Made by a program: the position numbers and the translations under genes. From contig CP085710.1 of the NCBI GenBank assembly GCA_023823795.1, positions 4,366,001-4,430,000 of the forward strand: a stretch of DNA of 64,000 nucleotides, given 5' to 3'. This DNA comes from Bacillus sp. F19. GTDB taxonomy: Bacteria > Bacillota > Bacilli > Bacillales > Bacillaceae. Positions 1 through 64,000 of this stretch are shown here, one piece after another. The notes beneath the pieces were generated by a model. The model was not told where the DNA came from and did no database searches. It worked only from the letters and a program-made list of their open reading frames with translations. Positions within the stretch are counted from its first letter, which is position 1, and each line of letters opens with the position of its first letter.

Positions 1-81
1 GCAAAAGCGGCTGTCCCAAACATTGAAAGACTCATTGATAAACTTAATACTGCAGCTCCAAAACGCTTTACCGATTTTCAT
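1..81 (-). pseudogene. 5' end of a secreted-protein gene, apparently frameshifted
   Basis: An ATG at 81 is preceded by a good ribosome binding site (GAGAGGGG) and the gene runs off the left edge. Read directly, the frame gives a non-descript peptide. If one A is removed from the AAAA run after the ATG, the translation becomes a textbook signal peptide: MKSVKRFGAAVLSLSM, more hydrophobic residues, then GTAAFA as a cleavage site. I infer a secreted protein with a one-base indel close to its start, real or a sequencing error. Nothing can be said of the mature protein. Confidence 0.45.
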
Positions 82-287
82 TTCTTTTCCCCTCTCAAAA
101 TGTTAGTGTTTTATAACTTTTACTCCTAAGCGAATTAAATATATAACACATTAACCGTTATCTCAATAATCTAAATTTACTAACAACTTCGTTGTAAAGC
201 TATGCTAATTGATGCTAGTTTTTAATCCATGTCCCACTAATAGCCCGCTATTTCTTAAAAAATGATTTTAAAAAAAGCTGTAAAATA

Positions 288-315
288 AAAAAACCACCTT
301 CGTGAGGTGGTTCAT
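288..315 (-). terminator. Terminator-like hairpin in the 82-486 intergenic stretch
   Basis: AACCACC pairs with GGTGGTT around a short loop, and a T-rich run follows on the minus strand. No convincing minus-strand gene lies between it and 486. The rest of 82-486 is AT-rich and shows no other recognisable feature. Confidence 0.5.
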
Positions 316-486
316 GAATCCTATTCGCATCTGCAATATTCGACTTCTGCTTGATATTTCACTTGTATAATTCATATATGAAAATACCGGTGAGAGATTA
401 ATCGACAATTTAAGACAAAGGATTCATTGATTAATAACGGTATCCAGAGATATATTAATCTTAAGACAGAAATTGCGGGGTATGTG

Positions 487-585
487 ATGAGGGAAGATCA
501 AGCATTTGCAAAAGGCTGTTTTTACGGGGTTATCCTATCGGTTCCAATTTGGATTCTGATTTTTTATATCATATATAAATTATAA
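487..585 (+). CDS. Very small single-pass membrane protein (32 aa)
   Basis: The ORF encodes MREDQAFAKGC, a hydrophobic helix containing SVPIW, and the end IIYKL. It has the layout of a membrane microprotein with a short charged N-terminus and one transmembrane segment. A GTG directly upstream (484) is an alternative start; the ribosome binding site is weak (GCGGGG). A terminator follows the stop. The protein at 1077-1226 on the other strand shares the pattern of F, then KG, then LSVP, then W, so the two look like members of one family flanking yueI. Function is not known to me. Confidence 0.5.
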   Translation: MREDQAFAKGCFYGVILSVPIWILIFYIIYKL

Positions 586-587
586 AA

Positions 588-609
588 AAACACAGGCTCT
601 CCTGTGTTT
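588..609. terminator. Bidirectional terminator between small ORF and yueI
   Basis: AAACACAGG and CCTGTGTTT pair around a CTCT loop, with A- and T-rich flanks on both sides. It can end both the 487-585 transcript and the minus-strand yueI transcript. Confidence 0.8.
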
Positions 610-997
610 ATTTAAAAGTCTGTTCAAATATTTTATCTTTTACATAAATTTCTTTATGATCAATCGCATGATCAGATGCAACGATTAATCCTATTTTTGT
701 GTCGTTTTGATCGCTTACAATGGTAAATGGGATTTTCTCTTTATTTGCAGCCTTGATATATTTAGACAGGGCTCCATATTCTATTTTTCCATTTAAAAAG
801 AGTGCTTTGTTCTTTCTTGTTTCCAATGCGGCAAGGACTTCATTGTATATTTTATTTTGTCTCACTTGTCCAACGGTAAGAGCCACACATATTCTTTCTC
901 TCAATGAGCCCAGGTAGACATGTCTCTCCTCCGGCTTCGTTTCAAACGCTCCATATATTCCCTGCTTGATATATAAATCGATCTGATCGTTTGACAT
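608..997 (-). CDS. yueI: YueI family protein (DUF1694)
   Basis: 129 residues, the usual size for the YueI/DUF1694 family. The N-terminal stretch with KPEERHVYLGSLRERI is the characteristic part, followed by an alpha/beta region in which a short peptide segment (FLNGKIEYGALSKYI) precedes a second one (GLIVASDHAID). The layout recalls ribosomal-protein L7Ae-like folds, but that is inference. No catalytic function is established for the family. Start chosen at the ATG behind AAGGAGAATGACATC. Its position next to yueG/yueF matches the yue cluster of B. subtilis. Confidence 0.85.
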   Translation of the reverse strand: MSNDQIDLYIKQGIYGAFETKPEERHVYLGSLRERICVALTVGQVRQNKIYNEVLAALETRKNKALFLNGKIEYGALSKYIKAANKEKIPFTIVSDQNDTKIGLIVASDHAIDHKEIYVKDKIFEQTFK

Positions 998-1076
998 GAT
1001 GTCATTCTCCTTGTCTATAGTCCATTATAGGATTAGTCTATCAGAGCAGGAAGCTAACATGAAATGATACGATTGA

Positions 1077-1226
1077 TTACCATTTAGAATAAGTTAAAAT
1101 GATTTTCATCCATCCGAAAAAGGATACCCACAATGGAACACTAAGAATGGTTGCCCAGATCATTCCTTTGAAAAAGTTAGCATCTTTCATGAGCAGCTCT
1201 CCCTCCGAATCTTCCTTTGTATGCAT
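1077..1226 (-). CDS. Small membrane protein (49 aa), relative of the 487-585 peptide
   Basis: The ORF starts MHTKEDSEGELLMKDANFFK and continues into one hydrophobic helix with LSVPLW and a basic end (SKW). The ribosome binding site AGAAGGG lies four bases before the ATG. The segment D-x-x-F-x-KG followed by ILSVPLW matches the 32-residue peptide at 487-585, so this is probably a paralogue with an N-terminal extension. An internal ATG at residue 13 would give a product closer in size to the other one. No function is known to me. Confidence 0.55.
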   Translation of the reverse strand: MHTKEDSEGELLMKDANFFKGMIWATILSVPLWVSFFGWMKIILTYSKW

Positions 1227-1496
1227 TTTACCCTTCTCTTTATTTTCTATAACTGCGGAAAAAAGTAAACGCTTACATTAAATTTAATTCTTTTCTTTTT
1301 TATGATATCCTCTATAACCGTTCATTATTTTTCTGCATTCCCTTAGGGGGGCTTTTCTTGTCAAGTTTCACCTGTACTTCTTCGGCAGCATATAGTGTTT
1401 AAATCAAAGGCTGTTTTCTCACATCCCTTTCTGCCTGTTTACAAAACAGGCTTAACCGTTCTTAGAAAAGAGCCAGAAATAGACCGCTAGGAGGAA

Positions 1497-1787
1497 AAGA
1501 ATGCCGGCCATTTCAGGGTGAAATCAAAGCTGTACCCTCACTACATCAGTCTTCTGCAGCAGATCGGGGCAGGCGGTTTATGGTTTTGCCATCAGAGGAG
1601 GATTTCACTTCCCCTATCGGCAGGCACGTTGAGCAGTATCTGCAGGGAGCTTCATTTGATGCAAAAGCAAAAACAAAGCTGTTTCGATTAGTATGGGAGC
1701 TGACTATGAGCTCTTTCGGCACGAGAAAAATACCTGGAAAGAGTCAAAGACTTTTTAGATCAAACGAAAGAAAGACCTCAGGAATGA
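1497..1787 (+). pseudogene. C-terminal remnant of an HpaB-type flavin-dependent hydroxylase
   Basis: Translating across two frame changes gives KSKLYPHYISLLQQIGAGG, then MVLPSEEDF, then AKTKLFRLVWELTMSSFGTR, then KYLERVKDFLDQ and a stop. This is the C-terminal helical region of the 4-hydroxyphenylacetate 3-monooxygenase / YoaI family, where the tail after the conserved FGxR carries the last helices. The first frame change is at a TTT run near 1578 and the second near 1722. The N-terminal three quarters of the roughly 480-residue protein are absent. It is clearly non-functional. It lies next to the yoaE-like gene, and yoaI/yoaE are also near neighbours in B. subtilis. Confidence 0.65.
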
Positions 1788-1804
1788 GATCTTTCTTTTT
1801 TTCT
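1771..1804 (+). terminator. Rho-independent terminator after the HpaB remnant
   Basis: AAAGACCTCA and TGAGATCTTT form a stem (one mismatch) followed by a long T run. It overlaps the last codons of the convergent molybdopterin enzyme gene. Confidence 0.7.
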
Positions 1805-3832
1805 AACGCCAACTCTTCCTGAAAAAAATGTTGCGCCCCCGCCCATATCTGACAGCCGGTCTGGCGTAAGCGAATTCACGAGCTGTTTTTTTCCAGGTTC
1901 ATCTGACCATAATCCTTGGCTAACGACTACACCCGGCAATACGTTCTCTCCAACTGAAACTGTCAGCTCACATTCACCCCGAGCGTTCCAAATGACAGCC
2001 ATATCTCCATTTTCCAAACGAAGCAGTCTGGCATCCTTACCATTCATATGCAGTTTAGGAGCTTTTTCAAGGGATATATGTTTTTCATTGTTTGAAAACG
2101 TGGAGTTTAAAAAGTTATGATTTGGACCAGGGACAAACAGGAAAGGCAAATCGCTTTCTTTGACGAGCGGTGAAAATGTCGGCAAAGGCGGATATCCTGC
2201 TTTCTCCATGGCACGTGAGTAAAGCTCGATTTTCCCGCTTGGCGTGTTAAGTCTTCCCGGAAATAGCGGTTTTACATTTGCTTTCACATATTTTTTCTTC
2301 TTCAAATCCTGAAAAGTGATTTTATCCATATACGGATTTTGAGGATTATTCAGCGCCTGATCAATCATCTCTTCCTCTGAATCTTTAAATGCCTGTTCTG
2401 AAAATCCCATGCCTTCCGCTAAAAGCCTGAACACTTCGACGTTTGATTTTGACTCGCCATATGCTTCAACAACCGGCTCCTGCAAGTGAAGATAATGATG
2501 CCAGTATGACGTATAAAAATCTGTATTCTCAAAGGCTGATGCTGCAGGGAGGACGATATCAGCATAGGCTGCAGTTTCGGTTAAAAACAAATCATGGACC
2601 ACCAGAAATAAATCTTCCCGCTCTAATCCCCTTTTCACTTTGTTAGCCTCTGGAGCGACGACTGCGGGATTGCTTCCGTATACAAACATGGACTTTATCG
2701 CTTGATCGGCATTTAAAAGCTCTTCGCCAATTAAGTTCATATTGATGATTCTGGTCTGTTTATTCTGAAGGAGGTCAGGACGCTGCAGAGCATCTGTATT
2801 AAATGCCAAATACCCTGAATTGCCCTTAATAGCGCCTCCTCCTTTATTCAGCCACTGGCCAGTCAGAGCCGGAAGACAGGCAATGGTCCGGATGCACATG
2901 CCGCCATTATCATGATGCTGCAGGCCATTGCCGATTCGAATACAGGATGGTGATGTTTGGCCGTACATTCTTGCCAGTTTTAATAGGTCATCTGCTGGAA
3001 CTCCTGTTATTTCTGAAACTGTACGCGGATCATATTGAACGACATGATTTCTCAGTTCTTCGTGTCCAACTGTGTAATTTTCAAGGAAATCGCTGTCCGC
3101 CAAGTTCTCCTTAAACAAGATATGCATGATTCCAAGAGCGAGGGCACCGTCCGTTCCCGGAAGAATCGGAATAAACCAGTCTGCAAGTCTTCCGGTCTGA
3201 TTTTTATGAACATCAATGACGATGATTTTGGCCCCATTTTTACGCGCCTTTTGAGCAAGTGCGACTTGATGCATATTTGTGCTGACCGCATTAATGCCCC
3301 ACATAATAAACAGCTTAGTATGAACAGTATCCTCTGGATCGATCCCAAAGCTTCCACCCATTGTATACTTGTAACCAGTTGAACCTGCAATTTGGCAAAT
3401 TGTCTGGTCAAGTCTGCTTGCGCCGAGTTTATGAAAGAAACGGCGATCCATTCCCTCAGCATTCAAATTGCCCATATTTCCATAGAAACTGTATGGAAGA
3501 ATGCTTTCCGGCCCATCCGTTTTAATTAGTGTTTTCCATTTAGCAGTAATAATTTCAAAGGCTTCGTTCCAGCTGATCTGCTCAAATTGTTTTGAGCCCT
3601 TTTTCCCTGTCCTCTTTAAAGGATATTGCAGCCTCTTCTCATCATAGATACGTTCAGCCATATGCCGCACTTTATTGCAAATGCTGCCTTTTGTAACGGG
3701 ATGCTCCGGATCTCCTTCCACTTTTATGATTTTGCCGTCTTTCTTATGGACAAGAAGTCCGCATTGATCAGGACAATCCAATGAACAAACAGATGGAAAA
3801 ACACCATCCCGCTTTCCTATATAAGAATGCAT
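1778..3832 (-). CDS. yoaE: Molybdopterin-dependent oxidoreductase, YoaE-like
   Basis: 684 residues of the DMSO reductase / formate dehydrogenase-like superfamily. The N-terminus has the 4Fe-4S ligand set CSLDCPDQCG followed about 30 residues later by SICNK. The molybdenum centre region has TICQIAGSTG. The middle part (IMWGINAVSTNMHQ, VHDLFLTETAAYADIVLPA) and the C-terminal barrel (LPFLFVPGPNHNFLNS) fit the bis-MGD cofactor fold. No twin-arginine signal is visible, so a cytoplasmic enzyme is expected. The substrate cannot be deduced; YoaE of B. subtilis is described only as a putative formate dehydrogenase. It needs molybdopterin cofactor synthesis from elsewhere in the genome. Confidence 0.85.
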   Translation of the reverse strand: MHSYIGKRDGVFPSVCSLDCPDQCGLLVHKKDGKIIKVEGDPEHPVTKGSICNKVRHMAERIYDEKRLQYPLKRTGKKGSKQFEQISWNEAFEIITAKWKTLIKTDGPESILPYSFYGNMGNLNAEGMDRRFFHKLGASRLDQTICQIAGSTGYKYTMGGSFGIDPEDTVHTKLFIMWGINAVSTNMHQVALAQKARKNGAKIIVIDVHKNQTGRLADWFIPILPGTDGALALGIMHILFKENLADSDFLENYTVGHEELRNHVVQYDPRTVSEITGVPADDLLKLARMYGQTSPSCIRIGNGLQHHDNGGMCIRTIACLPALTGQWLNKGGGAIKGNSGYLAFNTDALQRPDLLQNKQTRIINMNLIGEELLNADQAIKSMFVYGSNPAVVAPEANKVKRGLEREDLFLVVHDLFLTETAAYADIVLPAASAFENTDFYTSYWHHYLHLQEPVVEAYGESKSNVEVFRLLAEGMGFSEQAFKDSEEEMIDQALNNPQNPYMDKITFQDLKKKKYVKANVKPLFPGRLNTPSGKIELYSRAMEKAGYPPLPTFSPLVKESDLPFLFVPGPNHNFLNSTFSNNEKHISLEKAPKLHMNGKDARLLRLENGDMAVIWNARGECELTVSVGENVLPGVVVSQGLWSDEPGKKQLVNSLTPDRLSDMGGGATFFSGRVGVRKKERSHS

Positions 3833-3922
3833 ATAGTTTCTCCTTTTATGAAAATAGTTGTCTCAATGATAGAATAGTTTTAACTTTCTATCAAGAATTC
3901 CTTTTTCATGTGTTTTAGACAT

Positions 3923-3954
3923 AAAAAAACTGAAGAAAGAACTTCTCTCTTCAG
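3923..3954 (-). terminator. Terminator of the LacI-type pseudogene
   Basis: CTGAAGA and TCTTCAG pair, followed on the minus strand by a T run of seven. Confidence 0.75.
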
Positions 3955-3963
3955 CAATGTTTC

Positions 3964-4391
3964 CTATTGTTTTGTTGATGTTGAATCTCTCATTTTCAGT
4001 GTGGATGGAACCAGTACTTTAAGAGGCGCATCTCTATGCTCCATTACTTGCTCATGTATTAGCTTCACTGCGATCTTTGCTATCTCAGCTGATGAAACAT
4101 GAATGGTTGTCAAGGAAGGGGCAAAGTAGTGAGCTTCAGGTACATCATAAAAACTGACAATTGAGACATCCTCTGGTATCTTCACATTTTCCTCGCGCAA
4201 TGCCATGATAGCGGCAAGGGACATGACACTGCTTTGTTCTCCGTTAATCTATAGTTTAATGTTTCTGCAGCCTGGAAGATTCTCGATTTCGTTTCTTCAG
4301 AGGCCATTGATTCAGCATTTTCATAGAGTACTTCATATGCTGCAGCAGCAGACACCTTGGCAAGCTTTGCTATATCTTTAATCGTTGTCAT
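3964..4391 (-). pseudogene. LacI/GalR-family regulator with its centre deleted
   Basis: The 5' half encodes a typical LacI helix-turn-helix start (MTTIKDIAKLAKVSAAA) up to NYR at about residue 48. The 3' part encodes the C-terminal end of a periplasmic-binding-like effector domain (SLAAIMALREEN, then VSIVSFYDVPE and SLTTIHVS). In another frame the join reads INGEQSSVMSLAAI, so the missing middle is about 200 residues and the reading frame is lost at the junction near 4240. A normal member has about 330 residues. The DNA-binding domain may still be made with a short random tail. The former target is unknown. Confidence 0.8.
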
Positions 4392-4445
4392 CCCTACACC
4401 TCTTCATTCATTGAATTCATAAATTTTAATACCCTTTTACAAGCA

Positions 4446-4482
4446 AAAAGAAAACCCTCTCTTCTGAAAAAGAAAGGGTTCT
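4446..4482 (-). terminator. Terminator downstream of yueG
   Basis: AACCCT and AGGGTT form the core of a hairpin with a purine-rich loop; on the minus strand it is followed by TTTTC/TTTTTG. Confidence 0.65.
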
Positions 4483-4487
4483 CTTGT

Positions 4488-4703
4488 TTATCCATTAAAG
4501 ATAGTCGGCTGATCAATGATGTCAAAGTCATATGAATTTGTGCTGTTTTTGTCGTTCGTAATCACAATGAAGTCTCCTGTATTGAGTACACCTGCACCTA
4601 CAAAGAATTTACTTGTGCTTTTTGGCGAGAGTGCAAAGACATCACCAGCACTAATTGCACCGCTGCTTGATTCAATTAATATAGGACCAACAAAAGCCGG
4701 CAT
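4488..4703 (-). CDS. yueG: GerPF/YueG-type spore germination protein
   Basis: 71 residues beginning MPAFVGPILIESSSGAI and containing GDVFALSPKSTSKFF and GAGVLNTGDFI, the recognisable pattern of the small GerPA/GerPF proteins. In Bacillus these proteins are spore coat-associated and help small germinants cross the coat; YueG is a stand-alone paralogue in the yue cluster. Ribosome binding site AGGTGGGG, seven bases before the ATG. Expression late in sporulation from the mother cell is expected for the family, but no sigma-K promoter was identified with confidence. Confidence 0.85.
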   Translation of the reverse strand: MPAFVGPILIESSSGAISAGDVFALSPKSTSKFFVGAGVLNTGDFIVITNDKNSTNSYDFDIIDQPTIFNG

Positions 4704-4816
4704 AGAATCCCCACCTTTATTTTTTTATTAGACTATGCCGAAAAGGGCTTTTAGGTTTCTTATAATATCACGGACCAGTTTAAATAATGGTGATCATCCA
4801 GCGGAAGACCGCTTGC

Positions 4817-5193
4817 TTATATATATTTATATTGGATGAATAATAATGTGAATGCGATTATTCCCAGCAGGACAATCATTAATGTCCGTCTTTTGCACCC
4901 TTTTAATTGAAAAAGAACTTCATATCTAATTAGAATTGCTTTTTTTTGTTCTTGCAAAATTTTTATTTGCTGTTGCATCTGTTCTATTTGTTGTTGCATT
5001 TGCTGCTGCTGTAACTCTTGTTGTTGTTTCTCTTTTTGTGCTTGGATTGTGTCATTTTTATCTCGTTCTAAATGCCATAGCCTTGCCCTATAAGACCTAA
5101 TGTATCTCCTGTCACATTAAACCATTGTCCAATCAATTGTAGAATATCAGCTAGATTATTGTCATTCCCGACATTCCCATTATTAGAACTCAC
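4817..5193 (-). pseudogene. Gln-rich coiled-coil protein with C-terminal membrane anchor, frameshifted
   Basis: A GTG at 5193 behind AAGGGGAT opens a frame encoding SSNNGNVGNDNNLADILQ followed by GQWFNVTGDTLGLIGQG, which meets a stop near 5070. One base of shift near 5078-5085 restores a second frame: LWHLERDKND, a Gln-rich coiled coil (QQQQMQQQIEQM), a basic patch (KGCKRR) and one transmembrane helix. Together they would make a protein of about 125 residues. I do not recognise the family. The two halves fit together well, so a recent indel or a sequence error is likely. The 3' half alone also has an ATG at 4999. Confidence 0.5.
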
Positions 5194-5484
5194 TATATCC
5201 CCTTCTTTTTTGTAATTGTTTTATGTTATGCGAACAGGGCTTGGATAGCATCGAAAAAGACTCACTAACTCATGTTTTCTTATCTTCTTGTTCCACTAAA
5301 CTGTCCAATAATTAAGAAGAACAACATCTTTTTCATTTATATTGGCCTGAAAATGACATTAATATTGGCATTCAATTTGGTATTGTCGCTTAAGTGTACA
5401 ATACTTATTGTCCAAAATAAAAATTGATGTCAATTGTTATGACAAAATCCATTAAAAAGGTTTAAAAACCTTGGTAAATAAAGA
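5194..5484. other. Intergenic stretch without recognised features
   Basis: AT-rich, with no ORF, strong hairpin or recognisable operator. Confidence 0.5.
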
Positions 5485-5513
5485 AAATGACGTGTGCCAA
5501 ATCACACGTCATT
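5485..5513 (-). terminator. Terminator of yueF
   Basis: AAATGACGTGT and ACACGTCATTT form a perfect 11-base stem; TTTCTTTATTT follows on the minus strand. Confidence 0.8.
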
Positions 5514-5555
5514 TCTTATGCCATTAAAAAGTACCCGGAAACGGAACCCTTTAAG

Positions 5556-6710
5556 TTACACCGGCGGCTTTCTATCGTTTTCATCTCTGTTATTTTTTCG
5601 GTTCACTGTCTCCTGCTTATACCTGTTTCTTAATTTTACCAGCCTGATGACATGTAAAAGAACAGCTTTTAATACTGCATATGTCGGCACAGCTAAAATC
5701 ATCCCTAGAATACCTCCAAAGCTGCCTGCGCCAATCAGCAGGAGAATGATGGTGAGAGGGTGTGTGTTTAATCTCTTGCCGATAATTAATGGTGAAAGAA
5801 CATTTCCGTCAATCTGCTGAACAACGGTTACAACAATGACAGTAAGCAAAGCTTTAGTCGGTGAATCAAGGAGAGCAATCACCACTGCCGGTGCAGCACC
5901 GATAAAAGGTCCTACATAAGGGATGATATTTGCAACAGCAACAACTATCCCTAGTATCAGCGCATAATCAAGTCCAATCAGCGTATATCCGATAAAGCAG
6001 CCTGTCCCGACAAAGAGTGAAACAAGCAGCTGGCCCTGAATATAAGCGGCAAGCGTCTGATAAAGATCTTCAAAAATTTTAATGCCTTCACGTCTATACG
6101 CAGCAGGCAGAATTTTGACTGCTGTGATGGGGAACTTGTGACCATCCTTCAGCATGTAGAACAAAATGAAGGGAACCGTGACGATTATAAGGGTAATATT
6201 TGTAACGAAACCCAGCACCTTTGTCAAAGATGAAGTAATGCTTTCCGGGAGCGTTGTCGTCAGATTGCCCAAGAATTTTTCCATTTTGTCGATCGTTTCC
6301 TCAATCGAAACATATTCCTGCGTCATCACCCATGTAAACCAGCCGGACTCAGACAGGTTCAAGATGAACTGACTGATTTCAGATATGTATCTTGGGAAAT
6401 TTATAAACAGGTCTGTGATCTGCTGAGAAACAACTGGTCCGACTGTAGATAAAAGCAGCATAATCAATCCGATAAAAATGAGATACAAGATAAGGATTGC
6501 AAGCGTTCTTGGCACTTTGTTTTTTTCTAGCAGCTTAACCACAGGCCTGAAAATAAAAAACAGAATACCGGCAATCAAAATCGGGAAGAACAGCGTAGTT
6601 GCAAAAACAATCAGCGGCCGAAATAAAAACGAAACCTTTGTACTTACATAAAAAATTAACAGCAGCAGCAAAATTTCAATCGTCCAAAAATGAACCTTTG
6701 ACTTATTCAG
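5556..6710 (-). CDS. yueF: AI-2E (UPF0118) family membrane protein YueF, probable CTG start
   Basis: A polytopic membrane protein of 371-384 residues from the AI-2E/PerM family. Hydrophobic helices lie at the N-terminus, then an amphipathic region with ISQFILNLSESGW, then the conserved C-terminal bundle containing DYALILGIVVAVANIIPYVGP and QQIDGNVLSPLIIGKRL. Family members have been proposed to export autoinducer-2 or to exchange ions; the substrate here is unknown. The first ATG (6671) lies inside the first helix and has no ribosome binding site. Upstream in frame, GGAGGAGG lies seven bases before a CTG at 6710 that would begin NKSKVHFWTIEIL, a sensible family N-terminus. The C-terminus is basic. 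Confidence 0.8.
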   Translation of the reverse strand: MNKSKVHFWTIEILLLLLIFYVSTKVSFLFRPLIVFATTLFFPILIAGILFFIFRPVVKLLEKNKVPRTLAILILYLIFIGLIMLLLSTVGPVVSQQITDLFINFPRYISEISQFILNLSESGWFTWVMTQEYVSIEETIDKMEKFLGNLTTTLPESITSSLTKVLGFVTNITLIIVTVPFILFYMLKDGHKFPITAVKILPAAYRREGIKIFEDLYQTLAAYIQGQLLVSLFVGTGCFIGYTLIGLDYALILGIVVAVANIIPYVGPFIGAAPAVVIALLDSPTKALLTVIVVTVVQQIDGNVLSPLIIGKRLNTHPLTIILLLIGAGSFGGILGMILAVPTYAVLKAVLLHVIRLVKLRNRYKQETVNRKNNRDENDRKPPV

Positions 6711-6847
6711 GTTACATCCTCCTCCTGCTTTATTATCCCTGTTTCAAACGTACTATGAGAATGAAAGAGTGTCAAATTAAGATTTGATGAAGCTTAACGC
6801 CATACAGAAGTCAATGAAGCTCCATGTTAAGCTAGGCTATAAAGAAA

Positions 6848-6871
6848 AAGCTATGCACATAAGCATAGCTT
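6848..6871. repeat. 24-bp direct repeat (terminator hairpin), left flank of IS copy 1
   Basis: AAGCTATGC ACATAAGCATAGCTT is itself a hairpin and is present identically at 8416-8439 on the other side of the element. It looks like a target-site duplication of a transcription terminator. Confidence 0.85.
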
Positions 6872-6880
6872 CAGATTGTA

Positions 6881-6922
6881 GACAAAAGGCATTCGGATGA
6901 ACTCTATCCGAATGCTTTTTGT
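6881..6922 (-). terminator. Terminator inside IS copy 1
   Basis: GCATTCGGAT and ATCCGAATGC pair around GAACTCT, with A and T runs on either side. The same hairpin is in copy 2 at about 30177-30218. Confidence 0.8.
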
Positions 6923-6970
6923 CATTTCTGGGGCTAATTTGATGTTTGTAGGCCTATTCGTTGACTATTT

Positions 6971-8337
6971 TTATACCGCTTTCGCTGGCTTCCATGTCCA
7001 GGATGCCAACTTTTTCAAGTTCATGGCAGCAAAAGTAAGCATCGCCTGCATGGACAATTTTTTGAGTCCTCTCAACGTTGTCCAACGCATACCATGCTTT
7101 TCTTTTGCATCTGCAAAGACACGCTCTATCGTTTCTTTGCGTTTTGCATAAATTGTTTTGTTCTCTTCTGTATGACGAAGGTGTTCAGCTTCATCTAAGT
7201 ATTCTTGCCAGAGATGCCTTTCAATCAATTTCTGATGATTTTGGCTCTCCGTACATTGGCTTAGGAATGGGCAATTTTCACAAACCTTCGGATCGGAAGA
7301 GTATTGTCTGTATCCTTTTTTCGTAGTAGTTCTGTAAGGAAGCACTTGATCGTGCGGGCATATGTAACAATCAAAATGTTCGTCATACACATAATCACTT
7401 TTCTTGAAAAATCCATCTTTTGTTTTTGGCCGTGTATAAGGAAAAACCGGACGAATTTCTTTTTCGTTCAAATAGTGAGCAAGAGCAGGGTTCTTGTAAG
7501 CAGCATCGGCAGCAACAGCAACAGGTTTCTTGTGAAGCTCAGTTACTTGATCAAGTAGAGGCTCGAATATTGCACTGTCGTGCACGTTACCAGGCGTAAC
7601 GATTGTCCCCAGAACAAATCCTTTTTCGTCAGAGGCTGTGTGAAATGAGTAAGCGAACTGTTTTGTTCTTTCATCTTTTACGTAATAGCCACTTTCCGGA
7701 TCCGTCGTACTTTCTTTAATCACTTTCTCTTCCGGTTCAAATTTATCTGGGGGAAAAGGCTTTTTTCCGTTTTCTTCGCGGTCTAGATTGAGTTCGTTTT
7801 GGAGCCTTTCCTCATATGATTTCGTTTCTTTTCGTACGATCTTTTTCTGATACTTTCGTTTATTAGCACTAGCCTTTACGTGAGTTGAATCAATAAATAC
7901 CTGTTCTCCATTGACCAGTTTCTTATCAATCGCCTCTTTTAAGATGCGGTAAAATATCTGCTCAAACAGATCTGTATCCTTAAAGCGCCGTTCATAGTTT
8001 TACCGAATGTTGAGAAGTGGGGCACCTTGTCATGAAAACCAAAACCCAAAAACCAACGGTAGGCTAAGTTGGTTTCAATCTCTTCAATGGTTCTTCTCAT
8101 GGATCGAATACCGAAAAGGTATTGGATGAAGGTCATTTTAATCAATATGACCGGATCAATACTTGGACGACCTCGATCTGCGGAATAGACTTTCTCTACT
8201 AATGGATAGATGAAAGAAAAATCGAGAGCTTGTTCAATTTTACGGACTAAGTGATCTTCCGGCACCAACTGTTCAAGTGTAATCATTTCTAGTTGATCGC
8301 GATTCATTTGATTATTTTTAGACAACATCCAAATCAC
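6971..8337 (-). pseudogene. IS1182-type transposase, copy 1, frameshifted
   Basis: The N-terminal part (from 8337) carries LVPEDHLVRKIEQALDFSF and GRPSIDPVILIKM, the DUF772-like region of IS1182-type transposases. The frame breaks at about 8000, where a TTTT run replaces the TTTTT found in copy 2. The downstream part continues correctly to 6971 with the DDE core (GTIVTPGNVHDSAIF, AVAADAAYKN), a Cys cluster (CYICPHDQVL and CENCPFLSQC) and KRKETIERVFADAKEKHGMR, which holds the catalytic Glu. Repairing one base would restore about 455 codons. Confidence 0.85.
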
Positions 8338-8415
8338 CTCTGTATTGTTCTATTTTCATTATATAAAAAAACTGCCGACAAATCCCCCAAAAAGGGGGGA
8401 TTTGTCGACAGTCTG

Positions 8416-8439
8416 AAGCTATGCACATAAGCATAGCTT
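8416..8439. repeat. 24-bp direct repeat, right flank of IS copy 1
   Basis: Identical to 6848-6871. As the nearer copy it probably serves as the terminator of the CorC-type gene ending at 8456. Confidence 0.85.
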
Positions 8440-8455
8440 TCATAATAAACACAGA

Positions 8456-9790
8456 TTATTTTTCTTCTGCAACAAGCTCTTCTTCAGATTCTTCAAGCTT
8501 AAAAATTTCAATTACTCGGATCAGGTGGCCTTCCATTTCTTTTGCAAAAAACTCATAGCCATCTAAAATGATGCTTTCGCCTTGCTGGATGTCAATATTT
8601 TCTGTCAGCATCCATCCGCCGATTGTGTCTACATCCGTATCATCGATATCTAGACCAAGCAGATTATTCACTTCATAGATAAGGACCTTTCCGTCCAGCA
8701 AATAATGGCCTTCGCCTTTTTTCTGAACCTCAGGAACCTCATCCTGGTCAAATTCATCACGGATCTCTCCAACAATTTCCTCGATAATATCTTCAACTGT
8801 TACAAGTCCGGCTGTTCCGCCGTATTCATCCACGAGGATCGCCATATGAACGCGTTCTTTTTGCATCTTTATTAATAAATCATGAATTGGAATCGATTCG
8901 ATGACTTGAATAACAGGGCGGATATACTTATCAATCGTGCTCTTTTTGCGTTCTACTTCGGATAATGAAAAAATGTCAGTGAAGATCTCCTTGAGATTGA
9001 TCATACCAAGGACGTGATCTTTGTCTCCGTTTACAACCGGATAGCGAGTATATTTTTCCATACTCATTGTCTCAAGGTTGTCCTGAAACGATTTCTCTAC
9101 TGAAGCAGCTACAATTTCAGTTCGAGGCACCATAATTTCTTTTGCTACACGATCATCAAATTCGAAAATTTTGTTCATATATTTTAATTCAGATTGGTTG
9201 ATTTCTCCGCTCTCATAACTTTCTGAAAGAATAATCCGAAGCTCTTCCTCAGTATGAGCAAGCTCGTGCTCAGATGCAGGCTTTAGTCCGAAAATACCTG
9301 TTACTACGCGGGCAGAGCCATTTAATACCCAAATGAATGGGAACATTATACGGTAGAACCAGATCAATGGAGCTGCAAATAAAAGTGTCACAGCCTCTGC
9401 TTTTTGGATTGCTACTGTTTTAGGAGCAAGCTCTCCAATGACAACGTGCAAGAACGTAACAGATGCGAATGCAATACCAAAAGTTAAAATATGGTAAACC
9501 GATTCGTTAATTTCAAAGTTATCGAATACCGGTCTGAGAAGACTTTCTACTGTTGGCTCCCCCAACCACCCAAGACCTAAGGCTGTTACCGTTATTCCGA
9601 GCTGACACGCTGATAAATATTCATCTAAATGAGTAGTTACTTTTTTTGCAGCCACTGCCCCTTTTTTACCTTCTGCAATCAATTGATCCAATCGTGAACT
9701 GCGGATTTTGACAATCGCAAATTCTGATGCAACGAAAAAAGCTGTTAAAGCAATTAAAATCGCCACGAATAACAAGTTAACTATGTCCAA
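8456..9790 (-). CDS. HlyC/CorC family (CNNM-CBS) membrane protein
   Basis: About 444 residues in the standard order: an N-terminal CNNM membrane domain ([20 protein letters not shown] at the start, then [12 protein letters not shown] and [15 protein letters not shown]), a pair of CBS domains ([27 protein letters not shown]), and a C-terminal CorC_HlyC domain ([10 protein letters not shown]). Members are linked to divalent cation transport, mainly magnesium efflux or homeostasis, in the plasma membrane. An in-frame GTG at 9826 lies inside an SD-like AGGAGGTG and is an unlikely start. The TTG at 9790, behind AAGGG and beginning [11 protein letters not shown], is preferred. Confidence 0.85.
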
Positions 9791-9836
9791 AACACCCTTA
9801 TCCTCTAATAGAGAATAAGGAGTCACCTCCTAAAAT
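9791..9836 (-). promoter_or_regulatory. Leader with competing hairpins before the CorC-type gene
   Basis: Read on the minus strand, AGGAGGTGACTCCT can fold on itself (AGGAG with CTCCT). The next segment CCTTATTCTC can instead pair with GAGGATAAGG, which overlaps the AAGGG ribosome binding site of the TTG start. The two stems share the CCT segment, so they are mutually exclusive. This suggests translational control, perhaps by an ion or temperature; that is inference. Confidence 0.4.
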
Positions 9837-9873
9837 AGTAAGTTATCAATTTTTATATCCGAAAACTATAAAA

Positions 9874-10287
9874 TCAATGCAGCAGAATCATTAATGATTG
9901 CATAAGCGCCATGCTCTGCGGAGAGATGCGGCTTGCAATGATTTCCTGGTTTTCCCCATTCATTTTATCAAAAATTGGTTTCAGCTCTTTTATTTCATGT
10001 TCGAGCTGTTTCATATGAGTAGCCAGTATTTCGGCCTGTTTGATTAGCTTATCTTCTTCATTGGTTTGACTTCTCTTAAGTTCCAGTCTTTCTTTAATAT
10101 CCTGCAGACACATATTGAATAACTTGCATTCCTCAATAAAATGAATGTCGTAAAGTGCCTGTTCAGAATAGAGGCGATAGTTGGACTTAGACGTCTTGTC
10201 TACATGGAGCAGCCCAATTTGAGTATAGTAATCAATTGTTCTCTTTGATACGTTTGCCAATTTTGCTAGTTCGCCAATTCGATACAA
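9874..10287 (-). CDS. MerR-family transcriptional regulator
   Basis: 137 residues. The N-terminus MYRIGELAKLANVSKRTIDY is the MerR winged helix-turn-helix, followed by YYTQIGLLHVDKTSKSNYRL and a long dimerising helix rich in Leu, Glu and Lys. No Cys pair of the metal-sensing CueR/MerR kind is visible at the C-terminus, which is Ser/Met-rich (SRISPQSMALMQSLM). Start is TTG at 10287, behind GGGGTGAT. The gene lies just upstream of the CorC-type gene in the same direction and may control it or itself. The effector is unknown. Confidence 0.85.
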   Translation of the reverse strand: MYRIGELAKLANVSKRTIDYYTQIGLLHVDKTSKSNYRLYSEQALYDIHFIEECKLFNMCLQDIKERLELKRSQTNEEDKLIKQAEILATHMKQLEHEIKELKPIFDKMNGENQEIIASRISPQSMALMQSLMILLH

Positions 10288-10326
10288 TGCCCCATCTTAT
10301 CACCCCAATAAAAAAAGATTACTCCT

Positions 10327-10356
10327 ATCATACCTTTTTTTAAACTGTACAGTCAA
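10327..10356 (-). promoter_or_regulatory. Probable promoter with dyad upstream of the MerR gene
   Basis: On the minus strand TTGACT and TATGAT are separated by 18 bases, and ACTGTACAGT forms a dyad at the start of the spacer. Lengthened spacers with a central or adjacent dyad are typical of MerR-controlled promoters, so autoregulation is plausible. Confidence 0.5.
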
Positions 10357-10424
10357 ACGTTACGGTTATGAAGTGACGTATTCTTAATCTTTAAATTAAC
10401 AAGAAAAGTTGATAATCCCACTAG

Positions 10425-10627
10425 TTTGCAAATGCAATGCTTGGCAGAGTGATGTCATTTATCATCATGGCAGCCTTAGGCTTAACCCGCTTACTTATGG
10501 ATTAACTTCCTTATTTATATCTTCAGGCATTATGGTACAATCCATCATGCTGTGCAGTTTAGTTCCTTTGCTTCTTGCAGGCCCGTTTGTTTATTTCAAA
10601 GTGCCTGCGCTCCGAAATGAGCAATAA
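10425..10627 (+). pseudogene. C-terminal remnant of an MFS transporter
   Basis: Translation across one frame change near 10485 gives ANAMLGRVMSFIIMAALGL followed by NPLTYGLTSLFISSGIM, another helix and PALRNEQ then a stop. The GRVMS segment and the two closing helices are those of the last part of a major facilitator transporter. About 330 residues of the N-terminus are missing and a stop precedes the fragment. Non-functional. Confidence 0.65.
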
Positions 10628-10728
10628 CAATAGTGATTCTTTAGAATTATTTATTAGTAAGTGCGCTCAGCGGAGTTTAAACTATAGATAGGTGCTAGTA
10701 CACATATCTAAAAGACAGCGGTGAAAAA

Positions 10729-11274
10729 ATGAAAGAACAATTAATAGAATGGCTGGAAATCAGCGGACCATTGGCATTTATTATAAGTCTCGCTGCTAAC
10801 ACAATCATTAGTTTATTGGCATTTGTGCCGAGTGTGTTTATTACAGCTGCAAACCTTTCTTTTTTTGGATTTGCAGAAGGGCTTCTCCTCTCTTTTTCTG
10901 GTGAAATCATTGGAGTCCTGGTCAGCTTTTATGTATACCGGAAAGGTTTCTCATTCCTAAAAAAAAAGAAAGCGCCAATAAACGCCATGCTGCAAAACCT
11001 CTCAAAAACGAAAGGCAAAGATGCATTTTTTCTTATTCTTGCATTTAGGATTTTCCCCTTTGTTCCATCAGGTGCTGTTACACTTGCAGCAGCATACAGC
11101 AAAGTGAGCGCAGGTGTTTTTTTCAGTGCAAGCCTGATTGGGAAGATTCCTGCTGTTCTTATTGAGGGGTTTGCCGTGCAGCAAGTCCTGAATGCAGACT
11201 GGCGCATTCAGCTCATGACAGGAATTGGATCTATACTCATTCTGGTTATTCTCTGGGTAAGCAAAAGAAAGTAA
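10729..11274 (+). CDS. TVP38/TMEM64 (VTT domain) membrane protein
   Basis: 181 residues with about five hydrophobic segments. The VTT/DedA-like signatures are visible: LLLSFSGEIIGVLVSFYVYR after the second helix, and FLILAFRIFPFVPSGAVTLA, the conserved F-R-x-x-P-x-x-P region, followed by a GKIPAVLIEG segment. Proteins of this superfamily include lipid scramblases and undecaprenyl- or polyprenyl-phosphate flippases; the substrate here is undefined. The ribosome binding site is weak. The gene stands alone, with its own terminator. Confidence 0.8.
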   Translation: MKEQLIEWLEISGPLAFIISLAANTIISLLAFVPSVFITAANLSFFGFAEGLLLSFSGEIIGVLVSFYVYRKGFSFLKKKKAPINAMLQNLSKTKGKDAFFLILAFRIFPFVPSGAVTLAAAYSKVSAGVFFSASLIGKIPAVLIEGFAVQQVLNADWRIQLMTGIGSILILVILWVSKRK

Positions 11275-11276
11275 AA

Positions 11277-11316
11277 GAAAAAGCTGCGGGAGCACTGTTC
11301 TCCTGCAGCTTTTCCT
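11277..11316 (+). terminator. Terminator after the VTT gene
   Basis: AAGCTGCGGGAG and CTCCTGCAGCTT form a long stem (one mismatch), then TTTCCTTT. Confidence 0.8.
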
Positions 11317-11502
11317 TTGTCACTGCTTTTTTCCAGCAAAGAAATCATTTTTCGTTTTGTTCGATGAGTTCCTTATTTCGCTTTATGTAGACAGGAGCCC
11401 AATTGACACTGCATTCAAAATGGGCAATTGTTCCTTCTTCTTTTTCAAATAAGGGCTCCATATATATGTAAAGGCTTTCATCACATTGTAAAGGAGTCCT
11501 AT

Positions 11503-13008
11503 ATGATCAGAAAACTGATAATATTGCTTACGGCTTTCATGCTTTTTGTTCCAGCAGGCACATTTGCCGGCTCATTTGGTAATCAGGATCCTCCCGGAAA
11601 TCCGGGCCAATGGTATACAGGCGATACTCCGCCCGGCAGCAGTTCATCAAAATCTCCTATCGTCTTCATCCATGGTTTGAACAGCTCATCGAATACGTGG
11701 TGGAATCAAAATGATATGTATAGTACCGCTTATGCAAATGGATATCGTACAGCTTTTATTGATTTATATCCTGCGAAAAACATGTGGGATAACGGCGCCC
11801 TGCTGGCACAGAAATTAAGCGAAATCTATCAGTATTTTGGCGGTCAGAAACTGATGCTTGTCTCTCACAGCAAAGGAGGAATCGATGCTCAATCTGCGCT
11901 TGTGCATTATGGTGCGCATCAATATGTAAGCAACGTGATTACGCTATCGACTCCGCATTCCGGATCGCAGCTTGCAGACCTTACTTACAGCAGCTGGGCT
12001 GGGTGGCTGTCAGGAATATTAGGAAGCAAAAATGATGCTGTTTATTCCCTGCAGACCGGCTACATGAGCAATTTCAGAGAACAAACGGATGCTCATACAA
12101 ATTCCAGAAAGAATCGTATCTATACTTTTGGCGGGACCAAGTGGGGAAGCTTTGGTTCATCTCTTTATTGGGGCGGATTATATTTAAGCTCCTACGGCAG
12201 CAATGATGGAGCTGTAACCGTGCAGTCTTCCAGATTATCTTATGGCACTGAAATCAGAACCGGCAGCTGGGATCATACTTCTATTAAGAAAGGAAGTTCA
12301 ACCTTTCTGTTATTTGAACCGTATTTAAGAAGTACAGCTGCTGCAGAAAGCATCAATATGATAAGTGAAGAAAACAATGCAGTCAGAGCTTCATATTATT
12401 ATCGCGGCGGAGAATTTACCGGCACACAGCAAGAGTCATTCAATGTTGAAGAATCTGTCAGTGAAATCACTGTTGATTGGATGAGCAGCTCGCCTTCAAC
12501 GAAGCTTGCTCTGGATTCCCCTGATGGAAAGACAGATTATCATTCGTTTAAAACAATAAAAGCAGATGGAATTTTTGAAGGAGCCTATCATCATCAAATC
12601 GTCATTCCAAAGCCTAAAAAAGGTAAATGGAGTTTAACTGCATTAAACTCTTCAGGTGAAGCTTATTTCCTGAACGTCGCTTATCTTTCAGCTGACAATG
12701 ATGCCATTTCACTACTGCCAATCAATGAGCAAAATCAGAACATTGCCTTTAAAATAAACCAGGCAAAACTTCAAAAAGAGGTCGAAGCTTTCGTGATAGT
12801 TGATCACTTTCAAACTAAAACAAAGAAGCAGACAAAAACGTTCATAAAATCAATAAAAAAAGCGGGTATCGGGCTAGAGTTAAAGCAGGAAGGAATCTAT
12901 AATATAACGGTTGATATTAGAGGGAAAACTCAGAATGGAGACATATTTGAAAGAACAATTGTTCAAACAGTCTATGTTGATTCATCGGGAAAAATATTCA
13001 GCCAATAA
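11503..13008 (+). CDS. Secreted lipase/esterase with C-terminal extension
   Basis: 501 residues from the ATG behind AAAGGAGTCCTAT. A signal peptide (MIRKLIILLTAFMLFVPAG) is followed by an alpha/beta hydrolase domain: IVFIHGLNSSS with the oxyanion loop, the nucleophile elbow SHSKGG (Ser123 of this start), an acid candidate in SNDGAVTVQSS and a His in GSWDHTSI. It resembles secreted Bacillus lipases/esterases that cleave acyl esters or possibly polyhydroxyalkanoates. The C-terminal 200 residues are beta-rich, resemble a pre-peptidase-like accessory domain, and are of unknown role. An upstream in-frame ATG at 11428 would destroy the signal peptide. The substrate is unknown. Confidence 0.85.
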   Translation: MIRKLIILLTAFMLFVPAGTFAGSFGNQDPPGNPGQWYTGDTPPGSSSSKSPIVFIHGLNSSSNTWWNQNDMYSTAYANGYRTAFIDLYPAKNMWDNGALLAQKLSEIYQYFGGQKLMLVSHSKGGIDAQSALVHYGAHQYVSNVITLSTPHSGSQLADLTYSSWAGWLSGILGSKNDAVYSLQTGYMSNFREQTDAHTNSRKNRIYTFGGTKWGSFGSSLYWGGLYLSSYGSNDGAVTVQSSRLSYGTEIRTGSWDHTSIKKGSSTFLLFEPYLRSTAAAESINMISEENNAVRASYYYRGGEFTGTQQESFNVEESVSEITVDWMSSSPSTKLALDSPDGKTDYHSFKTIKADGIFEGAYHHQIVIPKPKKGKWSLTALNSSGEAYFLNVAYLSADNDAISLLPINEQNQNIAFKINQAKLQKEVEAFVIVDHFQTKTKKQTKTFIKSIKKAGIGLELKQEGIYNITVDIRGKTQNGDIFERTIVQTVYVDSSGKIFSQ

Positions 13009-13017
13009 AACAAATCA

Positions 13018-13043
13018 AATCCATCATTTCCTTGGGTGGATTT
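13018..13043. terminator. Terminator between lipase and yueE
   Basis: AAATCCA and TGGATTT pair across a 12-base loop between two converging genes; weak T runs on both sides. Confidence 0.5.
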
Positions 13044-13050
13044 ATATCAT

Positions 13051-13584
13051 TCATACGGATTTTTTCAAAGTGGGGTTTTGCAGTTGATTGATTTTTTCAT
13101 CAAGCTTTTGAATTTTCTTTAAGGCTGTCTTTTCATTAATCGTCCGGTAATGATGGCCTCCGCCTGGCTCCTCATCCATTTCATCAGCTAAGCGAACTAC
13201 TTTTTGAAGTGAATTTTGATTAAGCGAGCCTTCCGGCAGGTAAGAATCTGTATGCAACAAAATGGCTAAAGCGATCTGTTTAGCAGATTGCGGATCCTCC
13301 CCAAGACGGATCAAAAGCTTATGGGCACGTTCTGCACCTTTTATCGCATGTATATCATTCTCTTTATACTTTTCATAATCCCATTCCCCATCTGTGTACC
13401 ACTCATAATGCCCAATATCATGAAGCAGGGCTGCTTTGGTTGCAAGATCGGGATCTACACCGTGCTGAATGGCTAATCTATATGCATGGTAGGTTACAGC
13501 AATTGCATGCGCTACTCCTGAACGCTGTAAATATTTTTGAGCAATAGGATGGGAATAAACCTCTGTCAATGTTACATTTCGCAT
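13051..13584 (-). CDS. yueE: HD-domain phosphohydrolase YueE
   Basis: 177 residues. The HD metal site is clear: H in GVAHAIAV, the HD pair in AALLHDIGHYEW, H in LLHTDSYL and D in VRLADEMDE. Typical of small HD hydrolases acting on nucleotides or phosphate esters; the substrate of YueE is not known. The ribosome binding site GGGAGGAG lies seven bases from the ATG. It sits between yueF and yueD as in B. subtilis, though here lipase, XRE and other genes are interspersed. Confidence 0.85.
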   Translation of the reverse strand: MRNVTLTEVYSHPIAQKYLQRSGVAHAIAVTYHAYRLAIQHGVDPDLATKAALLHDIGHYEWYTDGEWDYEKYKENDIHAIKGAERAHKLLIRLGEDPQSAKQIALAILLHTDSYLPEGSLNQNSLQKVVRLADEMDEEPGGGHHYRTINEKTALKKIQKLDEKINQLQNPTLKKSV

Positions 13585-13822
13585 GTAATCTCCTCCCTGT
13601 AAATAGTGTGAAACTGGTAAGAACTATATAATTAAGCTGAGGTATTCTTAAAATATTTCTGTATACCTTAACATAATACGGCATTTGCCGCAACAATCCT
13701 GTTATATTGTATGACATGATTATCTAATCTATCTAACTTCTTTAATAATTTAAGCAGTTATACTGAAGTTGCCTTTCATTTCGTGTAGAATTACACTATA
13801 TCAAGGGAAAAGGAGCTCTTTC

Positions 13823-14284
13823 ATGAAAAAACATGAACTAACTGCCAATCTATCTAAAAAAATGCTTCTAATCCGAACCGAATCCCGTTATACACAGGAA
13901 GAAATGGCTGAAGTACTTGGGCTCTCCAAAAAAACGCTCGTGCAGATTGAAAAGGGACGGCAGGAAGCATCATGGTCAACGATTGTTGCATTGTGTGCCC
14001 TCTTCAGACACAGCACCATTCTTCAGCAGACTACAGGCGGTGACCCCTTCGATATTCTGCAGCTCGTCGCTCATCAAAAAATGCAGACCCGCAAGGAAAA
14101 GACACTAGGAGGAAAAATATGGTGGAAGGATGTTGCTCAGATCAAAGGCTTCAAACTACAGCAAAACGTGATCAGCTTTCATTTTCGTATCATTGATGAA
14201 GATGATTATCGCTGGTACTCTTCCTTTGACAGGACAGAAATGGAAAAAAAGCTGAATGAGCTGACAGATAACCATTTAACCTGA
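13823..14284 (+). CDS. XRE-family helix-turn-helix regulator
   Basis: 153 residues from the ATG behind AAAAGGAG. The Cro/CI-type helix-turn-helix is at residues 15-65: MLLIRTESRYTQEEMAEVLG followed by LSKKTLVQIEKGRQEASW. The C-terminal half (GKIWWKDVAQIKGFKLQQNV, YRWYSSFDRTEM) is a compact domain I have seen only in similar Bacillus regulators and cannot name. It may sense a ligand. The gene is alone; the divergent yueE is about 240 bases away. Target unknown. Confidence 0.8.
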   Translation: MKKHELTANLSKKMLLIRTESRYTQEEMAEVLGLSKKTLVQIEKGRQEASWSTIVALCALFRHSTILQQTTGGDPFDILQLVAHQKMQTRKEKTLGGKIWWKDVAQIKGFKLQQNVISFHFRIIDEDDYRWYSSFDRTEMEKKLNELTDNHLT

Positions 14285-14377
14285 CGATTTTAAAGTTTGT
14301 CTTTGATATATATATGTCAATTTTAATGAGTTGCCATAGGGAAAATCATTAAAAATCATGTTGATAATGAGGATATA

Positions 14378-14404
14378 GAAAAGGGACGCCATTTTGGACG
14401 TCCC
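14378..14404 (-). terminator. Terminator of the secreted charged protein gene
   Basis: GGGACG and CGTCCC pair across CCATTTTGGA, then TTTTC on the minus strand. Confidence 0.7.
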
Positions 14405-14415
14405 AGACCGCTGTT

Positions 14416-14982
14416 TTATCCTTTTGTTTGTTCTTTCATTAGTGTTTTCATCTTCTGATTGTGTTCTTTCATCTTCTGTAATTTTGCATTCAGCATTTCT
14501 TTGATTTTGGCTTTGTCCTTGCTGTCGATTGCTTGCTTCCACTGTTCTCTCATCTCTTGTCTACCTTGTTGGTGTTTCATTTTATGTTCTCTGAAAGCTT
14601 CCATCTTCTCTCTCATTTGTTCCTTCGTTAATTCACCTTTTTTCACTTTTTCTTCAAGCTCTGCTATTTCGTGTTTTCTCTTTTCTCTAAGTGCATGATG
14701 CTTCTCTCTTAAACCTGCTTTATCCAGCTGCTTGAAAAGCTCTTCTCTCTCCTTAAATACATTCTCCCATTCTTGCTTCGTTTCAGGTGAATACTTACTT
14801 ACTAATTCAAGAATCTTTTGCTCCCGTTCAGCTTTTCTCTCATGCCAGTCCTTCTTCATTCCTTCATGGTTTGCAGGCTCATGCTGCTCACTGATCCGCC
14901 ATTTTTCTGTATTTGCCAGTGCACCTGTCGGAATGACAAGTGCCAGTGCAGTGAAAGCAATAAGCCATTTCTTGTTTTTCAT
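14416..14982 (-). CDS. Secreted, highly charged helical protein of unknown function
   Basis: 188 residues. A signal peptide (MKNKKWLIAFTALALVIPTG, ending ALA) is followed by an almost wholly helical chain rich in Lys, Glu, His and Met. The repeated pattern of E-K-R-x-H and MREKMEAFREHKMKH suggests a long amphipathic or coiled-coil helix that may bind metal or act like the periplasmic CpxP/Spy type of chaperone. That is analogy, not homology I can show. Ribosome binding site AAGGAGTGATGG. It has its own terminator. Function is unknown to me. Confidence 0.7.
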   Translation of the reverse strand: MKNKKWLIAFTALALVIPTGALANTEKWRISEQHEPANHEGMKKDWHERKAEREQKILELVSKYSPETKQEWENVFKEREELFKQLDKAGLREKHHALREKRKHEIAELEEKVKKGELTKEQMREKMEAFREHKMKHQQGRQEMREQWKQAIDSKDKAKIKEMLNAKLQKMKEHNQKMKTLMKEQTKG

Positions 14983-15142
14983 TTTCCATCACTCCTTTTT
15001 CATCTTTCTTCCCTTATCATGTCCATCTGATTCCGTAACATAATAAGAGAATGATGTGAAATGATGTGAAAATAATTTTAAGAGAATTCTAAAGGGAAAA
15101 CGGGGTAACTTGTGGAAATTCTCCTAAAAGGAGATGAGAAGA

Positions 15143-15631
15143 ATGAATTCGAATGAAATTTTCAAAGAACAACTAATGGCCTGCTTTTTTGAAGATAATT
15201 GGTTTGCCTCCCTTGAAACAGCCCTAAAGGATTTAACTGAAGAACAAGCCTCGTGGAAAAAAGAGGAAAACTTTCATTCAATTTGGGAGATTATTAATCA
15301 TCTGGTTTTCTATAACACAAGACATCTTAAACTTTTAAAAAAAGAGCCTTTGTCAAACAGTCACCCTGCTAATGAAGATACCTTCGTCATCAAAGAAGGT
15401 GATAATTGGCATGACAAAAAAGAGCAGCTTTTTCTGGTCATTAAAGAATGGATAGATGAACTTGAAAAATTGTCGGAAGAAGAACTTCAATCATCCGTTC
15501 GAGAAGATAATAAAGAACCGTGGATTTCCGTTTTGCTAAATGTCACCATCCACAATGCAAGTCATGTCGGTCAAATTATCCTTATCCGCAAACTTCAAGG
15601 GAGTTGGAAAAAGGAACTTAGTGTGTCTTAA
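15143..15631 (+). CDS. DinB-family four-helix-bundle protein
   Basis: 162 residues. DinB/YfiT metal-binding His positions are visible: HSIWEIINHLVFYNTRHLKL and, near the end, TIHNASHVGQIILIRK. Such proteins bind a divalent metal and include bacillithiol- or mycothiol-dependent transferases as well as many of unknown role. The upstream in-frame ATG at 15134 directly abuts the AAAGGAG, so the second ATG (15143, nine bases away) is chosen. It is followed directly by a dispersed repeat. Confidence 0.8.
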   Translation: MNSNEIFKEQLMACFFEDNWFASLETALKDLTEEQASWKKEENFHSIWEIINHLVFYNTRHLKLLKKEPLSNSHPANEDTFVIKEGDNWHDKKEQLFLVIKEWIDELEKLSEEELQSSVREDNKEPWISVLLNVTIHNASHVGQIILIRKLQGSWKKELSVS

Positions 15632-15634
15632 TTA

Positions 15635-15743
15635 GAAAAGCGGAGCCGACTGCTTAGCTCCGACAGACAGATAAGGATCCGTCAGAAAAAGCCGGTTTTG
15701 CTTTTACTGACGGAGACGTTCTGGCCGGGGAGCCAGGCGCGAA
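15635..15743 (+). repeat. Dispersed repeat after stop codon, copy R1
   Basis: Begins AGAAAAGCGGAGCC right after the dinB-like stop, contains GACAGATAAGGATCCG and GAAAAAGCC, and ends near CGTTCTGGCCGGGGAGCC. The copy at 42577-42690 shares these blocks in the same order; a shorter relative follows 32605. Non-coding, GC-rich and able to fold. Confidence 0.65.
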
Positions 15744-15779
15744 TAAAAAAACGGAACACCCAAGTCAAAGGATGCTCCG
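15744..15779 (-). terminator. Terminator of yueD
   Basis: CGGAGCATCC and GGTGTTCCG pair with wobble around TTTGACTTG, then seven T on the minus strand. Confidence 0.7.
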
Positions 15780-15787
15780 CTCTGTTA

Positions 15788-16540
15788 TTATATAAGTTCT
15801 TTTATGTCATAAACTCTTCCATTTTCAATTGGACTGTTTAATAACTTAAGCAGTTCAATTGCCACAAATTCAGCGGATCTAAGCTTCCCTGATTCATGGT
15901 ATTCTTGAAACCTTGCCACTTCTGCAAAATCCTCAGGCTGCGTATTACGTATATTTCCCTGCATATCTGTGTCCATAATTCCCGGTGAGAATGAGAGGAC
16001 AGTCACAGGATGCTGTTCTTGTTTCTGTTCAAGTCCAAAAGCTTTAGTGAACATATCAAGCCCTGCCTTTGAGCTGCAGTAAGCGTTCCATCCGTAGATT
16101 GGATTATTGGCAGCGCCCGATGAAATATTGACAACCACTTTTTCGGCTTCTATATTCTTGGTTTTATATGCAAAAGCATTTGATAATACCATCGGTGCGA
16201 TCAAATTCAGCTGGACATGCGCTTCAAGTTCAGCCGCTTCTGCTTTTCCGACAGGCTTCATAGGATCAACCGTACCCGCATTGTTAATCAGGGTGATCCT
16301 TTCTGCAGCATTCAAATCAATTTTTTCAAAAATTTCAGGGATCGCTGCTTCAACATGAGGAGCGTTTGATAAATCGCATGGTACAAACTGCAGAACAGCA
16401 TCTTTTTCAACAGCAAGACGTCTTAGTTCTTTATTCTCAGACCTTGAAAGATAAATAATTTGATGGTTGGGTTTCAGCAGCTGTTTTACAATGGCTTCTC
16501 CGAGTCCCCGGGATGCACCAGTAATAATCGTCGTATTCAT
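15788..16540 (-). CDS. yueD: Short-chain dehydrogenase YueD (benzil reductase type)
   Basis: 250 residues of the classical SDR fold. The NADPH site is TGASRGLGEA with SRS after beta-2 suggesting NADP preference; NNAGTVDP, the catalytic Ser in VVNISSGAA, and YCSSK with the Tyr/Lys pair (YGWNAYCSSKAG) are all present. The Bacillus family member YueD reduces benzil to (S)-benzoin and resembles sepiapterin reductases. The physiological substrate is not known. Ribosome binding site GGAAGGGGCG. Last member of the conserved yue set in this window. Confidence 0.85.
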   Translation of the reverse strand: MNTTIITGASRGLGEAIVKQLLKPNHQIIYLSRSENKELRRLAVEKDAVLQFVPCDLSNAPHVEAAIPEIFEKIDLNAAERITLINNAGTVDPMKPVGKAEAAELEAHVQLNLIAPMVLSNAFAYKTKNIEAEKVVVNISSGAANNPIYGWNAYCSSKAGLDMFTKAFGLEQKQEQHPVTVLSFSPGIMDTDMQGNIRNTQPEDFAEVARFQEYHESGKLRSAEFVAIELLKLLNSPIENGRVYDIKELI

Positions 16541-16655
16541 AGTATCGCCCCTTCCTTCTTACCCTGTATTTTATCAAAGTTTTAAGCTGTCTAACTAGGA
16601 AATTAGATTCTAAAGTATTTTCAGCTGACATTGTTTAATGCATTTAACTTATTCT

Positions 16656-16682
16656 AAAAAACTGCCGGGAATCTCCCGGCAG
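16656..16682 (-). terminator. Terminator of the large nuclease gene
   Basis: CTGCCGGGA and TCCCGGCAG form a perfect stem, followed by TTTTTT on the minus strand. Confidence 0.85.
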
Positions 16683-16695
16683 CTCAATTTCTTGC

Positions 16696-19600
16696 CTATT
16701 GCTTTTTTAAATGATTTAATATTTCTTCACTTACCGCATTTTCTCCGCCAAGAACGTTAAATTCATCCGCTTTGATCACCTTTAATGCTGCTTCTGTTTC
16801 AGATGGAATGTTTTTAGGCTTAACTAGAAGCATTGATGCATTATCTTTGGCTGCAAGTACAGATCCGGCAAGTGCATCAGCAAAGTTCTCCCCAGTTGCA
16901 ATAAACACCTTATTTGACGGGTTGAGCTCTGTCGCAATAACAGCAGCTGTTCCGTATCTGTTTTTTCCGTAATAGCGTTCAGGTTTTTCAAGCTGCTTGA
17001 ATACTTTGGCATTTACTACAGCTTCACCGCCTACTACGATTGTACTGTCTATATTTTTTAATGCTTTCTTTGAAGCTTCTGGAAGTATATTAGTATCCGT
17101 TAAAAGGATTGGATATCCTTTATTCGCTGCATACGAAGCTATTGATAACGCGTCAGGGAAATTCCTTCCATTTGCTATGATCGCTTTTTCAGGTGCTCCG
17201 CCAAGAACAGCTGCAATGTTTGCTGCTGTTTCAAAGCGGTCATCTCCGCCAATACGCTCTACTTTTAAGTCCATGCCAATAAGCTGGTACTTCACATATT
17301 CGCTTACTGCACCTGCTCCGCCAAGAATAACTGCTTTCTCGGCACCAAGGCGCTTGATTTCTTCTTTCGCTGCTCTATTTAATGATCCTTTTTCTGTCAG
17401 CAGTATTGGTGCATTAAGCTTGTAAGCAAGCGGTGCACCGGCAAGTGCGTCAGGGAAAGAATCTCCGTGGGCAAGGACAACGGTTTTCGCTGTTTCCCAG
17501 CCTGATTTAGAGATTTCTACAGCTGTTTCATAACGATTTTTACCCTTAATGCGCTTTACAGGAGTTTCATTTACTTCTGTTTCTTGAATAATTCTGCCTT
17601 CAACCACAGGTGAAACTGGATTGTTCTTTGCAAGATATGATGTGAAGACCTCATAATCTACTACGAACAACTCTGTCATACGGCCTTCGTCTTTAGCTTT
17701 TTTAAACATCGTATAGCCGTCTCCGCCATCTGCCGTAAATGCATTGGTAGCGACTCTATATGTTTGATTTGCATCAATTGCTTCAAATCCATTATCTGTT
17801 TTCGCTTCAGCAAACCAAACCCGGTCTCCGACAGGCTTGGTTACGTCATACTTAAATTTAATCCCTGATACTTGCAGGAAACGTCCTTCTCCTGTTTCTA
17901 CTCCGCTTACACTGTGCTCAAGGGCATCCAGGATTTCCTGGCCTGTGAGGTCAAGTGTCACCAAGTTGTTTCCAAACGGCAATACTGTCAGAACCTCGCC
18001 AAGCGTAATCTCTCCAGAAGTGATGGACTCACGGATTCCTCCTCCGTTTTGAAGTGCAATATGCGTTTTGACAGATTCATTTGCTTTTGCAGCCATTCCA
18101 TCTGCAATAAGATTTCCTAAGTTTGTTTCTTTTGTGCGTACATCTGCACGTTTTCCGTTAAGTTCAACCGAAGTATTTCCAACTGCCTGGTTCTTAATTT
18201 CTTCAAGCGGCACTTTGTATTCTTCAACTTTTTCTTTTGCAGCAGCATCCTCAGCATAGTTTGAAAGTGTAACTAATTGACCATTATGACCAGTTACAAC
18301 ACCATCTTTGTTAAATGTTACATCTACTAAACCAAGGAAATTTAAGTATTCGCCGGCTTGAACAATAACAGTAGGCTCTTCTTTCTCGATTAAAACCGGT
18401 GCATCCAATTTTGTATGAGAGTGGCCGCCCACAATTAAGTCAATTCCATCTACTTCTTCGGCAAGCTTTAAGTCTTTAGAATACCCTAAATGAGAAAGGG
18501 CAATAATTTTGTTGACGCCTTCTGACTTGAGCATATCGATCGTTTCATTTGATTTTTGAACAACATCTTCAAATACAACATTCTCTCCCGGGCTTGCAAG
18601 GAATGACGTATCTGGAGTTGTTAATCCATAGACCCCTACTTTTTCTCCATCTACTTCTTTGATGATGGCAGGATAGATGATTCCGCCTTCACCAGGTGTT
18701 CCGATTTCATTTTTGAAAAGGGGACCTAAATCAGCATCTGCTGTTACATTTACGTTTGAAGTCACCATTGGGAATTCCATTTCATTTATAAAGTTTGCAA
18801 GTGTTTTAGAATCTTTATCAAATTCATGATTTCCGAGTGTCATAGCATCATAGTTCAGGTGATTCATAAAATGCAGATCAGCCAGTCCAAGATATTGGCG
18901 GAAGTATAGTGTTCCAGAGAAAACGTCTCCTGCATCAACAAGTAAACTGTTCTCTTTTTGGCTGCGCAATTCGTTTACAGCTGTGATTAAACGGGGATAG
19001 CCTTCCACATGTGCATGTGTATCATTTGTATGCATAATAGAAAGATTGAACTCCTCATCAGAAGATAAGTCAAACTGTCCAACATAAGCATCGTGGTCAC
19101 TTGCACGGCCATGCTCTTCCATATATGGAGAGTTAAAGTTGACAATATCATATTCTGCACCGGCAGCCAGTTGATTCGATGCCAGCATGTGGTCAAGAAC
19201 CTGTGCGTTGCCTTGGTAGTTATAAGTATAGCGTTCAGCTGCAGGAAGGGTTTCAACTAAATTCGCAAGCTCAGAACCTTTTAGGGTTTGGAGAGGCGCT
19301 GAGAATTCGAAGTCATTTAAATCTCCCATCACAACTACATTTGCATTTTCATTTTTTTCGTGAACATTTTTCACAAAAGAATTAACAATTTCAGCAATTT
19401 TCAGGCGCTGTTCTTCGCTGCCCAATACAGGAGGCTGGTTTTTGCCGAATAGCGGCTGGTCTCCGCCTTTAGAGTTGAAATGGTTATTGATGACAATAAC
19501 ATCTTCTCCTTTAAAGGTGAATTGTGCAGCAAGTGGCTTGCGGCTGTCTTCAAAAGCCGGGTTTGTCGGATCGATTCGTCCAGGATTTAAAGTCAATGAG

Positions 19601-21222
19601 CCATTTTCGTAAGCAACTGCCGTTGTTGCATCACCTTTTGTTCCTTCTGATAAAGTGACTCTTTCAGGATTGTACAGATATCCAACACGGATATTTCCTC
19701 CAGGAACACCGCCATCCTTTTTATCTTCTGGTGCAATTTCAGTAAATGCGTAAGTTGGACCGCCGTTAGCAGCAATCGCATCGCTGAGCGCCTTGTAGTT
19801 TGCATCTCCTTTTACTGTGCCGTCATCTGTTTCGCCGCTTTCATCCAGCACTTCTACTAAGCCGATAATGTCTGGAGATTTTAAGTTTTCAACAACAGAT
19901 TTAGCAAGCTTATCGCGTTTTTCCGTATCTGCTGATGCAAAGTTTTCGATGTTATAGCCAGCAATCGTTAATTTATCTTCTTCCTTTTCAATTGTTGTTA
20001 CATCTGATGTAACTTCACGTTCTGTCAATTCAGGCAGATTTGCTTCTTTTACTAGGATCTTAAAGTTGCTGAAGCCGTAGCTCACAACACCTGTAACAGT
20101 TCCGCTGAACTGGTCTCCGGCTTTTGCCGTATAGCTGCGGTTATCTAATAATAAGAACATTCTCTCTGGGTTTTGATTATCTTTAGTTAGTAAAGGCACG
20201 CCTTCTTTTGTATAGGCTTTTCCTTCTTCTTTTCCTGTAATAACAGGTACTTCACCATACTTTTGCGGTCCGGTAACTGTCGGACTTTCAAGAGAAACAC
20301 GCATACCTTCCAAGCTTTCATAAAAATCAATTCCATCTTCCTGCGGATCGAATGTGCCCAATTGGTCATTGTCGATTACTTCTGTCGGAGGAATCGCATC
20401 TTTGCCGATGATCACAGCAGCTGGCAATGCTTGATCGCTTGACTTAATAATTACATTTCCGTATTGAGCATTGATTTCTGTCATGGCAAGGTCCGTTTCA
20501 AGCTTCTCTGCATAGCCATTCAGAACCCATTCTTTTACTTGTCCATCTACTGAAACTAGATCACCGGCTTTTATGCCATGTGACGGTTTGTAAACAAGAA
20601 CCGCCTCTGATGTGTTTGCACTATCATCAGGTGACGCATCCTGCATGTAGAAGTTGCTCGCGTCGACTACATGGGTTACTACACCTTCAACTGCTTTTAC
20701 GTTCTGTGATTGATAAGGTGAAACATGGCCAGCACCTTGGATATCATGAATTCGCAAGCCTTCAATTCCTTCAATTGGCTTCGGTTCTTCAGGTGTTTCG
20801 CCATCGAAATTCATAGCAGTAGGGTTTTTAAGGCCTGGAACTGAAAAATAAGCTTCTAATGATCCAGTTATAATGACTTTTTTGCCTACAATATCAGGGT
20901 TCGTTTTCAGACCGAATTTTGCCCGCAGCGATGATGGCAATTGAACAGGAAGAATCTTTGCCGGATCCGTTTCATCTGCCTTGTCTGCTATAGCAAAATT
21001 TGTATCAGCGCTAAAAGGCGCTTCAAAATCATAGCTGGAACCACTGTTTGTATAACCGACTATATATCCTTCTACAGTACCTGTACCGGAATTATTGGAG
21101 ATCGCTTCTTGAACTGTTAAATTGGCTGCCGCTGATACAGGCGTGCTAAATGGAACAATATAACTGACAAGCAATGCCAAAATAGTTGTCAGAATGAACA
21201 ACTGCTTTTTCATGATCTTCAA
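16696..21222 (-). CDS. Secreted multidomain nuclease / 5'-nucleotidase with cell-wall-binding repeats
   Basis: 1,508 residues, unbroken. Order: signal peptide (to about 32); DUF6359-like and OB-like nucleic-acid-binding segments (LTVQEAISNNSGTGTVEGYI onward, to about 400); endonuclease/exonuclease/phosphatase domain (GYNIENF near 420, VIGLVEV-type Glu, NNHFNSKGGD, MGDLNDF, RASDHDAY near 700); metallophosphoesterase 5'-nucleotidase (MHTNDTHAH near 730, DAGDVFSG, LGNHEFD, GGHSHT); 5'-nucleotidase C-terminal domain (LQNGGGIR); three CWB2 repeats from about 1224 (KGKNRYETAVEIS, FPDALAGAPLA). YhcR of B. subtilis has related parts. Likely cleaves extracellular nucleic acids and nucleotides for phosphate and nucleoside scavenging. 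TTG start seven bases after AGGAGG. Confidence 0.9.
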   Translation of the reverse strand: MKIMKKQLFILTTILALLVSYIVPFSTPVSAAANLTVQEAISNNSGTGTVEGYIVGYTNSGSSYDFEAPFSADTNFAIADKADETDPAKILPVQLPSSLRAKFGLKTNPDIVGKKVIITGSLEAYFSVPGLKNPTAMNFDGETPEEPKPIEGIEGLRIHDIQGAGHVSPYQSQNVKAVEGVVTHVVDASNFYMQDASPDDSANTSEAVLVYKPSHGIKAGDLVSVDGQVKEWVLNGYAEKLETDLAMTEINAQYGNVIIKSSDQALPAAVIIGKDAIPPTEVIDNDQLGTFDPQEDGIDFYESLEGMRVSLESPTVTGPQKYGEVPVITGKEEGKAYTKEGVPLLTKDNQNPERMFLLLDNRSYTAKAGDQFSGTVTGVVSYGFSNFKILVKEANLPELTEREVTSDVTTIEKEEDKLTIAGYNIENFASADTEKRDKLAKSVVENLKSPDIIGLVEVLDESGETDDGTVKGDANYKALSDAIAANGGPTYAFTEIAPEDKKDGGVPGGNIRVGYLYNPERVTLSEGTKGDATTAVAYENGSLTLNPGRIDPTNPAFEDSRKPLAAQFTFKGEDVIVINNHFNSKGGDQPLFGKNQPPVLGSEEQRLKIAEIVNSFVKNVHEKNENANVVVMGDLNDFEFSAPLQTLKGSELANLVETLPAAERYTYNYQGNAQVLDHMLASNQLAAGAEYDIVNFNSPYMEEHGRASDHDAYVGQFDLSSDEEFNLSIMHTNDTHAHVEGYPRLITAVNELRSQKENSLLVDAGDVFSGTLYFRQYLGLADLHFMNHLNYDAMTLGNHEFDKDSKTLANFINEMEFPMVTSNVNVTADADLGPLFKNEIGTPGEGGIIYPAIIKEVDGEKVGVYGLTTPDTSFLASPGENVVFEDVVQKSNETIDMLKSEGVNKIIALSHLGYSKDLKLAEEVDGIDLIVGGHSHTKLDAPVLIEKEEPTVIVQAGEYLNFLGLVDVTFNKDGVVTGHNGQLVTLSNYAEDAAAKEKVEEYKVPLEEIKNQAVGNTSVELNGKRADVRTKETNLGNLIADGMAAKANESVKTHIALQNGGGIRESITSGEITLGEVLTVLPFGNNLVTLDLTGQEILDALEHSVSGVETGEGRFLQVSGIKFKYDVTKPVGDRVWFAEAKTDNGFEAIDANQTYRVATNAFTADGGDGYTMFKKAKDEGRMTELFVVDYEVFTSYLAKNNPVSPVVEGRIIQETEVNETPVKRIKGKNRYETAVEISKSGWETAKTVVLAHGDSFPDALAGAPLAYKLNAPILLTEKGSLNRAAKEEIKRLGAEKAVILGGAGAVSEYVKYQLIGMDLKVERIGGDDRFETAANIAAVLGGAPEKAIIANGRNFPDALSIASYAANKGYPILLTDTNILPEASKKALKNIDSTIVVGGEAVVNAKVFKQLEKPERYYGKNRYGTAAVIATELNPSNKVFIATGENFADALAGSVLAAKDNASMLLVKPKNIPSETEAALKVIKADEFNVLGGENAVSEEILNHLKKQ

Positions 21223-21326
21223 CCTGGTTCCTCCTCAAATTCAAAAAATTGCAAAATAAGCATATGTACCTATCCGCTTATTTTAGCTTCCGCTAAACTA
21301 AAAACCGGAAAAGTAATCCATAAATT

Positions 21327-21340
21327 TGTAAGCGCTTACT
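21327..21340. promoter_or_regulatory. Candidate CcpA site (cre) upstream of the nuclease gene
   Basis: TGTAAGCGCTTACT agrees with the cre consensus TGWAANCGNTNWCA except for the last base. It lies about 105 bases upstream of the nuclease start. Carbon-catabolite control is therefore plausible but unproven. Confidence 0.45.
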
Positions 21341-21593
21341 ACAGAATACGTTCTATTAAATCATCCATCGGAAAGTCTCCTTCGTTCGAAATCAGACGAA
21401 TAATGAACACCTCCAAATAAACCTTGTTATTTAGCACTCTTTAAATATATCATTTTTTTGTAAAAAATTAACGAATTTACAGATGATTTGCAAAAAAACC
21501 ATAAACAGTTAACAAAACGTAAATATTTATTACCATAAATTAGGTTTTCCCTCTGAACACTTCGTCCCATTTTAACTTCTAAAATAAATAAAA

Positions 21594-21715
21594 TACGGAC
21601 CATAAGTCCGTGTCAGCCAGCAGAACAGCCAAAACCCGAGGATAGGAAGCCGTCCAGCTGATCATGAAGCTTGGCGATCGTAATCCGTATTGTATTATAG
21701 CTGGCAATAATCTGT
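21594..21715 (-). promoter_or_regulatory. GC-rich structured region ending in a terminator-like hairpin
   Basis: In an otherwise AT-rich 1.1-kb gap, about 120 bases are GC-rich. On the minus strand they end with ACGGAC and GTCCGT around TTATG, followed by a TTTTATTTATTTT run. This lies about 370 bases upstream of the nuclease start, so it could be an attenuated leader, a small RNA, or a remnant of a lost gene end. It matches no riboswitch consensus I could recall. Confidence 0.35.
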
Positions 21716-21900
21716 TTGCCGTTTATAAATACGGGCTGATTTATCTAATGCATCCTTCTAAGAAGTGTCATTCGCTCACCTATCCTTTTTCCAAAATCAG
21801 TGACTGTGTTCATAATCCATGTTACTGGTTCAGGTATTAAGTTTCATATCATGCTCTTTTCAAGGGGAAAAACAGCTGCTTCTATACATAACAGCAACAA

Positions 21901-22056
21901 TATGGTTACTCAATGACTGGGTTTGAGCACTTTTAGGGTCTTATACGAGCTCTATGATTACCCAATGCCTGGGTTTGGATTTGTTTAGGGCCTATTACGA
22001 GCTCAATGGCTGCCCGATTCTTGTGTTTTAGCTATTCTAAGGCATCCTGCAGCCTA
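21901..22056. repeat. Three degenerate 52-bp tandem repeats
   Basis: TATGGTTACTCAATGACTGG, TATGATTACCCAATGCCTGG and AATGGCTGCCCGATTCTTGT start at 21901, 21953 and 22005, exactly 52 bases apart. The first two copies also share TTTAGGG and ACGAGCTC. No coding role is visible. The rest of 21341-22357 is AT-rich with no other feature recognised. Confidence 0.7.
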
Positions 22057-22357
22057 TAAATTGACCCAGAAGCCTCTAATAATAAGGACAAGTCCAGTCA
22101 TTGTACAAACGACGATTAACGCTTTCATTTAATAGTAATATAATTTATTTTTAAAATATGTCTAGAATTGTTAGAAATCATAAAACAGAATTACCCTTAT
22201 TGTTGATTTTTACAAACGCCAGTTACATAATATCCATAAGGGTGTAGCTTAATATAGTTAAAATAGTACCAATTTACTTGAGAATAATCATTTTGAAGTG
22301 ATATACGAAGATACGATTTTAACTAATATATTTTTTTAGAAGAAGCAGGTGAAATAA

Positions 22358-23590
22358 ATGAACAAACCGGCTAATGAAGCCTTTAAATACAATGCTGACC
22401 GTCTTGAAGATGTCGCTGACCGCATCAGCGAGGTTCTTCAATGCCCGATCACTATTGAAGATATAAATCACCGCCTTCTCGCTTACAGCACACATGATGA
22501 CTGTACAGACCCTGCGAGGATATCAACGATCATTGGAAGACGCGTTCCGGAGAAAGTCATTAACAGTTTATGGAAAGACGGCACGATTCCAATGCTTCTG
22601 CAATCAGATGAGCCTATCCGCGTAAAAAACATTGATGAGGTGGGCCTTGGCAACCGCATTGCCATATCCATCTGGAAAAAAAATGAAGTTCTTGGTTTTA
22701 TCTGGGCTTTGGAAATTAATAAAAAGCTGACAGATGATGAGCTTGAACTTTTAAAGAAAGCTGCGCAGGTTGTTAAAAATAAGCTTCTAAACCTGCACAA
22801 CCGCAAATCGAAGAAGGAAGAGCGGAATCAGGAGTTTTTCTGGAAACTGCTTACCGGGCATATCAACAAGGAATCTGACATAATCAATGGCTTTCATGAT
22901 ATCGGCATTACTCCTCCCTCTCAGCATTCCGTTGTCTTGTTCCGTTTCAGCGATGAAATTAAAGACCCAACTGAAAAACAAATTAATTATCTGCTTCAAA
23001 CAACTCAACAGGTTCAAATTATCCTTTCCACCCTTGATCAGAATGAACTGATCATCCTGCTTGCGCCTAAAAGCGGCGAGCCTCTTTTGGATATTAAACA
23101 ATTTGTCGACTGGACCATCCTTCAGCTTAAAGAGCGATTCATGATTGACCATGTAAAGGCGGCAATAGGCAGTATTTATAAAGAAGCGGAGCAAATTGAA
23201 CTCAGCTATAAAGAAGCAATCGCCGTTCAAAATATAAAAAAACGTTTTGTTGCAGAAACAGTCGGGCTCATCAGCTTTTCAGAACTGGGCATCTATCAAT
23301 ATTTGGATTTGCTTCATGAAAAACGGAAACAGGAAGGGTTTATATACTATCCTCTTAGAAAACTGAAGGAATATGATGAGATGCATCATACAAACCTTAT
23401 TGAAACACTGGAAGTTTACTTAGACAAAGACAGCAATGTGAACGATGCTGCCAAAGCGCTTAATGTACATGTCAATACATTAAGCTACAGAATCAAACGT
23501 ATTTCCCAGATTGCTGAGCTTGATTTAAGGGATCCAAATCAAAAAATAACTGTTTATCTTAACTTAAAGCTTGATAAAATGAGTTTGTGA
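22358..23590 (+). CDS. adeR: PucR/CdaR-family activator AdeR
   Basis: 410 residues. An N-terminal sensory region (ADRISEVLQCPITIEDINHR onward), a central GGDEF-like fold (HSVVLFRFSDEI, IILLAPKSGEP) and a C-terminal HTH_30 helix-turn-helix (DAAKALNVHVNTLSYRIKRI). This is the layout of AdeR, the activator of alanine dehydrogenase in Bacillus. It lies directly upstream of ald in the same direction, 150 bases apart, which supports the assignment. Ribosome binding site AAGCAGGTG. The effector is presumably alanine or a related signal, by analogy. Confidence 0.85.
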   Translation: MNKPANEAFKYNADRLEDVADRISEVLQCPITIEDINHRLLAYSTHDDCTDPARISTIIGRRVPEKVINSLWKDGTIPMLLQSDEPIRVKNIDEVGLGNRIAISIWKKNEVLGFIWALEINKKLTDDELELLKKAAQVVKNKLLNLHNRKSKKEERNQEFFWKLLTGHINKESDIINGFHDIGITPPSQHSVVLFRFSDEIKDPTEKQINYLLQTTQQVQIILSTLDQNELIILLAPKSGEPLLDIKQFVDWTILQLKERFMIDHVKAAIGSIYKEAEQIELSYKEAIAVQNIKKRFVAETVGLISFSELGIYQYLDLLHEKRKQEGFIYYPLRKLKEYDEMHHTNLIETLEVYLDKDSNVNDAAKALNVHVNTLSYRIKRISQIAELDLRDPNQKITVYLNLKLDKMSL

Positions 23591-23740
23591 AATTTCACAA
23601 AAGATCAGAAATCCTTTCTCTTTTTTAAACAAACAAATGTGTGAGAAAACGCTTTATACTAATCTCATATTCAAAATCATCACACATTTCAAGATAAGCG
23701 GCACAGTATAAACTGGCTGTTAAAGGAGGAAGGGTTTCAA

Positions 23741-24871
23741 ATGATTATTGGAGTACCTAAAGAGATTAAAAATAATGAAAATCGTGTTGCATTAACGCCT
23801 GGCGGGGTTACACAATTCGTGGCAACTGGACATAAAGTACTTATCGAAAAAGACGCAGGGATTGGAAGCGGTTTCACGAATGAAGACTATCTTACTGCCG
23901 GTGCAGTAATTGCAGAAGATGTTAAGGATGTATGGGCTGCTGAAATGGTTATGAAGGTTAAAGAACCTTTAGCATCTGAATATGTGTATTTCCGCGAAGG
24001 GCTTATTCTTTTCACATACTTGCATTTAGCTGCTGAACCAGCTCTTGCAGAGGCGCTAAAAAATAAAGGTGTTACAGCTATCGCTTACGAAACAGTAACA
24101 ACTGGCCGCACACTTCCATTGCTTACTCCTATGAGTGAAGTAGCTGGACGCATGGCAGCACAAATTGGCGCACAATTCCTTGAAAAACCAAAGGGCGGCA
24201 AAGGCATTCTGCTTGCAGGAGTACCAGGAGTGAGCCGCGGCAAGGTAACCATTATCGGCGGCGGTGTAGTTGGAACAAACGCTGCAAAAATGGCAATCGG
24301 CTTAGGCGCAGATGTTACAATTATTGATTTAAGTGCGGACCGTCTTCGTGAATTAGACGATATCTTCGGCAATCAAATTAAGACATTGATGTCTAACCCT
24401 ATCAATATTGCAAATGCAGTTGCAGAAGCAGACTTATTAATCTGTGCTGTACTAATCCCTGGTGCAAAAGCTCCGACACTTGTATCTGAAGCAATGGTTC
24501 AATCAATGAAACCAGGCTCAGTTATCGTTGACGTAGCAATTGACCAAGGCGGTATCGTTGAGACAGTTGACCACATTACCACTCACGATAACCCAACTTA
24601 TGAGAAGCATGGCGTTGTTCACTATGCTGTTGCTAACATGCCTGGAGCTGTTCCTAGAACATCAACACTTGCACTTACGAACGTTACAGTGCCATACGCT
24701 CTTCAAATTGCAAACAAAGGCGTAAACAAGGCAATTGCTGACAGCCTTCCTCTTAAAGCAGGCGTTAACGTTGCAAAAGGCGATATCACGTATGAAGCGG
24801 TAGCCCGCGATCTTGGCTATACATTCGTTCCTGTTGAAGTAGCGCTTGATAAAGAAATCGCTGTAAACTGA
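23741..24871 (+). CDS. ald: Alanine dehydrogenase
   Basis: 376 residues, nearly the exact family length. Starts [20 protein letters not shown]. The substrate-binding Lys region (MVMKVKEPL), catalytic His in [11 protein letters not shown], and the NAD-binding motif [13 protein letters not shown] followed by the acidic end of beta-2 (TIIDLS) are all present, as is VDVAIDQGG with the catalytic Asp. It interconverts L-alanine and pyruvate plus ammonium with NAD, serving alanine catabolism and sporulation in Bacillus. Ribosome binding site AAAGGAGG. It has a strong terminator and is probably activated by AdeR. Confidence 0.95.
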
Positions 24872-24899
24872 TTCGTTTAAAAAAACGGATGGAATACAG

Positions 24900-24935
24900 A
24901 AAGAGCCTGGAGGCAGCCTCCAGGCTCTTTTTTTG
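24900..24935 (+). terminator. Terminator of ald
   Basis: AGAGCCTGGAGG and CCTCCAGGCTCT form a 12-base stem followed by seven T. On the minus strand it also stands close behind the FrnE-like gene. Confidence 0.9.
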
Positions 24936-24940
24936 ATGTA

Positions 24941-25672
24941 CTACTCCTTGTTCGGCGGTACAGCACAGCTTCCGTCTGCGCAAAATGCGTCATTACCGCT
25001 TTCTTCAGACAGGTCCTGCAAGGTAGGTTCAGGATTTTCTTCTTCCCAAACCTTCTGAAGTGCACCTGCAAATGTTTCTGCCCGCTGCGCCCCTGAAATC
25101 GCATATTTTTGATTGATGACGAAAAAGGGTACTCCGCTTATGCCGTATTGCTGCGCAATTCCTTCATCTTTTCTCACTTCAGCTGCAAATGAACTTTTGT
25201 CATCCAGAACTTCTAATGCTTTCTGGCGCTCAAGACCTGATGCTTCTGCCAGATCTGCAAGGGTATGATGATTTCCCAAGTCTTTATTATCTGTAAAATA
25301 GGCGTAAAGAAGGTTTTCTGTCATAGTCCCCTCTTTACCATGTGTTTTAGCAAACTTCACCAGGCGGTGAGCGTCAAATGTATTCGTTGGCTTCATCTCG
25401 TCAAAGCGGAATGTCAGACCAGCACTTTTTGCCTGCTGCCCGATTCCGGCATTCGCTTCCTTCGCTTGTTCAATCGTCATGCCGTATTTGGATGCCAATG
25501 CCTCATCAATCGTTTTCCCGCTGTTTAGGGGAGCATTTTGATCCAATTCAAAGCTCTTATAGACAACTTCAACTAGATCTTTATGCGGAAATTCAGCCAG
25601 CGCTTCTTCTAATCTGCGCTTACCTATATAACAAAATGGACAGACAAAGTCAGACCATACTTCAATTTTCAT
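24941..25672 (-). CDS. DsbA-family oxidoreductase, FrnE-like
   Basis: 243 residues from the ATG behind AATGAGGTG. The thioredoxin-fold active site is CPFC (SDFVCPFCYIGKRRLEE); the cis-Pro loop is GVPFFVINQK. This is the 2-hydroxychromene-2-carboxylate isomerase / FrnE subgroup (YwbO in B. subtilis), cytoplasmic because there is no signal peptide. The C-terminus has an extra Cys pair (FCADGSCAVPP) that may take part in redox or metal binding. FrnE of Deinococcus is a disulfide isomerase linked to oxidative stress; the function here is by analogy. Confidence 0.85.
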   Translation of the reverse strand: MKIEVWSDFVCPFCYIGKRRLEEALAEFPHKDLVEVVYKSFELDQNAPLNSGKTIDEALASKYGMTIEQAKEANAGIGQQAKSAGLTFRFDEMKPTNTFDAHRLVKFAKTHGKEGTMTENLLYAYFTDNKDLGNHHTLADLAEASGLERQKALEVLDDKSSFAAEVRKDEGIAQQYGISGVPFFVINQKYAISGAQRAETFAGALQKVWEEENPEPTLQDLSEESGNDAFCADGSCAVPPNKE

Positions 25673-25955
25673 AAGACACCTCATTCATTTATTGATTGCT
25701 TCTATAGTAGCATAACCTATTTCAAAAGCGCAGGCGCCTTGCTCAGTTCCGTTCAAACCGGGGGTCAGGCAACCCTGTATATTGGTATCATTTCCTTAAA
25801 CATCAACATCAAACAATGTTCATGCTCTGCCTGTAAATATGGAAAATGTCGAAAAGCAATACTTCGAAAAACAGCCTTTTTCTAATCTGAACATATCAAA
25901 GACTCTAAAAAAAGTGGTAAGGTGAACATAAGAAAATAGAAACGGGGAATGAAAG
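25673..25955. other. Intergenic stretch with a possible repeat fragment
   Basis: AAAAGCGCAGGCGCCTTG at 25724-25741 resembles the start of the dispersed repeat (AAAAGCAAAAGCGCCTTG at the 42.6-kb copy). The remainder is the promoter region of the EamA gene without a recognised operator. Confidence 0.35.
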
Positions 25956-26891
25956 ATGAAGAAAGAACAGGTACTTCCTTACCTTGGCGCTGTATTAAAT
26001 GCCTCCATAGTCGGACTTACCTTTTTATTTACAAAGCTTGCGCTTGAAGATGCTTCGCCGATCGATACACTCTCATACCGGTTTACACTTGGGTTTCTTG
26101 TTTTACTGGTTCTTCAATTCTTTGTGCCTATTAAAATGCCTTCATTTAAGGATAATGGAAAATCTCTTGCTTTTCTGCTGCTGCTTGCTTTATTTTATCC
26201 GACGATGTTTTTTAGTTTCCAGGCGTTCGGGCTGCTTTATACAACATCTGCAGAAGGCGGCATCCTGATGGCTTTTGCACCAATCTTAACCGCCTTGCTT
26301 GCTTCTGTCTTTTTAAAGGAAAAAACCAGCCTGATTCAAGTTCTGTTTATTTTGATGTCGATATTCGGTGTTGTCTATATTTTTTTCATGAAAGGGGCTG
26401 GCATCGAATTTAACAGTTTGCTTGGTTTTCTTTTATTGTTCATTGCCTGTTTATCGATTGCAGGGTATACAGTGCTTGCAAGATTTCTGTCTGTTTCATA
26501 TTCGCCCTTGCAGCTTAGTTTTATTATGGTGACATTCGGGTTTATCTTTTTTAATCTGTATGCTGTGATACAGCATTTGGCTGCAGGTGATTTTGTTCAA
26601 TATGTCTCGCTGTGGACAAACGTGCCATTTTTATTATTCACGGTCTATTTAGGTGTTTTTGCTACACTATTGACTTCTTTTCTGTCAAACTACATTCTTT
26701 CGAAAATTCCCGCTTCTCAAATGAGTGTGTTCGCTAATTTATCAACAGTCATTTCAATTGTTGCAGGAGCGGTTATCCTGAATGAAACCATTTATTTCTA
26801 TCACTGGATAGGCGCTTTTTTCATTATCGCCGGCGTTATCGGAACAAACGCATTTAAACAAAAACGAGATAAAGCAGTTGATGCAGACTAA
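25956..26891 (+). CDS. EamA/DMT-superfamily transporter
   Basis: 311 residues with ten predicted membrane helices in two five-helix EamA repeats: NASIVGLTFLFTKLALEDAS at the start of the first and SIAGYTVLARFLSVSYSPLQ in the second. A typical metabolite or amino-acid efflux family (RhaT/YdcZ-like), but the substrate cannot be told from sequence. Ribosome binding site GGGGAATG. Its stop overlaps that of the convergent histidine kinase gene by four bases. Confidence 0.85.
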   Translation: MKKEQVLPYLGAVLNASIVGLTFLFTKLALEDASPIDTLSYRFTLGFLVLLVLQFFVPIKMPSFKDNGKSLAFLLLLALFYPTMFFSFQAFGLLYTTSAEGGILMAFAPILTALLASVFLKEKTSLIQVLFILMSIFGVVYIFFMKGAGIEFNSLLGFLLLFIACLSIAGYTVLARFLSVSYSPLQLSFIMVTFGFIFFNLYAVIQHLAAGDFVQYVSLWTNVPFLLFTVYLGVFATLLTSFLSNYILSKIPASQMSVFANLSTVISIVAGAVILNETIYFYHWIGAFFIIAGVIGTNAFKQKRDKAVDAD

Positions 26892-28657
26892 ATGGATTCT
26901 GCAGGAAGGATGATATGAACTGTCGTTCCGCGTCCTTCCTCGCTTTCAAATAGAATCTCTCCTGCGTGCTCTTCCCGGATGATTTTATAGCAAACCGTTA
27001 ATCCAAGGCCCGTTCCTTTATCCTTTGTCGTATAAAAAGGTTCACCTAATTTCTCCATTCGTTCTTGATTTAACCCAATCCCCTCATCCGAAATAGAGAT
27101 CCGAATGCTGCCATCTGCTGAACGCTCTATAGCAGTTTGCACGGTTCCTCCATCAGGCATGGACTCAATTGCATTTTTTATTAAATTTATAAAAACCTGT
27201 TTTAAATGATTTTTATTCCCACTGACTTTAAATATGTCCGCTTCGTGATTAAGCATAAGGCTGATGTTATTTTGCTGTGCACTGCTTTTCATTAGTGTCA
27301 TAACGTCTTCAATGACTGCCTTCAAGTCAACGGATAAGACTGTTTGCATTTGCGGCTTGGCAATTAGAAGCAGTTCGCCTACTACCTCGTTGATTCTGTC
27401 AATCTCTTCTGACATGACTCTTAAATGTTCGCCGCTCTGCTTCATATGCTCATCTTCCTGCAGAATTTGCACAAAACCTTTTATTGATGTCAGCGGATTT
27501 CGGATCTCATGAGCAATGCTTGCCGCTAATTCTCCGATGACGCTCAATTTTTCTGTTTTTAAAATAACCTCTGCATCCCTTTTCTTCTGTGTCACATCAT
27601 TGCCGATGCAAAGAATATATGTCTCCCCTTCCAATCTTACAGGGATCTTTGTCACTTCAATCCACCTTGTATTCCCGGCTGAATCAATCGCTAGCTCAGG
27701 CTCCGCCCATTTCTCTGTTTCCCAGGCAAGAATCTGAAGTTCTTCATCGCGGATTTTCTTGATCTGATCCGGCTGATCATTAAAGTCCGAATCAATCTTT
27801 CCTATTAACTCATGTACTTCTTTGCCGTATAAAGCGGACATTGCCTTGTTAGCCAGGACAAACTTTAGCTCATGGTTCTTTACATAAATATAACTTGGGT
27901 TTAAATCCATTACTTTGTGAAGAAAATCCTTCTGATCCCTCAAATCCCTGTTCATCAGCTGAATTCTTTTTGAATGCATGTTGAAGTAAGCCATAAAGAT
28001 AATCAAGGTCGAGAGAACCGAGCCAAAGCTGGATAAAAAAAGCGGAAAGATTTGATAGCCTGACAGCACACCATTAATAAAAACGAATAAAATCGATGTG
28101 CAGAAAAAAATACTGAATGAAGCAAAGTCCTTATTATTAAGTTTCTTCGACACAGCGATAAGCAAAATGATGTTTATAAATACAAAAAAGACATTCAAAT
28201 AGTACGTCCAGTTCAGCGGTCCAAAAACCGGATAATAATGATCCGGGAAAAAGCCATCCTCTATCATTTTTATACCGGATACTCCAAATGACGTTAAATT
28301 AATGGCAAAAACAGCCAGGCTCCAGATAATGAGCATGATGAGTATTTTAATATTAATAAAACGGAACCACTGCTTTTTTTCGGCTTCGTTTTCTTGATTT
28401 ATCATTAAGTACATAAAATAAAATAAAATCGGCATGATCATAATCGACCCAAAACGCCCTATTTGAAATAAAATTTGTGCTGTTTCCATAGAGAATAAAT
28501 CAGTGCCATATAAGAGAGCAACGTCTATTTGCCAAATAAAAAGCATGATTAAGAAATAAACGATCGCTCTTGATAAGATGGTTTTCTCATTCATATATAT
28601 AATCATCCCAAGCATCAGCGGGATGAGAGAAACAAGGCAAAGCACAGTAAAATACAT
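26888..28657 (-). CDS. Membrane PAS histidine kinase, sporulation-kinase-like
   Basis: 589 residues. Seven or so N-terminal helices (to about 235, the 7TM histidine-kinase N-terminal region), a linker helix, a PAS domain (about 245-360: SYIYVKNHELKFVLANKAMS, IPVRLEGETYILCIGND), HisKA with phospho-acceptor His383 in SIAHEIRNPLTSIKGF, and a HATPase domain (NLIKNAIESM, DEGIGL, GTGLGL). The HisKA resembles the KinA-KinE group that feeds the Spo0A phosphorelay. No response regulator is adjacent, as usual for those kinases. The signal is unknown. Confidence 0.85.
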   Translation of the reverse strand: MYFTVLCLVSLIPLMLGMIIYMNEKTILSRAIVYFLIMLFIWQIDVALLYGTDLFSMETAQILFQIGRFGSIMIMPILFYFMYLMINQENEAEKKQWFRFINIKILIMLIIWSLAVFAINLTSFGVSGIKMIEDGFFPDHYYPVFGPLNWTYYLNVFFVFINIILLIAVSKKLNNKDFASFSIFFCTSILFVFINGVLSGYQIFPLFLSSFGSVLSTLIIFMAYFNMHSKRIQLMNRDLRDQKDFLHKVMDLNPSYIYVKNHELKFVLANKAMSALYGKEVHELIGKIDSDFNDQPDQIKKIRDEELQILAWETEKWAEPELAIDSAGNTRWIEVTKIPVRLEGETYILCIGNDVTQKKRDAEVILKTEKLSVIGELAASIAHEIRNPLTSIKGFVQILQEDEHMKQSGEHLRVMSEEIDRINEVVGELLLIAKPQMQTVLSVDLKAVIEDVMTLMKSSAQQNNISLMLNHEADIFKVSGNKNHLKQVFINLIKNAIESMPDGGTVQTAIERSADGSIRISISDEGIGLNQERMEKLGEPFYTTKDKGTGLGLTVCYKIIREEHAGEILFESEEGRGTTVHIILPAESI

Positions 28658-28796
28658 TGTAAGTCACTCCGAACATTCGTATGAAATTGCCAACCTTCTC
28701 ATTATAGACGAAGAATGGAAATTACGCCTATCTCATTTTCCCTGAGGCTTCCGTTTTACCCGAGTACGTCCAGTTTTAAGTCAGATTCATAACCAT

Positions 28797-28832
28797 AAAA
28801 AAATACACCTGAATCATACAGGTGCATTTTTT
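28797..28832. terminator. Bidirectional terminator behind yuiH
   Basis: CACCTG and CAGGTG pair around AATCATA, with A and T runs on both sides. Confidence 0.75.
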
Positions 28833-29428
28833 CAATCCCATGTAAACCGCTCTTCTTTCCACGGATCTCCATTCATATGATACCCGTTTCTCTCCCAGAA
28901 TCCAGGGTGATTGTGTTCTGTAAACTGGATCGCCCGTATCCATTTTGCACTTTTCCAGAAGTATAAATGCGGAAATACGGCTCTGAACGGAAATCCATGC
29001 TCAGGCGTTAGCGGTTCTCTGTTATGGGAATGAGCAAGCAGGCTTGTTTCCTTAAGGAAATCATCAAGCGGCAAATTTGTTGTCCAGCCCTCCTCGGCAT
29101 GGAGGATGCAATAGTTTGCTTTCTCATGCAGCCCCAAATCCTTCACGAGCTCTCGGGTGCTGATTCCTCTCCATACATTATCAAGCTTTGACCATCCAGT
29201 TACGCAATGAATATCGTTGCCCTGAACGACTTGCTCCATCTTCATCAAATCCTCATATGTAAATCTCTTAGGTTGATTAAGTAAGCCAAATACTTGCAGA
29301 TCCCATTTGCTTATATCCTCGTAATAAGGAACATTGCCTGCGTGAAGAACTGGAAATTTGGTTGTTACATGCTGATTAGGCGGAACCCGATTAGGATCTC
29401 CTTTGCTTTTGACTTTGCCGAAATACAT
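28832..29428 (-). CDS. yuiH: Sulfite-oxidase-like molybdopterin protein YuiH
   Basis: 198 residues of the sulfite oxidase / MsrP molybdopterin domain. Visible are KWDLQVFGLLNQPKRFTYED, the conserved Cys with its context (GNDIHCVTGWSKLDNVW), LHAEEGWTTNLPLDDF and EHGFPFRAVFPHLYFWKSAKW. The Cys is the expected molybdenum ligand. It has no signal peptide, so it is cytoplasmic. The substrate is not known for the Bacillus member. Ribosome binding site AAGAGGTG. Divergent from bioY, as in the yuiG-yuiH arrangement. Confidence 0.85.
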   Translation of the reverse strand: MYFGKVKSKGDPNRVPPNQHVTTKFPVLHAGNVPYYEDISKWDLQVFGLLNQPKRFTYEDLMKMEQVVQGNDIHCVTGWSKLDNVWRGISTRELVKDLGLHEKANYCILHAEEGWTTNLPLDDFLKETSLLAHSHNREPLTPEHGFPFRAVFPHLYFWKSAKWIRAIQFTEHNHPGFWERNGYHMNGDPWKEERFTWD

Positions 29429-29444
29429 ATTGACACCTCTTCCT

Positions 29445-29474
29445 ATGTTAACTACAATAAAATAAAGTTGACAT
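29445..29474. promoter_or_regulatory. BirA operator upstream of bioY
   Basis: ATGTTAAC and GTTGACAT form an imperfect dyad spaced by 14 bases, matching the BirA box (TGTTAAC-N14/15-GTTAACA). The right half overlaps the -35 element of the bioY promoter. Biotin-dependent repression by BirA is therefore expected. Confidence 0.8.
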
Positions 29475-29496
29475 ATTTAACTGAATTCAGTACTCT
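29468..29496 (+). promoter_or_regulatory. bioY promoter
   Basis: TTGACA at 29468-29473 and TACTCT at 29491-29496 are 17 bases apart. The -35 box is embedded in the BirA operator. Confidence 0.7.
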
Positions 29497-29536
29497 TTTT
29501 ATAGAAAGATACATGGCATCTATGGGGGATGAGAGA

Positions 29537-30121
29537 ATGAAAAATAAATTAAAGGCTTATGATTTAGCACTCGTCGGAATGTTTGCAGCTTTAATGGCAA
29601 TTGGTGCAAACCTAACTTCGTTTTTAACAGTCGGAACGGTTCCGTTATCGATGCAGCCCTTTTTCTGTATTTTAGCAGGTTTGCTGCTCGGAAGCAGATT
29701 AGGCGCATTATCCATGATTGTTTATGCACTCGTAGGTATAGCAGGTGCACCTGTCTTCGCTCAGTTCAGCGGAGGCATTGGAGTTATTTTCGGCAGCACC
29801 GGCGGGTTTATTTTATCCTATATCGCAGCTGCTTATGTAGCCGGCAAAATTGTTGAAGCAAGTAAAAAACCAACACTTTCAGTTTTCTTCCTTTCCTCTT
29901 TTGCAGGAATTGCTCTTATCTATATTATCGGAACGACTTATATGTACGCAGCACTTAATTATTGGATGAATGTAGAAATGAGCTATTCGGGTGCATGGCT
30001 TGTGATGACTTGGTTTATTGTGAAAGATGTCATCTTTACAGCCATTGGCGCTATTATTGCTCCACGCATTTATAAAGCTGTAAATAAAGCTGCGAACCTT
30101 GGGAAGCATCGCGCTGCCTGA
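29537..30121 (+). CDS. bioY: Biotin transporter substrate-binding subunit BioY
   Basis: 194 residues, six hydrophobic helices. The BioY pattern is visible: ALMAIGANLTSFLTVG near the start, VPLSMQPFFCILAGLLLGSR, and GSTGGFILSYIAAAYVAG with the conserved GG-F-x-x-x-Y stretch. It is the S-component of an ECF-type biotin uptake system in the plasma membrane; the energy-coupling module (EcfA/A'/T) is not in this window. The start at 29537 behind GGGGGATGAG is chosen over a much earlier in-frame ATG that overlaps yuiH and the operator. It is controlled by a BirA box. Confidence 0.9.
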   Translation: MKNKLKAYDLALVGMFAALMAIGANLTSFLTVGTVPLSMQPFFCILAGLLLGSRLGALSMIVYALVGIAGAPVFAQFSGGIGVIFGSTGGFILSYIAAAYVAGKIVEASKKPTLSVFFLSSFAGIALIYIIGTTYMYAALNYWMNVEMSYSGAWLVMTWFIVKDVIFTAIGAIIAPRIYKAVNKAANLGKHRAA

Positions 30122-30143
30122 AACGGAAATATAAGTATTAAAA

Positions 30144-30167
30144 AAACACATGAGAAATCATGTGTTT
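30144..30167. repeat. 24-bp direct repeat (terminator hairpin), left flank of IS copy 2
   Basis: AAACACATGA followed by GAAATCATGTGTTT is a hairpin and recurs identically at 31712-31735. It stands right behind bioY and probably was its terminator. Confidence 0.85.
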
Positions 30168-31711
30168 CAGTTTGTAGACAAAAGGCATTCGGATGAACTC
30201 TATCCGAATGCTTTTTGTCATTTCTGGGGCTAATTTGATGTTTGTAGGCCTATTCGTTGATTATTTTTATACCGCTTTCGCTGGCTTCCATGTCCAGGAT
30301 GCCAACTTTTTCAAGTTCATGGCAGCAAAAGTAAGCATCGCCTGCATGGACAATTTTTTGAGTCCTCTCAACGTTGTCCAACGCATACCATGCTTTTCTT
30401 TTGCATCTGCAAAGACACGCTCTATCGTTTCTTTGCGTTTTGCATAAATTGTTTTGTTCTCTTCTGTATGACGAAGGTGTTCAGCTTCATCTAAGTATTC
30501 TTGCCAGAGATGCCTTTCAATCAATTTCTGATGATTTTGGCTCTCCGTACATTGGCTTAGGAATGGGCAATTTTCACAAACCTTCGGATCGGAAGAGTAT
30601 TGTCTGTATCCTTTTTTCGTAGTAGTTCTGTAAGGAAGCACTTGATCGTGCGGGCATATGTAACAATCAAAATGTTCGTCATACACATAATCACTTTTCT
30701 TGAAAAATCCATCTTTTGTTTTTGGCCGTGTATAAGGAAAAACCGGACGAATTTCTTTTTCGTTCAAATAGTGAGCAAGAGCAGGGTTCTTGTAAGCAGC
30801 ATCGGCAGCAACAGCAGCAGGTTTCTTGTGAAGCTCAGTTACTTGATCAAGTAGAGGCTCGAATATTGCACTGTCGTGCACGTTACCAGGCGTAACGATT
30901 GTCCCCAGAACAAATCCTTTTTCGTCAGAGGCTGCGTGAAATGAGTAAGCGAACTGTTTTGTTCTTTCATCTTTTACGTAATAGCCACTTTCCGGATCCG
31001 TCGTACTTTCTTTAATCTCTTTCTCTTCCGGTTCAAATTTATCTGGGGAAAAGGCTTTTTCCGTTTTCTTCGCGGTCTAGATTGAGTTCGTTTTGGAGCC
31101 TTTCCTCATATGATTTCGTTTCTTTTCGTACGATTTTTTTCTGATACTTTCGTTTATTAGCACTAGCCTTTACGTGAGTTGAATCAATAAATACCTGTTC
31201 TCCATTGACCAGTTTCTTATCAATCGCCTCTTTTAAGATGCGGTAAAATATCTGCTCAAACAGATCTGTATCCTTAAAGCGCCGTTCATAGTTTTTACCG
31301 AATGTTGAGAAGTGGGGCACCTTGTCATGAAAACCAAAACCCAAAAACCAACGGTAGGCTAAGTTGGTTTCAATCTCTTCAATGGTTCTTCTCATGGATC
31401 GAATACCGAAAAGGTATTGGATGAAGGTCATTTTAATCAATATGACCGGATCAATACTTGGACGACCTCGATCTGCGGAATAGACTTTCTCTACTAATGG
31501 ATAGATGAAAGAAAAATCGAGAGCTTGTTCAATTTTACGGACTAAGTGATCTTCCGGCACCAACTGTTCAAGTGTAATCATTTCTAGTTGATCACGATTC
31601 ATTTGATTATTTTTAGACAATATCCAAATCACCTCTGTATTGTTCTATTTTCATTATATAAAAAAACTGCCGACAAATCCCCCAAAAAGGGGGGGATTTG
31701 TCGACAGTCTG
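30168..31711 (-). mobile_element. IS1182-type insertion sequence, copy 2 (1,544 bp)
   Basis: Nearly identical to 6872-8415 over its whole length, with ends CAGTTTGTAGACAAA and CAGACTGTCGACAAA (read inward). It has 24-bp direct repeats of a different terminator hairpin on each side. The orientation is the same as copy 1. The internal terminator hairpin is also present. The few differences from copy 1 include the indels that break the transposase in each. Confidence 0.85.
30267..31632 (-). pseudogene. IS1182-type transposase, copy 2, frameshifted
   Basis: The N-terminal half is intact where copy 1 is broken (HFSTFGKNYERRFKDTDLFE) and includes FIDSTHVKASANKRKYQKK, with the first catalytic Asp. 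The frame is lost at about 31045-31065, where copy 2 has one G and one T fewer than copy 1 in two runs. The C-terminal half resumes in another frame down to 30267 with the Asp/Glu core and Cys cluster. The two copies are thus broken at different places. Confidence 0.85.
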
Positions 31712-31735
31712 AAACACATGAGAAATCATGTGTTT
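31712..31735. repeat. 24-bp direct repeat, right flank of IS copy 2
   Basis: Identical to 30144-30167, followed by TTT. It can serve as the terminator of the DUF6241 gene on the minus strand. Confidence 0.85.
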
Positions 31736-31739
31736 TTTA

Positions 31740-32273
31740 TTATTTAATCTCACCCTTATTTTCTTCAAGATATTTTAATTCTTCGTCTTTGGACAACACG
31801 CCAGTTGCTTTGCCTATTGTACCTCCCTGAAGGCTCCAAATAGCATTGTGGTCCCTGTCAGCTTCTGCATAATCATTTTCAAGCCATCTGCTGAGGATGT
31901 CCAAATATAAATCCGAGTTTTCAAAGGCTTCTTTGTCGCTCTCAATTTGTTTAATTAAATAAAGAATTCTCTCTTCCGTGATTTCAAAGTGAATCCACTT
32001 ATCTTTGGCCTCCACTTTTTGGTGAGACATCCCGTGGAGATATTTCTGTATTTGATCTTCTGTAATCGTAGCTCCGCCTACTGGAAATGGATTATTGCTT
32101 AAATCAATTTCAGCAAGCTTCTCCGAACTTTCATTAATTGTCTTATTTACTTGTTCTGTACTTTGTACAGGCGTATGCATCATTTCAGTGAAGATATAAA
32201 AAATAACTCCCGTACAGCATAGCAATAATATAATTGCACCCGTGAGAAACTTATGCTGTTTCATCCATTTCAT
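31740..32273 (-). CDS. Membrane-anchored DUF6241 protein
   Basis: 177 residues. An N-terminal basic segment and one transmembrane helix (FLTGAIILLLCCTGVIFYIF) leave the rest outside. The extracytoplasmic part has DLSNNPFPVGGATITEDQIQ and YLHGMSHQKVEAKDKW, the pattern of DUF6241 in Bacillus, and a helical C-terminus. No enzymatic motif is seen; function is not known. Ribosome binding site AGGGGTG. It lies directly beside IS copy 2, whose flank now acts as its terminator. Confidence 0.65.
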   Translation of the reverse strand: MKWMKQHKFLTGAIILLLCCTGVIFYIFTEMMHTPVQSTEQVNKTINESSEKLAEIDLSNNPFPVGGATITEDQIQKYLHGMSHQKVEAKDKWIHFEITEERILYLIKQIESDKEAFENSDLYLDILSRWLENDYAEADRDHNAIWSLQGGTIGKATGVLSKDEELKYLEENKGEIK

Positions 32274-32461
32274 TCACTGCACCCCTATCTTTTTTATACT
32301 AAATAGTTCTATTCATCTATTTATATCTCCTTCTCCGGTAAAGATTCTTGCATAACTAGACAAAATTCGATAAAATCTTACAGTACCCTAGATTTCATGT
32401 TTAAAAGATTCCTAATTTGGAAAATACTTAGTGTGAGATCTTGTGAAAGAGGTGAGCTTTC

Positions 32462-32605
32462 ATGACAGTATTGCAAATGAAGCGTTATTTCTTAAATGAA
32501 AAAGAACGCGAAACATACGAGAATACTCTTTTAAAAAGACAGCCTGAACTGTTGGAGAGAATCCTGGAAATGGATGACGAAGAGTTATTAGAGAGATTGA
32601 AATAA
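32462..32605 (+). CDS. Small charged protein (47 aa), unknown function
   Basis: Encodes MTVLQMKRYFLNEKERETYE followed by a helical, acidic end with DDEELLERLK. Ribosome binding site AAGAGGTGAG, seven bases before the ATG, and a possible promoter (TTGCAT, GATAAA) upstream make it a likely real gene although short. All-helical; no motif recognised. It is followed directly by the dispersed repeat copy R2. Confidence 0.6.
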   Translation: MTVLQMKRYFLNEKERETYENTLLKRQPELLERILEMDDEELLERLK

Positions 32606-32668
32606 GAAAAGCGAAGCTTAACATCATAGAAAAGCTCTGGCGCCTGATCAGGAGGCAGAGCTAAGCAT
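32606..32668 (+). repeat. Dispersed repeat after stop codon, copy R2 (divergent)
   Basis: Starts GAAAAGCGAAGC right after the stop and contains CTCTGGCGCCTGATCAGGAG. It shares the opening block and position with R1 and R3 but has diverged afterwards. Confidence 0.45.
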
Positions 32669-32674
32669 CGAAAT

Positions 32675-32712
32675 AAAAGACCGCCCTGTTTATATGCAGG
32701 CGGCCTTTTCTA
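32675..32712 (-). terminator. Terminator of yuiF
   Basis: CCGCCTG and CAGGGCGG pair with one bulge, then TCTTTTATTTC on the minus strand. Confidence 0.65.
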
Positions 32713-32720
32713 TTTTTCTA

Positions 32721-34049
32721 TTAAAGGACAATTGCCGCGATCCATCCGAAAATAATCAATGGAATGTTATAATGCAGGAATGTTGGCACACATGTATCCC
32801 AAATATGATTATGCTCTCCGTCAGCATTTAAACCTGACGTTGGTCCAAGAGTGCTGTCAGATGCAGGTGAACCTGCATCACCGAGCGCTCCGGCAGTACC
32901 TATGAGTGCAATGGTTGCCATAGGGCTAAAACCCAGCTCAAGGCAAAGCGGTACAAAAAGAGTCGCAATGATTGGCACCGTTGAGAACGATGAACCGATT
33001 CCCATCGTAACAAGCAGACCAACAAGCAGCATTAAAAGAGCTGCAATAGACTGATTTCCGCCAATTAATTCAGCAGAAGTTTTAACCAATGTATCAATAT
33101 GGCCTGTTTCTTGCATGACAGCTGCAAAGCCGGAAGATGCAAGCATAACAAATCCAATGAACGCCATCATTTTCATCCCGGTAGTCAAAAGCTGATCCGC
33201 TTCATTCCATTTCATTGATCCTGTTGCATAGAGAACAATAATTCCTGCCAGAGCTCCGAAAATCATTCCTTCTACTTCCAGTATCTGTGAAAGGAATAAT
33301 TGAACACTTAATGAAACGATAATAGCAAGTATTGCAAAAGAAACACTTTTTTTCGTATAAACAGCTGGTGCATGTCCAGCTATTTCTTTTGTCTCATAGG
33401 AACGTTTCTTTCTGTACGTAAAGAACGCCAGAATTAGTCCGACAACCATACCTGCTGAAGGAATCAGCATCGCCTTCGGAATATCCTTAAGACTTACGGA
33501 CAAGCCGCCAGCTGCCATGTTTTCTTGAAGAATGCCATGGAAAATCGCACCGAATCCGACCGGCAACAGCATATAAGGTGTAATTAAACCAAATGAAATG
33601 ACAACAGCGATTAAACGGCGGTCCAACTGCAATTGATTCAATACCTTTAATAAAGGCGGAATTAAGACAGGTATAAACGCGATATGAACAGGTACAACAT
33701 TTTGAGAAAAAATAGAAATAATCAATATAATTATTATAATAAGTACTTTTGAAAGAGATTTCCTTTTTTCTTCTCCTTCTTTACCAACTAGCTTAATAGC
33801 TGCTTCTACCATTGCATCAGGCAAGCCAGTTTTTGACAGAGCAACTGCAAAAGCGCCAAGAAGAGCATAACTCAGGGCAACAGTGGCGTTCCCGCCAAGA
33901 CCTCCTGTAAATGTTTCAATTGTCGTTTTTAAATCCAGTCCGCCTGTTAAACCTCCAACAAGTGCGCCTGTCACTAAGGAAAATACAACATTTACCCGCA
34001 GCAAACTTAAAACAAGCATGACCAAAACAGCCAAAATAACTGCATTCAT
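32721..34049 (-). CDS. yuiF: Na+/H+ antiporter-type amino acid transporter YuiF
   Basis: 442 residues, 11-12 hydrophobic helices. The family (ion transporter superfamily, NhaC/GntP-like) is recognised from [38 protein letters not shown] and the C-terminal [20 protein letters not shown]. YuiF-type proteins are annotated as amino-acid permeases or Na+/H+ antiporters; the substrate cannot be settled here. Ribosome binding site CCGGAGG. It lies upstream of pepA with a terminator between, so separate transcription from pepA is likely. Confidence 0.85.
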
Positions 34050-34253
34050 CTATAAAACCTCCGGAATCTCTTTACTTTAGTATGCTAATGTATTAGTGAG
34101 ATAAAATTCAATAGAATTAAAATAACATATTTTCTTTTTTAGTGTCAATGTTAAAATTTTATTATATTAGCAGACTAAAGGATTATGGAATAAGGATGTA
34201 TGTATTTTGAATGATGCAATCTACCGATAATGAATGCATCAATTCCATCTATA

Positions 34254-34282
34254 CAAAAAAAGGCACTGTAATCAGTGCCCTT
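34254..34282 (-). terminator. Terminator of pepA
   Basis: GGCACTG and CAGTGCC pair around ATTA, then seven T on the minus strand. Confidence 0.85.
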
Positions 34283-34290
34283 CCCCGTCA

Positions 34291-35781
34291 TTAAACCTCA
34301 AATCGTTCCACAAAAGCGGCAAGCGTCCGAGCCATGACACCAGTGCCGCCAGAAGGTCCAAGATCATCTGCATTGGAAGATGTCGCTGTTCCTGCGATAT
34401 CTAAATGCACCCACGGCGTACCTTCTGCAAATTCTCCAATAAATGTCCCCGCCATAATGGCATGGCCTTCACGCCCAGGGGAATTATTCAGATCCGCCAT
34501 TTTACTGCCGCGAACTTTATCAATGTCTTTTTTTGTAATCGGCAATCTCCAGATTGGCTCCCCGCATTCATGGGATGCCTCTAATACTTGCTCAAATAAT
34601 GATTCATTATTTGTCATCGCACCTGTTGTATGTGTTCCAAGGGCAATGATGACTCCGCCTGTTAATGTCGCAACATCTACTAAGTAATTTGCGCCATGAT
34701 GCTTGGCATATGTGATGCCGTCAGCAAGGACTAATCGGCCCTCTGCGTCTGTATTGAGCACTTCAATCGTTTTTCCGCAGAGCGAAACGATGACATCATC
34801 AGGCTTGAAAGCATTGCCGCTTATCATGTTGTCAGTTGATGGAATGACAGCGAGTACGTTTTGCTCAGGCTTCAGTTTTCCAATGATCTCCATCGCCCCT
34901 AAAACAGCTGCTGCTCCGCCCATATCTGATTTCATGCCGACGATGCCGTCTTTCGGCTTAATTGAGTAACCTCCAGTATCAAAGGTAATGCCTTTTCCAA
35001 CCAGACCAATCACATCTGTCCATTCTTCTTTTCCCTGGTATTTAAGAACAATCATTTTCGGCGGCTCATCAGATCCCTTGTTCACAGCAAGGAGAGCACC
35101 CATTCCAAGCTTCTCCATATCTTCTTTTTCAAGCACTTCATATTCAAAACCGTATTTTTTAGCGATGTCAACAGAGTATTTAGCAAGTTCCGTTGCCGTT
35201 AAAATATTACCGGGCATGTTGACAAGCGTTCTTGCAGAGTTTGTTCCTTCTCCGAATGCAGATCCAACTGCAAGACTTGAACGTATTTCCGCTTCATCTT
35301 CATTTGAGATGATCGTAACTTGGTTGATGTTTCGTTCTGGCTCATTTGATTTTTGTTTATAGTCCTGTATTTTATAAGTAGAAAGCGGAAGAACTTCTGA
35401 TAATGCGTGAGCAGCTTCATTTACTTGAACATGTTCACTTATGAATGTATCAAGAACGATTGAAAAAGATTGAATTTCAGCTTTTTGCAGTGTCTTGAAC
35501 AGCTTCGCAAAAGACTCTCTGGCAGCATCAAAATCATATTCCTTTTCTTTGCCAAGGCCTGTAAAATAAATTCGTTTTGCGCCGATTTTACCAAGAGTAT
35601 GTACTTTCGAGATTTCATTCTTTTTGGCAGAAATATCCCCCTCTTTTACAAGCAATGAAAAATGACCTTCAAGCTTTTGGTCAAGCTCAGCTAAATGGCC
35701 TTCAAACGAGCTTGTCTTTTGAAACAATCCAAAAATGATTGTTTCTTCGTTCCATTTAATTGATGATCGAATATGAAACAT
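34291..35781 (-). CDS. pepA: Leucyl aminopeptidase (M17)
   Basis: 496 residues of peptidase family M17. The C-terminal catalytic domain has the metal-binding and catalytic signatures: [19 protein letters not shown] with Lys and Asp, [15 protein letters not shown], and [14 protein letters not shown]. The N-terminal domain is the usual macro-like fold. Cytoplasmic, hexameric in the family, releasing N-terminal residues from peptides with two metal ions. The ATG at 35781 lacks a strong ribosome binding site (GGAGGTGTG is visible). Equivalent to yuiE in the conserved order. Confidence 0.95.
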
Positions 35782-35796
35782 GAAAACACACCTCCA

Positions 35797-36195
35797 TTAA
35801 TAGTTAGGTTTTCCCGGCTCTTCTTCAAGATATAGAAAAAGAGCAGGCAATTTAGGCAGCTGCCCGGCTTTTTCAAAAGAAACCGACTGAATGCCGGCAG
35901 GAATAATAACCAGACATTCTTCAATGAATGCATTTACTTTTTCAAGATCTACTCCCCAATGGAATGGGCGGTAAGACTGTATGTAAGAGTGTCCGGCTTG
36001 CATCATGAGCCTTGCTCCTTTAATATTGCCATATTCGTAATGATAAATAGCAACTGTCATTTGCAGCATGCCTTTTAGAAATAAGTTATCCTTCTCCGTC
36101 AGCCAGATTAATTCAAGCAAATCATGACATGTATAATAATCGCCTTCATTAAAATGGATAAAAAACTGATAATATTCCATTGGGTAAAGAGTCAC
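35797..36195 (-). CDS. DUF309 family protein
   Basis: 132 residues. The pattern FNEGDYYTCHDLLELIWL is the hallmark of DUF309 (a helical, TPR-like small protein with a conserved H-D/E-x-L-E-x-x-W). Function is unknown; YpuF in B. subtilis is a relative. GTG start ten bases after AGAGGAG. It lies just upstream of pepA and may be co-transcribed with it. Confidence 0.75.
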   Translation of the reverse strand: MTLYPMEYYQFFIHFNEGDYYTCHDLLELIWLTEKDNLFLKGMLQMTVAIYHYEYGNIKGARLMMQAGHSYIQSYRPFHWGVDLEKVNAFIEECLVIIPAGIQSVSFEKAGQLPKLPALFLYLEEEPGKPNY

Positions 36196-36352
36196 GTGGC
36201 ATGCACTCCTCTCTGACCTTATTGTATCAAAGGATAAAAAGTTTTTATACTATTTGAACAAATGACAGAGGATAAGGGCATGAATGTATGGAACTATACC
36301 ATACAGTCAATAACAGAGCATTTATTTTTGAACGGAAAGGATGTCCGACCTC

Positions 36353-36832
36353 ATGGAGATACTGCTTAATTTCCCGCTATTTGCTTCCCTGGCAGCCATT
36401 TTCTTTGCACAATTTGTAAAAGTGCCGATTACGTATATTGCGACTCGAAAAATTGACTGGTCTCTTATTTTAAGCACTGGGGGAATGCCCAGTTCTCACT
36501 CTGCAGCTGTTACGGCACTTGCAACAGGGGTCGCTCTTGATAACGGGCTTGCCTCTTCCCTTTTTGCTGTTTCAGCGGTTTTTGCTATCATTACAATGTT
36601 TGATGCCACTGGAGTAAGAAGACACGCCGGAGAGCAGGCCACAGTTCTTAATAAACTTGTAACTGACTTTAATACATTTGTCGGCGAGGCAAAGGCATGG
36701 CCCCGGCAAGAAGAAAAAGAAAAGCAAAAGAAATTGAAAGAACTTCTGGGACATCAGCCTATTGAAGTATTCTTCGGAGGATTAACAGGAATTTTATTGG
36801 CCTTGTTCCTGCACTATTTATTCATTAAGTAA
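36353..36832 (+). CDS. yuiD: Divergent PAP2-family membrane protein YuiD (DUF212)
   Basis: 159 residues. FAQFVKVPITYIATRKIDWS, TGGMPSSHSAAVTALATG and MFDATGVRRHAGEQA are the three conserved blocks of the DUF212 group, which resemble acid phosphatase / vanadium haloperoxidase motifs. An integral membrane phosphatase role, perhaps on lipid phosphates, is inferred from this. The C-terminal HQPIEVFFGGLTGI is typical. The start at 36353 behind AAAGGA fits the family N-terminus better than the ATG at 36341. Confidence 0.9.
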   Translation: MEILLNFPLFASLAAIFFAQFVKVPITYIATRKIDWSLILSTGGMPSSHSAAVTALATGVALDNGLASSLFAVSAVFAIITMFDATGVRRHAGEQATVLNKLVTDFNTFVGEAKAWPRQEEKEKQKKLKELLGHQPIEVFFGGLTGILLALFLHYLFIK

Positions 36833-36844
36833 GGAGGGATTACT

Positions 36845-37660
36845 TTGCGGCTTATATCCATCTGTCCAAGCAATACAGAGCTTGCCGCCTATTTAGGTCT
36901 GACTGACGATCTCATCGCAGTCGACGATTATTCAGACTGGCCGGAACTAGTGAATGACCTGCCGCGTCTTGGACCTGACTTATCCATTAATATGGATCTT
37001 GTAGAACAACTGCAGCCTGACCTTGTTCTAGCTTCATTGAGTGTGCCGGGTATGGAAAAAAACGTTGAAGAGCTTATAAAAAGGAATATTCCTCACCTTG
37101 TTTTAAATCCCCAATCTTTTGATGATATAGGAAACGATCTTATGGCCGTAGGTATAGCGGCAGGTAAAGAAAAAGAAGCCAAGGCAGTTGTCTCCCGCTA
37201 TTATGGGATTTTAAAGGATTATAAAGAAAAAGCATCAAAACTTGATTACCGTCCTTCTGTTTATTTTGAATGGTGGCCTAATCCAATTTTTACACCTGGT
37301 CAAGTAAACTGGCTGACTGAAATGTGTGAGTTGGCAGGAGGGCGCAATAGTTTCCGTGATGTGGAGCTTGCGAGTGTCCAAACCAGCTGGGATGACATTC
37401 TCCGCAGAAATCCTGATCATATTTGTCTTGCATGGGTCGGCGTTAAGCAAAGCAGAATGAAAGTCCAGCATGTTCTGAAGCGGGAATCGGCAGAAAACCT
37501 TACAGCAGTAAGGGAAAATCGGATTCACCTTCTTGAGGAACAGCTTTATTGCAGACCATCACCCAGACTCTTAAACGGGCTTGCGAAACTTGCTGTCATC
37601 CTTCATCCGGAACACTTTCCGCAGCCTGAAGAGACAGATTACTTAACTTCTAATACATAG
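36845..37660 (+). CDS. Cobalamin-binding (BtuF-like) domain protein without signal peptide
   Basis: 271 residues of the type III periplasmic-binding fold: ISICPSNTELAAYLGLTDDL, LGPDLSINMDLVEQLQPDLV, then VYFEWWPNPIFTPGQVNW and RNPDHICLAWVG. This is the BtuF-like cobalamin/iron-chelate family, but no signal peptide or lipobox is present, so it is probably cytoplasmic and its ligand uncertain. TTG start behind AAGGAGGG, twelve bases after the yuiD stop, so the two are likely one operon. Confidence 0.75.
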   Translation: MRLISICPSNTELAAYLGLTDDLIAVDDYSDWPELVNDLPRLGPDLSINMDLVEQLQPDLVLASLSVPGMEKNVEELIKRNIPHLVLNPQSFDDIGNDLMAVGIAAGKEKEAKAVVSRYYGILKDYKEKASKLDYRPSVYFEWWPNPIFTPGQVNWLTEMCELAGGRNSFRDVELASVQTSWDDILRRNPDHICLAWVGVKQSRMKVQHVLKRESAENLTAVRENRIHLLEEQLYCRPSPRLLNGLAKLAVILHPEHFPQPEETDYLTSNT

Positions 37661-37692
37661 AAAAAGCTCAGGTGTTATAACCTGGGCTTTTT
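37661..37692 (+). terminator. Terminator after the BtuF-like gene
   Basis: AAAGCTCAGGT and ACCTGGGCTTT pair with wobble around GTTATA, then TTTTC. Confidence 0.8.
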
Positions 37693-37730
37693 CCGCAGTT
37701 GAGAATCCTCATTTATTCTATATTTTTATT

Positions 37731-37806
37731 ATTTCCCTATGATTTCAAGTTGATCAATGAATTCTATGACTTTCGAGATTAATTCCATGACTTTCAAGAT
37801 TAACCA
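37731..37806. repeat. Short tandem repeat, 21-bp period
   Basis: ATTCTATGACTTTCGAGATT (37761) and ATTCCATGACTTTCAAGATT (37782) follow each other, with a more degenerate unit before them. It lies in the gap between convergent genes; no function evident. Confidence 0.55.
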
Positions 37807-37861
37807 CTTCTGCAGAAATCTCCTCAGGCCGCGGGACTCAGGCAAGGAGTCACTGCGCTAG

Positions 37862-38560
37862 TTAACTTTTTGTTTTCGGCTTTATGTATTTTTGACGAAA
37901 TGCCTGCATAGACTTATCTTCATTCAGTTTCGTCAGTTCATTTTCAGTTAATCGTCCGTTTCCTTTTTGAACGATATATATGTCTAACGTTTTTTTGCCC
38001 CAGGATTGAAATACTTCTTCAACAGTATCGTAATAAAGATCGAGTTCATTCCCCTTAATCGCTCCGCCCTTGTCTGCTACAACACCAAAGCCGTAACCCG
38101 GAATAAAAAGAATGGTTCCTATCGGAAACACACTTAAATCAGCTGCTATTGTTGAATACAAATCTCTTTTTACTTTCACACCAGAATACGTAATGCCATA
38201 TTCGGGATGTTCAGGATTTTTGCCTGTTGATTCATAGCCTGCCGTGTATCCGGTTGCTGTTACTTCTTTTTTCGGATATTTCGACAAGTTAATTTCATTT
38301 TCAAGCGACATTTGGTTTAAAGAACTTCCGCTTGAAGAAATCGCAGTTGCGACAGTTTTTTCATTGTGCAGAGATTTTGGGATAAGGCCTGTCAGCTTAT
38401 ACGGATGGCTTTCACTTTCCAAGATGCCTTTGCTCCACCCATTTATATCAGACAGATCCTTTGCCTCTACACCTGAAAAAGCTTTTAAAGTGGTACCGAG
38501 CGCTACTAGAAGTAATAGTGTCATTAATAGACGCCTTGACCAGGTTTTTGTCCTATCCAT
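37862..38560 (-). CDS. yuiC: 3D-domain protein YuiC (Sps-type lytic transglycosylase family)
   Basis: 232 residues. A membrane-targeting N-terminus ([15 protein letters not shown]) leads into a linker and a C-terminal 3D domain: [29 protein letters not shown] and [15 protein letters not shown], with the Asp residues that give the domain its name. YuiC of B. subtilis is a muralytic protein related to stationary-phase survival (Sps) enzymes, acting on peptidoglycan. The distance from AGAGGAG to the ATG is long (about 14), so the start is uncertain. Confidence 0.85.
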
Positions 38561-38666
38561 TTACGATGTGTTCACTCCTCTCACATCAATAATCGTTTCC
38601 AAATAATAAACGAAATATTCAAGATAGAGAGAATTCCATATTTTACAAGTTTTAATTTTCTGCAAA

Positions 38667-38695
38667 TAAAAAGATCTGTACACGTTGTACAGATC
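38667..38695 (-). terminator. Terminator of yuiB
   Basis: GATCTGTACA and TGTACAGATC form a perfect stem followed by TTTTTATTTG on the minus strand. Confidence 0.85.
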
Positions 38696-38700
38696 ACCTT

Positions 38701-39018
38701 TTAAAACATTTGATAGCCTCTTTTGCGGAGCATGTTAATAACAATTCCGGAGACAATCGCTCCGATAAAACCGCAGGCGAGTATTAGAATATCTGCCAAA
38801 GCCAAAGATAGAATACGCTCTCCTAAAGATGAAAAAGATGGTCCAGGTGAGGTAAAGTATTGAGTGACTCTCACATTATCTACAATCAATATACAAACAA
38901 TCGGATAGATAATTGCCATGATCCAAGACATGCGAAGCAGCATATTCAGCAAGAAACCGATTCCAAAAAATAAAACAAAGAATAAAAGCATCGAAATAAT
39001 CAATACAGGTAAAAACAA
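38701..39018 (-). CDS. yuiB: Membrane protein YuiB
   Basis: 105 residues, three hydrophobic helices (VLIISMLLFFVLFFGIGFLL; MAIIYPIVCILIVDNV; ALADILILACGFIGAIVSG) and a basic C-terminus. It matches the small YuiB membrane protein in size and position. No function is known. TTG start, with GGAGGCG six bases before it. Confidence 0.8.
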   Translation of the reverse strand: MFLPVLIISMLLFFVLFFGIGFLLNMLLRMSWIMAIIYPIVCILIVDNVRVTQYFTSPGPSFSSLGERILSLALADILILACGFIGAIVSGIVINMLRKRGYQMF

Positions 39019-39093
39019 ATTATCGCCTCCAGTACACCTATTTAAGTGTACTGAACAAGCGATTATCAGTCAATTGTAAAAAAATTGAACGTT

Positions 39094-39222
39094 TTATGAA
39101 GACTTCTTTCCTGTTCCATTGCAGCAATCGCACGTTTCCGAACCGCCAAGTAGCAATTGAAAATAACCTTTACCCGAACAATATGGACATTCTTTCTTTT
39201 CAATAGCAGATGCATTCATCAT
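39094..39222 (-). CDS. yuiA: Small zinc-finger-like protein YuiA
   Basis: 42 residues, found by reading the gap between yuiB and the Nudix gene. Begins MMNASAIEKKECPYCSGKGY and continues with LLLGGSETCDCCNGTG and a basic end. CPYC-x-GKG and CDCC-x-GTG are two knuckles of the DnaJ-like cysteine-rich type, so a single zinc site is likely. Ribosome binding site AAAGGGGAG. Position next to yuiB matches B. subtilis. Function unknown. Confidence 0.8.
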   Translation of the reverse strand: MMNASAIEKKECPYCSGKGYFQLLLGGSETCDCCNGTGKKSS

Positions 39223-39382
39223 CTATTCTCCCCTTTGTCAAGAATCTCTTTTTTGATATTGAAGATACTATATCAGGTTCTTTGTAAAGGATAAAGGGAG
39301 AAAATCTCACGGGATTCTTGATGTAAGCGAATACATCAAGCTCTTCCTCTTATTTTCTCAATTTTTCTTATTATTTTGAAAA

Positions 39383-39865
39383 TTATAAAAATAATTGATA
39401 TACCGTGTATCCAAACTGATCACCAGGGTTTAGACCTTCTACTTTATAAAGCATTTTCTCAAACACTTCTTCAGCAAATGACTGAAGCAGCAACGATGCA
39501 TCCTCGTCGTCCTTAAGAATTTGCGGAGAAAAAAAAGAAGCTTCATACAGTTCATCTTCCTGTACAATGACTTTAGAAGAGATAGCCTTTAATTTAAAAA
39601 TAATCATATTATCGCTGATTGTATTTTGAATGACGCCTGACCGAATTCCAATAACACCTTGCACTTCTGCTTCAATTCCCGTTTCCTCATGAATTTCCCG
39701 AACAATCGCCTCATCAAGCGTTTCCCCTTCATTTACGAATCCGGCTGGAAAAGACCACTTTCCTTTCAAACCGCCGTACTTCTTTTTCACGACAAGCCAG
39801 TCCCCTTTTTCGTTTTCAACTACACCAGATACAGCAATCCATACATTCCCCCGCTTATTTGCCAC
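39383..39865 (-). CDS. Nudix hydrolase
   Basis: 160 residues. The Nudix box is complete: GFVNEGETLDEAIVREIHEE followed by TGI. The preceding segment WSFPAGFV and the start NVWIAVSGVVENEKGDWLVV are usual. Members hydrolyse nucleoside diphosphates linked to another moiety; the substrate here is not deducible. GTG start behind GGGGAGGATTACG. Confidence 0.85.
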   Translation of the reverse strand: MANKRGNVWIAVSGVVENEKGDWLVVKKKYGGLKGKWSFPAGFVNEGETLDEAIVREIHEETGIEAEVQGVIGIRSGVIQNTISDNMIIFKLKAISSKVIVQEDELYEASFFSPQILKDDEDASLLLQSFAEEVFEKMLYKVEGLNPGDQFGYTVYQLFL

Positions 39866-39914
39866 CGTAATCCTCCCCTTTTGACTTACTATATTAAATT
39901 AGATTTTTTCGGGT

Positions 39915-39950
39915 AAAAAAAAGACAAAAGCTCAAGGCTCTTGTCTTTTA
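39915..39950 (-). terminator. Terminator of yumB
   Basis: AAAAGACAA and TTGTCTTTT form the stem base, with a nested GAGCC/GGCTC-like top; eight T follow on the minus strand. Confidence 0.8.
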
Positions 39951-39964
39951 TTTTACTCTACTTC

Positions 39965-41194
39965 TTAGAAAAATTTAAATTTACCTTTTTTAACGACTAA
40001 TCCTGCTCCGCCAACCATTAATAGAGCACGGTTATCAATCATTTTTTTCATGAATGAAGCTTTTGTTCCCATTACTTTCTTGCCAAATACCATACCTACA
40101 GCGTCATCTTCGCCAAGTGAAGCAACTGTACCTTTAATGTCTGGTTTGAATTCTTCCATTTCACCCTGGTCACGAACGGCCACAGCAATGTTTTTAGCAG
40201 CTGTAATACCTTGCTGCATAGCAATTTGAGCTGTTGGAGGATATGGACGGTTGATTTCTTCGTTGATTACTAGAGAACAGTCGCCAATGATGAATACATC
40301 TTCATGGCCTGGAGCTCTTAAGTAAGAATCTACCTTTACACGTCCGCGCATGTTTTCGAAGCCAGCTTCTTCAACGATGCTGTTTCCGCGCACACCTGCT
40401 GCCCATACAACTGTATCAGATTTGATTTCTTCCATTACGTCATCTTTTGCAACGATGATGCCGTCTTCAACACATTCTTTAATGGCTGTGCCGATTTTGA
40501 ATTCTACCCCTTTACGCTCTAAGTGGTTTACAGCGTATTCTACAAGCTCTGGATCAAATCCAGGAAGAGCTGTTGGAGCAGCTTCTACACAGATGATGCG
40601 TACTTTCTTATGATCAACATCGTACTCGCGGCAAAGCTCAGGAACACGGTTAGCAAGTTCGCCAAGGAACTCGATGCCAGTGAAGCCAGCTCCGCCCACA
40701 ACGATTGCAAGGCGCTGATCGCGTTTTACTTCTTCTGTGTTGTAAGTAGCGAATTGATATTCGATATGCTCGCGCAATTGACGCGCTGCATTGATGTTTG
40801 TAATACCGAAAGCGTACTCCTTCAAGCCTTTGATTCCGAATGTTTCTGGATGAGATCCAAGAGAAATCACAAGGTAGTCATACTCAAGCTCGCCATTTGA
40901 AAGAACAATTTTCTTTTCATCTTTGTTGATGGAAACAACTGTTTCTTTCACAAATTTTACACGGCTGCTATCAATAACATCTTTCACTTGGTATCTTGCT
41001 TTATCATGATGCAATGTACCTGCTGAAGCTTCGTGAAGCCATGTTGTTTCATAGTGATAATCATTTTTGTTAACCAGTGTAAGATCTGCTTCGTTTACAC
41101 CAATCATTTTTTGAAGACGTGTAACTGCCATTAATCCGCCGTAACCTGCACCTAAAACTACTATTTTGGGCTTTCTCAACCGAATCACATCCAC
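39965..41194 (-). CDS. yumB: Type II NADH dehydrogenase-like flavoprotein YumB
   Basis: About 404-409 residues. FAD site [21 protein letters not shown] site [19 protein letters not shown], second FAD contact VFIIGDCSL, and the quinone-site end [14 protein letters not shown]. The C-terminus [12 protein letters not shown] is as in Bacillus YumB. Member of the NDH-2 group that oxidises NADH and reduces menaquinone at the membrane surface. Start uncertain: GTG at 41194 or TTG at 41179 ([10 protein letters not shown], closest to the family form). A paralogue, yutJ, is at 46.9 kb. Confidence 0.9.
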
Positions 41195-41513
41195 CTTTTT
41201 TTCTGATTTGTTGTAAAGAATGAAATAATTTCTATACTAATTATCTTCCGCTGCTTCACAACATTTTATTTTGTTTTGCCTAAAAAAGTATGTGAAAATG
41301 TTCACTTAACTTTTCAAAAATAATACTAAAACTCTGTGAGTAGTAACATGAAATATAATTAATTCCTATATTACATAATAGCATCTGCGATATATTTTTC
41401 AAGACCAAATTGAAGGATTAGAAACGTTAAGAATTTTACAAAAATAAAAACATTCTCTATAATAATCATATTCATCATACAAGCACATCTCTTTACTCAA
41501 GTACCAGATGAAA
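41195..41513. other. Intergenic region between divergent yumB and yumC
   Basis: AT-rich promoter region. Apart from the yumC promoter and Fur-like box at its right end, no operator or RNA structure is recognised. Confidence 0.5.
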
Positions 41514-41541
41514 TTGTTAAAGAGATATGATATGTTATAAT
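41514..41541 (+). promoter_or_regulatory. yumC promoter
   Basis: TTGTTA at 41514-41519 and TATAAT at 41536-41541, spaced by 16 bases, about 36 bases before the GTG start. Confidence 0.65.
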
Positions 41542-41556
41542 TAAGAATTATTATCA
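41542..41556. promoter_or_regulatory. Fur-like box at the yumC promoter
   Basis: TAAGAATTATTATCA agrees with the Fur inverted repeat TGATAATNATTATCA at 12 of 14 defined positions and directly follows the -10 element. Repression of yumC by Fur when iron is plentiful is plausible. Confidence 0.5.
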
Positions 41557-41577
41557 ATTACAAGCGGGGGGATATTT

Positions 41578-42573
41578 GTGAAGGAAGACACAAAAGTATA
41601 CGATATAACGATCATTGGCGGCGGACCTGTTGGTTTGTTCACAGCTTTTTACGGCGGCATGCGCCAGGCTTCAGTTAAAATCATTGAAAGTTTGCCGCAG
41701 CTCGGCGGTCAGCTTTCTGCCTTATATCCTGAAAAATACATATATGATGTTGCAGGATTTCCTAAAGTGCGCGCACAGGAGCTGGTAAACAATCTAAAAG
41801 AGCAAATGGCCAAGTTTGAGCCGACAGTATGTTTAGAGCAAGCAGTTGATACTGTTGAAAAACAGGCTGACGGCGTGTTTAAATTAACAACTGATCAAGA
41901 AGTTCACTATTCTAAAACGATTATCATTACTGCAGGAAACGGTGCGTTCCAGCCCCGTAAAATTGAACTTGAAGAAGCTGCTTCATTTGAAAAAGCAAAT
42001 CTTCATTACTTCATTGATGATTTAAATCAATTTGCCGGCCAGAGAGTTCTTCTTTGCGGAGGCGGAGATTCTGCTGTTGACTGGGCACTTATGCTCGAGC
42101 CAATTGCTGAAAAGGTAACACTTGTCCATAGAAGAGATAAGTTCCGTGCTCATGAGCATAGTGTTGAAAACCTGAATAACTCAAAAGTTCAAGTTCTCAC
42201 TCCATTCGTTCCAAAAGAATTAACAGGTTCAGCTAATATTGAACAAGTAGTATTAGAAGAAGTGAAAGGCGAACGCAAAGAAGTCATTGATGTTGACTCT
42301 GTCATCGTCAATTTTGGATTTGTCTCATCACTTGGCCCAATCAAAAACTGGGGTCTTGAAATTGAGAAAAACTCAATTGTCGTTAACAGCAAGATGGAAA
42401 CAAACGTTGAAGGCATCTATGCTGCAGGGGACATCTGCACATATGAAGGAAAAGTAAAACTGATCGCAAGCGGGTTTGGTGAAGCTCCAACTGCTGTTAA
42501 TAATGCGAAAGCTTATATGGATCCAAAAGCAAGAGTTCAGCCGCTTCACAGCACAAGCTTATTTGAAAAATAA
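41578..42573 (+). CDS. yumC: Ferredoxin/flavodoxin--NADP+ reductase YumC
   Basis: 331 residues of the thioredoxin-reductase-like FNR family. FAD site [25 protein letters not shown] site [17 protein letters not shown] with HRR in [12 protein letters not shown], and a final [14 protein letters not shown]. No redox-active CxxC lies between the two domains, which separates it from thioredoxin reductase. It passes electrons between NADPH and ferredoxin or flavodoxin. GTG start behind GGGGGGATATTT. A Fur-like box overlaps the transcription start area. Confidence 0.95.
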
Positions 42574-42576
42574 TAA

Positions 42577-42690
42577 GAAAAGCAAAAGCGCCTTGATTAG
42601 CACAGACATGGCAGATAAGATCCGGCGAAAAGCCCGGGTTTGACATTTTTTTGTCCAAGCCGTTCTGGCCGGGCAGCTAGTCGCTTCCGC
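42577..42690 (+). repeat. Dispersed repeat after stop codon, copy R3
   Basis: Begins AGAAAAGCAAAAGCGCC right after the yumC stop, has GGCAGATAAGATCCGGCG and GAAAAGCCCGGGTTT, and continues to CCGTTCTGGCCGGGCAGC. These blocks match R1 (15635-15743) in order and spacing. Confidence 0.65.
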
Positions 42691-42724
42691 TAGCCATTAA
42701 TGTGCAAAACTTTATATTCCTACA

Positions 42725-42762
42725 ATAAAAAGAGGAAAGCGGTCTGCTTTTCCTCTTTTTTA
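42725..42762. terminator. Bidirectional terminator between yumC and the repeat protein
   Basis: AAAAGAGGAAA and TTTCCTCTTTT form a stem around a GC-rich loop, with A and T runs on both sides. Confidence 0.85.
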
Positions 42763-42783
42763 TTGGAATAAACGCTGCAGAAC

Positions 42784-43629
42784 TTATTGCTGCCAGTAAT
42801 TGCTGTATGGATTGTAATAAACCGGCTGATTCCATTGCTGGAATCTTTGGGCGCCAAACGGCATGCCGCTTTGATCATCTCCAGGCATTTGACCAAAAGG
42901 ACTTCCCTGACCGCCCTGCATTCCACCAGTTTGACCCATCCCCGGCATTTGACCGAATGGGCTTTCCTGAACGCCCTGAGTGCCCCCATTTTGCCCCCCT
43001 GGCATTTGACCGAATGGACTTTCCTGACCGCCCTGTATTCCACCAAGTTGCCCCCCCGGCATTTGACCGAATGGACTTTCCTGACCGCCCTGCATTCCAC
43101 CAAGTTGACCCATTCCCGGCATTTGACCGAATGGACTTTCCTGAGCGCCCTGCATTCCACCAGGTTGACCCATTCCCGGCATTTGACCGAATGGACTTTC
43201 CTGACCGCCCTGCATTCCTCCAGATTGACCCATTCCCGGCATTTGACCGAATGGACTTTCCTGACCGCCCTGCATTCCACCAGGTTGACCCATTCCCGGC
43301 ATTTGACCGGCTTCCTGATCGCCTTCTGTCCCGCCGTTTTGTTCTTCTGATTCTTGAGGAGCCTCTTCTTCTATTTTTGGAGGTTCCGGCATTACTTCGA
43401 AGGATTTAATATCATTCACATTCGCCTGACTTGTCGTTAATGCGGGAAATGACAAAATAAACACCGCACCTGATTGTTTATCTAAGTAGAATATAAATAC
43501 CTCTTTTTCCGTACCGTTTGTAAAGGTTAATTTTACCCATTTATATAGGCCTTCATTTAATTCATCTGTTGATGAAAGACGAAATTGATTATACATCTGA
43601 TATGGATATGGATATGGATTGTAATTCAT
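42784..43629 (-). CDS. Gly/Gln/Met-rich tandem-repeat protein with a DUF-like N-terminus
   Basis: 281 residues. The N-terminal 80 residues form a small beta-rich domain (LYKWVKLTFTNGTEKEVFIF, then LDKQSGAVFILSFPA). An acidic linker (EEEAPQESEEQNGG) is followed by seven full and one partial copy of a 19-20 residue unit close to GQMPGMGQPGGMQGGQESPF, then a Tyr/Trp/Gln-rich end (NPVYYNPYS-like). No signal peptide. Repeats of this kind occur in spore coat and exosporium-associated proteins, so a coat role is possible; that is inference. Ribosome binding site AAAGGAG. Repeat number probably varies between strains. Confidence 0.75.
   Translation of the reverse strand: MNYNPYPYPYQMYNQFRLSSTDELNEGLYKWVKLTFTNGTEKEVFIFYLDKQSGAVFILSFPALTTSQANVNDIKSFEVMPEPPKIEEEAPQESEEQNGGTEGDQEAGQMPGMGQPGGMQGGQESPFGQMPGMGQSGGMQGGQESPFGQMPGMGQPGGMQGAQESPFGQMPGMGQLGGMQGGQESPFGQMPGGQLGGIQGGQESPFGQMPGGQNGGTQGVQESPFGQMPGMGQTGGMQGGQGSPFGQMPGDDQSGMPFGAQRFQQWNQPVYYNPYSNYWQQ
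42865..43308 (-). repeat. Coding tandem repeat, 57/60-bp units
   Basis: Seven full units and one partial encode GQMPG(MG)Q-x-GG-x-QGGQESPF. Two units lack one codon (57 bp). Long frames stay open on the opposite strand here because of the repeat; those are not genes. Confidence 0.9.
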
Positions 43630-43758
43630 TATTCAAGCTCCTTTCTCTATTCACACATCCATACTATATGCCCGCTATTTGTCCTTTGTTTTTAAATTGG
43701 AACCTGAAACCCTTTTCTATTTATCCTCGACTAAATTTTCAAGGGAGGGGGAAATGGT

Positions 43759-44271
43759 GTGAAATGGAAACTAATCTTATGCGCGATGATTTTGTCAGGC
43801 ATTTTAGTACATGAAGAAAAAGGCTATGCTTGTTCTTGTGCGCAGCAGCCTTCCGTTCAATCAGAATTAGAAAACAAAACAGCCATTTTTTCAGGAAAAG
43901 TATTAAAGGTCACTGTAAGCAGCCAGAAAAAAGTGTTAATTGATGTGGATCTTATCTGGAAGGGCCCTTCTCAATCACAGCTTATGATTGAAACAGAGCG
44001 GGACTCTGCAGGGTGTGGAGTGGATTTCATTGAAGGTGAAAATTACCTTGTTTATGCATTCGGAGATAAGAATAACCTCGAGACCGGATTATGCGAACGA
44101 ACAAATTTGCTCACAGACGCAGGGGATGATATAAGAATACTCGGTGCAGGAAAAAAACCGGAAAAGCAAGTGAATCTGGAACATCAGCTAGAAACTAATG
44201 CAATTATTGGGGGAATTTTTATTGCGATTCTTTTCATTTTCACTCTCTTGTTTTTACGGAACAAGAAATAA
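43759..44271 (+). CDS. TIMP/netrin-like secreted protein with C-terminal membrane anchor
   Basis: 170 residues. Signal peptide (LILCAMILSGILVHEEKGYA), then CSCAQQPS, the N-terminal Cys-x-Cys typical of the tissue-inhibitor-of-metalloproteinase / netrin-like fold, then an OB-like beta domain (AIFSGKVLKVTVSSQKKVLI; SAGCGVDFIEGENYLVYAFG) with further Cys at GLCER. A C-terminal transmembrane helix (GGIFIAILFIFTLLFL) with a basic tail anchors it outside the membrane. Bacterial members have no established function. GTG start behind GGGAGGGGG. Confidence 0.75.
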   Translation: MKWKLILCAMILSGILVHEEKGYACSCAQQPSVQSELENKTAIFSGKVLKVTVSSQKKVLIDVDLIWKGPSQSQLMIETERDSAGCGVDFIEGENYLVYAFGDKNNLETGLCERTNLLTDAGDDIRILGAGKKPEKQVNLEHQLETNAIIGGIFIAILFIFTLLFLRNKK

Positions 44272-44321
44272 AAAAGACACTTCACTGGCGTCTTTTTGCC
44301 AATGAAATGTCTTTTTTTATA
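44272..44321. terminator. Bidirectional terminator between TIMP-like gene and HesB-like gene
   Basis: AAAAGACACTTCACTGGC pairs with GCCAATGAAATGTCTTTT around GTCTTTTT, with long A/T runs on both strands. Confidence 0.85.
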
Positions 44322-44322
44322 T

Positions 44323-44685
44323 TCAGCACTCTTCAGGTGTACCAGTATTCGCAGCTGTTCTGAAAGATGAACCGCATCCGCATGAAGCAATCGCATTCGG
44401 ATTATCGATGGTAAATCCGCCCCCCATTAGGGACTCTTTAAAATCAATTTTTGTCCCTTTTAAAATAAGGGAGCTTTCTTTATCGACAAGCACATTGATG
44501 CCATGTACCTCAAACTGAGTGTCATCCTCATTCGGTTCTTGTTCAAAACCCATGCCGTAAGATAAACCGCTGCAGCCGCCGCCTTTTACGCCAACGCGCA
44601 GAAAAGCCTGCTCTTCGCCATTTTCTTTCATCATATCTTTTATCTGATAAGCTGCTGCTTCAGTAATTATTACAAAATCATTCAT
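44323..44685 (-). CDS. erpA: HesB/IscA-family Fe-S assembly protein (ErpA/YutM type)
   Basis: 120 residues. The three conserved Cys are visible: GGGCSGLSYGMGF and the C-terminal CGCGSSF. A-type carrier that holds or transfers iron-sulfur clusters in the cytoplasm. The start at 44685 behind AGGAGGAACAAGAAA is preferred to an earlier in-frame ATG (44715). It lies downstream of dapF with its own terminator. The Nfu scaffold, a partner in the same process, is at 59.2 kb. Confidence 0.9.
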   Translation of the reverse strand: MNDFVIITEAAAYQIKDMMKENGEEQAFLRVGVKGGGCSGLSYGMGFEQEPNEDDTQFEVHGINVLVDKESSLILKGTKIDFKESLMGGGFTIDNPNAIASCGCGSSFRTAANTGTPEEC

Positions 44686-44775
44686 TTTCTTGTTCCTCCT
44701 TTGCCAATAATCCAAAGGCTATACATTAAGTATACCCAATCCATCCGGAACTCTCAAATGAAACACCCTGCACTG

Positions 44776-45636
44776 CTATTTATCGCAGAAGTAAACACCT
44801 GTACAGATGACCTCTGCTGGGCCAGTCATTAAAACATTTCCCTCTTCCGTCCAATTAATAAGAAGATCCCCGCCGGCAAGATGGACAGTTGTATCCATTC
44901 CTCTCTTCGTATATCCATTGAGAACAGAAGAGACAACGGCTGCACAAGCACCAGTTCCGCATGCCTGTGTAACACCTGAACCTCTTTCCCACACTCTGAA
45001 ATGAAGTTCGTTTTCGGCAGCCACTTCAACAAACTCTACATTGATGCTTTCAGGGAAAAGAGGATCTTTCTCAACCCTTGGCCCAAGTGTTAACACTGGA
45101 GCTGTTTCAATGCTGTCCACATAGAAAATAAGATGCGGATTTCCCATTGAAACGGCTGTAGCATGATAGGTTTCGCCGGCAAATTCAAGCTGTTCGTTTA
45201 TTACTTTTTCATCAGGAGTGCCGGCCATAGGAATTTCTGCACGATCAAGCTTTGGCTGCCCCATATTGATTGTTACTCTGCTGACTTCATTATCTTTCAC
45301 TTCGAGCTTTGCATGAACCAAACCTGAAAGTGTTTCAATCGAAAATTCTTTTTCATCTATCAGTTTATTCTCAAATGCATATTTTGCAACACAGCGAAGA
45401 CCATTTCCGCAGTTTTTCCCTTCAGAACCATCACTGTTAAAAATCCTCATCTTTACTGGTGCTTTTTCAGATGGACAAATTAAGATAAGTCCATCTGAAC
45501 CGATCCCAGTAAATACATTGGATACTTCCTTTGCAAGCTGAGGAAGTTTAGACTCTTCAATTTGTTCTTCAAACATATTTACATATATATAATTGTTGCC
45601 GAGTGCATGCATTTTTGTGAATTGGAATTGTTTCAT
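44776..45636 (-). CDS. dapF: Diaminopimelate epimerase
   Basis: 286 residues. Signatures: [17 protein letters not shown], the first catalytic Cys in [20 protein letters not shown], and the second in [20 protein letters not shown]. It converts LL- to meso-diaminopimelate for lysine and peptidoglycan synthesis in the cytoplasm. The start at 45636 behind AGAGGGAGATCAGC is chosen over the longer in-frame ATG at 45693. Confidence 0.95.
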
Positions 45637-45722
45637 GCTGATCTCCCTCTTTTTTCTCTTTTTATAAGTATAAAATGCTGGAAACAGGATCACAATAGAA
45701 ATATCCCCCGTTTGTTATAGAT

Positions 45723-45760
45723 AATAAAAGCTCCCTGCTTTGGTGCAGGGAGCTTTTATT
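45723..45760. terminator. Strong hairpin between dapF and the DUF2225 remnant
   Basis: AATAAAAGCTCCCTGC and GCAGGGAGCTTTTATT form a perfect 16-base stem. It lies upstream of the dapF start, so it probably ends a transcript coming from the left or marks a lost gene. Confidence 0.75.
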
Positions 45761-45967
45761 TGTGATTTTTTCCATGATTAAAACATTAAATCCCCTGCTA
45801 TGACTGCACTTAAAGGCTGGCAAGGGGCTAGTTGTCTAATCTTATTTTGTATCTGTTTGCTTTAAGTTATTCAAATAATGTATTTTATTAACAAATCATA
45901 CTTTTTACCTGCAAATATGATATGATTTCATTAAAATATACCCAGTATACAGAGAGGTTTTTTCAAT

Positions 45968-46246
45968 ATGAATAAGCTTGATTTCCTATACGATAAAAAT
46001 ATAAACTGTCTGATTTGCATGCATACATATACTACAAAAAAAGTAAGAAGCAGCTGCATACGTGCAATCGAACATGACAGCGACTTTTGTTCTTAATATA
46101 GGCAGAATGAATTCAACCCTGTCCTTTACTATGTAATTGTATGCCCTGCCTGCGGCTATTCAATGTCAGAAGAGTTCTCGCCTGTTTTTCCTCTTCGGAC
46201 AGAAGAATTGATTAATGAAAAGATACGGGCAAACTGGGAAACCTGA
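45968..46246 (+). pseudogene. DUF2225-family protein, truncated and with an in-frame stop
   Basis: The ORF starts MNKLDFLYDKNINCLICMHT and KVRSSCIRAIEHDSDFC, then has TAA at 46094, after which the same frame continues YRQNEFNPVLYYVIVCPACG and SMSEEFSPVFPLRTEEL to a stop after NWET. The CxxC pairs and the order of segments are those of DUF2225, which normally has about 230 residues. Here a nonsense codon and an early end leave a remnant. No frameshift is needed. Confidence 0.7.
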
Positions 46247-46364
46247 ATTTCTGCAAAAAGAGAAGTGTAAAAGAGGCAATCCACACCATACAAGCTTGCC
46301 ATTTAGTCAGGTGTACTGAAAAACACGTCACAATGCAGGACTTTATTTAAGACTCTCCAGCAGT

Positions 46365-46394
46365 AAAAAAACGCGTACTAAATGTACGCGTTTT
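46365..46394 (-). terminator. Terminator of yuzB
   Basis: AACGCGTAC and GTACGCGTT pair around TAAAT; T run on the minus strand. Confidence 0.85.
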
Positions 46395-46396
46395 GC

Positions 46397-46639
46397 TTAG
46401 AACATAGGATTCTCATCCAGGTAATCATATATGTTTTTAACTAGCTCTTCAGATGATTCCCCAGTTACAACCTCACCGTTTACAAGGGCATAAAGAGAAG
46501 CATAGCATTTTCCGCAATATCCAAGACATCCGTATTCAATAATGTCCAGATTAGGATCCTTTTCTAACTTTTCCAAAGCAGCTTGTGAACCGTTCGCTAA
46601 ATTGCTTATACAAAATTCTATTATTGGTTTCAACTTCAT
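46397..46639 (-). CDS. yuzB: YuzB family protein (DUF1450)
   Basis: 80 residues. The conserved part is [20 protein letters not shown] and [20 protein letters not shown], with four Cys that suggest a metal or Fe-S site (a thioredoxin-like ferredoxin fold is often suggested). Function unknown. The ATG at 46639 is used; a GTG three bases upstream is an alternative. Ribosome binding site GTGAGGTG. Confidence 0.85.
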
Positions 46640-46921
46640 CACCTCACACCTGCAATCCTATGCTACCTCTTTCTATGTACTATCGTCAATAATTTACGTT
46701 TTATGTTATACTTTTTTCATAAATACCAACACATTTTCATTAAAGTGATTTACTAATGGCGGGTTTACTGATTAATAGACGACTTTTTCATAATATATTG
46801 TGGTTTATCATCAAATTCGTTATACTTTTAGATGGCATATTGCAAAGGTTTTCTTAATAACTGATTTAACCTATAGATAAGAATATCACTCACTAATAGA
46901 GGAGAAAAAGGGGAATCTGCA

Positions 46922-47989
46922 ATGAAGAACTTAGTAATTCTTGGCGGAGGATACGGCGGCATGCGCGTCCTTCATCGACTGCTCCCAGGTCAGCTGCCTG
47001 ATGATGTGCACATTACACTCATAGATAAAAATCCCTATCATTGTTTAAAAACGGAATATTACGCACTGGCTGCGGGAACGATTTCAGACCATCATATACG
47101 CGTAGATTTTCCAGAGCATGAGCGCCTGCACGTAACTTTCGGGGAAATAACCTCGGTTGATCTTGAAGAAAAAAAGGTTCATCTGAATAATCAGGAACCG
47201 ATTTCATATGATGATCTTATTATCGGATTAGGCTGTGAAGATAAATATCATAATGTTCCAGGCGCAAAAGAGTTTACCCACAGCATTCAGACAATCGATC
47301 AATCAAGAGAAACCTACCAGCTCCTTAACAATTTAAGCGGCGGTGCTTCGGTTGCAATCGTTGGCGCAGGACTAAGCGGCGTTGAGCTTGCCAGTGAGCT
47401 CCGAGAAAGCAGAAAAGATCTTAAGATCACTCTTTATGACCGCGGCAAAAACATTCTGTCCAGTTTTCCAGAACGTCTCAGCAAATATGTTCAAGGCTGG
47501 TTTGAAGATCATGGCGTAACCATTATCAACAGTGCCAACGTGACAAAGGTAGAACAAAATGTTCTATATAATCATGATGAGCCTGTTTCATACGATGCCA
47601 TCGTATGGACTGCAGGAATTCAGCCGAACAAAGTCGTAAGAGATCTTCCAGTTGATAAAGATCCTCAGGACCGTGTAGTGCTTACAAAACAGCATCACCT
47701 TCCGCATCATGAGGATGCATTTGTTGTTGGAGACTGTGCTAGTCTTCCTCATGCACCAAGTGCACAGCTTGCTGAAGCTCAGGCTGAACAAATCGTTCAA
47801 GTTCTGCTTAAAAAGTGGAATGGCGAAGAATTGCCGCAGGATTTCCCTGCCTTCAAGCTGAAAGGCGTATTAGGGTCGCTTGGAAAGAAACATGGTTTCG
47901 GCCTTGTGAATGACCGCCCTCTAATTGGACGGGTTCCGCGACTGCTTAAATCCGGAATACTTTGGATGTACAAATACCATAATGGATAA
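46922..47989 (+). CDS. yutJ: NADH dehydrogenase-like flavoprotein YutJ
   Basis: 355 residues. FAD site LVILGGGYGGMRVLHRL, second nucleotide site VAIVGAGLSGVELASELRES, and HHEDAFVVGDCASLPHAPS. A paralogue of yumB and member of the NDH-2/pyridine nucleotide-disulfide oxidoreductase group. Shorter than yumB, and the C-terminal membrane-binding segment ends LLKSGILWMYKYHNG. The electron acceptor is not established. The ribosome binding site is imperfect (GGAGAAAAAGGGG). It marks the left border of the accessory island. Confidence 0.9.
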   Translation: MKNLVILGGGYGGMRVLHRLLPGQLPDDVHITLIDKNPYHCLKTEYYALAAGTISDHHIRVDFPEHERLHVTFGEITSVDLEEKKVHLNNQEPISYDDLIIGLGCEDKYHNVPGAKEFTHSIQTIDQSRETYQLLNNLSGGASVAIVGAGLSGVELASELRESRKDLKITLYDRGKNILSSFPERLSKYVQGWFEDHGVTIINSANVTKVEQNVLYNHDEPVSYDAIVWTAGIQPNKVVRDLPVDKDPQDRVVLTKQHHLPHHEDAFVVGDCASLPHAPSAQLAEAQAEQIVQVLLKKWNGEELPQDFPAFKLKGVLGSLGKKHGFGLVNDRPLIGRVPRLLKSGILWMYKYHNG

Positions 47990-48016
47990 GACATTAAAAT
48001 AGATTTTATTGCATTT

Positions 48017-48043
48017 AAAACCTTGATAAATCAAGGTTTTTTT
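48017..48043 (+). terminator. Terminator of yutJ
   Basis: AAAACCTTG and CAAGGTTTT pair around ATAAAT, followed by a T run. Confidence 0.85.
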
Positions 48044-48407
48044 ATTTGTGAAAATCAAAATAGATTAAAAAGAATTAAACTTCGGGCGGGTTTTTGGCGG
48101 GTTTTTTCAAAAAAAGTATTTGCCACCTCAACCAACAACTGGGAGAACCTGAAATCACACGGTATTTAGCACCGCGAATAGCATTAGGATTAGTACACTA
48201 ATTCGCACCGCTTTTAGCGGTGTTTTTTTACATAATAAAACTCAGTTCATTGTTGAACTGAGTTAATAAGTTATTCCATTATATCCCCCTTTAGTCATAA
48301 TGAACGAAACGGCTCCCATCGCTTAACGTAGGTTGCACTTGGTCATAATGCTACTATCCAAAATAAAAAACCGAGTGTAGAGCTACACACGAAAAGGAGC
48401 CGTTATT
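48044..48407. other. Left border region of the accessory island
   Basis: Contains a short direct repeat (CGGGCGGGTTTTT then GGCGGGTTTTTT, 48084-48106), a hairpin terminator ACCGCTTTTAGCGGT plus T run at 48207-48230, and a hairpin made of AACTCAGTTCA and TGAACTGAGTT at 48240-48265. After that comes the 5' region of the first IS110-type element. In B. subtilis yutJ is followed directly by yuzD, so the island starts about here. Confidence 0.5.
48308..48404 (+). ncRNA. Candidate structured 5' non-coding region of the IS110-type element
   Basis: ACGGCTCC at 48309 and GGAGCCGT at 48396 enclose about 80 bases that also hold a GTGTAGAGCTACAC hairpin just before the recombinase start. IS110-group elements carry a bridge RNA next to the recombinase gene, so this is a candidate. 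Not proven by sequence alone. Confidence 0.35.
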
Positions 48408-49535
48408 ATGAAGGATGTTCAAAAATTTGTTGGTTTAGACGTATCTAAAGATACTATTGCTGTTGCGATTGCTGACCCTGGCCGTGGTGAACCTAGATTT
48501 CATGGAACTATTCAAAATAAACCAGAAGATATTCGCAAACTAATGAAAAAGTTAGGAAATCATGAAAATCTACTTGTTTGTTATGAAGCAGGACCTACTG
48601 GGTATGGAATTTATCGATTACTTCTATCTATGGACATTGAATGTATGGTTGTTGCACCCTCTCTTATCCCAAAGCGTTCGGGCGATCGCGTCAAAACAGA
48701 TAAAAGGGATTCTACTAGATTAGCTCAGCTACTTCGTGCTGGAGAGCTTACTTCTGTATGGGTTCCAGATGAAGATCATGAAGCATTGAGAGATTTAATC
48801 CGTGCTCGTCATGATGCTCGAGAGGATTTACAAAGTTCTCGCCAGAGTCTTGTTCACCTCTTACTTCGCCATGAAATACGTCCTCCGCAAGGAGTTCGAA
48901 ATTGGTCCGTAAAACATCGTGAATGGTTAAAACGATTAACATTTGAAAGAGCTTCTCAGCGTATTGTTTTTCAAGAATATCTCCATGCCATTTATGAAGT
49001 TGAGGAGCGTATGAAACGACTTGAAGCTCAAATACATGAAGAAGCCATTCAAAGTGAACATGCTCCCGTCATTCAAGCGCTCCAAACATTAAGAGGAGTC
49101 GCAGAAGTAACTGCTGTTACATTAGTAGCTGAAATTGGACAATTCTCTCGCTTTTCAAATCCAAGACAACTGATGTCATATGCTGGTCTCGTCCCTAAAG
49201 AATACTCGAGTGGATCTAGTCGTTGGCAAGGTTCAATTACTAAAACCGGAAACTCCCAAATTCGTCGTTCAATAGTAGAAGTTTGTTGGTCTTATCGCCA
49301 TCGGCCATCTCTTAAAGGAGAATTGCTTAAACGTCAAGAAGGTCAAGATCCAGAGGCAAAACGTATTGCTTGGAAGGCTCAACACCGTCTTCATATGAAA
49401 TATCATCGCATCTCTGCTAAAGGAAAAGGCGGAAAAGTAGCTGTTGTTGGTGTTGCCAGAGAATTACTTGGATTTATTTGGGCTATCGGTTGTGCCATTG
49501 AGGATAAGCAAGTAATTGATTTGAATGTTGCTTAA
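48408..49535 (+). CDS. IS110-family recombinase/transposase (element 1)
   Basis: 375 residues. N-terminal RuvC-like DEDD domain: FVGLDVSKDTIAVAIA, LVCYEAGPTGYGIYR, and VKTDKRDSTRLAQLL. A coiled-coil middle leads to the C-terminal Tnp domain TLRGVAEVTAVTLVAEIGQF, with the Ser-rich segment KEYSSGSSRWQGSITKTGN that holds the catalytic Ser. Full length. Ribosome binding site AAAAGGAG. Unlike classical IS elements it uses a guide RNA and leaves no long inverted repeats; element ends could not be fixed. Confidence 0.9.
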   Translation: MKDVQKFVGLDVSKDTIAVAIADPGRGEPRFHGTIQNKPEDIRKLMKKLGNHENLLVCYEAGPTGYGIYRLLLSMDIECMVVAPSLIPKRSGDRVKTDKRDSTRLAQLLRAGELTSVWVPDEDHEALRDLIRARHDAREDLQSSRQSLVHLLLRHEIRPPQGVRNWSVKHREWLKRLTFERASQRIVFQEYLHAIYEVEERMKRLEAQIHEEAIQSEHAPVIQALQTLRGVAEVTAVTLVAEIGQFSRFSNPRQLMSYAGLVPKEYSSGSSRWQGSITKTGNSQIRRSIVEVCWSYRHRPSLKGELLKRQEGQDPEAKRIAWKAQHRLHMKYHRISAKGKGGKVAVVGVARELLGFIWAIGCAIEDKQVIDLNVA

Positions 49536-50160
49536 GTAGATTAAAAATTAAACTATGTAATAAATTTTTTATCGAATAATATCTTTGTGATTGAAAATTG
49601 AAGATTTGGCTCGAAGGCAAACTCCCGGGAAGGAGAACCCTCATGTTCCATTATGCACTAGGTTCTAAGAACCGAACGTGCGCCTTTAGTCAGAGGCAGC
49701 TCCGTGACGGATGTAGTGAAATGTGGTACCCAACCCACGCATATCAGTTTGTATACCACCGTCAACGTTTTTGCCTTCGTGCCAAGTTTTTAAGGTTTTC
49801 CTTATTCAACTTTTAGGATTGTATCCATTTAGGATTTAGCTTATCAAGGGAAAGTGCGCCCTTGACAAGCTAAATCCGAAAGGATATTTGGTTTGTAAGT
49901 TGAACAAGGAATAACTCTATTCATTGCTGAATCAAACACCATTTAAAAACATTTGTGTGTGGTGGGTTGACAGTTTCGTTCATATCAATGGAATAACTAA
50001 GATATGGGCTTATTCCTAAAAATCGCTTTTAGCTTGTTGAACTAACGCCCCCGTTGAAGAATGGGGTAAAATCCACGTAATACAGAATTTGATTAAACTT
50101 TTCACAAATAGTCAATTTTTCTTTAAAATGATCAGCCTTCTAAGTATGAGACAAAGTATA
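49536..50160. other. Structured non-coding region downstream of IS110 element 1
   Basis: No convincing gene. Several hairpins follow each other: CTCCCGGGAAGGAG, GGTTCTAAGAACC, GCCTTTAGTCAGAGGC, and a long imperfect palindrome at 49803-49911 in which GGATTTAGCTTATCAAGGG pairs with CCCTTGACAAGCTAAATCC and, further out, TTCAACTT pairs with AAGTTGAA. It probably contains the right part of the element. A GCGCCC-type repeat (50031-50060) follows. Confidence 0.45.
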
Positions 50161-50195
50161 CCGTTATATATTAATTAAAGAAAGGGTGTGATGAG

Positions 50196-50897
50196 ATGTT
50201 TTTTGTGCCACAGTGGTGGCAATATCCTACAATGAGGCAGGGCATAGGATCGGAGGGACCTCTTGGTCCGATTCACCATGTGGGTGGGCTGTTACCACGG
50301 GACTTTTGGTTTTCCGATTCAAGATTAGTTCTTAACCCTCCCTTTACTGGTGAGACAACAGCAAATGGCTTCACTTTCAGAGGCAGGTTGAGCTATAATA
50401 GTGGCTCGTTACTTAAAACAGGTTTCGGGGTAGTAGCTCGTTACGTACTCAGTCCAGACAGGATTCCACGTCCAGAACGTGGCCCATGGCGTTCCGTCCC
50501 CCGTTTAGATTTATTCGGTTTAATCTCGGGAGGTACAACTGCTCCGGATATCTTCGCTGGAGACAAATGGAGTAAATGTTCGCTAATAAAAAGACAAACT
50601 ATCTTCCAGCACGTCTTCTCTCCGCCGGGAACCGATAATAGGAGAATAATCGGTCACAACGTCGAAAGCGAGCAGCTTATTTTTATAGAGGGTGCTGGTA
50701 AAGATCAACACAAACAACTGTTGCCTGGGTTTAAACCGATGCCACCGGTGGTCATCGACCAAATCTTCCCTGGTATTCCCATTTGGGCAGAACTTGAGGT
50801 CCGCTTCGACATACAGGTAGTAGGGGACAGCACTCTATGGATAGACAACGACATCGTGGTACGCTTGGACCAGTGGCCACTCGAGCCAATAGGTTGA
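50196..50897 (+). CDS. Unrecognised protein of the accessory island
   Basis: 233 residues with a clean start (AAGGGTGTGATGAG before the ATG). Composition is unusual for this genome: rich in Pro, Gly, Trp, Arg and Phe (FFVPQWWQYPTMRQGIG; DRIPRPERGPWRSVPRLDLF), and its DNA is visibly more GC-rich than the surroundings. The C-terminal stretch IWAELEVRFDIQVVGDSTLW is beta-like. No signal peptide, membrane helix or known motif. It converges on the broken gene at 50993-51842. I do not recognise the family; recent acquisition is likely. Confidence 0.65.
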   Translation: MFFVPQWWQYPTMRQGIGSEGPLGPIHHVGGLLPRDFWFSDSRLVLNPPFTGETTANGFTFRGRLSYNSGSLLKTGFGVVARYVLSPDRIPRPERGPWRSVPRLDLFGLISGGTTAPDIFAGDKWSKCSLIKRQTIFQHVFSPPGTDNRRIIGHNVESEQLIFIEGAGKDQHKQLLPGFKPMPPVVIDQIFPGIPIWAELEVRFDIQVVGDSTLWIDNDIVVRLDQWPLEPIG

Positions 50898-50917
50898 TCT
50901 CATTTTTTATTAAATTA

Positions 50918-50945
50918 GCCTTTGTCAATAGGATTTGACAAAGGC
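50918..50945 (+). terminator. Terminator of the 50196-50897 gene
   Basis: GCCTTTGTCAA and TTGACAAAGGC pair around TAGGAT; the T run behind is poor. Confidence 0.65.
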
Positions 50946-50970
50946 AGTATTGTTGCTCTGATAAAAAAAA

Positions 50971-50986
50971 CCACAGAAATCTGTGT
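50971..50986 (-). terminator. Terminator of the 50993-51842 gene
   Basis: CACAGA and TCTGTG pair around a short loop, then eight T on the minus strand. Confidence 0.65.
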
Positions 50987-50992
50987 AACGTC

Positions 50993-51842
50993 TCAGTTAC
51001 AGTTTAGAGGTGTAATATCATTTTCAATAGTCCGCCCATTATTATCTGTGTGTCTAGCTGGGCCGTCTCCTTGTTTGTGGGTCCACAACCAACGAGGCCC
51101 TTCCGAGACAATCCGATAAAAGTGAAAATCATGGCCTGGAAATATGAAGCATGCAATAATCAATACCTTCAATGCGTTCGGCCAGCAACCATGATGAGTC
51201 CAACCATCGGCATATAGACCACCTTGTACTTCACTACAATTGAATTCCCTAGCTGGATAACCTCCGTGTAGGCCAGGATGAGCCCAGCGCCCACCCCCAA
51301 CATGATTGCTAGCGAAGGGATAGCAATTATTGTGAGAAATATTTTGAGGCTGATTGAAAGTAGATGCATTGCTATAAAATAAATTGGAATGGCAAGTCTC
51401 CCATCTTACTGATTGGGGGACTTTACTACTTTCTCTACTAGTGGTCAAATCAACAACTTCACGAGACGTTGGTACTAATACGACACCTTCTTCAATCACT
51501 TCACGTAGTTCGTCCGTTACTTTACTGCATTTCTTTTCTGGTATTTGCAAAAGCCACTCAGCAGCGACCTGCTTCTCTGGTTTGCTCCCAACACGGAACG
51601 CCCAAGGGAGTGGGTTTTCTAATGTCCGATTAGTCCTTTTCCAAATGCCATCATCCGACTTAATCTCCCGGACAATCAATCCACGATAGCCAAGGCCAAA
51701 CTTCTCCTCAGGGGTATGTACTGGTGAAATTTGTGTCGGATCGGAAGTTATAATTTCGAGCAATTCCTTCTCTTCTGTCTAGGACAAAATCCATTTAGGA
51801 TTAGACACCCCGGAGAAAGATATCCAGCTCTACTTCTAGCAT
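50993..51842 (-). pseudogene. Unrecognised protein gene broken by a frameshift and a stop
   Basis: The true start is the ATG at 51842, eight bases behind GGAGGT. It encodes MLEVELDIF and then goes out of frame; removing one T at about 51817 gives LDIFSGVSNPKWILS, then TAG at about 51780, then EEKELLEIITSDPTQISPVH to the natural stop (TTG at 51763 is the only later start). The C-terminal half has Cys/His-rich HNNCYPFASNHVGGG, EFNCSEVQGGLYADGW and HHGCWPNALK, and then FPGHDFHFYRIVSEGPRWLW and HKQGDGPARHTDNNG. I faintly recall proteins with such an HFYR...W.HK.G ending in bacilli and cyanobacteria, but can assign no function. Confidence 0.6.
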
Positions 51843-52323
51843 GATAAATAACCTCCATTTTATATAGGTAAATATCTTTATCTTTTGGTTCATACTGCAA
51901 CCTGCATTAACTTTTTATATATTGTCAGCGTTCTAACTCATTTATTCGCTTCGTAACAATTCAAAAAAATATTTGATCGCTAAACACCATCACTTCTTTC
52001 GATACTGATTCCCTTATGTAGCTTAACTATTACATTTTATATTATGGATTTATTTAAAAATCCCTATTCAGCTATTTGGCCCGATTGCTGAACAAAAAGT
52101 TGAATCCACTCTTCAATTAAACTGCCCGTTTGTTGAATATGAGCAGCGAATTTTATCCTAATTATGTATTCGAATAAGTAACCATTTAATCCTTTTTGGC
52201 TTAATCGCCATTTCTTTACATAGTCACAAATAATAAAACCAGTATATTGGATTTAGAAACTTTTTTACCCAATATAACTCAAGGTATTGGTTCTCCTAGT
52301 TGAGACGTTATCAGCTTTTATAG
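51843..52323. other. Intergenic stretch with repeat-like segments only
   Basis: AT-rich. A GCCC-type repeat lies at about 52081-52140 (CTTCAATTAA then ACTGCCCGTTTGTTGAA). No gene or other operator is recognised. Confidence 0.5.
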
Positions 52324-52380
52324 AAAACGCAAAAAGACAGCCAATTTAAATGCCGGCTGTCTTTTTGCGTTTTGAATTTA
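52324..52380. terminator. Long hairpin terminator of the WGxxGxxG gene
   Basis: AAAACGCAAAAAGACAGCC and GGCTGTCTTTTTGCGTTTT form a perfect 19-base stem around a 12-base loop. Confidence 0.85.
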
Positions 52381-52418
52381 TTGAAGTAAAAAAGTGTATA
52401 TCAAAATTCAAGTCTAAA

Positions 52419-52649
52419 TTAGTCTTTTCGGTCGTCTCTTCTTCTTAGACCTAATAACCCAGCCAGACCAATTAACCCGATCCATCCCCAATCCATATCA
52501 TCATCGTCATCATTTGTTGCTGCAACATTTCTTGTCATGTTTGTATCATTATAATTGTCATTATTATTTGCTGAAGCATTATTCCCACCGAATAAAAGTC
52601 CTAATGAAAGAACAAGGGCTGTAATAATTACTAATTGTTTTCTAATCAT
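52419..52649 (-). CDS. Small secreted WGxxGxxG-anchored protein
   Basis: 76 residues. Signal peptide (QLVIITALVLSLGLLFGG, ending NNASA), an Asn/Asp-rich linker (NNNDNYNDTNMTRN, DDDDD), then DWGWIGLIGLAGLLGLRRRD. The C-terminal WGxxGxxG helix followed by Arg residues is a known sorting/anchoring signal of small Bacillus surface proteins, processed at the membrane. The passenger is only about 30 residues. Ribosome binding site AAAGGAG. Function unknown. Confidence 0.85.
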   Translation of the reverse strand: MIRKQLVIITALVLSLGLLFGGNNASANNNDNYNDTNMTRNVAATNDDDDDMDWGWIGLIGLAGLLGLRRRDDRKD

Positions 52650-52827
52650 TGTAATTCTCCTTTTAATTTTTTTTCATACTCAAGGTTATTATCCCTTTTG
52701 TACATTTTTTTATACTTATTGAATTTGAGAACAATTACTATCGTAAGTCGAAACAACCTTTGAATAAATTCAAATATAATATCTAATAATATTCCCTGTG
52801 TTCACTTTCCTTTTAAAGGAGAAAATC

Positions 52828-53367
52828 ATGAATTTTCAAAAGACGATAAGGAGTGTAGTTATGGGAATTTTAAGTGGTAACCCAAAAGATGAACCAATGC
52901 ATTACGGAGAGATTTTTGGTACATGGACTAACCTTTTAACAAATAACGGCTTAATTTCAGGCTATCAGGCTTTTATTAATCACACTGGTGATCAGGATCT
53001 AAAAAAGCTAATTGAAGAAGCAATTGAAGGTTTAAAAAATGAAAATAAACAAATAGAAGAACTTCTTAAAGCGAATGGGATTGGTTTACCCCCTGCACCA
53101 CCAGAACGCCCTATTGCTAAATTAGAAGATATCCCTGTTGGAGCAAGATTTAGTGATCCAGAAATTAGTGCTTCTGTCTCTAGGGATGTAGCTGCTGGTC
53201 TAGTTGCTTGCAGTCAAGTAATAGGTCAATCAATAAGAGAAGATATAGGAGTGATGTATGGTTTATTTCATTTAGCAAAAGCTCAATTTGGTGCTAAAAT
53301 GTTAAAACTTAATAAAGAAAAGGGTTGGCTGATTCCGCCTCCATTACAAGTTAAAGCTAGTGAATGA
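52828..53367 (+). CDS. DUF3231 family protein
   Basis: About 179 residues. SGNPKDEPMHYGEIFGTWTN is the family start, followed by ferritin-like helical segments (GYQAFINHTGDQDLKKLIEE; EQNKQIEELLKANGIGLPPA-like) and DVAAGLVACSQVIGQSIRED. DUF3231 proteins are four-helix, ferritin-like and occur in one or more copies in Bacillaceae; some are associated with spores. Here a single copy of about half the double-domain length. Two possible starts: 52828 behind AAAGGAG and 52861 (MGILSGNP) behind AAGGAGTG. Confidence 0.8.
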   Translation: MNFQKTIRSVVMGILSGNPKDEPMHYGEIFGTWTNLLTNNGLISGYQAFINHTGDQDLKKLIEEAIEGLKNENKQIEELLKANGIGLPPAPPERPIAKLEDIPVGARFSDPEISASVSRDVAAGLVACSQVIGQSIREDIGVMYGLFHLAKAQFGAKMLKLNKEKGWLIPPPLQVKASE

Positions 53368-53404
53368 TGCTTAAACTAAAGTCTGTTAGTAAATAGCATA
53401 AACA

Positions 53405-53445
53405 AAGAAAAGCACGCTCTCCCAGCGTGCTTTTCTTCAATTTTT
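53405..53445 (+). terminator. Terminator of the DUF3231 gene
   Basis: AAGAAAAGCACGCT and AGCGTGCTTTTCTT form a perfect stem around CTCCC, then CAATTTTTTT. Confidence 0.9.
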
Positions 53446-53563
53446 TTATTTAGATATACTTCAGATGAACAGTCTTCAGTCAACATGTAACAGGAATTTA
53501 GCAAATGGGCGGCGGTGCCTTTTCCGCACATATCGAAACAATAGACAAAATCGAATAACGGTA

Positions 53564-53757
53564 TTATTTATAATAGTCATTTAAAAACTCTTTAATATCA
53601 TTATTTATTTTTATTAAATATTCTTCTAAAGGGAAATGTCCTATATCGTAGGATTTGAATGCTGTTAAATTTGTGATGATTTCTTTTGTAACTTTATTTA
53701 ATCTACTTTCAGGAAAGAATATATCTTTTTTTCCTGCTATTATTAAAGGTGGTGAGG
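53564..53757 (-). pseudogene. C-terminal stump of an alpha/beta hydrolase
   Basis: The minus strand encodes SPPLIIAGKKDIFFPESRLN and ends AFKSYDIGHFPLEEYLIKIN... then a stop. GKKD followed 40 residues later by GHFP is the acid/His end of an alpha/beta hydrolase. There is no start and no upstream part; the sequence is cut at about 53757. A scar of a deletion. Confidence 0.65.
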
Positions 53758-53794
53758 TGTAATTTGTTAATAAGTAGAAAAATTAACTAACATA

Positions 53795-53914
53795 AAAGAT
53801 GTCCCAGTGTTTAAAGTTAAATTTGCAACAGATGATAACGGAGATCTCGGTCCAATTGCTGTATATGTTGATAAAAGTTCTAAAAAAGTTTTAGGTGTTG
53901 GAATTCGAAAATAA
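53795..53914 (+). pseudogene. C-terminal stump of an unknown protein
   Basis: Encodes KDVPVFKVKFATDDNGDLGP then IAVYVDKSSKKVLGVGIRK and a stop, a beta-hairpin-like end. A stop lies shortly upstream and there is no start codon in frame, so it is a 3' fragment cut at the same place as the hydrolase stump. Family not recognised. Confidence 0.5.
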
Positions 53915-53935
53915 TGTAAAAAAGATGAGAATGTC

Positions 53936-53965
53936 GAAGACCGAACCGATAATCGGTCTTTCCTT
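53936..53965. terminator. Hairpin terminator behind the stumps
   Basis: AAGACCGA and TCGGTCTT pair around ACCGATAA, then a short T run. Confidence 0.65.
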
Positions 53966-54109
53966 ATATATATCCTTCTTCAACTCCCTCAGTTTGATAC
54001 GAATCTCTCTCGAATGCTCACTTATTCGCAGGATTTCATACCCCTTGTAATTGGATTACGTGTAAATGAAATGAGTTCAGATCATTTTGGCTTCGTGAAG
54101 GCATAGTTA

Positions 54110-54396
54110 AATAAAGGAGTCAGCTACCACTCCATATTTTACCATATAATGCACATCTCCACGCCGCCCCTGGAGGCTTTCCCTCCCATGTCTCAACGGG
54201 TCAATTGCCCTCTCATTCCTTCGTCATGCCTATCCAAGGGGTGGAGGCCAGTTATGCTAAACTGATGGGTCACAGTGCCCTTTTGTTGAAGAAACCTGGT
54301 ACTCCGTACATATTTGAAATCCTACGAATAAGACAACATTCAAAATTAAAGTTAACTATTTTATATGATACATTTTATATAACTAATGTTTTATTT
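54110..54396 (-). ncRNA. Candidate structured 3' non-coding region of IS110-type element 2
   Basis: About 280 bases directly 3' of the second recombinase are GC-rich and pairable (GCCGCCCCTGGAGGC; CCTATCCAAGGGGTGGAGGCC; GATGGGTCACAGTGCCC) in an AT-rich setting. No good gene is seen. IS110-family elements carry guide (bridge/seek) RNAs beside the recombinase gene; this is a candidate. The stretch 53966-54109 holds no recognised feature. Confidence 0.35.
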
Positions 54397-55671
54397 CTAT
54401 GCTGCTAAAGGGGATAATACTTGGACTTTATTTGGACAGTAAGACTCGTTTCGTCGTGCTATTCCTACAAAAATCCTTGCTAGTTTACCTATCAGTTTCA
54501 TTATTGACTTCATTTTTTTTATCTTTTTTACCTTCACATTATGGGAATGGACTGCTTTAAACTCAGGGTTATTCATCACAAGGCTCATAGTTGCTAAGTA
54601 GAGGAAGCGTCGTAGTCTTGACCTTCCACGCTTTGAAATAACAATCTGACCTTTCCATTTGCCTGAACTTGCCTCTGCTAGATGTAATCCCGCATGACGT
54701 AATAGAGAGTTTCCGTGAGAGAATCCACTTAGATCTCCTGACTCACCTAGTATCCCAGCTAATGAAATTTCACTTATTCCTTTAATCATAAGTAGTTTTT
54801 TTGCAAATGGTATTTTGTTGAGAACTTCATTAACTTGTTGTTCAACTCTTTCGAGTTGTTTTACAGCGAGGTCATATTCTTCTAATAATTGTTCTAGATG
54901 GAATTTATAAGCATCAAGTGCTTGTCCAGTTCCAATAGAAGATTTTGCTAGATTGATCAGTAATTGAGCTTTTTTAGGTCCTGGTTGTCTTTTCATTAAT
55001 GACTTCCATCCCCTCATGACATCTAGTTGCTCCATTGAAGATATTTCATATGGAGTTGGAAACAAACGAAGGGTTGCGATGGCACCTTTACACGAAACAT
55101 CTTTAAACACTTGTCTCAGCTCTGGAAAGACAACATCTACCCATCGATTTATTTGATTAATAGACATTACGAGACGTTTTACAATCACATCACGATTAGA
55201 CATTAACACTCTAAGCTTCTCAAATGATTCTGATGATGGGCGAATAAAGGAGTAATAGCCGTTTTTGACCATATCCGCGATAACGAGAGCATCTTTTTTA
55301 TCACTCTTAGATTGAGTTTTATCACGATTTTCTTTATTCCTTTTTACTAAGTGGGGATTGACTGTTACTACCTCAATATTTTGGTTATATAACCATTTTG
55401 ATAGGTTAATCCAGTAATGCCCTGTAGGCTCCACACCTACTATTTCTGCATCTAAGTTTTTTATTCTTTTTAAATCTTTAATCCAGTTTAATAGTTTAAC
55501 GAACCCCTCTTCATTATTTTCAAATGTAATAGGGTCTCCAATTACAATTCCACGGAAGTTAACTGCTCTGGCAACGTGTAGTTGTTGAGCGATATCCACA
55601 CCAACAATAAGATGTGTATCGGAAATTCTTTCTATTAGTTGATTTTGTTTGTCTTGCATTTTAAAATTCAT
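54397..55671 (-). CDS. IS110-family recombinase/transposase (element 2)
   Basis: 424 residues. DEDD domain: HLIVGVDIAQQLHVARAVN, AEIVGVEPTGHYWINLSKWL, and KTQSKSDKKDALVIADMV. C-terminal Tnp domain: MIKGISEISLAGILGESGDL and HAGLHLAEASSGKWKGQIVI with the catalytic Ser, then RGRSRLRRFLYLATMSLV. Clearly a different subgroup from element 1 (little identity outside motifs). Full length. The start at 55671 lies close behind GGAGGAAGC. Confidence 0.9.
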   Translation of the reverse strand: MNFKMQDKQNQLIERISDTHLIVGVDIAQQLHVARAVNFRGIVIGDPITFENNEEGFVKLLNWIKDLKRIKNLDAEIVGVEPTGHYWINLSKWLYNQNIEVVTVNPHLVKRNKENRDKTQSKSDKKDALVIADMVKNGYYSFIRPSSESFEKLRVLMSNRDVIVKRLVMSINQINRWVDVVFPELRQVFKDVSCKGAIATLRLFPTPYEISSMEQLDVMRGWKSLMKRQPGPKKAQLLINLAKSSIGTGQALDAYKFHLEQLLEEYDLAVKQLERVEQQVNEVLNKIPFAKKLLMIKGISEISLAGILGESGDLSGFSHGNSLLRHAGLHLAEASSGKWKGQIVISKRGRSRLRRFLYLATMSLVMNNPEFKAVHSHNVKVKKIKKMKSIMKLIGKLARIFVGIARRNESYCPNKVQVLSPLAA

Positions 55672-56169
55672 AGTAGGGCTTCCTCCTTAAGACTCTGAGT
55701 TAGATTGGACTCTATACTCGTATCTTACTGAGGGGCTCTATTTTTTTCAAACCTGATATTTAACGATCTACAGGAATGCTAAACTGCCCTTTACTTCAAT
55801 AAGAAGAGGCGACACTTTGTTAAGCAATCGCCCCCGATTGTTGAAGATCATTTATGTTGTCTTATCGAAGAATAGCGCCCTTTAATTGAATACCTAAAAT
55901 ATAGCATTAGTCCTAAAATCACTTAATACTTTTTCAAGTAACGCACCCGTTCGTATAATTCTTCACAATGTTAGTTTTTGCTGAAATATCTTTTATGATA
56001 TTCAAAGTGAAGTTGCTGAAATGTTATGTTAATTCTCATCAACGCTTAGCTAAAAACCAACAGTTTGGATGAAATTATAAACTTTATTTAGTAAAATACT
56101 ACTTGAGGGATTTATTAATATATATCTCTAGAATATTAAAGTATTTATAAGGTAAGTGGTGATATTTAA
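55672..56169. other. Intergenic region with a cluster of short GCCC repeats
   Basis: Holds at least four related short motifs: AAACTGCCCTTTACTTCAA (55781), AGCAATCGCCCCCGATTGTTG (read as two halves around 55831), ATAGCGCCCTTTAATTGAA (55872) and AGTAACGCACCCGTT (55938). The rest is AT-rich and includes the promoter region of the RES gene. Confidence 0.5.
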
Positions 56170-57240
56170 ATGAAATGCTGTCAAAATTGCTTTGAAGATA
56201 TATATCTAATACTCAAAATTAAAGAATATGATGAGATTGGCAATTGTGATTACTGCCATACTGAGGAAGTTTATATCATTGATGTTGATGAATTAACGGA
56301 AGAATTCGATAGGCTTTTTAAACATTATGAAAGCACAGAACCTTATGAATATTACCATCCCGAAATTCATGATGACCCATCGGACTTTGGCGATCGTCTT
56401 ATAGAGCTAATAAACGAAGATTGGAATGTTTTTTCGGAAGGGATTGTAGGAACGGGAACCGATGAAACTTTACTGTTTGACATCTTGAATGCTTATAAAA
56501 AATGGGATCCAGAGGAATATATTGATCCACATAATTTATATTCAAGAATTACGCAAGCATTTACCTTTGTCCATCCCTTAGAAGATTGGGAAGATATTTG
56601 GGATTCATTTAAGGAAGAAATAAAACACGGTAACAGATTTTTTCCTGAAGCCACAAATGATGTTTTTAATAAAAGTTTTGATGATATTTTAGAACTAAGG
56701 ACAGTATATACCGAAAATATAGATTTATTTAGGGCTAGATTAGGCGTACACCCAATCAGTAAAATGATGGCTCCTCCAGCTGAAATAGCCACAGCAGGAA
56801 GAGCTAATCCTCGTGGAATAAGTTATTTGTATTGTGCAGTAGATGAGCCAACATGTATAGCTGAAATCAGGCCATGGAAAGGGGCAAAAGTAACTGTTGC
56901 TCACATCAAACCAAAGAAAAAGTTAAAATTGGCAGCCTTATTTAGACAGCCAATATCTCCATTTGATTTCGAATCGCCATATGACATTTTAGAAATAGAA
57001 AAAATATTATCATCTTTCATTCAAGAGTTAAGTACTCCTGTAGATCCTGATAAATCAGAAATAGAGTATTTATCCACCCAGTACATAACAGAATTGATTA
57101 AATCTAAAGGATTTGATGGGATTTTATTCGATAGTGCAATGGGACCAGGTTATAATGTTGTTCTTTTTGATCAAAACAATGCAGATATTAATAAGATTCA
57201 TACAATAGAGGTGAATGACATTATTTATGAATATTCTTAA
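56170..57240 (+). CDS. RES-domain protein with Zn-ribbon/HEPN-like N-terminus
   Basis: 356 residues. The N-terminus has CxxC pairs (C4/C7 and C26/C29), a likely zinc ribbon, then an acidic helical region (to about 170) like the HEPN-associated N-terminal domains found on some RES proteins. The RES domain follows: LFRARLG near 187, AGRANPRGISYLYCAVDEPT near 210, CIAEIRPWKGA with Glu232, and GYNVVLFDQNN near the end; the namesake Arg and Glu and a Ser (LFDSAMGPG) are present. RES toxins degrade NAD+ in cells; most are paired with an Xre antitoxin, but none is adjacent here. Ribosome binding site weak (AGTGGTGAT). Confidence 0.85.
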   Translation: MKCCQNCFEDIYLILKIKEYDEIGNCDYCHTEEVYIIDVDELTEEFDRLFKHYESTEPYEYYHPEIHDDPSDFGDRLIELINEDWNVFSEGIVGTGTDETLLFDILNAYKKWDPEEYIDPHNLYSRITQAFTFVHPLEDWEDIWDSFKEEIKHGNRFFPEATNDVFNKSFDDILELRTVYTENIDLFRARLGVHPISKMMAPPAEIATAGRANPRGISYLYCAVDEPTCIAEIRPWKGAKVTVAHIKPKKKLKLAALFRQPISPFDFESPYDILEIEKILSSFIQELSTPVDPDKSEIEYLSTQYITELIKSKGFDGILFDSAMGPGYNVVLFDQNNADINKIHTIEVNDIIYEYS

Positions 57241-57280
57241 TAAAAATCTCATCTGATCAATAAATGGGCTTTAATATAAA

Positions 57281-57316
57281 ACTGACGTGTGAAGCGGCAC
57301 ACGCCAGTTTTTTCAT
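57281..57316 (+). terminator. Terminator of the RES gene
   Basis: AACTGACGTGTG and CACACGCCAGTT pair (one mismatch) around AAGCGG, then six T. Confidence 0.85.
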
Positions 57317-57455
57317 ATTCAAAAACATTAAAGGAATCCCCTGTTAGTCAGGAAGAAAAAAGGCTGACGTTTTAGCAAACCATATCTTGAAAGAAAGCGC
57401 CCTTTACTTAAAGAAAATTAGGAGAAAATAAGGTTTAAATAATCTCCATGACCTC

Positions 57456-57652
57456 GTACAAGTTCAACTTCATCTTTAGATGAAATCCAAAAGAAATGGA
57501 ATAGATCCGAGGAAGAATCTGTTCTTTTCCATTTTTTGTATCGTAAAAAAGCCTATTCCCATATAACGATAGTATGTGAGGAAAAAACATGCATTATTTT
57601 CATCGTCAATATCAAAATTCATCCTGATGAGGTTGGATTTTTGGATATATAA
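57456..57652 (+). pseudogene. Gene fragment without a start
   Basis: An open frame with no usable start encodes SSTSSLDEIQKKWNRSEEES, then VLFHFLYRKKAYSHITIVCE and a stop after HPDEVGFLDI. It looks like the 3' end of a small gene. A GCGCCC-type repeat lies directly before it at about 57396. Family not recognised; could also be chance. Confidence 0.3.
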
Positions 57653-57684
57653 ACCATGAATGAAAACTAAAAGGAGTGGTTAAA

Positions 57685-57756
57685 ATGCCTGGAATGGAGA
57701 ATAAACTGTGGGGTTTTATTTACGATGAACCTTATATAGACCGATTAGGGTGCTAA
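57685..57756 (+). CDS. Very small ORF with strong ribosome binding site (23 aa)
   Basis: MPGMENKLWGFIYDEPYIDR followed by LGC and a stop. AAAAGGAGTGGTTAA precedes the ATG at perfect spacing, better than for many real genes here. It may be a genuine peptide, a leader, or the 5' stump of a longer gene cut at 57757. No downstream homologous part is found. Confidence 0.35.
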   Translation: MPGMENKLWGFIYDEPYIDRLGC

Positions 57757-57805
57757 TCAGGTAACTAATTCTACTCAAAAACGGTTGAAATCCTTGTTAT
57801 ATCAA

Positions 57806-57852
57806 CAAAAAAGCAGGTCTAATTCATATGCGAATTACCCTGCTATTTTTAA
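57806..57852. terminator. Hairpin between small ORF and the LexA-like gene
   Basis: AGCAGG and CCTGCT form the base; AATTC and GAATT form the upper stem; A/T runs on both sides. Confidence 0.7.
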
Positions 57853-57897
57853 TGCTATTTACTGTTTCTCTACTTAAACGGAACCCCTTAGCCATAA

Positions 57898-58131
57898 TTA
57901 GGCGGTTTTATTTTGACTTATTATCTTCAAAGTCCTAGGCAATCCTGGCTCCCAAGTGATAAATCCTTTAGCTTTTAAACAATCCAGATGACCCTTTATT
58001 GTGGAAGATGATTTAAGATTTACGATTTTCATCAAATCCCTGTATGAAGGTGGCAGTCCTTCTTTATTAATAAAATCACATAAGGCATTTAATACTTCAT
58101 TTTGTTTATCTGTTAAAGTTCTTCTAAGCAT
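57898..58131 (-). CDS. LexA-type DNA-binding domain protein lacking the peptidase
   Basis: 77 residues. LTDKQNEVLNALCDFINKEG followed by PPSYRDLMKIVNLKSSSTIKGHL and LKAKGFITWEPGLPRTLKI is the winged helix of LexA (helices, recognition helix and wing). The S24 autopeptidase domain of a full LexA (about 205 residues) is missing and the gene ends in QNKTA with its own stop, so it is either a natural short regulator of phage or mobile-element origin or a truncated gene. The ATG at 58131 lies six bases behind AAGAAGGTG; a GTG is nine bases upstream. Confidence 0.75.
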   Translation of the reverse strand: MLRRTLTDKQNEVLNALCDFINKEGLPPSYRDLMKIVNLKSSSTIKGHLDCLKAKGFITWEPGLPRTLKIISQNKTA

Positions 58132-58156
58132 ATTTGACACCTTCTTAGATTATTAT

Positions 58157-58363
58157 ATGGTGACACAATTAAGAGGAGAAAATATTGTAATTCATGAAGA
58201 ATTAGATGGCAATAACTTATACATCGATAAAGAATTGATATCCTCTATAGTGGGTGTAAAAGATAAGTCAGACTTATTTACTGGGAGAATAGACCAATAT
58301 ACTATCCACTTGAAAAGTTGGGTCAACATTGAAATTGAAGTATTCGAAAATAGTTACTGGTAA
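58157..58363 (+). CDS. Small hypothetical protein (68 aa)
   Basis: MVTQLRGENIVIHEELDGNN, then LYIDKELISSIVGVKDKSDL and a beta-like end (TIHLKSWVNIEIEVFENSYW). No motif recognised and no clear ribosome binding site. It diverges from the LexA-like gene with only 25 bases between starts, so the two would share a tiny control region. It could be a remnant. Confidence 0.4.
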   Translation: MVTQLRGENIVIHEELDGNNLYIDKELISSIVGVKDKSDLFTGRIDQYTIHLKSWVNIEIEVFENSYW

Positions 58364-58365
58364 AT

Positions 58366-58400
58366 AAAAAAAGCCCCTCTCAATTAAGAGAAGGGCTTTA
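58366..58400. terminator. Bidirectional terminator
   Basis: AAAGCCCCTCTC and GAGAAGGGCTTT pair around AATTAA. Confidence 0.8.
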
Positions 58401-58401
58401 A

Positions 58402-58512
58402 TCATTTCTTTTTAACTTCTTCATAAAACCATCCACGAGCATCTAACCATTTTTCAAATTCAGCTTTCATGGAAGGACTTAGACCGCCTGTTAAAGCTCT
58501 ACCATAATGGAT
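58402..58512 (-). pseudogene. C-terminal fragment of an unknown protein
   Basis: The minus strand encodes LIHYGRALTGGLSPSMKAEF, then EKWLDARGWFYEEVKKK and a stop. It begins abruptly beside another terminator hairpin at about 58520, so the 5' part has been lost. The sequence has the look of a phage or mobile-element protein end; not recognised. Confidence 0.45.
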
Positions 58513-58518
58513 AAGAAA

Positions 58519-58552
58519 AACGCAAGGCAATGAGATGCCTTGCGTTTTTGCT
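58519..58552. terminator. Terminator hairpin at the right end of the island
   Basis: AACGCAAGGCA and TGCCTTGCGTT form a perfect stem around ATGAGA, then TTTGC. No intact gene now precedes it. The stretch 58553-58666 shows no further feature. Confidence 0.75.
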
Positions 58553-58666
58553 TTAATTTGAGGGATTTTTTATGGGGTGAGCGCCCGGAACTTGGATCAT
58601 TCAATTTATTATTTGTTCAAATAATAAAAAAACACTTTCAGCAAGCTGCACTTGCACGTTAAATCA

Positions 58667-58990
58667 TTAAGCAGAAACATACCCATGCTTCTCCATTTCC
58701 GCATAAATGGTTTTCAATTTCGGATTGCCTTCTCCTACTACCACTCCATTAATAACAACCAAAGGGTAAAAATACTCATCATTTGCGATTTTCTCCGCAA
58801 AACTCTTTTTTTCAGGATTGTCTTGAGGCGAAAATACATCAACATATTCTATTTTAAACTGCTGCTGCGGAAATTTTCTTGAAATTGCTGCTTCCAGCCA
58901 TTCATATGTTTCTTTTGATGAGGGAAGATTTACACAGCTTGGGCATAATACTTCAGCTCCATATATACACACTTCCACTTGCTTTTTCAA
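58667..58990 (-). CDS. yuzD: YuzD family protein (DUF1462)
   Basis: 107 residues with a thioredoxin-like fold. VEVCIYGAEVLCPSCVNLPS has a C-PSC pair, and FYPLVVINGVVVGEGNPK is the cis-Pro-like region. DUF1462 proteins are of unknown function and lie beside nfu in many Bacillaceae, so a link to Fe-S or redox metabolism is plausible. TTG start behind AAGGGGG. Divergent from nfu. It is the right border of the island. Confidence 0.85.
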   Translation of the reverse strand: MKKQVEVCIYGAEVLCPSCVNLPSSKETYEWLEAAISRKFPQQQFKIEYVDVFSPQDNPEKKSFAEKIANDEYFYPLVVINGVVVGEGNPKLKTIYAEMEKHGYVSA

Positions 58991-59192
58991 TCGTATTCCC
59001 CCTTTTCTTAAGTTTCATTGTAAGGGAGGAAGCGTTTTTTTTCCATGAAAACTTATATGCTGAAAGTATCCATTTTTATTCGCCAGGGAATATGTTAAAA
59101 TAGTGGCATTAACAGATTTTACTTCAATCATATGAATAGATTTTTAGCGTTTTTTTGAATATAATAGCAGGATAAGGAAGGAGTCGATTAAG

Positions 59193-59432
59193 TTGACAAC
59201 AGAAACTCAAATGGTAGAACAGGTACAGGAAGTATTAGATAAATTACGCCCATTCTTGCTTCGTGATGGCGGGGATTGTGAACTAGTTGATGTAGAAGAC
59301 GGCATCGTAAAATTACGCCTTTTAGGAGCTTGCGGCAGCTGCCCAAGTTCAACAATCACACTTAAAGCAGGGATTGAACGCGCCCTTCTTGAAGAAGTAC
59401 CGGGTGTTGTAGAGGTAGAACAAGTATTCTAA
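59193..59432 (+). CDS. nfu: NifU C-terminal-like Fe-S scaffold (Nfu/YutI)
   Basis: 79 residues. [20 protein letters not shown] and the cluster-binding [20 protein letters not shown] with CxxC. It holds an Fe-S cluster for transfer to target proteins, alongside the A-type carrier at 44.3 kb. TTG start eleven bases behind GGAAGGAG. Its own terminator follows. Confidence 0.95.
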
Positions 59433-59442
59433 TGAAAATGAA

Positions 59443-59473
59443 AAGATGGTGAGCCCGCTCACCATCTTTTTTT
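59443..59473. terminator. Terminator between nfu and yuxL
   Basis: AAAGATGGTGAGC and GCTCACCATCTTT pair around CC, followed by T runs on both strands. Confidence 0.9.
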
Positions 59474-59477
59474 ATGC

Positions 59478-61481
59478 TTATAAATATTCGCTAAACCAAT
59501 TCTTTATATGATTTAACCGGTCGATCCTAAGCTTAGGATGGCCGCTTCTGGATAATTCATGATTCGCCTCTGGAAAGCGCACGAGTTTTGTTTCTTTTTT
59601 CAGGCGCTTTAAAGCGATATAAAGCTGCTCAGCCTGCTCTACAGGACAGCGGTAGTCTTTTTCGCCATGAAGAATCAATAGAGGCGTTTCTACGTTTGTG
59701 ACGTATTTTAACGGCGAGTGCTGCCACAGTTTATCAAAATCATCGATCAAATTGCCTCCGATTTCCCACTCTGTAAAGTAATAGCCGATATCACTCACTC
59801 CGTAAAAGCTGATCCAGTTGCTGATTGAACGCTGTGTAACAGCTGCTTTAAACCGGTTTGTATGACCGACAATCCAGTTTGTCATAAACCCGCCATAGCT
59901 GCCTCCTGTGACACCTAATCGATCTTTATCAAGATAATCATAGCTTTCAAGAGCATAATCCACTGCACTCATTAAATCGGTATAGTCGCTTCCTCCATAA
60001 TCACCGCGCACCTGATCAACAAAATGCTGTCCATATCCATGGCTTCCCCGCGGATTTGTATAGAGGACGGCTTTTCCGCTTGCTGCAAGCATCTGAAACT
60101 CATGGAAATAAGTGTTGGCATACATGGCGTGCGGACCGCCATGAATTTCAAGAACGAGCGGGTATTTTTCGCCTGCCTTAAATCCAACCGGCTTCATGAT
60201 CCATCCGTGAAGCTCAAGTCCATCTTCTGCATTCCACTTAATTGCTTCAGGTACAGCGAGCTCGATTTCCTGTAAGAATTCATCATTTACATGTGTAAGC
60301 TGACGATTTTCCCCTGTGCTGAAATCAAAGAAATACAGGTCGCAAGGATGATCAGGACAACTGATTCCGAGAACTGCAGTATGACTGCCAGGGTGAACCG
60401 ATAACCCGTACACATGCTCCTGTTCAAACCTTACCGGCAAGGTTTGTCCTTCAAGCGATCCATAATAGACACCCGTATTGCCCTGATCGGTTAAAATAAA
60501 GTAAAATCCCTGGCTGTCCTCTGTCCAAATAAGACCTGGATTCACACTTCCAGATATAAAATCCGCTACAACGGCATCACTGATGTGAACGTCCCAGTCA
60601 GCTGAATAGCACGATAACTCTTCTGTTTCCATTCTGTACAGCCAAATTTTTGAGAAAGTCGCACTTTGGAATTCTTTTTCATGACCAAGAAAAGATAGAT
60701 AGCTTCCATCCGGCGACCAGGATAGATTGCCAAAGAAACCATTGCTGTTCGTCAGCTGCTGCTGCTCATTAGTATCTAAAGATAGAATAAAAACGTCTGA
60801 GATTAAAGTTTGATCGGGATCGTCCGTCATATTCGAAGTAAACGCAAGCGCTTTCCCATCCGGGGACCAGGCTCCATCGTTATAATCAAATTCCCTTGAA
60901 CCGAAAAGTTCAAGCTCCCCTGTTTTCACATCCACAATCGCAAGCTGCCTTTTACGGTTCTTTACAAAACCGGCTGCATCAGACTTGTACCTCATATCCT
61001 CAACTACGAGCGGCTCCGGCAGCTTTTTCTCATCCTTATCCTCTTTGTCTAATTTGTCCTCTGGCGCTAAAGAAATAGCTGCAAGTATTTTCTTGCCATC
61101 GGGACTCCAGACAGGCTGTGAGACAGATAAATGTTCTTTTGTGAGTGCTTTAGCCTCGCCGCCAGATGCTGACATGAGAAACAACTGATTCTTTCCATTG
61201 CGATCTGATATAAAAGCAAGACGGCTGCCATCAGGAGACCATCTCGGAGAAGCATTTTTACCTTCACCATATGTCCATTGACTGGAAATATTCTTTTCTA
61301 AGTCTGTTAAAAATAGATTTGATATGTATTGATGTTTTTCTTCGTGAATTGACGTTTGAACGTAAACGGCCTTTGTACCGCACGGTGAAACTTGAGGATC
61401 GTTGACTGACTTCAGCTTGTATAAGTCTTCAGCTGTCATCCCTCTCTTTTGCTTTACACTTTCCATTTTGATCAACACCAT
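59478..61481 (-). CDS. yuxL: S9 family prolyl oligopeptidase YuxL
   Basis: 667 residues. The N-terminal beta-propeller has WSPDG/SWSPDGSYLSF repeats (four or five WSPDG motifs). The C-terminal alpha/beta hydrolase has LEIHGGPHAMY, the nucleophile in GVTGGSYGGFMTNWIVGH, Asp in LHGEKDYRCPVEQ and His in FPEANHELSRSG. Cytoplasmic; cleaves acylated or proline-containing short peptides, by family. ATG at 61481 behind AAGGG; a second ATG at 61466 (MESVKQKRG) is an alternative. It lies downstream of the thr operon but is separately terminated. Confidence 0.9.
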   Translation of the reverse strand: MVLIKMESVKQKRGMTAEDLYKLKSVNDPQVSPCGTKAVYVQTSIHEEKHQYISNLFLTDLEKNISSQWTYGEGKNASPRWSPDGSRLAFISDRNGKNQLFLMSASGGEAKALTKEHLSVSQPVWSPDGKKILAAISLAPEDKLDKEDKDEKKLPEPLVVEDMRYKSDAAGFVKNRKRQLAIVDVKTGELELFGSREFDYNDGAWSPDGKALAFTSNMTDDPDQTLISDVFILSLDTNEQQQLTNSNGFFGNLSWSPDGSYLSFLGHEKEFQSATFSKIWLYRMETEELSCYSADWDVHISDAVVADFISGSVNPGLIWTEDSQGFYFILTDQGNTGVYYGSLEGQTLPVRFEQEHVYGLSVHPGSHTAVLGISCPDHPCDLYFFDFSTGENRQLTHVNDEFLQEIELAVPEAIKWNAEDGLELHGWIMKPVGFKAGEKYPLVLEIHGGPHAMYANTYFHEFQMLAASGKAVLYTNPRGSHGYGQHFVDQVRGDYGGSDYTDLMSAVDYALESYDYLDKDRLGVTGGSYGGFMTNWIVGHTNRFKAAVTQRSISNWISFYGVSDIGYYFTEWEIGGNLIDDFDKLWQHSPLKYVTNVETPLLILHGEKDYRCPVEQAEQLYIALKRLKKETKLVRFPEANHELSRSGHPKLRIDRLNHIKNWFSEYL

Positions 61482-61619
61482 ACTTTCCCTTGAATTTTTT
61501 TCCGTTATTCTATTTATTTCGACAAGCTAAATAAATTTCCTTCTGAAGCGTCTTAAAATAGATTATTTGAAATTGAACAGAAACATCCAAAACTAAGGCT
61601 GATCAGCCTCTCAAAACAA

Positions 61620-61646
61620 AAAAAGCATCCTCACACGAGAATGCCC
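61620..61646 (-). terminator. Terminator of the hom-thrC-thrB operon
   Basis: GCATTCTC and GAGGATGC pair around GTGT, followed by seven T on the minus strand. Confidence 0.75.
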
Positions 61647-62566
61647 TATCCAATCGAATTCCGAACTTGTCCAGAACGGGCTTCATAATAAACATTTGAT
61701 CCCTCTAATACTGGTGCCAGCTCTTCGACTTCACATTTAGGAAATTGCGCTTTAAGCAGTTTAGCGAGTGTTTTCCCTTTCCCTTTAGCCGTAAATGCCA
61801 AGACAGTAGGCCCAGCACCGCTGAGAGCCGCGCCATATGCACCTGCATCCATAGCCGCTTTATGTACTTTCGAAAGCTCCTTAATCAAAGTACCGCGATA
61901 CGGCTGGTGAAATAAATCTTTTTGCATCATTTTCCCTGCAAGTGGCCAGTTGTTTGACAGAACAGCGGCTATCAAAACATTGCTGACTGCGCTTGCCTCT
62001 ACTGCCCCGCTGTATTCCAAATACCCGGGAAGGACGTCACGGGCATCTTTTGTATACAGCTTGTATGGAGGAACAACTGCCACTAGATCTACGTCGACTT
62101 CATGAACGGCTACCAATTCTGTTTCTTGCTCCTGATGAAGCCCCACTACTAATCCTCCGTACAAAGATGCTCCTGCATTATCCGGGTGACCCTCAATAAT
62201 ACTGGCCAGATGCAGCTTTTCATGCATACTTAACTTTAAAGAGCATAATTCATTTGCAAGCTCCACTCCCGCCACGATAGCAGCTGCACTGCTCCCTAAC
62301 CCCCGTGCCATAGGAATATCGCTCCATACCTCAACTGTACAGCTGGGCAGGACAGATTCATAAGATGATGCCACTCTTTTTGCAACTTGATAAATGAGGT
62401 TTTCTTCATCTCTTGGGATAGTGAGCATTTCCTCATTTAACGGAATAAAAGACCATGTTTCAGCAGGAGTAACCCTCAGTTCCAGATAACGATTTACAGC
62501 AAGACCGACAGAATCAAAGCCAGGTCCAATGTTCGCCGTGCTTCCGGGAACTTTTATCTTTAACAT
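61646..62566 (-). CDS. thrB: Homoserine kinase
   Basis: 306 residues of the GHMP kinase family. KVPGSTANIGPGFDSVGLAV (substrate region), the ATP-binding PMARGLGSSAAAIVAGVELA and the C-terminal GAALSGAGPTVLAF are the three family motifs. It phosphorylates homoserine for threonine synthesis. The start at 62566 (MLKIKVPGS) behind GGAAGG is preferred over 62584. It begins twelve bases after the thrC stop, as an operon with hom and thrC. Confidence 0.95.
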   Translation of the reverse strand: MLKIKVPGSTANIGPGFDSVGLAVNRYLELRVTPAETWSFIPLNEEMLTIPRDEENLIYQVAKRVASSYESVLPSCTVEVWSDIPMARGLGSSAAAIVAGVELANELCSLKLSMHEKLHLASIIEGHPDNAGASLYGGLVVGLHQEQETELVAVHEVDVDLVAVVPPYKLYTKDARDVLPGYLEYSGAVEASAVSNVLIAAVLSNNWPLAGKMMQKDLFHQPYRGTLIKELSKVHKAAMDAGAYGAALSGAGPTVLAFTAKGKGKTLAKLLKAQFPKCEVEELAPVLEGSNVYYEARSGQVRNSIG

Positions 62567-62577
62567 GTCGCCTTCCT

Positions 62578-63639
62578 TCACCATGCACCCACTCCCTTAA
62601 GCTGCTCCATAACAGCAAGTTCATCGTTAGGAAGCACGATTGGTTTGATTTCAGAGAGATCAACAGCTACGTTTGGATCTTTTAATCCATTTCCTGTTAA
62701 AACAGCAACTGCTTTAGCTCCCTTTTGATAAACGCCCTTCTTCACGCTCTTTATTAATCCTGCAATGGAAGCGCATGAAGCAGGCTCTACAAAAATGCCT
62801 TCAGTCTTTGCTAAAAGCTGATAGGCTTCAATAATTTCCGCGTCTGTTACTTCATCAATAAAGCCGTTTGACTGCTCCGCTGCATGAACAGCTTTATCCC
62901 AGCTTGCCGGGTTGCCGATCCGAATGGCGGTTGCAATCGTTTCAGGATTTTCAATTACTTGATTGCGCACAATGGCAGCTGCTCCCTCTGCTTCAAAGCC
63001 GTGCATTTGCGGGAGGCCAGTCTGATGAATGCTGTCATATTCTAAAAAACCCTTCCAATACGCAGAAATATTTCCGGCATTGCCGACTGGGATTGCCAGA
63101 ATATCCGGAGCTGCTCCCAATGCGTCGCAAAGCTCGAATGCAGCTGTTTTTTGCCCTTCGAGTCTGTAAGGATTCACAGAGTTTACAAGAGTAATAGGAA
63201 GCTTCTCAGACATGCTGCGGACCATTGTCAGCGCCTGATCGAAGTTTCCCTTTATAGCAATGATTTCTGCTCCGTACATCACTGCCTGTGCCAGTTTTCC
63301 AAACGCAATTTTCCCGTCAGGAATGACAATAATGCAGCGCATTTTCGCTCTGGCTGCATAGGCAGCTGCTGCAGCAGATGTATTTCCCGTAGAAGCACAG
63401 ATAACTGTATCACTGCCTTCTTCTTTTGCTTTTGCAACAGCCATTACCATTCCTCTGTCTTTAAAGGAGCCCGTCGGATTGGCGCCTTCTGTTTTTGCAT
63501 ACAGCTCAAGCCCTAACTGCTCTGATAGAGTTGGTAAAAAAACAAGAGGGGTATTTCCTTCGTTAAGCGTAAGTAAAGGTGTTTTGTCATTTACGGGCAA
63601 GTAATTCCGGTATTGATTCAAGAGACCTTTCCACATCAT
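62578..63639 (-). CDS. thrC: Threonine synthase
   Basis: 353 residues, PLP fold type II. PLP lysine in [36 protein letters not shown] phosphate/nitrogen loop; [15 protein letters not shown]; and [13 protein letters not shown]. It converts O-phosphohomoserine to threonine. The start ATG overlaps the hom stop (ATGA), a sign of coupled translation; a second ATG follows immediately. Confidence 0.95.
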
Positions 63640-64000
63640 GAGTAACCGTTCCCTTCTACGCGATATGAGCTTTTAATGCCCTTTACGACTTCAAGATCAA
63701 GCAGGTTTGAAAGGATCTCATCAAAGTCTTTGTTTGATGCCTGATGCGTGACAATCACAATTTCTGCCAGATTGCTGTTTTTTAGCGGAAGCTGCAGAAT
63801 TTTCTCAAAGCTGACCCCGCGTTCTGAGAACAAGGAAGTAATTGTTGAAAATGCCCCCACCTGATCTTTCACATGAATCCGAAGGAAATGCTGGGCATAG
63901 ATTTCATCGCTCTGCTTCAATGCTTTTTCAAATTGAGGAAGCACTGCGCTTCGTCCATTCACTCCAAGTCTCATATTTTTCATGACGCCTACTAGATCAG
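63636..64000 (-). CDS. hom: Homoserine dehydrogenase, C-terminal part (runs off window)
   Basis: The visible part encodes [20 protein letters not shown] near the edge and then an ACT domain ([35 protein letters not shown]). The frame stays open to position 64000, so this is the C-terminal regulatory third of the enzyme that reduces aspartate semialdehyde to homoserine. The ACT domain fits feedback control by threonine. First gene of the hom-thrC-thrB operon. Confidence 0.9.

What the first reader, a model, noticed from the sequence alone, without database searches (positions are those of the whole stretch)
50196..51842. Convergent pair of unassignable proteins, one freshly broken, in the accessory island
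Two adjacent convergent genes, each with its own terminator, encode proteins I cannot place. The right one is disrupted: its real start (51842, behind GGAGGT) gives MLEVELDIF, a single T must be dropped at about 51817 to give SGVSNPKWILS, and a TAG follows before TEEKELLEIITSDP continues to the end. Its C-terminal half has conserved-looking Cys/His/Trp positions (NHNNC, NCSEV, HHGCWPN, GHDFHFYR, WLWTHKQG) that suggest a catalytic or metal site. The left gene is Pro/Trp/Gly-rich. Both are more GC-rich than the neighbouring DNA, suggesting joint transfer. This is the best candidate here for an undescribed two-gene system.
Basis: partly seen in the sequence, partly recalled or inferred. Interest (0 to 1): 0.7.

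Follow-up and report, generated by a model that had tools for sequence, protein, structure and literature searches.

The report
Decayed papain-like effector and orphan neighbour
The broken gene is a horizontally acquired, decayed copy of a widespread but unnamed enzyme family that looks like a toxin-type cysteine peptidase with its own inhibitor-like partner, and the intact gene beside it is a rare passenger rather than the family's usual partner.

Summary
The convergent pair is real. The right gene (50925-51842, minus) is a pseudogene with at least three lesions, not two. An intact copy exists in Bacillus aerolatus (90% aa identity), where the left gene is instead truncated, so the pair moved together but neither gene seems to need the other. 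The right protein belongs to a large family that gave no above-cut-off match in our scans: an N-terminal 'FSGRPNP' domain plus a C-terminal domain with invariant Cys and His and a third His/Asn/Asp; the model looks papain/NlpC-like (weakly). In some relatives this C-domain sits at the effector end of Rhs, TcdB/SpvB and eCIS-core proteins. In 23 of 72 relatives a free-standing copy of the N-domain follows directly downstream, on the same strand, in bacteria and in two archaeal MAGs. That, not left+right, is the conserved two-gene unit. Best reading: a papain-like effector (peptidase or peptidoglycan amidase) held in check by a cognate inhibitor domain, fused, free or both. The left gene is an orphan, predicted all-beta at low confidence, found in our searches only here and in B. 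aerolatus. The family is interesting; the window copy is dead.

The parts
50196..50897 (+). Left gene: intact orphan ORF, 233 aa, predicted all-beta (low confidence)
   Evidence: No family or PDB sequence hit. Only relative found: B. aerolatus L049 8962-9438, 69% aa over 157 codons, truncated. AlphaFold pLDDT 54.
50918..50945 (.). Hairpin between the convergent genes (11 bp stem), overlapping the original stop codon of the right gene
50925..50995 (-). C-terminal remnant of the right gene, in a different frame from the main ORF
   Evidence: compared with the intact L049 copy.
50993..51778 (-). Right pseudogene, main open stretch: rest of N-domain, linker, and papain-like C-domain
   Evidence: N-domain HMM hit at residues 1-66; C-domain profile hit.
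51000..51349 (-). C-domain core with NNCY, DFHFYR and WTHK motifs (approximate limits)
51779..51842 (-). Broken N-terminus of the right gene: start codon at 51842, frame break, then in-frame TAG at 51779-51781
50408..52013 (.). Block collinear with B. aerolatus L049 9439-7805 (87% nt)
   Evidence: blastn.

Best explanation
The right gene is a horizontally acquired, now dead, copy of an undescribed papain-like (NlpC/P60-type Cys-His-His/Asn/Asp) effector enzyme family. Shown: the sequence family, the invariant Cys/His, the third-position residue, the effector-end position in delivery proteins of some relatives, and the conserved downstream partner. Inferred: the enzyme cuts a peptide or amide bond in a target (peptidoglycan stem or protein), with Cys as nucleophile and His as base. 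The N-domain, fused to the enzyme or encoded directly downstream or both, is its cognate inhibitor/immunity module, so producers are protected. The left gene is a co-transferred passenger, perhaps a beta-sandwich sugar-binding protein, not needed for the right one.
Confidence: 0.6

Rival explanations
1. The family are ordinary secreted cell-wall or protein hydrolases (not weapons); the N-domain is a propeptide, folding helper or localisation domain.
For: Paenibacillus-type members are plain secreted-looking proteins without N-domain or partner; SH3b fusion in L071.
Against: Effector-end position in RHS, TcdB and eCIS-core proteins is typical of toxin domains; the partner is a separate gene across phyla.
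Confidence: 0.25
2. Left and right are a toxin-immunity or enzyme-partner pair.
For: In both genomes where left was found it lies convergent next to right.
Against: Left is truncated in B. aerolatus beside an intact right; right is dead in the window beside an intact left; 1 of 26 right-bearing genomes searched has left. Convergent orientation is unusual for immunity genes (general knowledge).
Confidence: 0.08
3. The C-domain is not papain-like but some other Cys/His enzyme or a metal-binding fold.
For: Low structural Z; no HMM link above cut-off to a named papain family.
Against: Order Cys-helix, His-strand, His/Asn/Asp-strand, and the predominance of papain-like structures among the best matches.
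Confidence: 0.15

Closest known systems
Tse1/Tae1 and NlpC/P60-CHAP amidases (papain-like superfamily)
   Same: Cys at a helix start, His then His/Asn/Asp on following strands; top Foldseek hit; Tse1 also has a cognate immunity protein (PDB title of 4fgi).
Tox-PL1 with Imm35 (polymorphic toxins, PMC3482391)
   Same: Papain-like toxin domain; an associated possible peptidase-inhibitor immunity protein, sometimes fused (passages read).
   Different: No such Pfam family appeared for either domain at E 0.1; motifs differ (DxH-YR, W-x-HK).
Pfam DUF7689 (PF24738)
   Same: Two of 50 members match over most of the domain, E 0.0039 and 0.0096.
   Different: 18.3 bits at best, below the 22.6-bit cut-off; no paper naming it in the library searched.

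Membership tests
Papain-like cysteine peptidase superfamily | Cys nucleophile at helix N-terminus, followed by His on a strand | tested here: met
   Cys 50/50, His 50/50 (His was in the scan pattern); helix 174-178, strand 239-247. Activity not tested.
Papain-like cysteine peptidase superfamily | Third polar residue (H/N/D) on the next strand | tested here: met
   H 45, N 2, D 2, G 1 of 50; strand 252-257.
Papain-like cysteine peptidase superfamily | Papain-like three-dimensional fold | tested here: inconclusive
Pfam NlpC/P60, CHAP, Tox-PL or DUF7689 | Match above the curated cut-off | tested here: not met
   50 members scanned at E 0.1: no NlpC/P60, CHAP or Tox-PL match; DUF7689 best 18.3 bits against 22.6.
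Polymorphic toxin effector domain | C-terminal position in delivery proteins (Rhs, TcdB, eCIS) | tested here: met
   Six (L058, L067, L069, L080, L083, L087) of ten relatives, picked because they looked like delivery proteins; not so for the window protein itself.
Polymorphic toxin effector domain | Immunity gene directly downstream | tested here: inconclusive
   N-domain gene downstream in 23 of 72 relatives; none in the window; none of the six delivery proteins has it; inhibition unproven.
Polymorphic toxin effector domain | Toxicity neutralised by the partner | not testable with these tools
   Needs a bench test.
Imm35 or another named immunity family (for the N-domain) | Pfam match above cut-off | tested here: not met
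   22 free-standing N-domain proteins scanned at E 0.1: three unrelated weak matches, no immunity family.

The most novel reading that the evidence does not exclude
A previously unnamed papain-like effector family and a new inhibitor domain form a mobile two-gene unit shared by bacteria and archaea (a Hodarchaeota MAG and a Thermoplasmatales MAG, if their binning is right). The inhibitor is often carried twice, once fused as a built-in safety and once free, and in some members the free copy has a leader and the fused enzyme does not, which would protect a second compartment.
Probability: 0.4. Interest if true: 0.65.

Novelty: new member of a known kind. Interest (0 to 1): 0.48.

Why it matters
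It points out a widespread Cys-His effector-like family and its conserved partner that Pfam and NCBIfam did not name in 50 relatives scanned (PADLOC and PHROGs were checked with the window proteins only), so 'hypothetical' tips of some Rhs, Tc-like and eCIS proteins could gain a testable activity. The fused-plus-free partner gives a direct test of how a producer guards two compartments.

Tried and rejected

Other weak Pfam matches of the 50 right relatives (Imm53 in 4, best E 0.035 and below its cut-off where shown; DUF2729, DUF155, Ribosomal_L37e in 1 each) and of the partners, and one NCBIfam match (HpnM, E 0.028), were set aside. Profile searches of PDB sequences: none for left or right; for the partner only E 0.56 and worse. 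Rfam gave nothing at gathering threshold. Tandem repeats: none. Papers searched did not show this family, but motifs cannot be searched and many subscription papers are missing. Seen of papers: passages of PMC3482391, PMC11297309 (only reference-list passages) and PMC10318531; listings and abstract starts for the rest.

Leaders were read by eye (L040's partner only as a score). Of 15 C-domain-only pairs, 13 have both N-termini: both look exported in 7 (4 of them close kin), neither in 5, partner only in 1. The strict script (both 2.0 or more) agrees for 4 of the 7. A Fisher test on the by-eye counts (p 0.005) ignores kinship and is not relied on. A fused N-domain is only slightly closer to its own free partner (24-36%) than to the median other one (21-27%) in 8 of 8. 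Rows dropped: L063, L082 and L086 (no C-domain ORF of 80 aa or more with the motif) from the 74 loci before the counts; L037, L039, L040 (near-duplicates) and L043 (truncated) before the Mantel test. L013 and L061 are the same gene, so the 77 ORFs hold one duplicate.

Full report
Observation. The window lies at 4366001-4430000 of contig 1 of a 5.59 Mb genome in two contigs. The left ORF (50196-50897, +, 233 aa) is intact. The right gene starts at 51842 on the minus strand. Its N-terminus is out of frame, a TAG lies at 51779-51781, an open stretch runs from 51778 to 50993, and its last residues are in a different frame down to a stop at 50925-50927. The intact B. aerolatus copy (L049, 306 aa from its ATG) makes all three lesions plain. 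The gene was found once in the genome.

Right family. Pfam, NCBIfam, PADLOC, PHROGs and the PDB sequences have no match at E 1 for the window's main open stretch. tblastn found relatives on a Rhizobium and a Streptomyces plasmid; the Rhizobium relative in turn found a Vibrio plasmid and a phage record. A profile scan gave 70 loci in named genomes and MAGs and 4 in viral contigs; by their titles these span Bacillota, Actinomycetota, Pseudomonadota, Bacteroidota, Acidobacteriota, Cyanobacteria, Myxococcota and archaea, among others. The scan needs D[YF]H[WF]YR, so that motif is conserved by construction; the other invariant residues (N-C-Y, P-G, D213, W254) are not in the pattern. NC[YWF] is found in 73 of 75 C-domain ORFs that are long enough (two of 77 too short; one of the two misses, L043, is truncated). 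W-x-HK is found in 66 of the 75.

Architecture. Ten relatives that looked like delivery proteins were scanned whole. Six carry known delivery modules ahead of the C-domain: RHS (L058, L067, L069, L080; L080 also a WXG100 match below cut-off), SpvB/TcdB (L087), eCIS core (L083); four had no Pfam hit at E 0.01. In a second chosen set of ten, SH3b (L071), B-lectin (L036), ricin-type lectin (L062) and TIG (L029) domains occur; L055 has an Ig-like and L073 a CBM match, both below cut-off; four had none.

Partner. An HMM of the N-domain of full-length members was run over all ORFs of 40 aa or more in the loci then held (seven redundant or off-family loci left out) and the window. Apart from fused and broken copies it finds only free-standing proteins directly downstream of a C-domain gene on the same strand. 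Of 72 C-domain ORFs (71 of the 74 loci), 23 have it (N-domain start -27 to 170 nt from the enzyme's last codon), 17 have the domain fused, 32 either, 8 both. The 22 partners aligned (A6, 22 of 23) have no convincing Pfam or PDB match. Enzyme and partner distances correlate in 19 pairs; shared descent of a linked pair would also give this. Metabacillus iocasae (enzyme 64% aa to the window over 253 codons) has both fused and free N-domain; in the window, B. aerolatus and G434 genomes only the fused or broken copy was found. The six delivery proteins have no N-domain gene next to them, so the proposed inhibitor is tied to the free-standing enzymes.

Left gene. The only relative found is the truncated copy in B. 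aerolatus, 69% aa over 157 codons, lying convergent to the intact right gene as in the window. The 87%-identical block spans both genes and about 170 bp upstream of right. dS is 0.11 for right and 0.36 for left, so the two have not had the same history in detail (recombination or uneven rates; unexplained). glmS, the one housekeeping gene compared, is 80% aa and saturated at synonymous sites, so the block was transferred between the lineages or from a common source.

Mechanism. Shown: family, residues, architectures, partner linkage, decay, transfer. Inferred: Cys-His hydrolase on a peptide or amide bond; N-domain as inhibitor/immunity; export of the free copy in some members. The precedent for a papain-like toxin with a fused or free inhibitor is Tox-PL1/Imm35 (PMC3482391 passages). 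The window copy is very unlikely to do any of this today.

Verdict. The pair as proposed is not the system; the right gene leads to one. New family of a known kind, moderate interest.

Noticed in passing
window 56170-57240 (+): RES-domain protein with a sub-threshold HEPN/RES N-terminal domain match: a candidate toxin-antitoxin or defence gene; its partner was not sought.
   Followed up: no
window 48408-49535 (+) and 54397-55671 (-): Two different IS110-family transposases flank the region; the stretch holding the second is 93% identical to an element on a Peribacillus simplex plasmid.
   Followed up: partly
window 52419-52649 (-) and 52798-53367 (+): A WGxxGxxG family protein and a DUF3231 protein next to the pair.
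   Followed up: no
L004 6462-8342 and L005 1-2208: Large hypothetical proteins near the right-family genes on both plasmids (Rhizobium about 9.3 kb, only its first 627 aa scanned; Streptomyces about 2.9 kb, 736 aa scanned): no Pfam domain above cut-off.
   Followed up: no
L066 7578-8540 and 10728-11717: A Lentisphaerae genome carries two C-domain ORFs about 2 kb apart, after sequence that looks RHS-like by eye (no Pfam hit for the first).
   Followed up: no
L083 and L085: Methanoperedens (archaea) C-domain proteins; L083 has an eCIS core domain, suggesting archaeal injected cargo.
   Followed up: partly
L090 and L091: C-domain proteins on uncultivated viral contigs, closely similar to each other; host unknown.
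   Followed up: no
window 50196-51842 against L049: Synonymous divergence differs about threefold between the two genes of one collinear block; unexplained.
   Followed up: no
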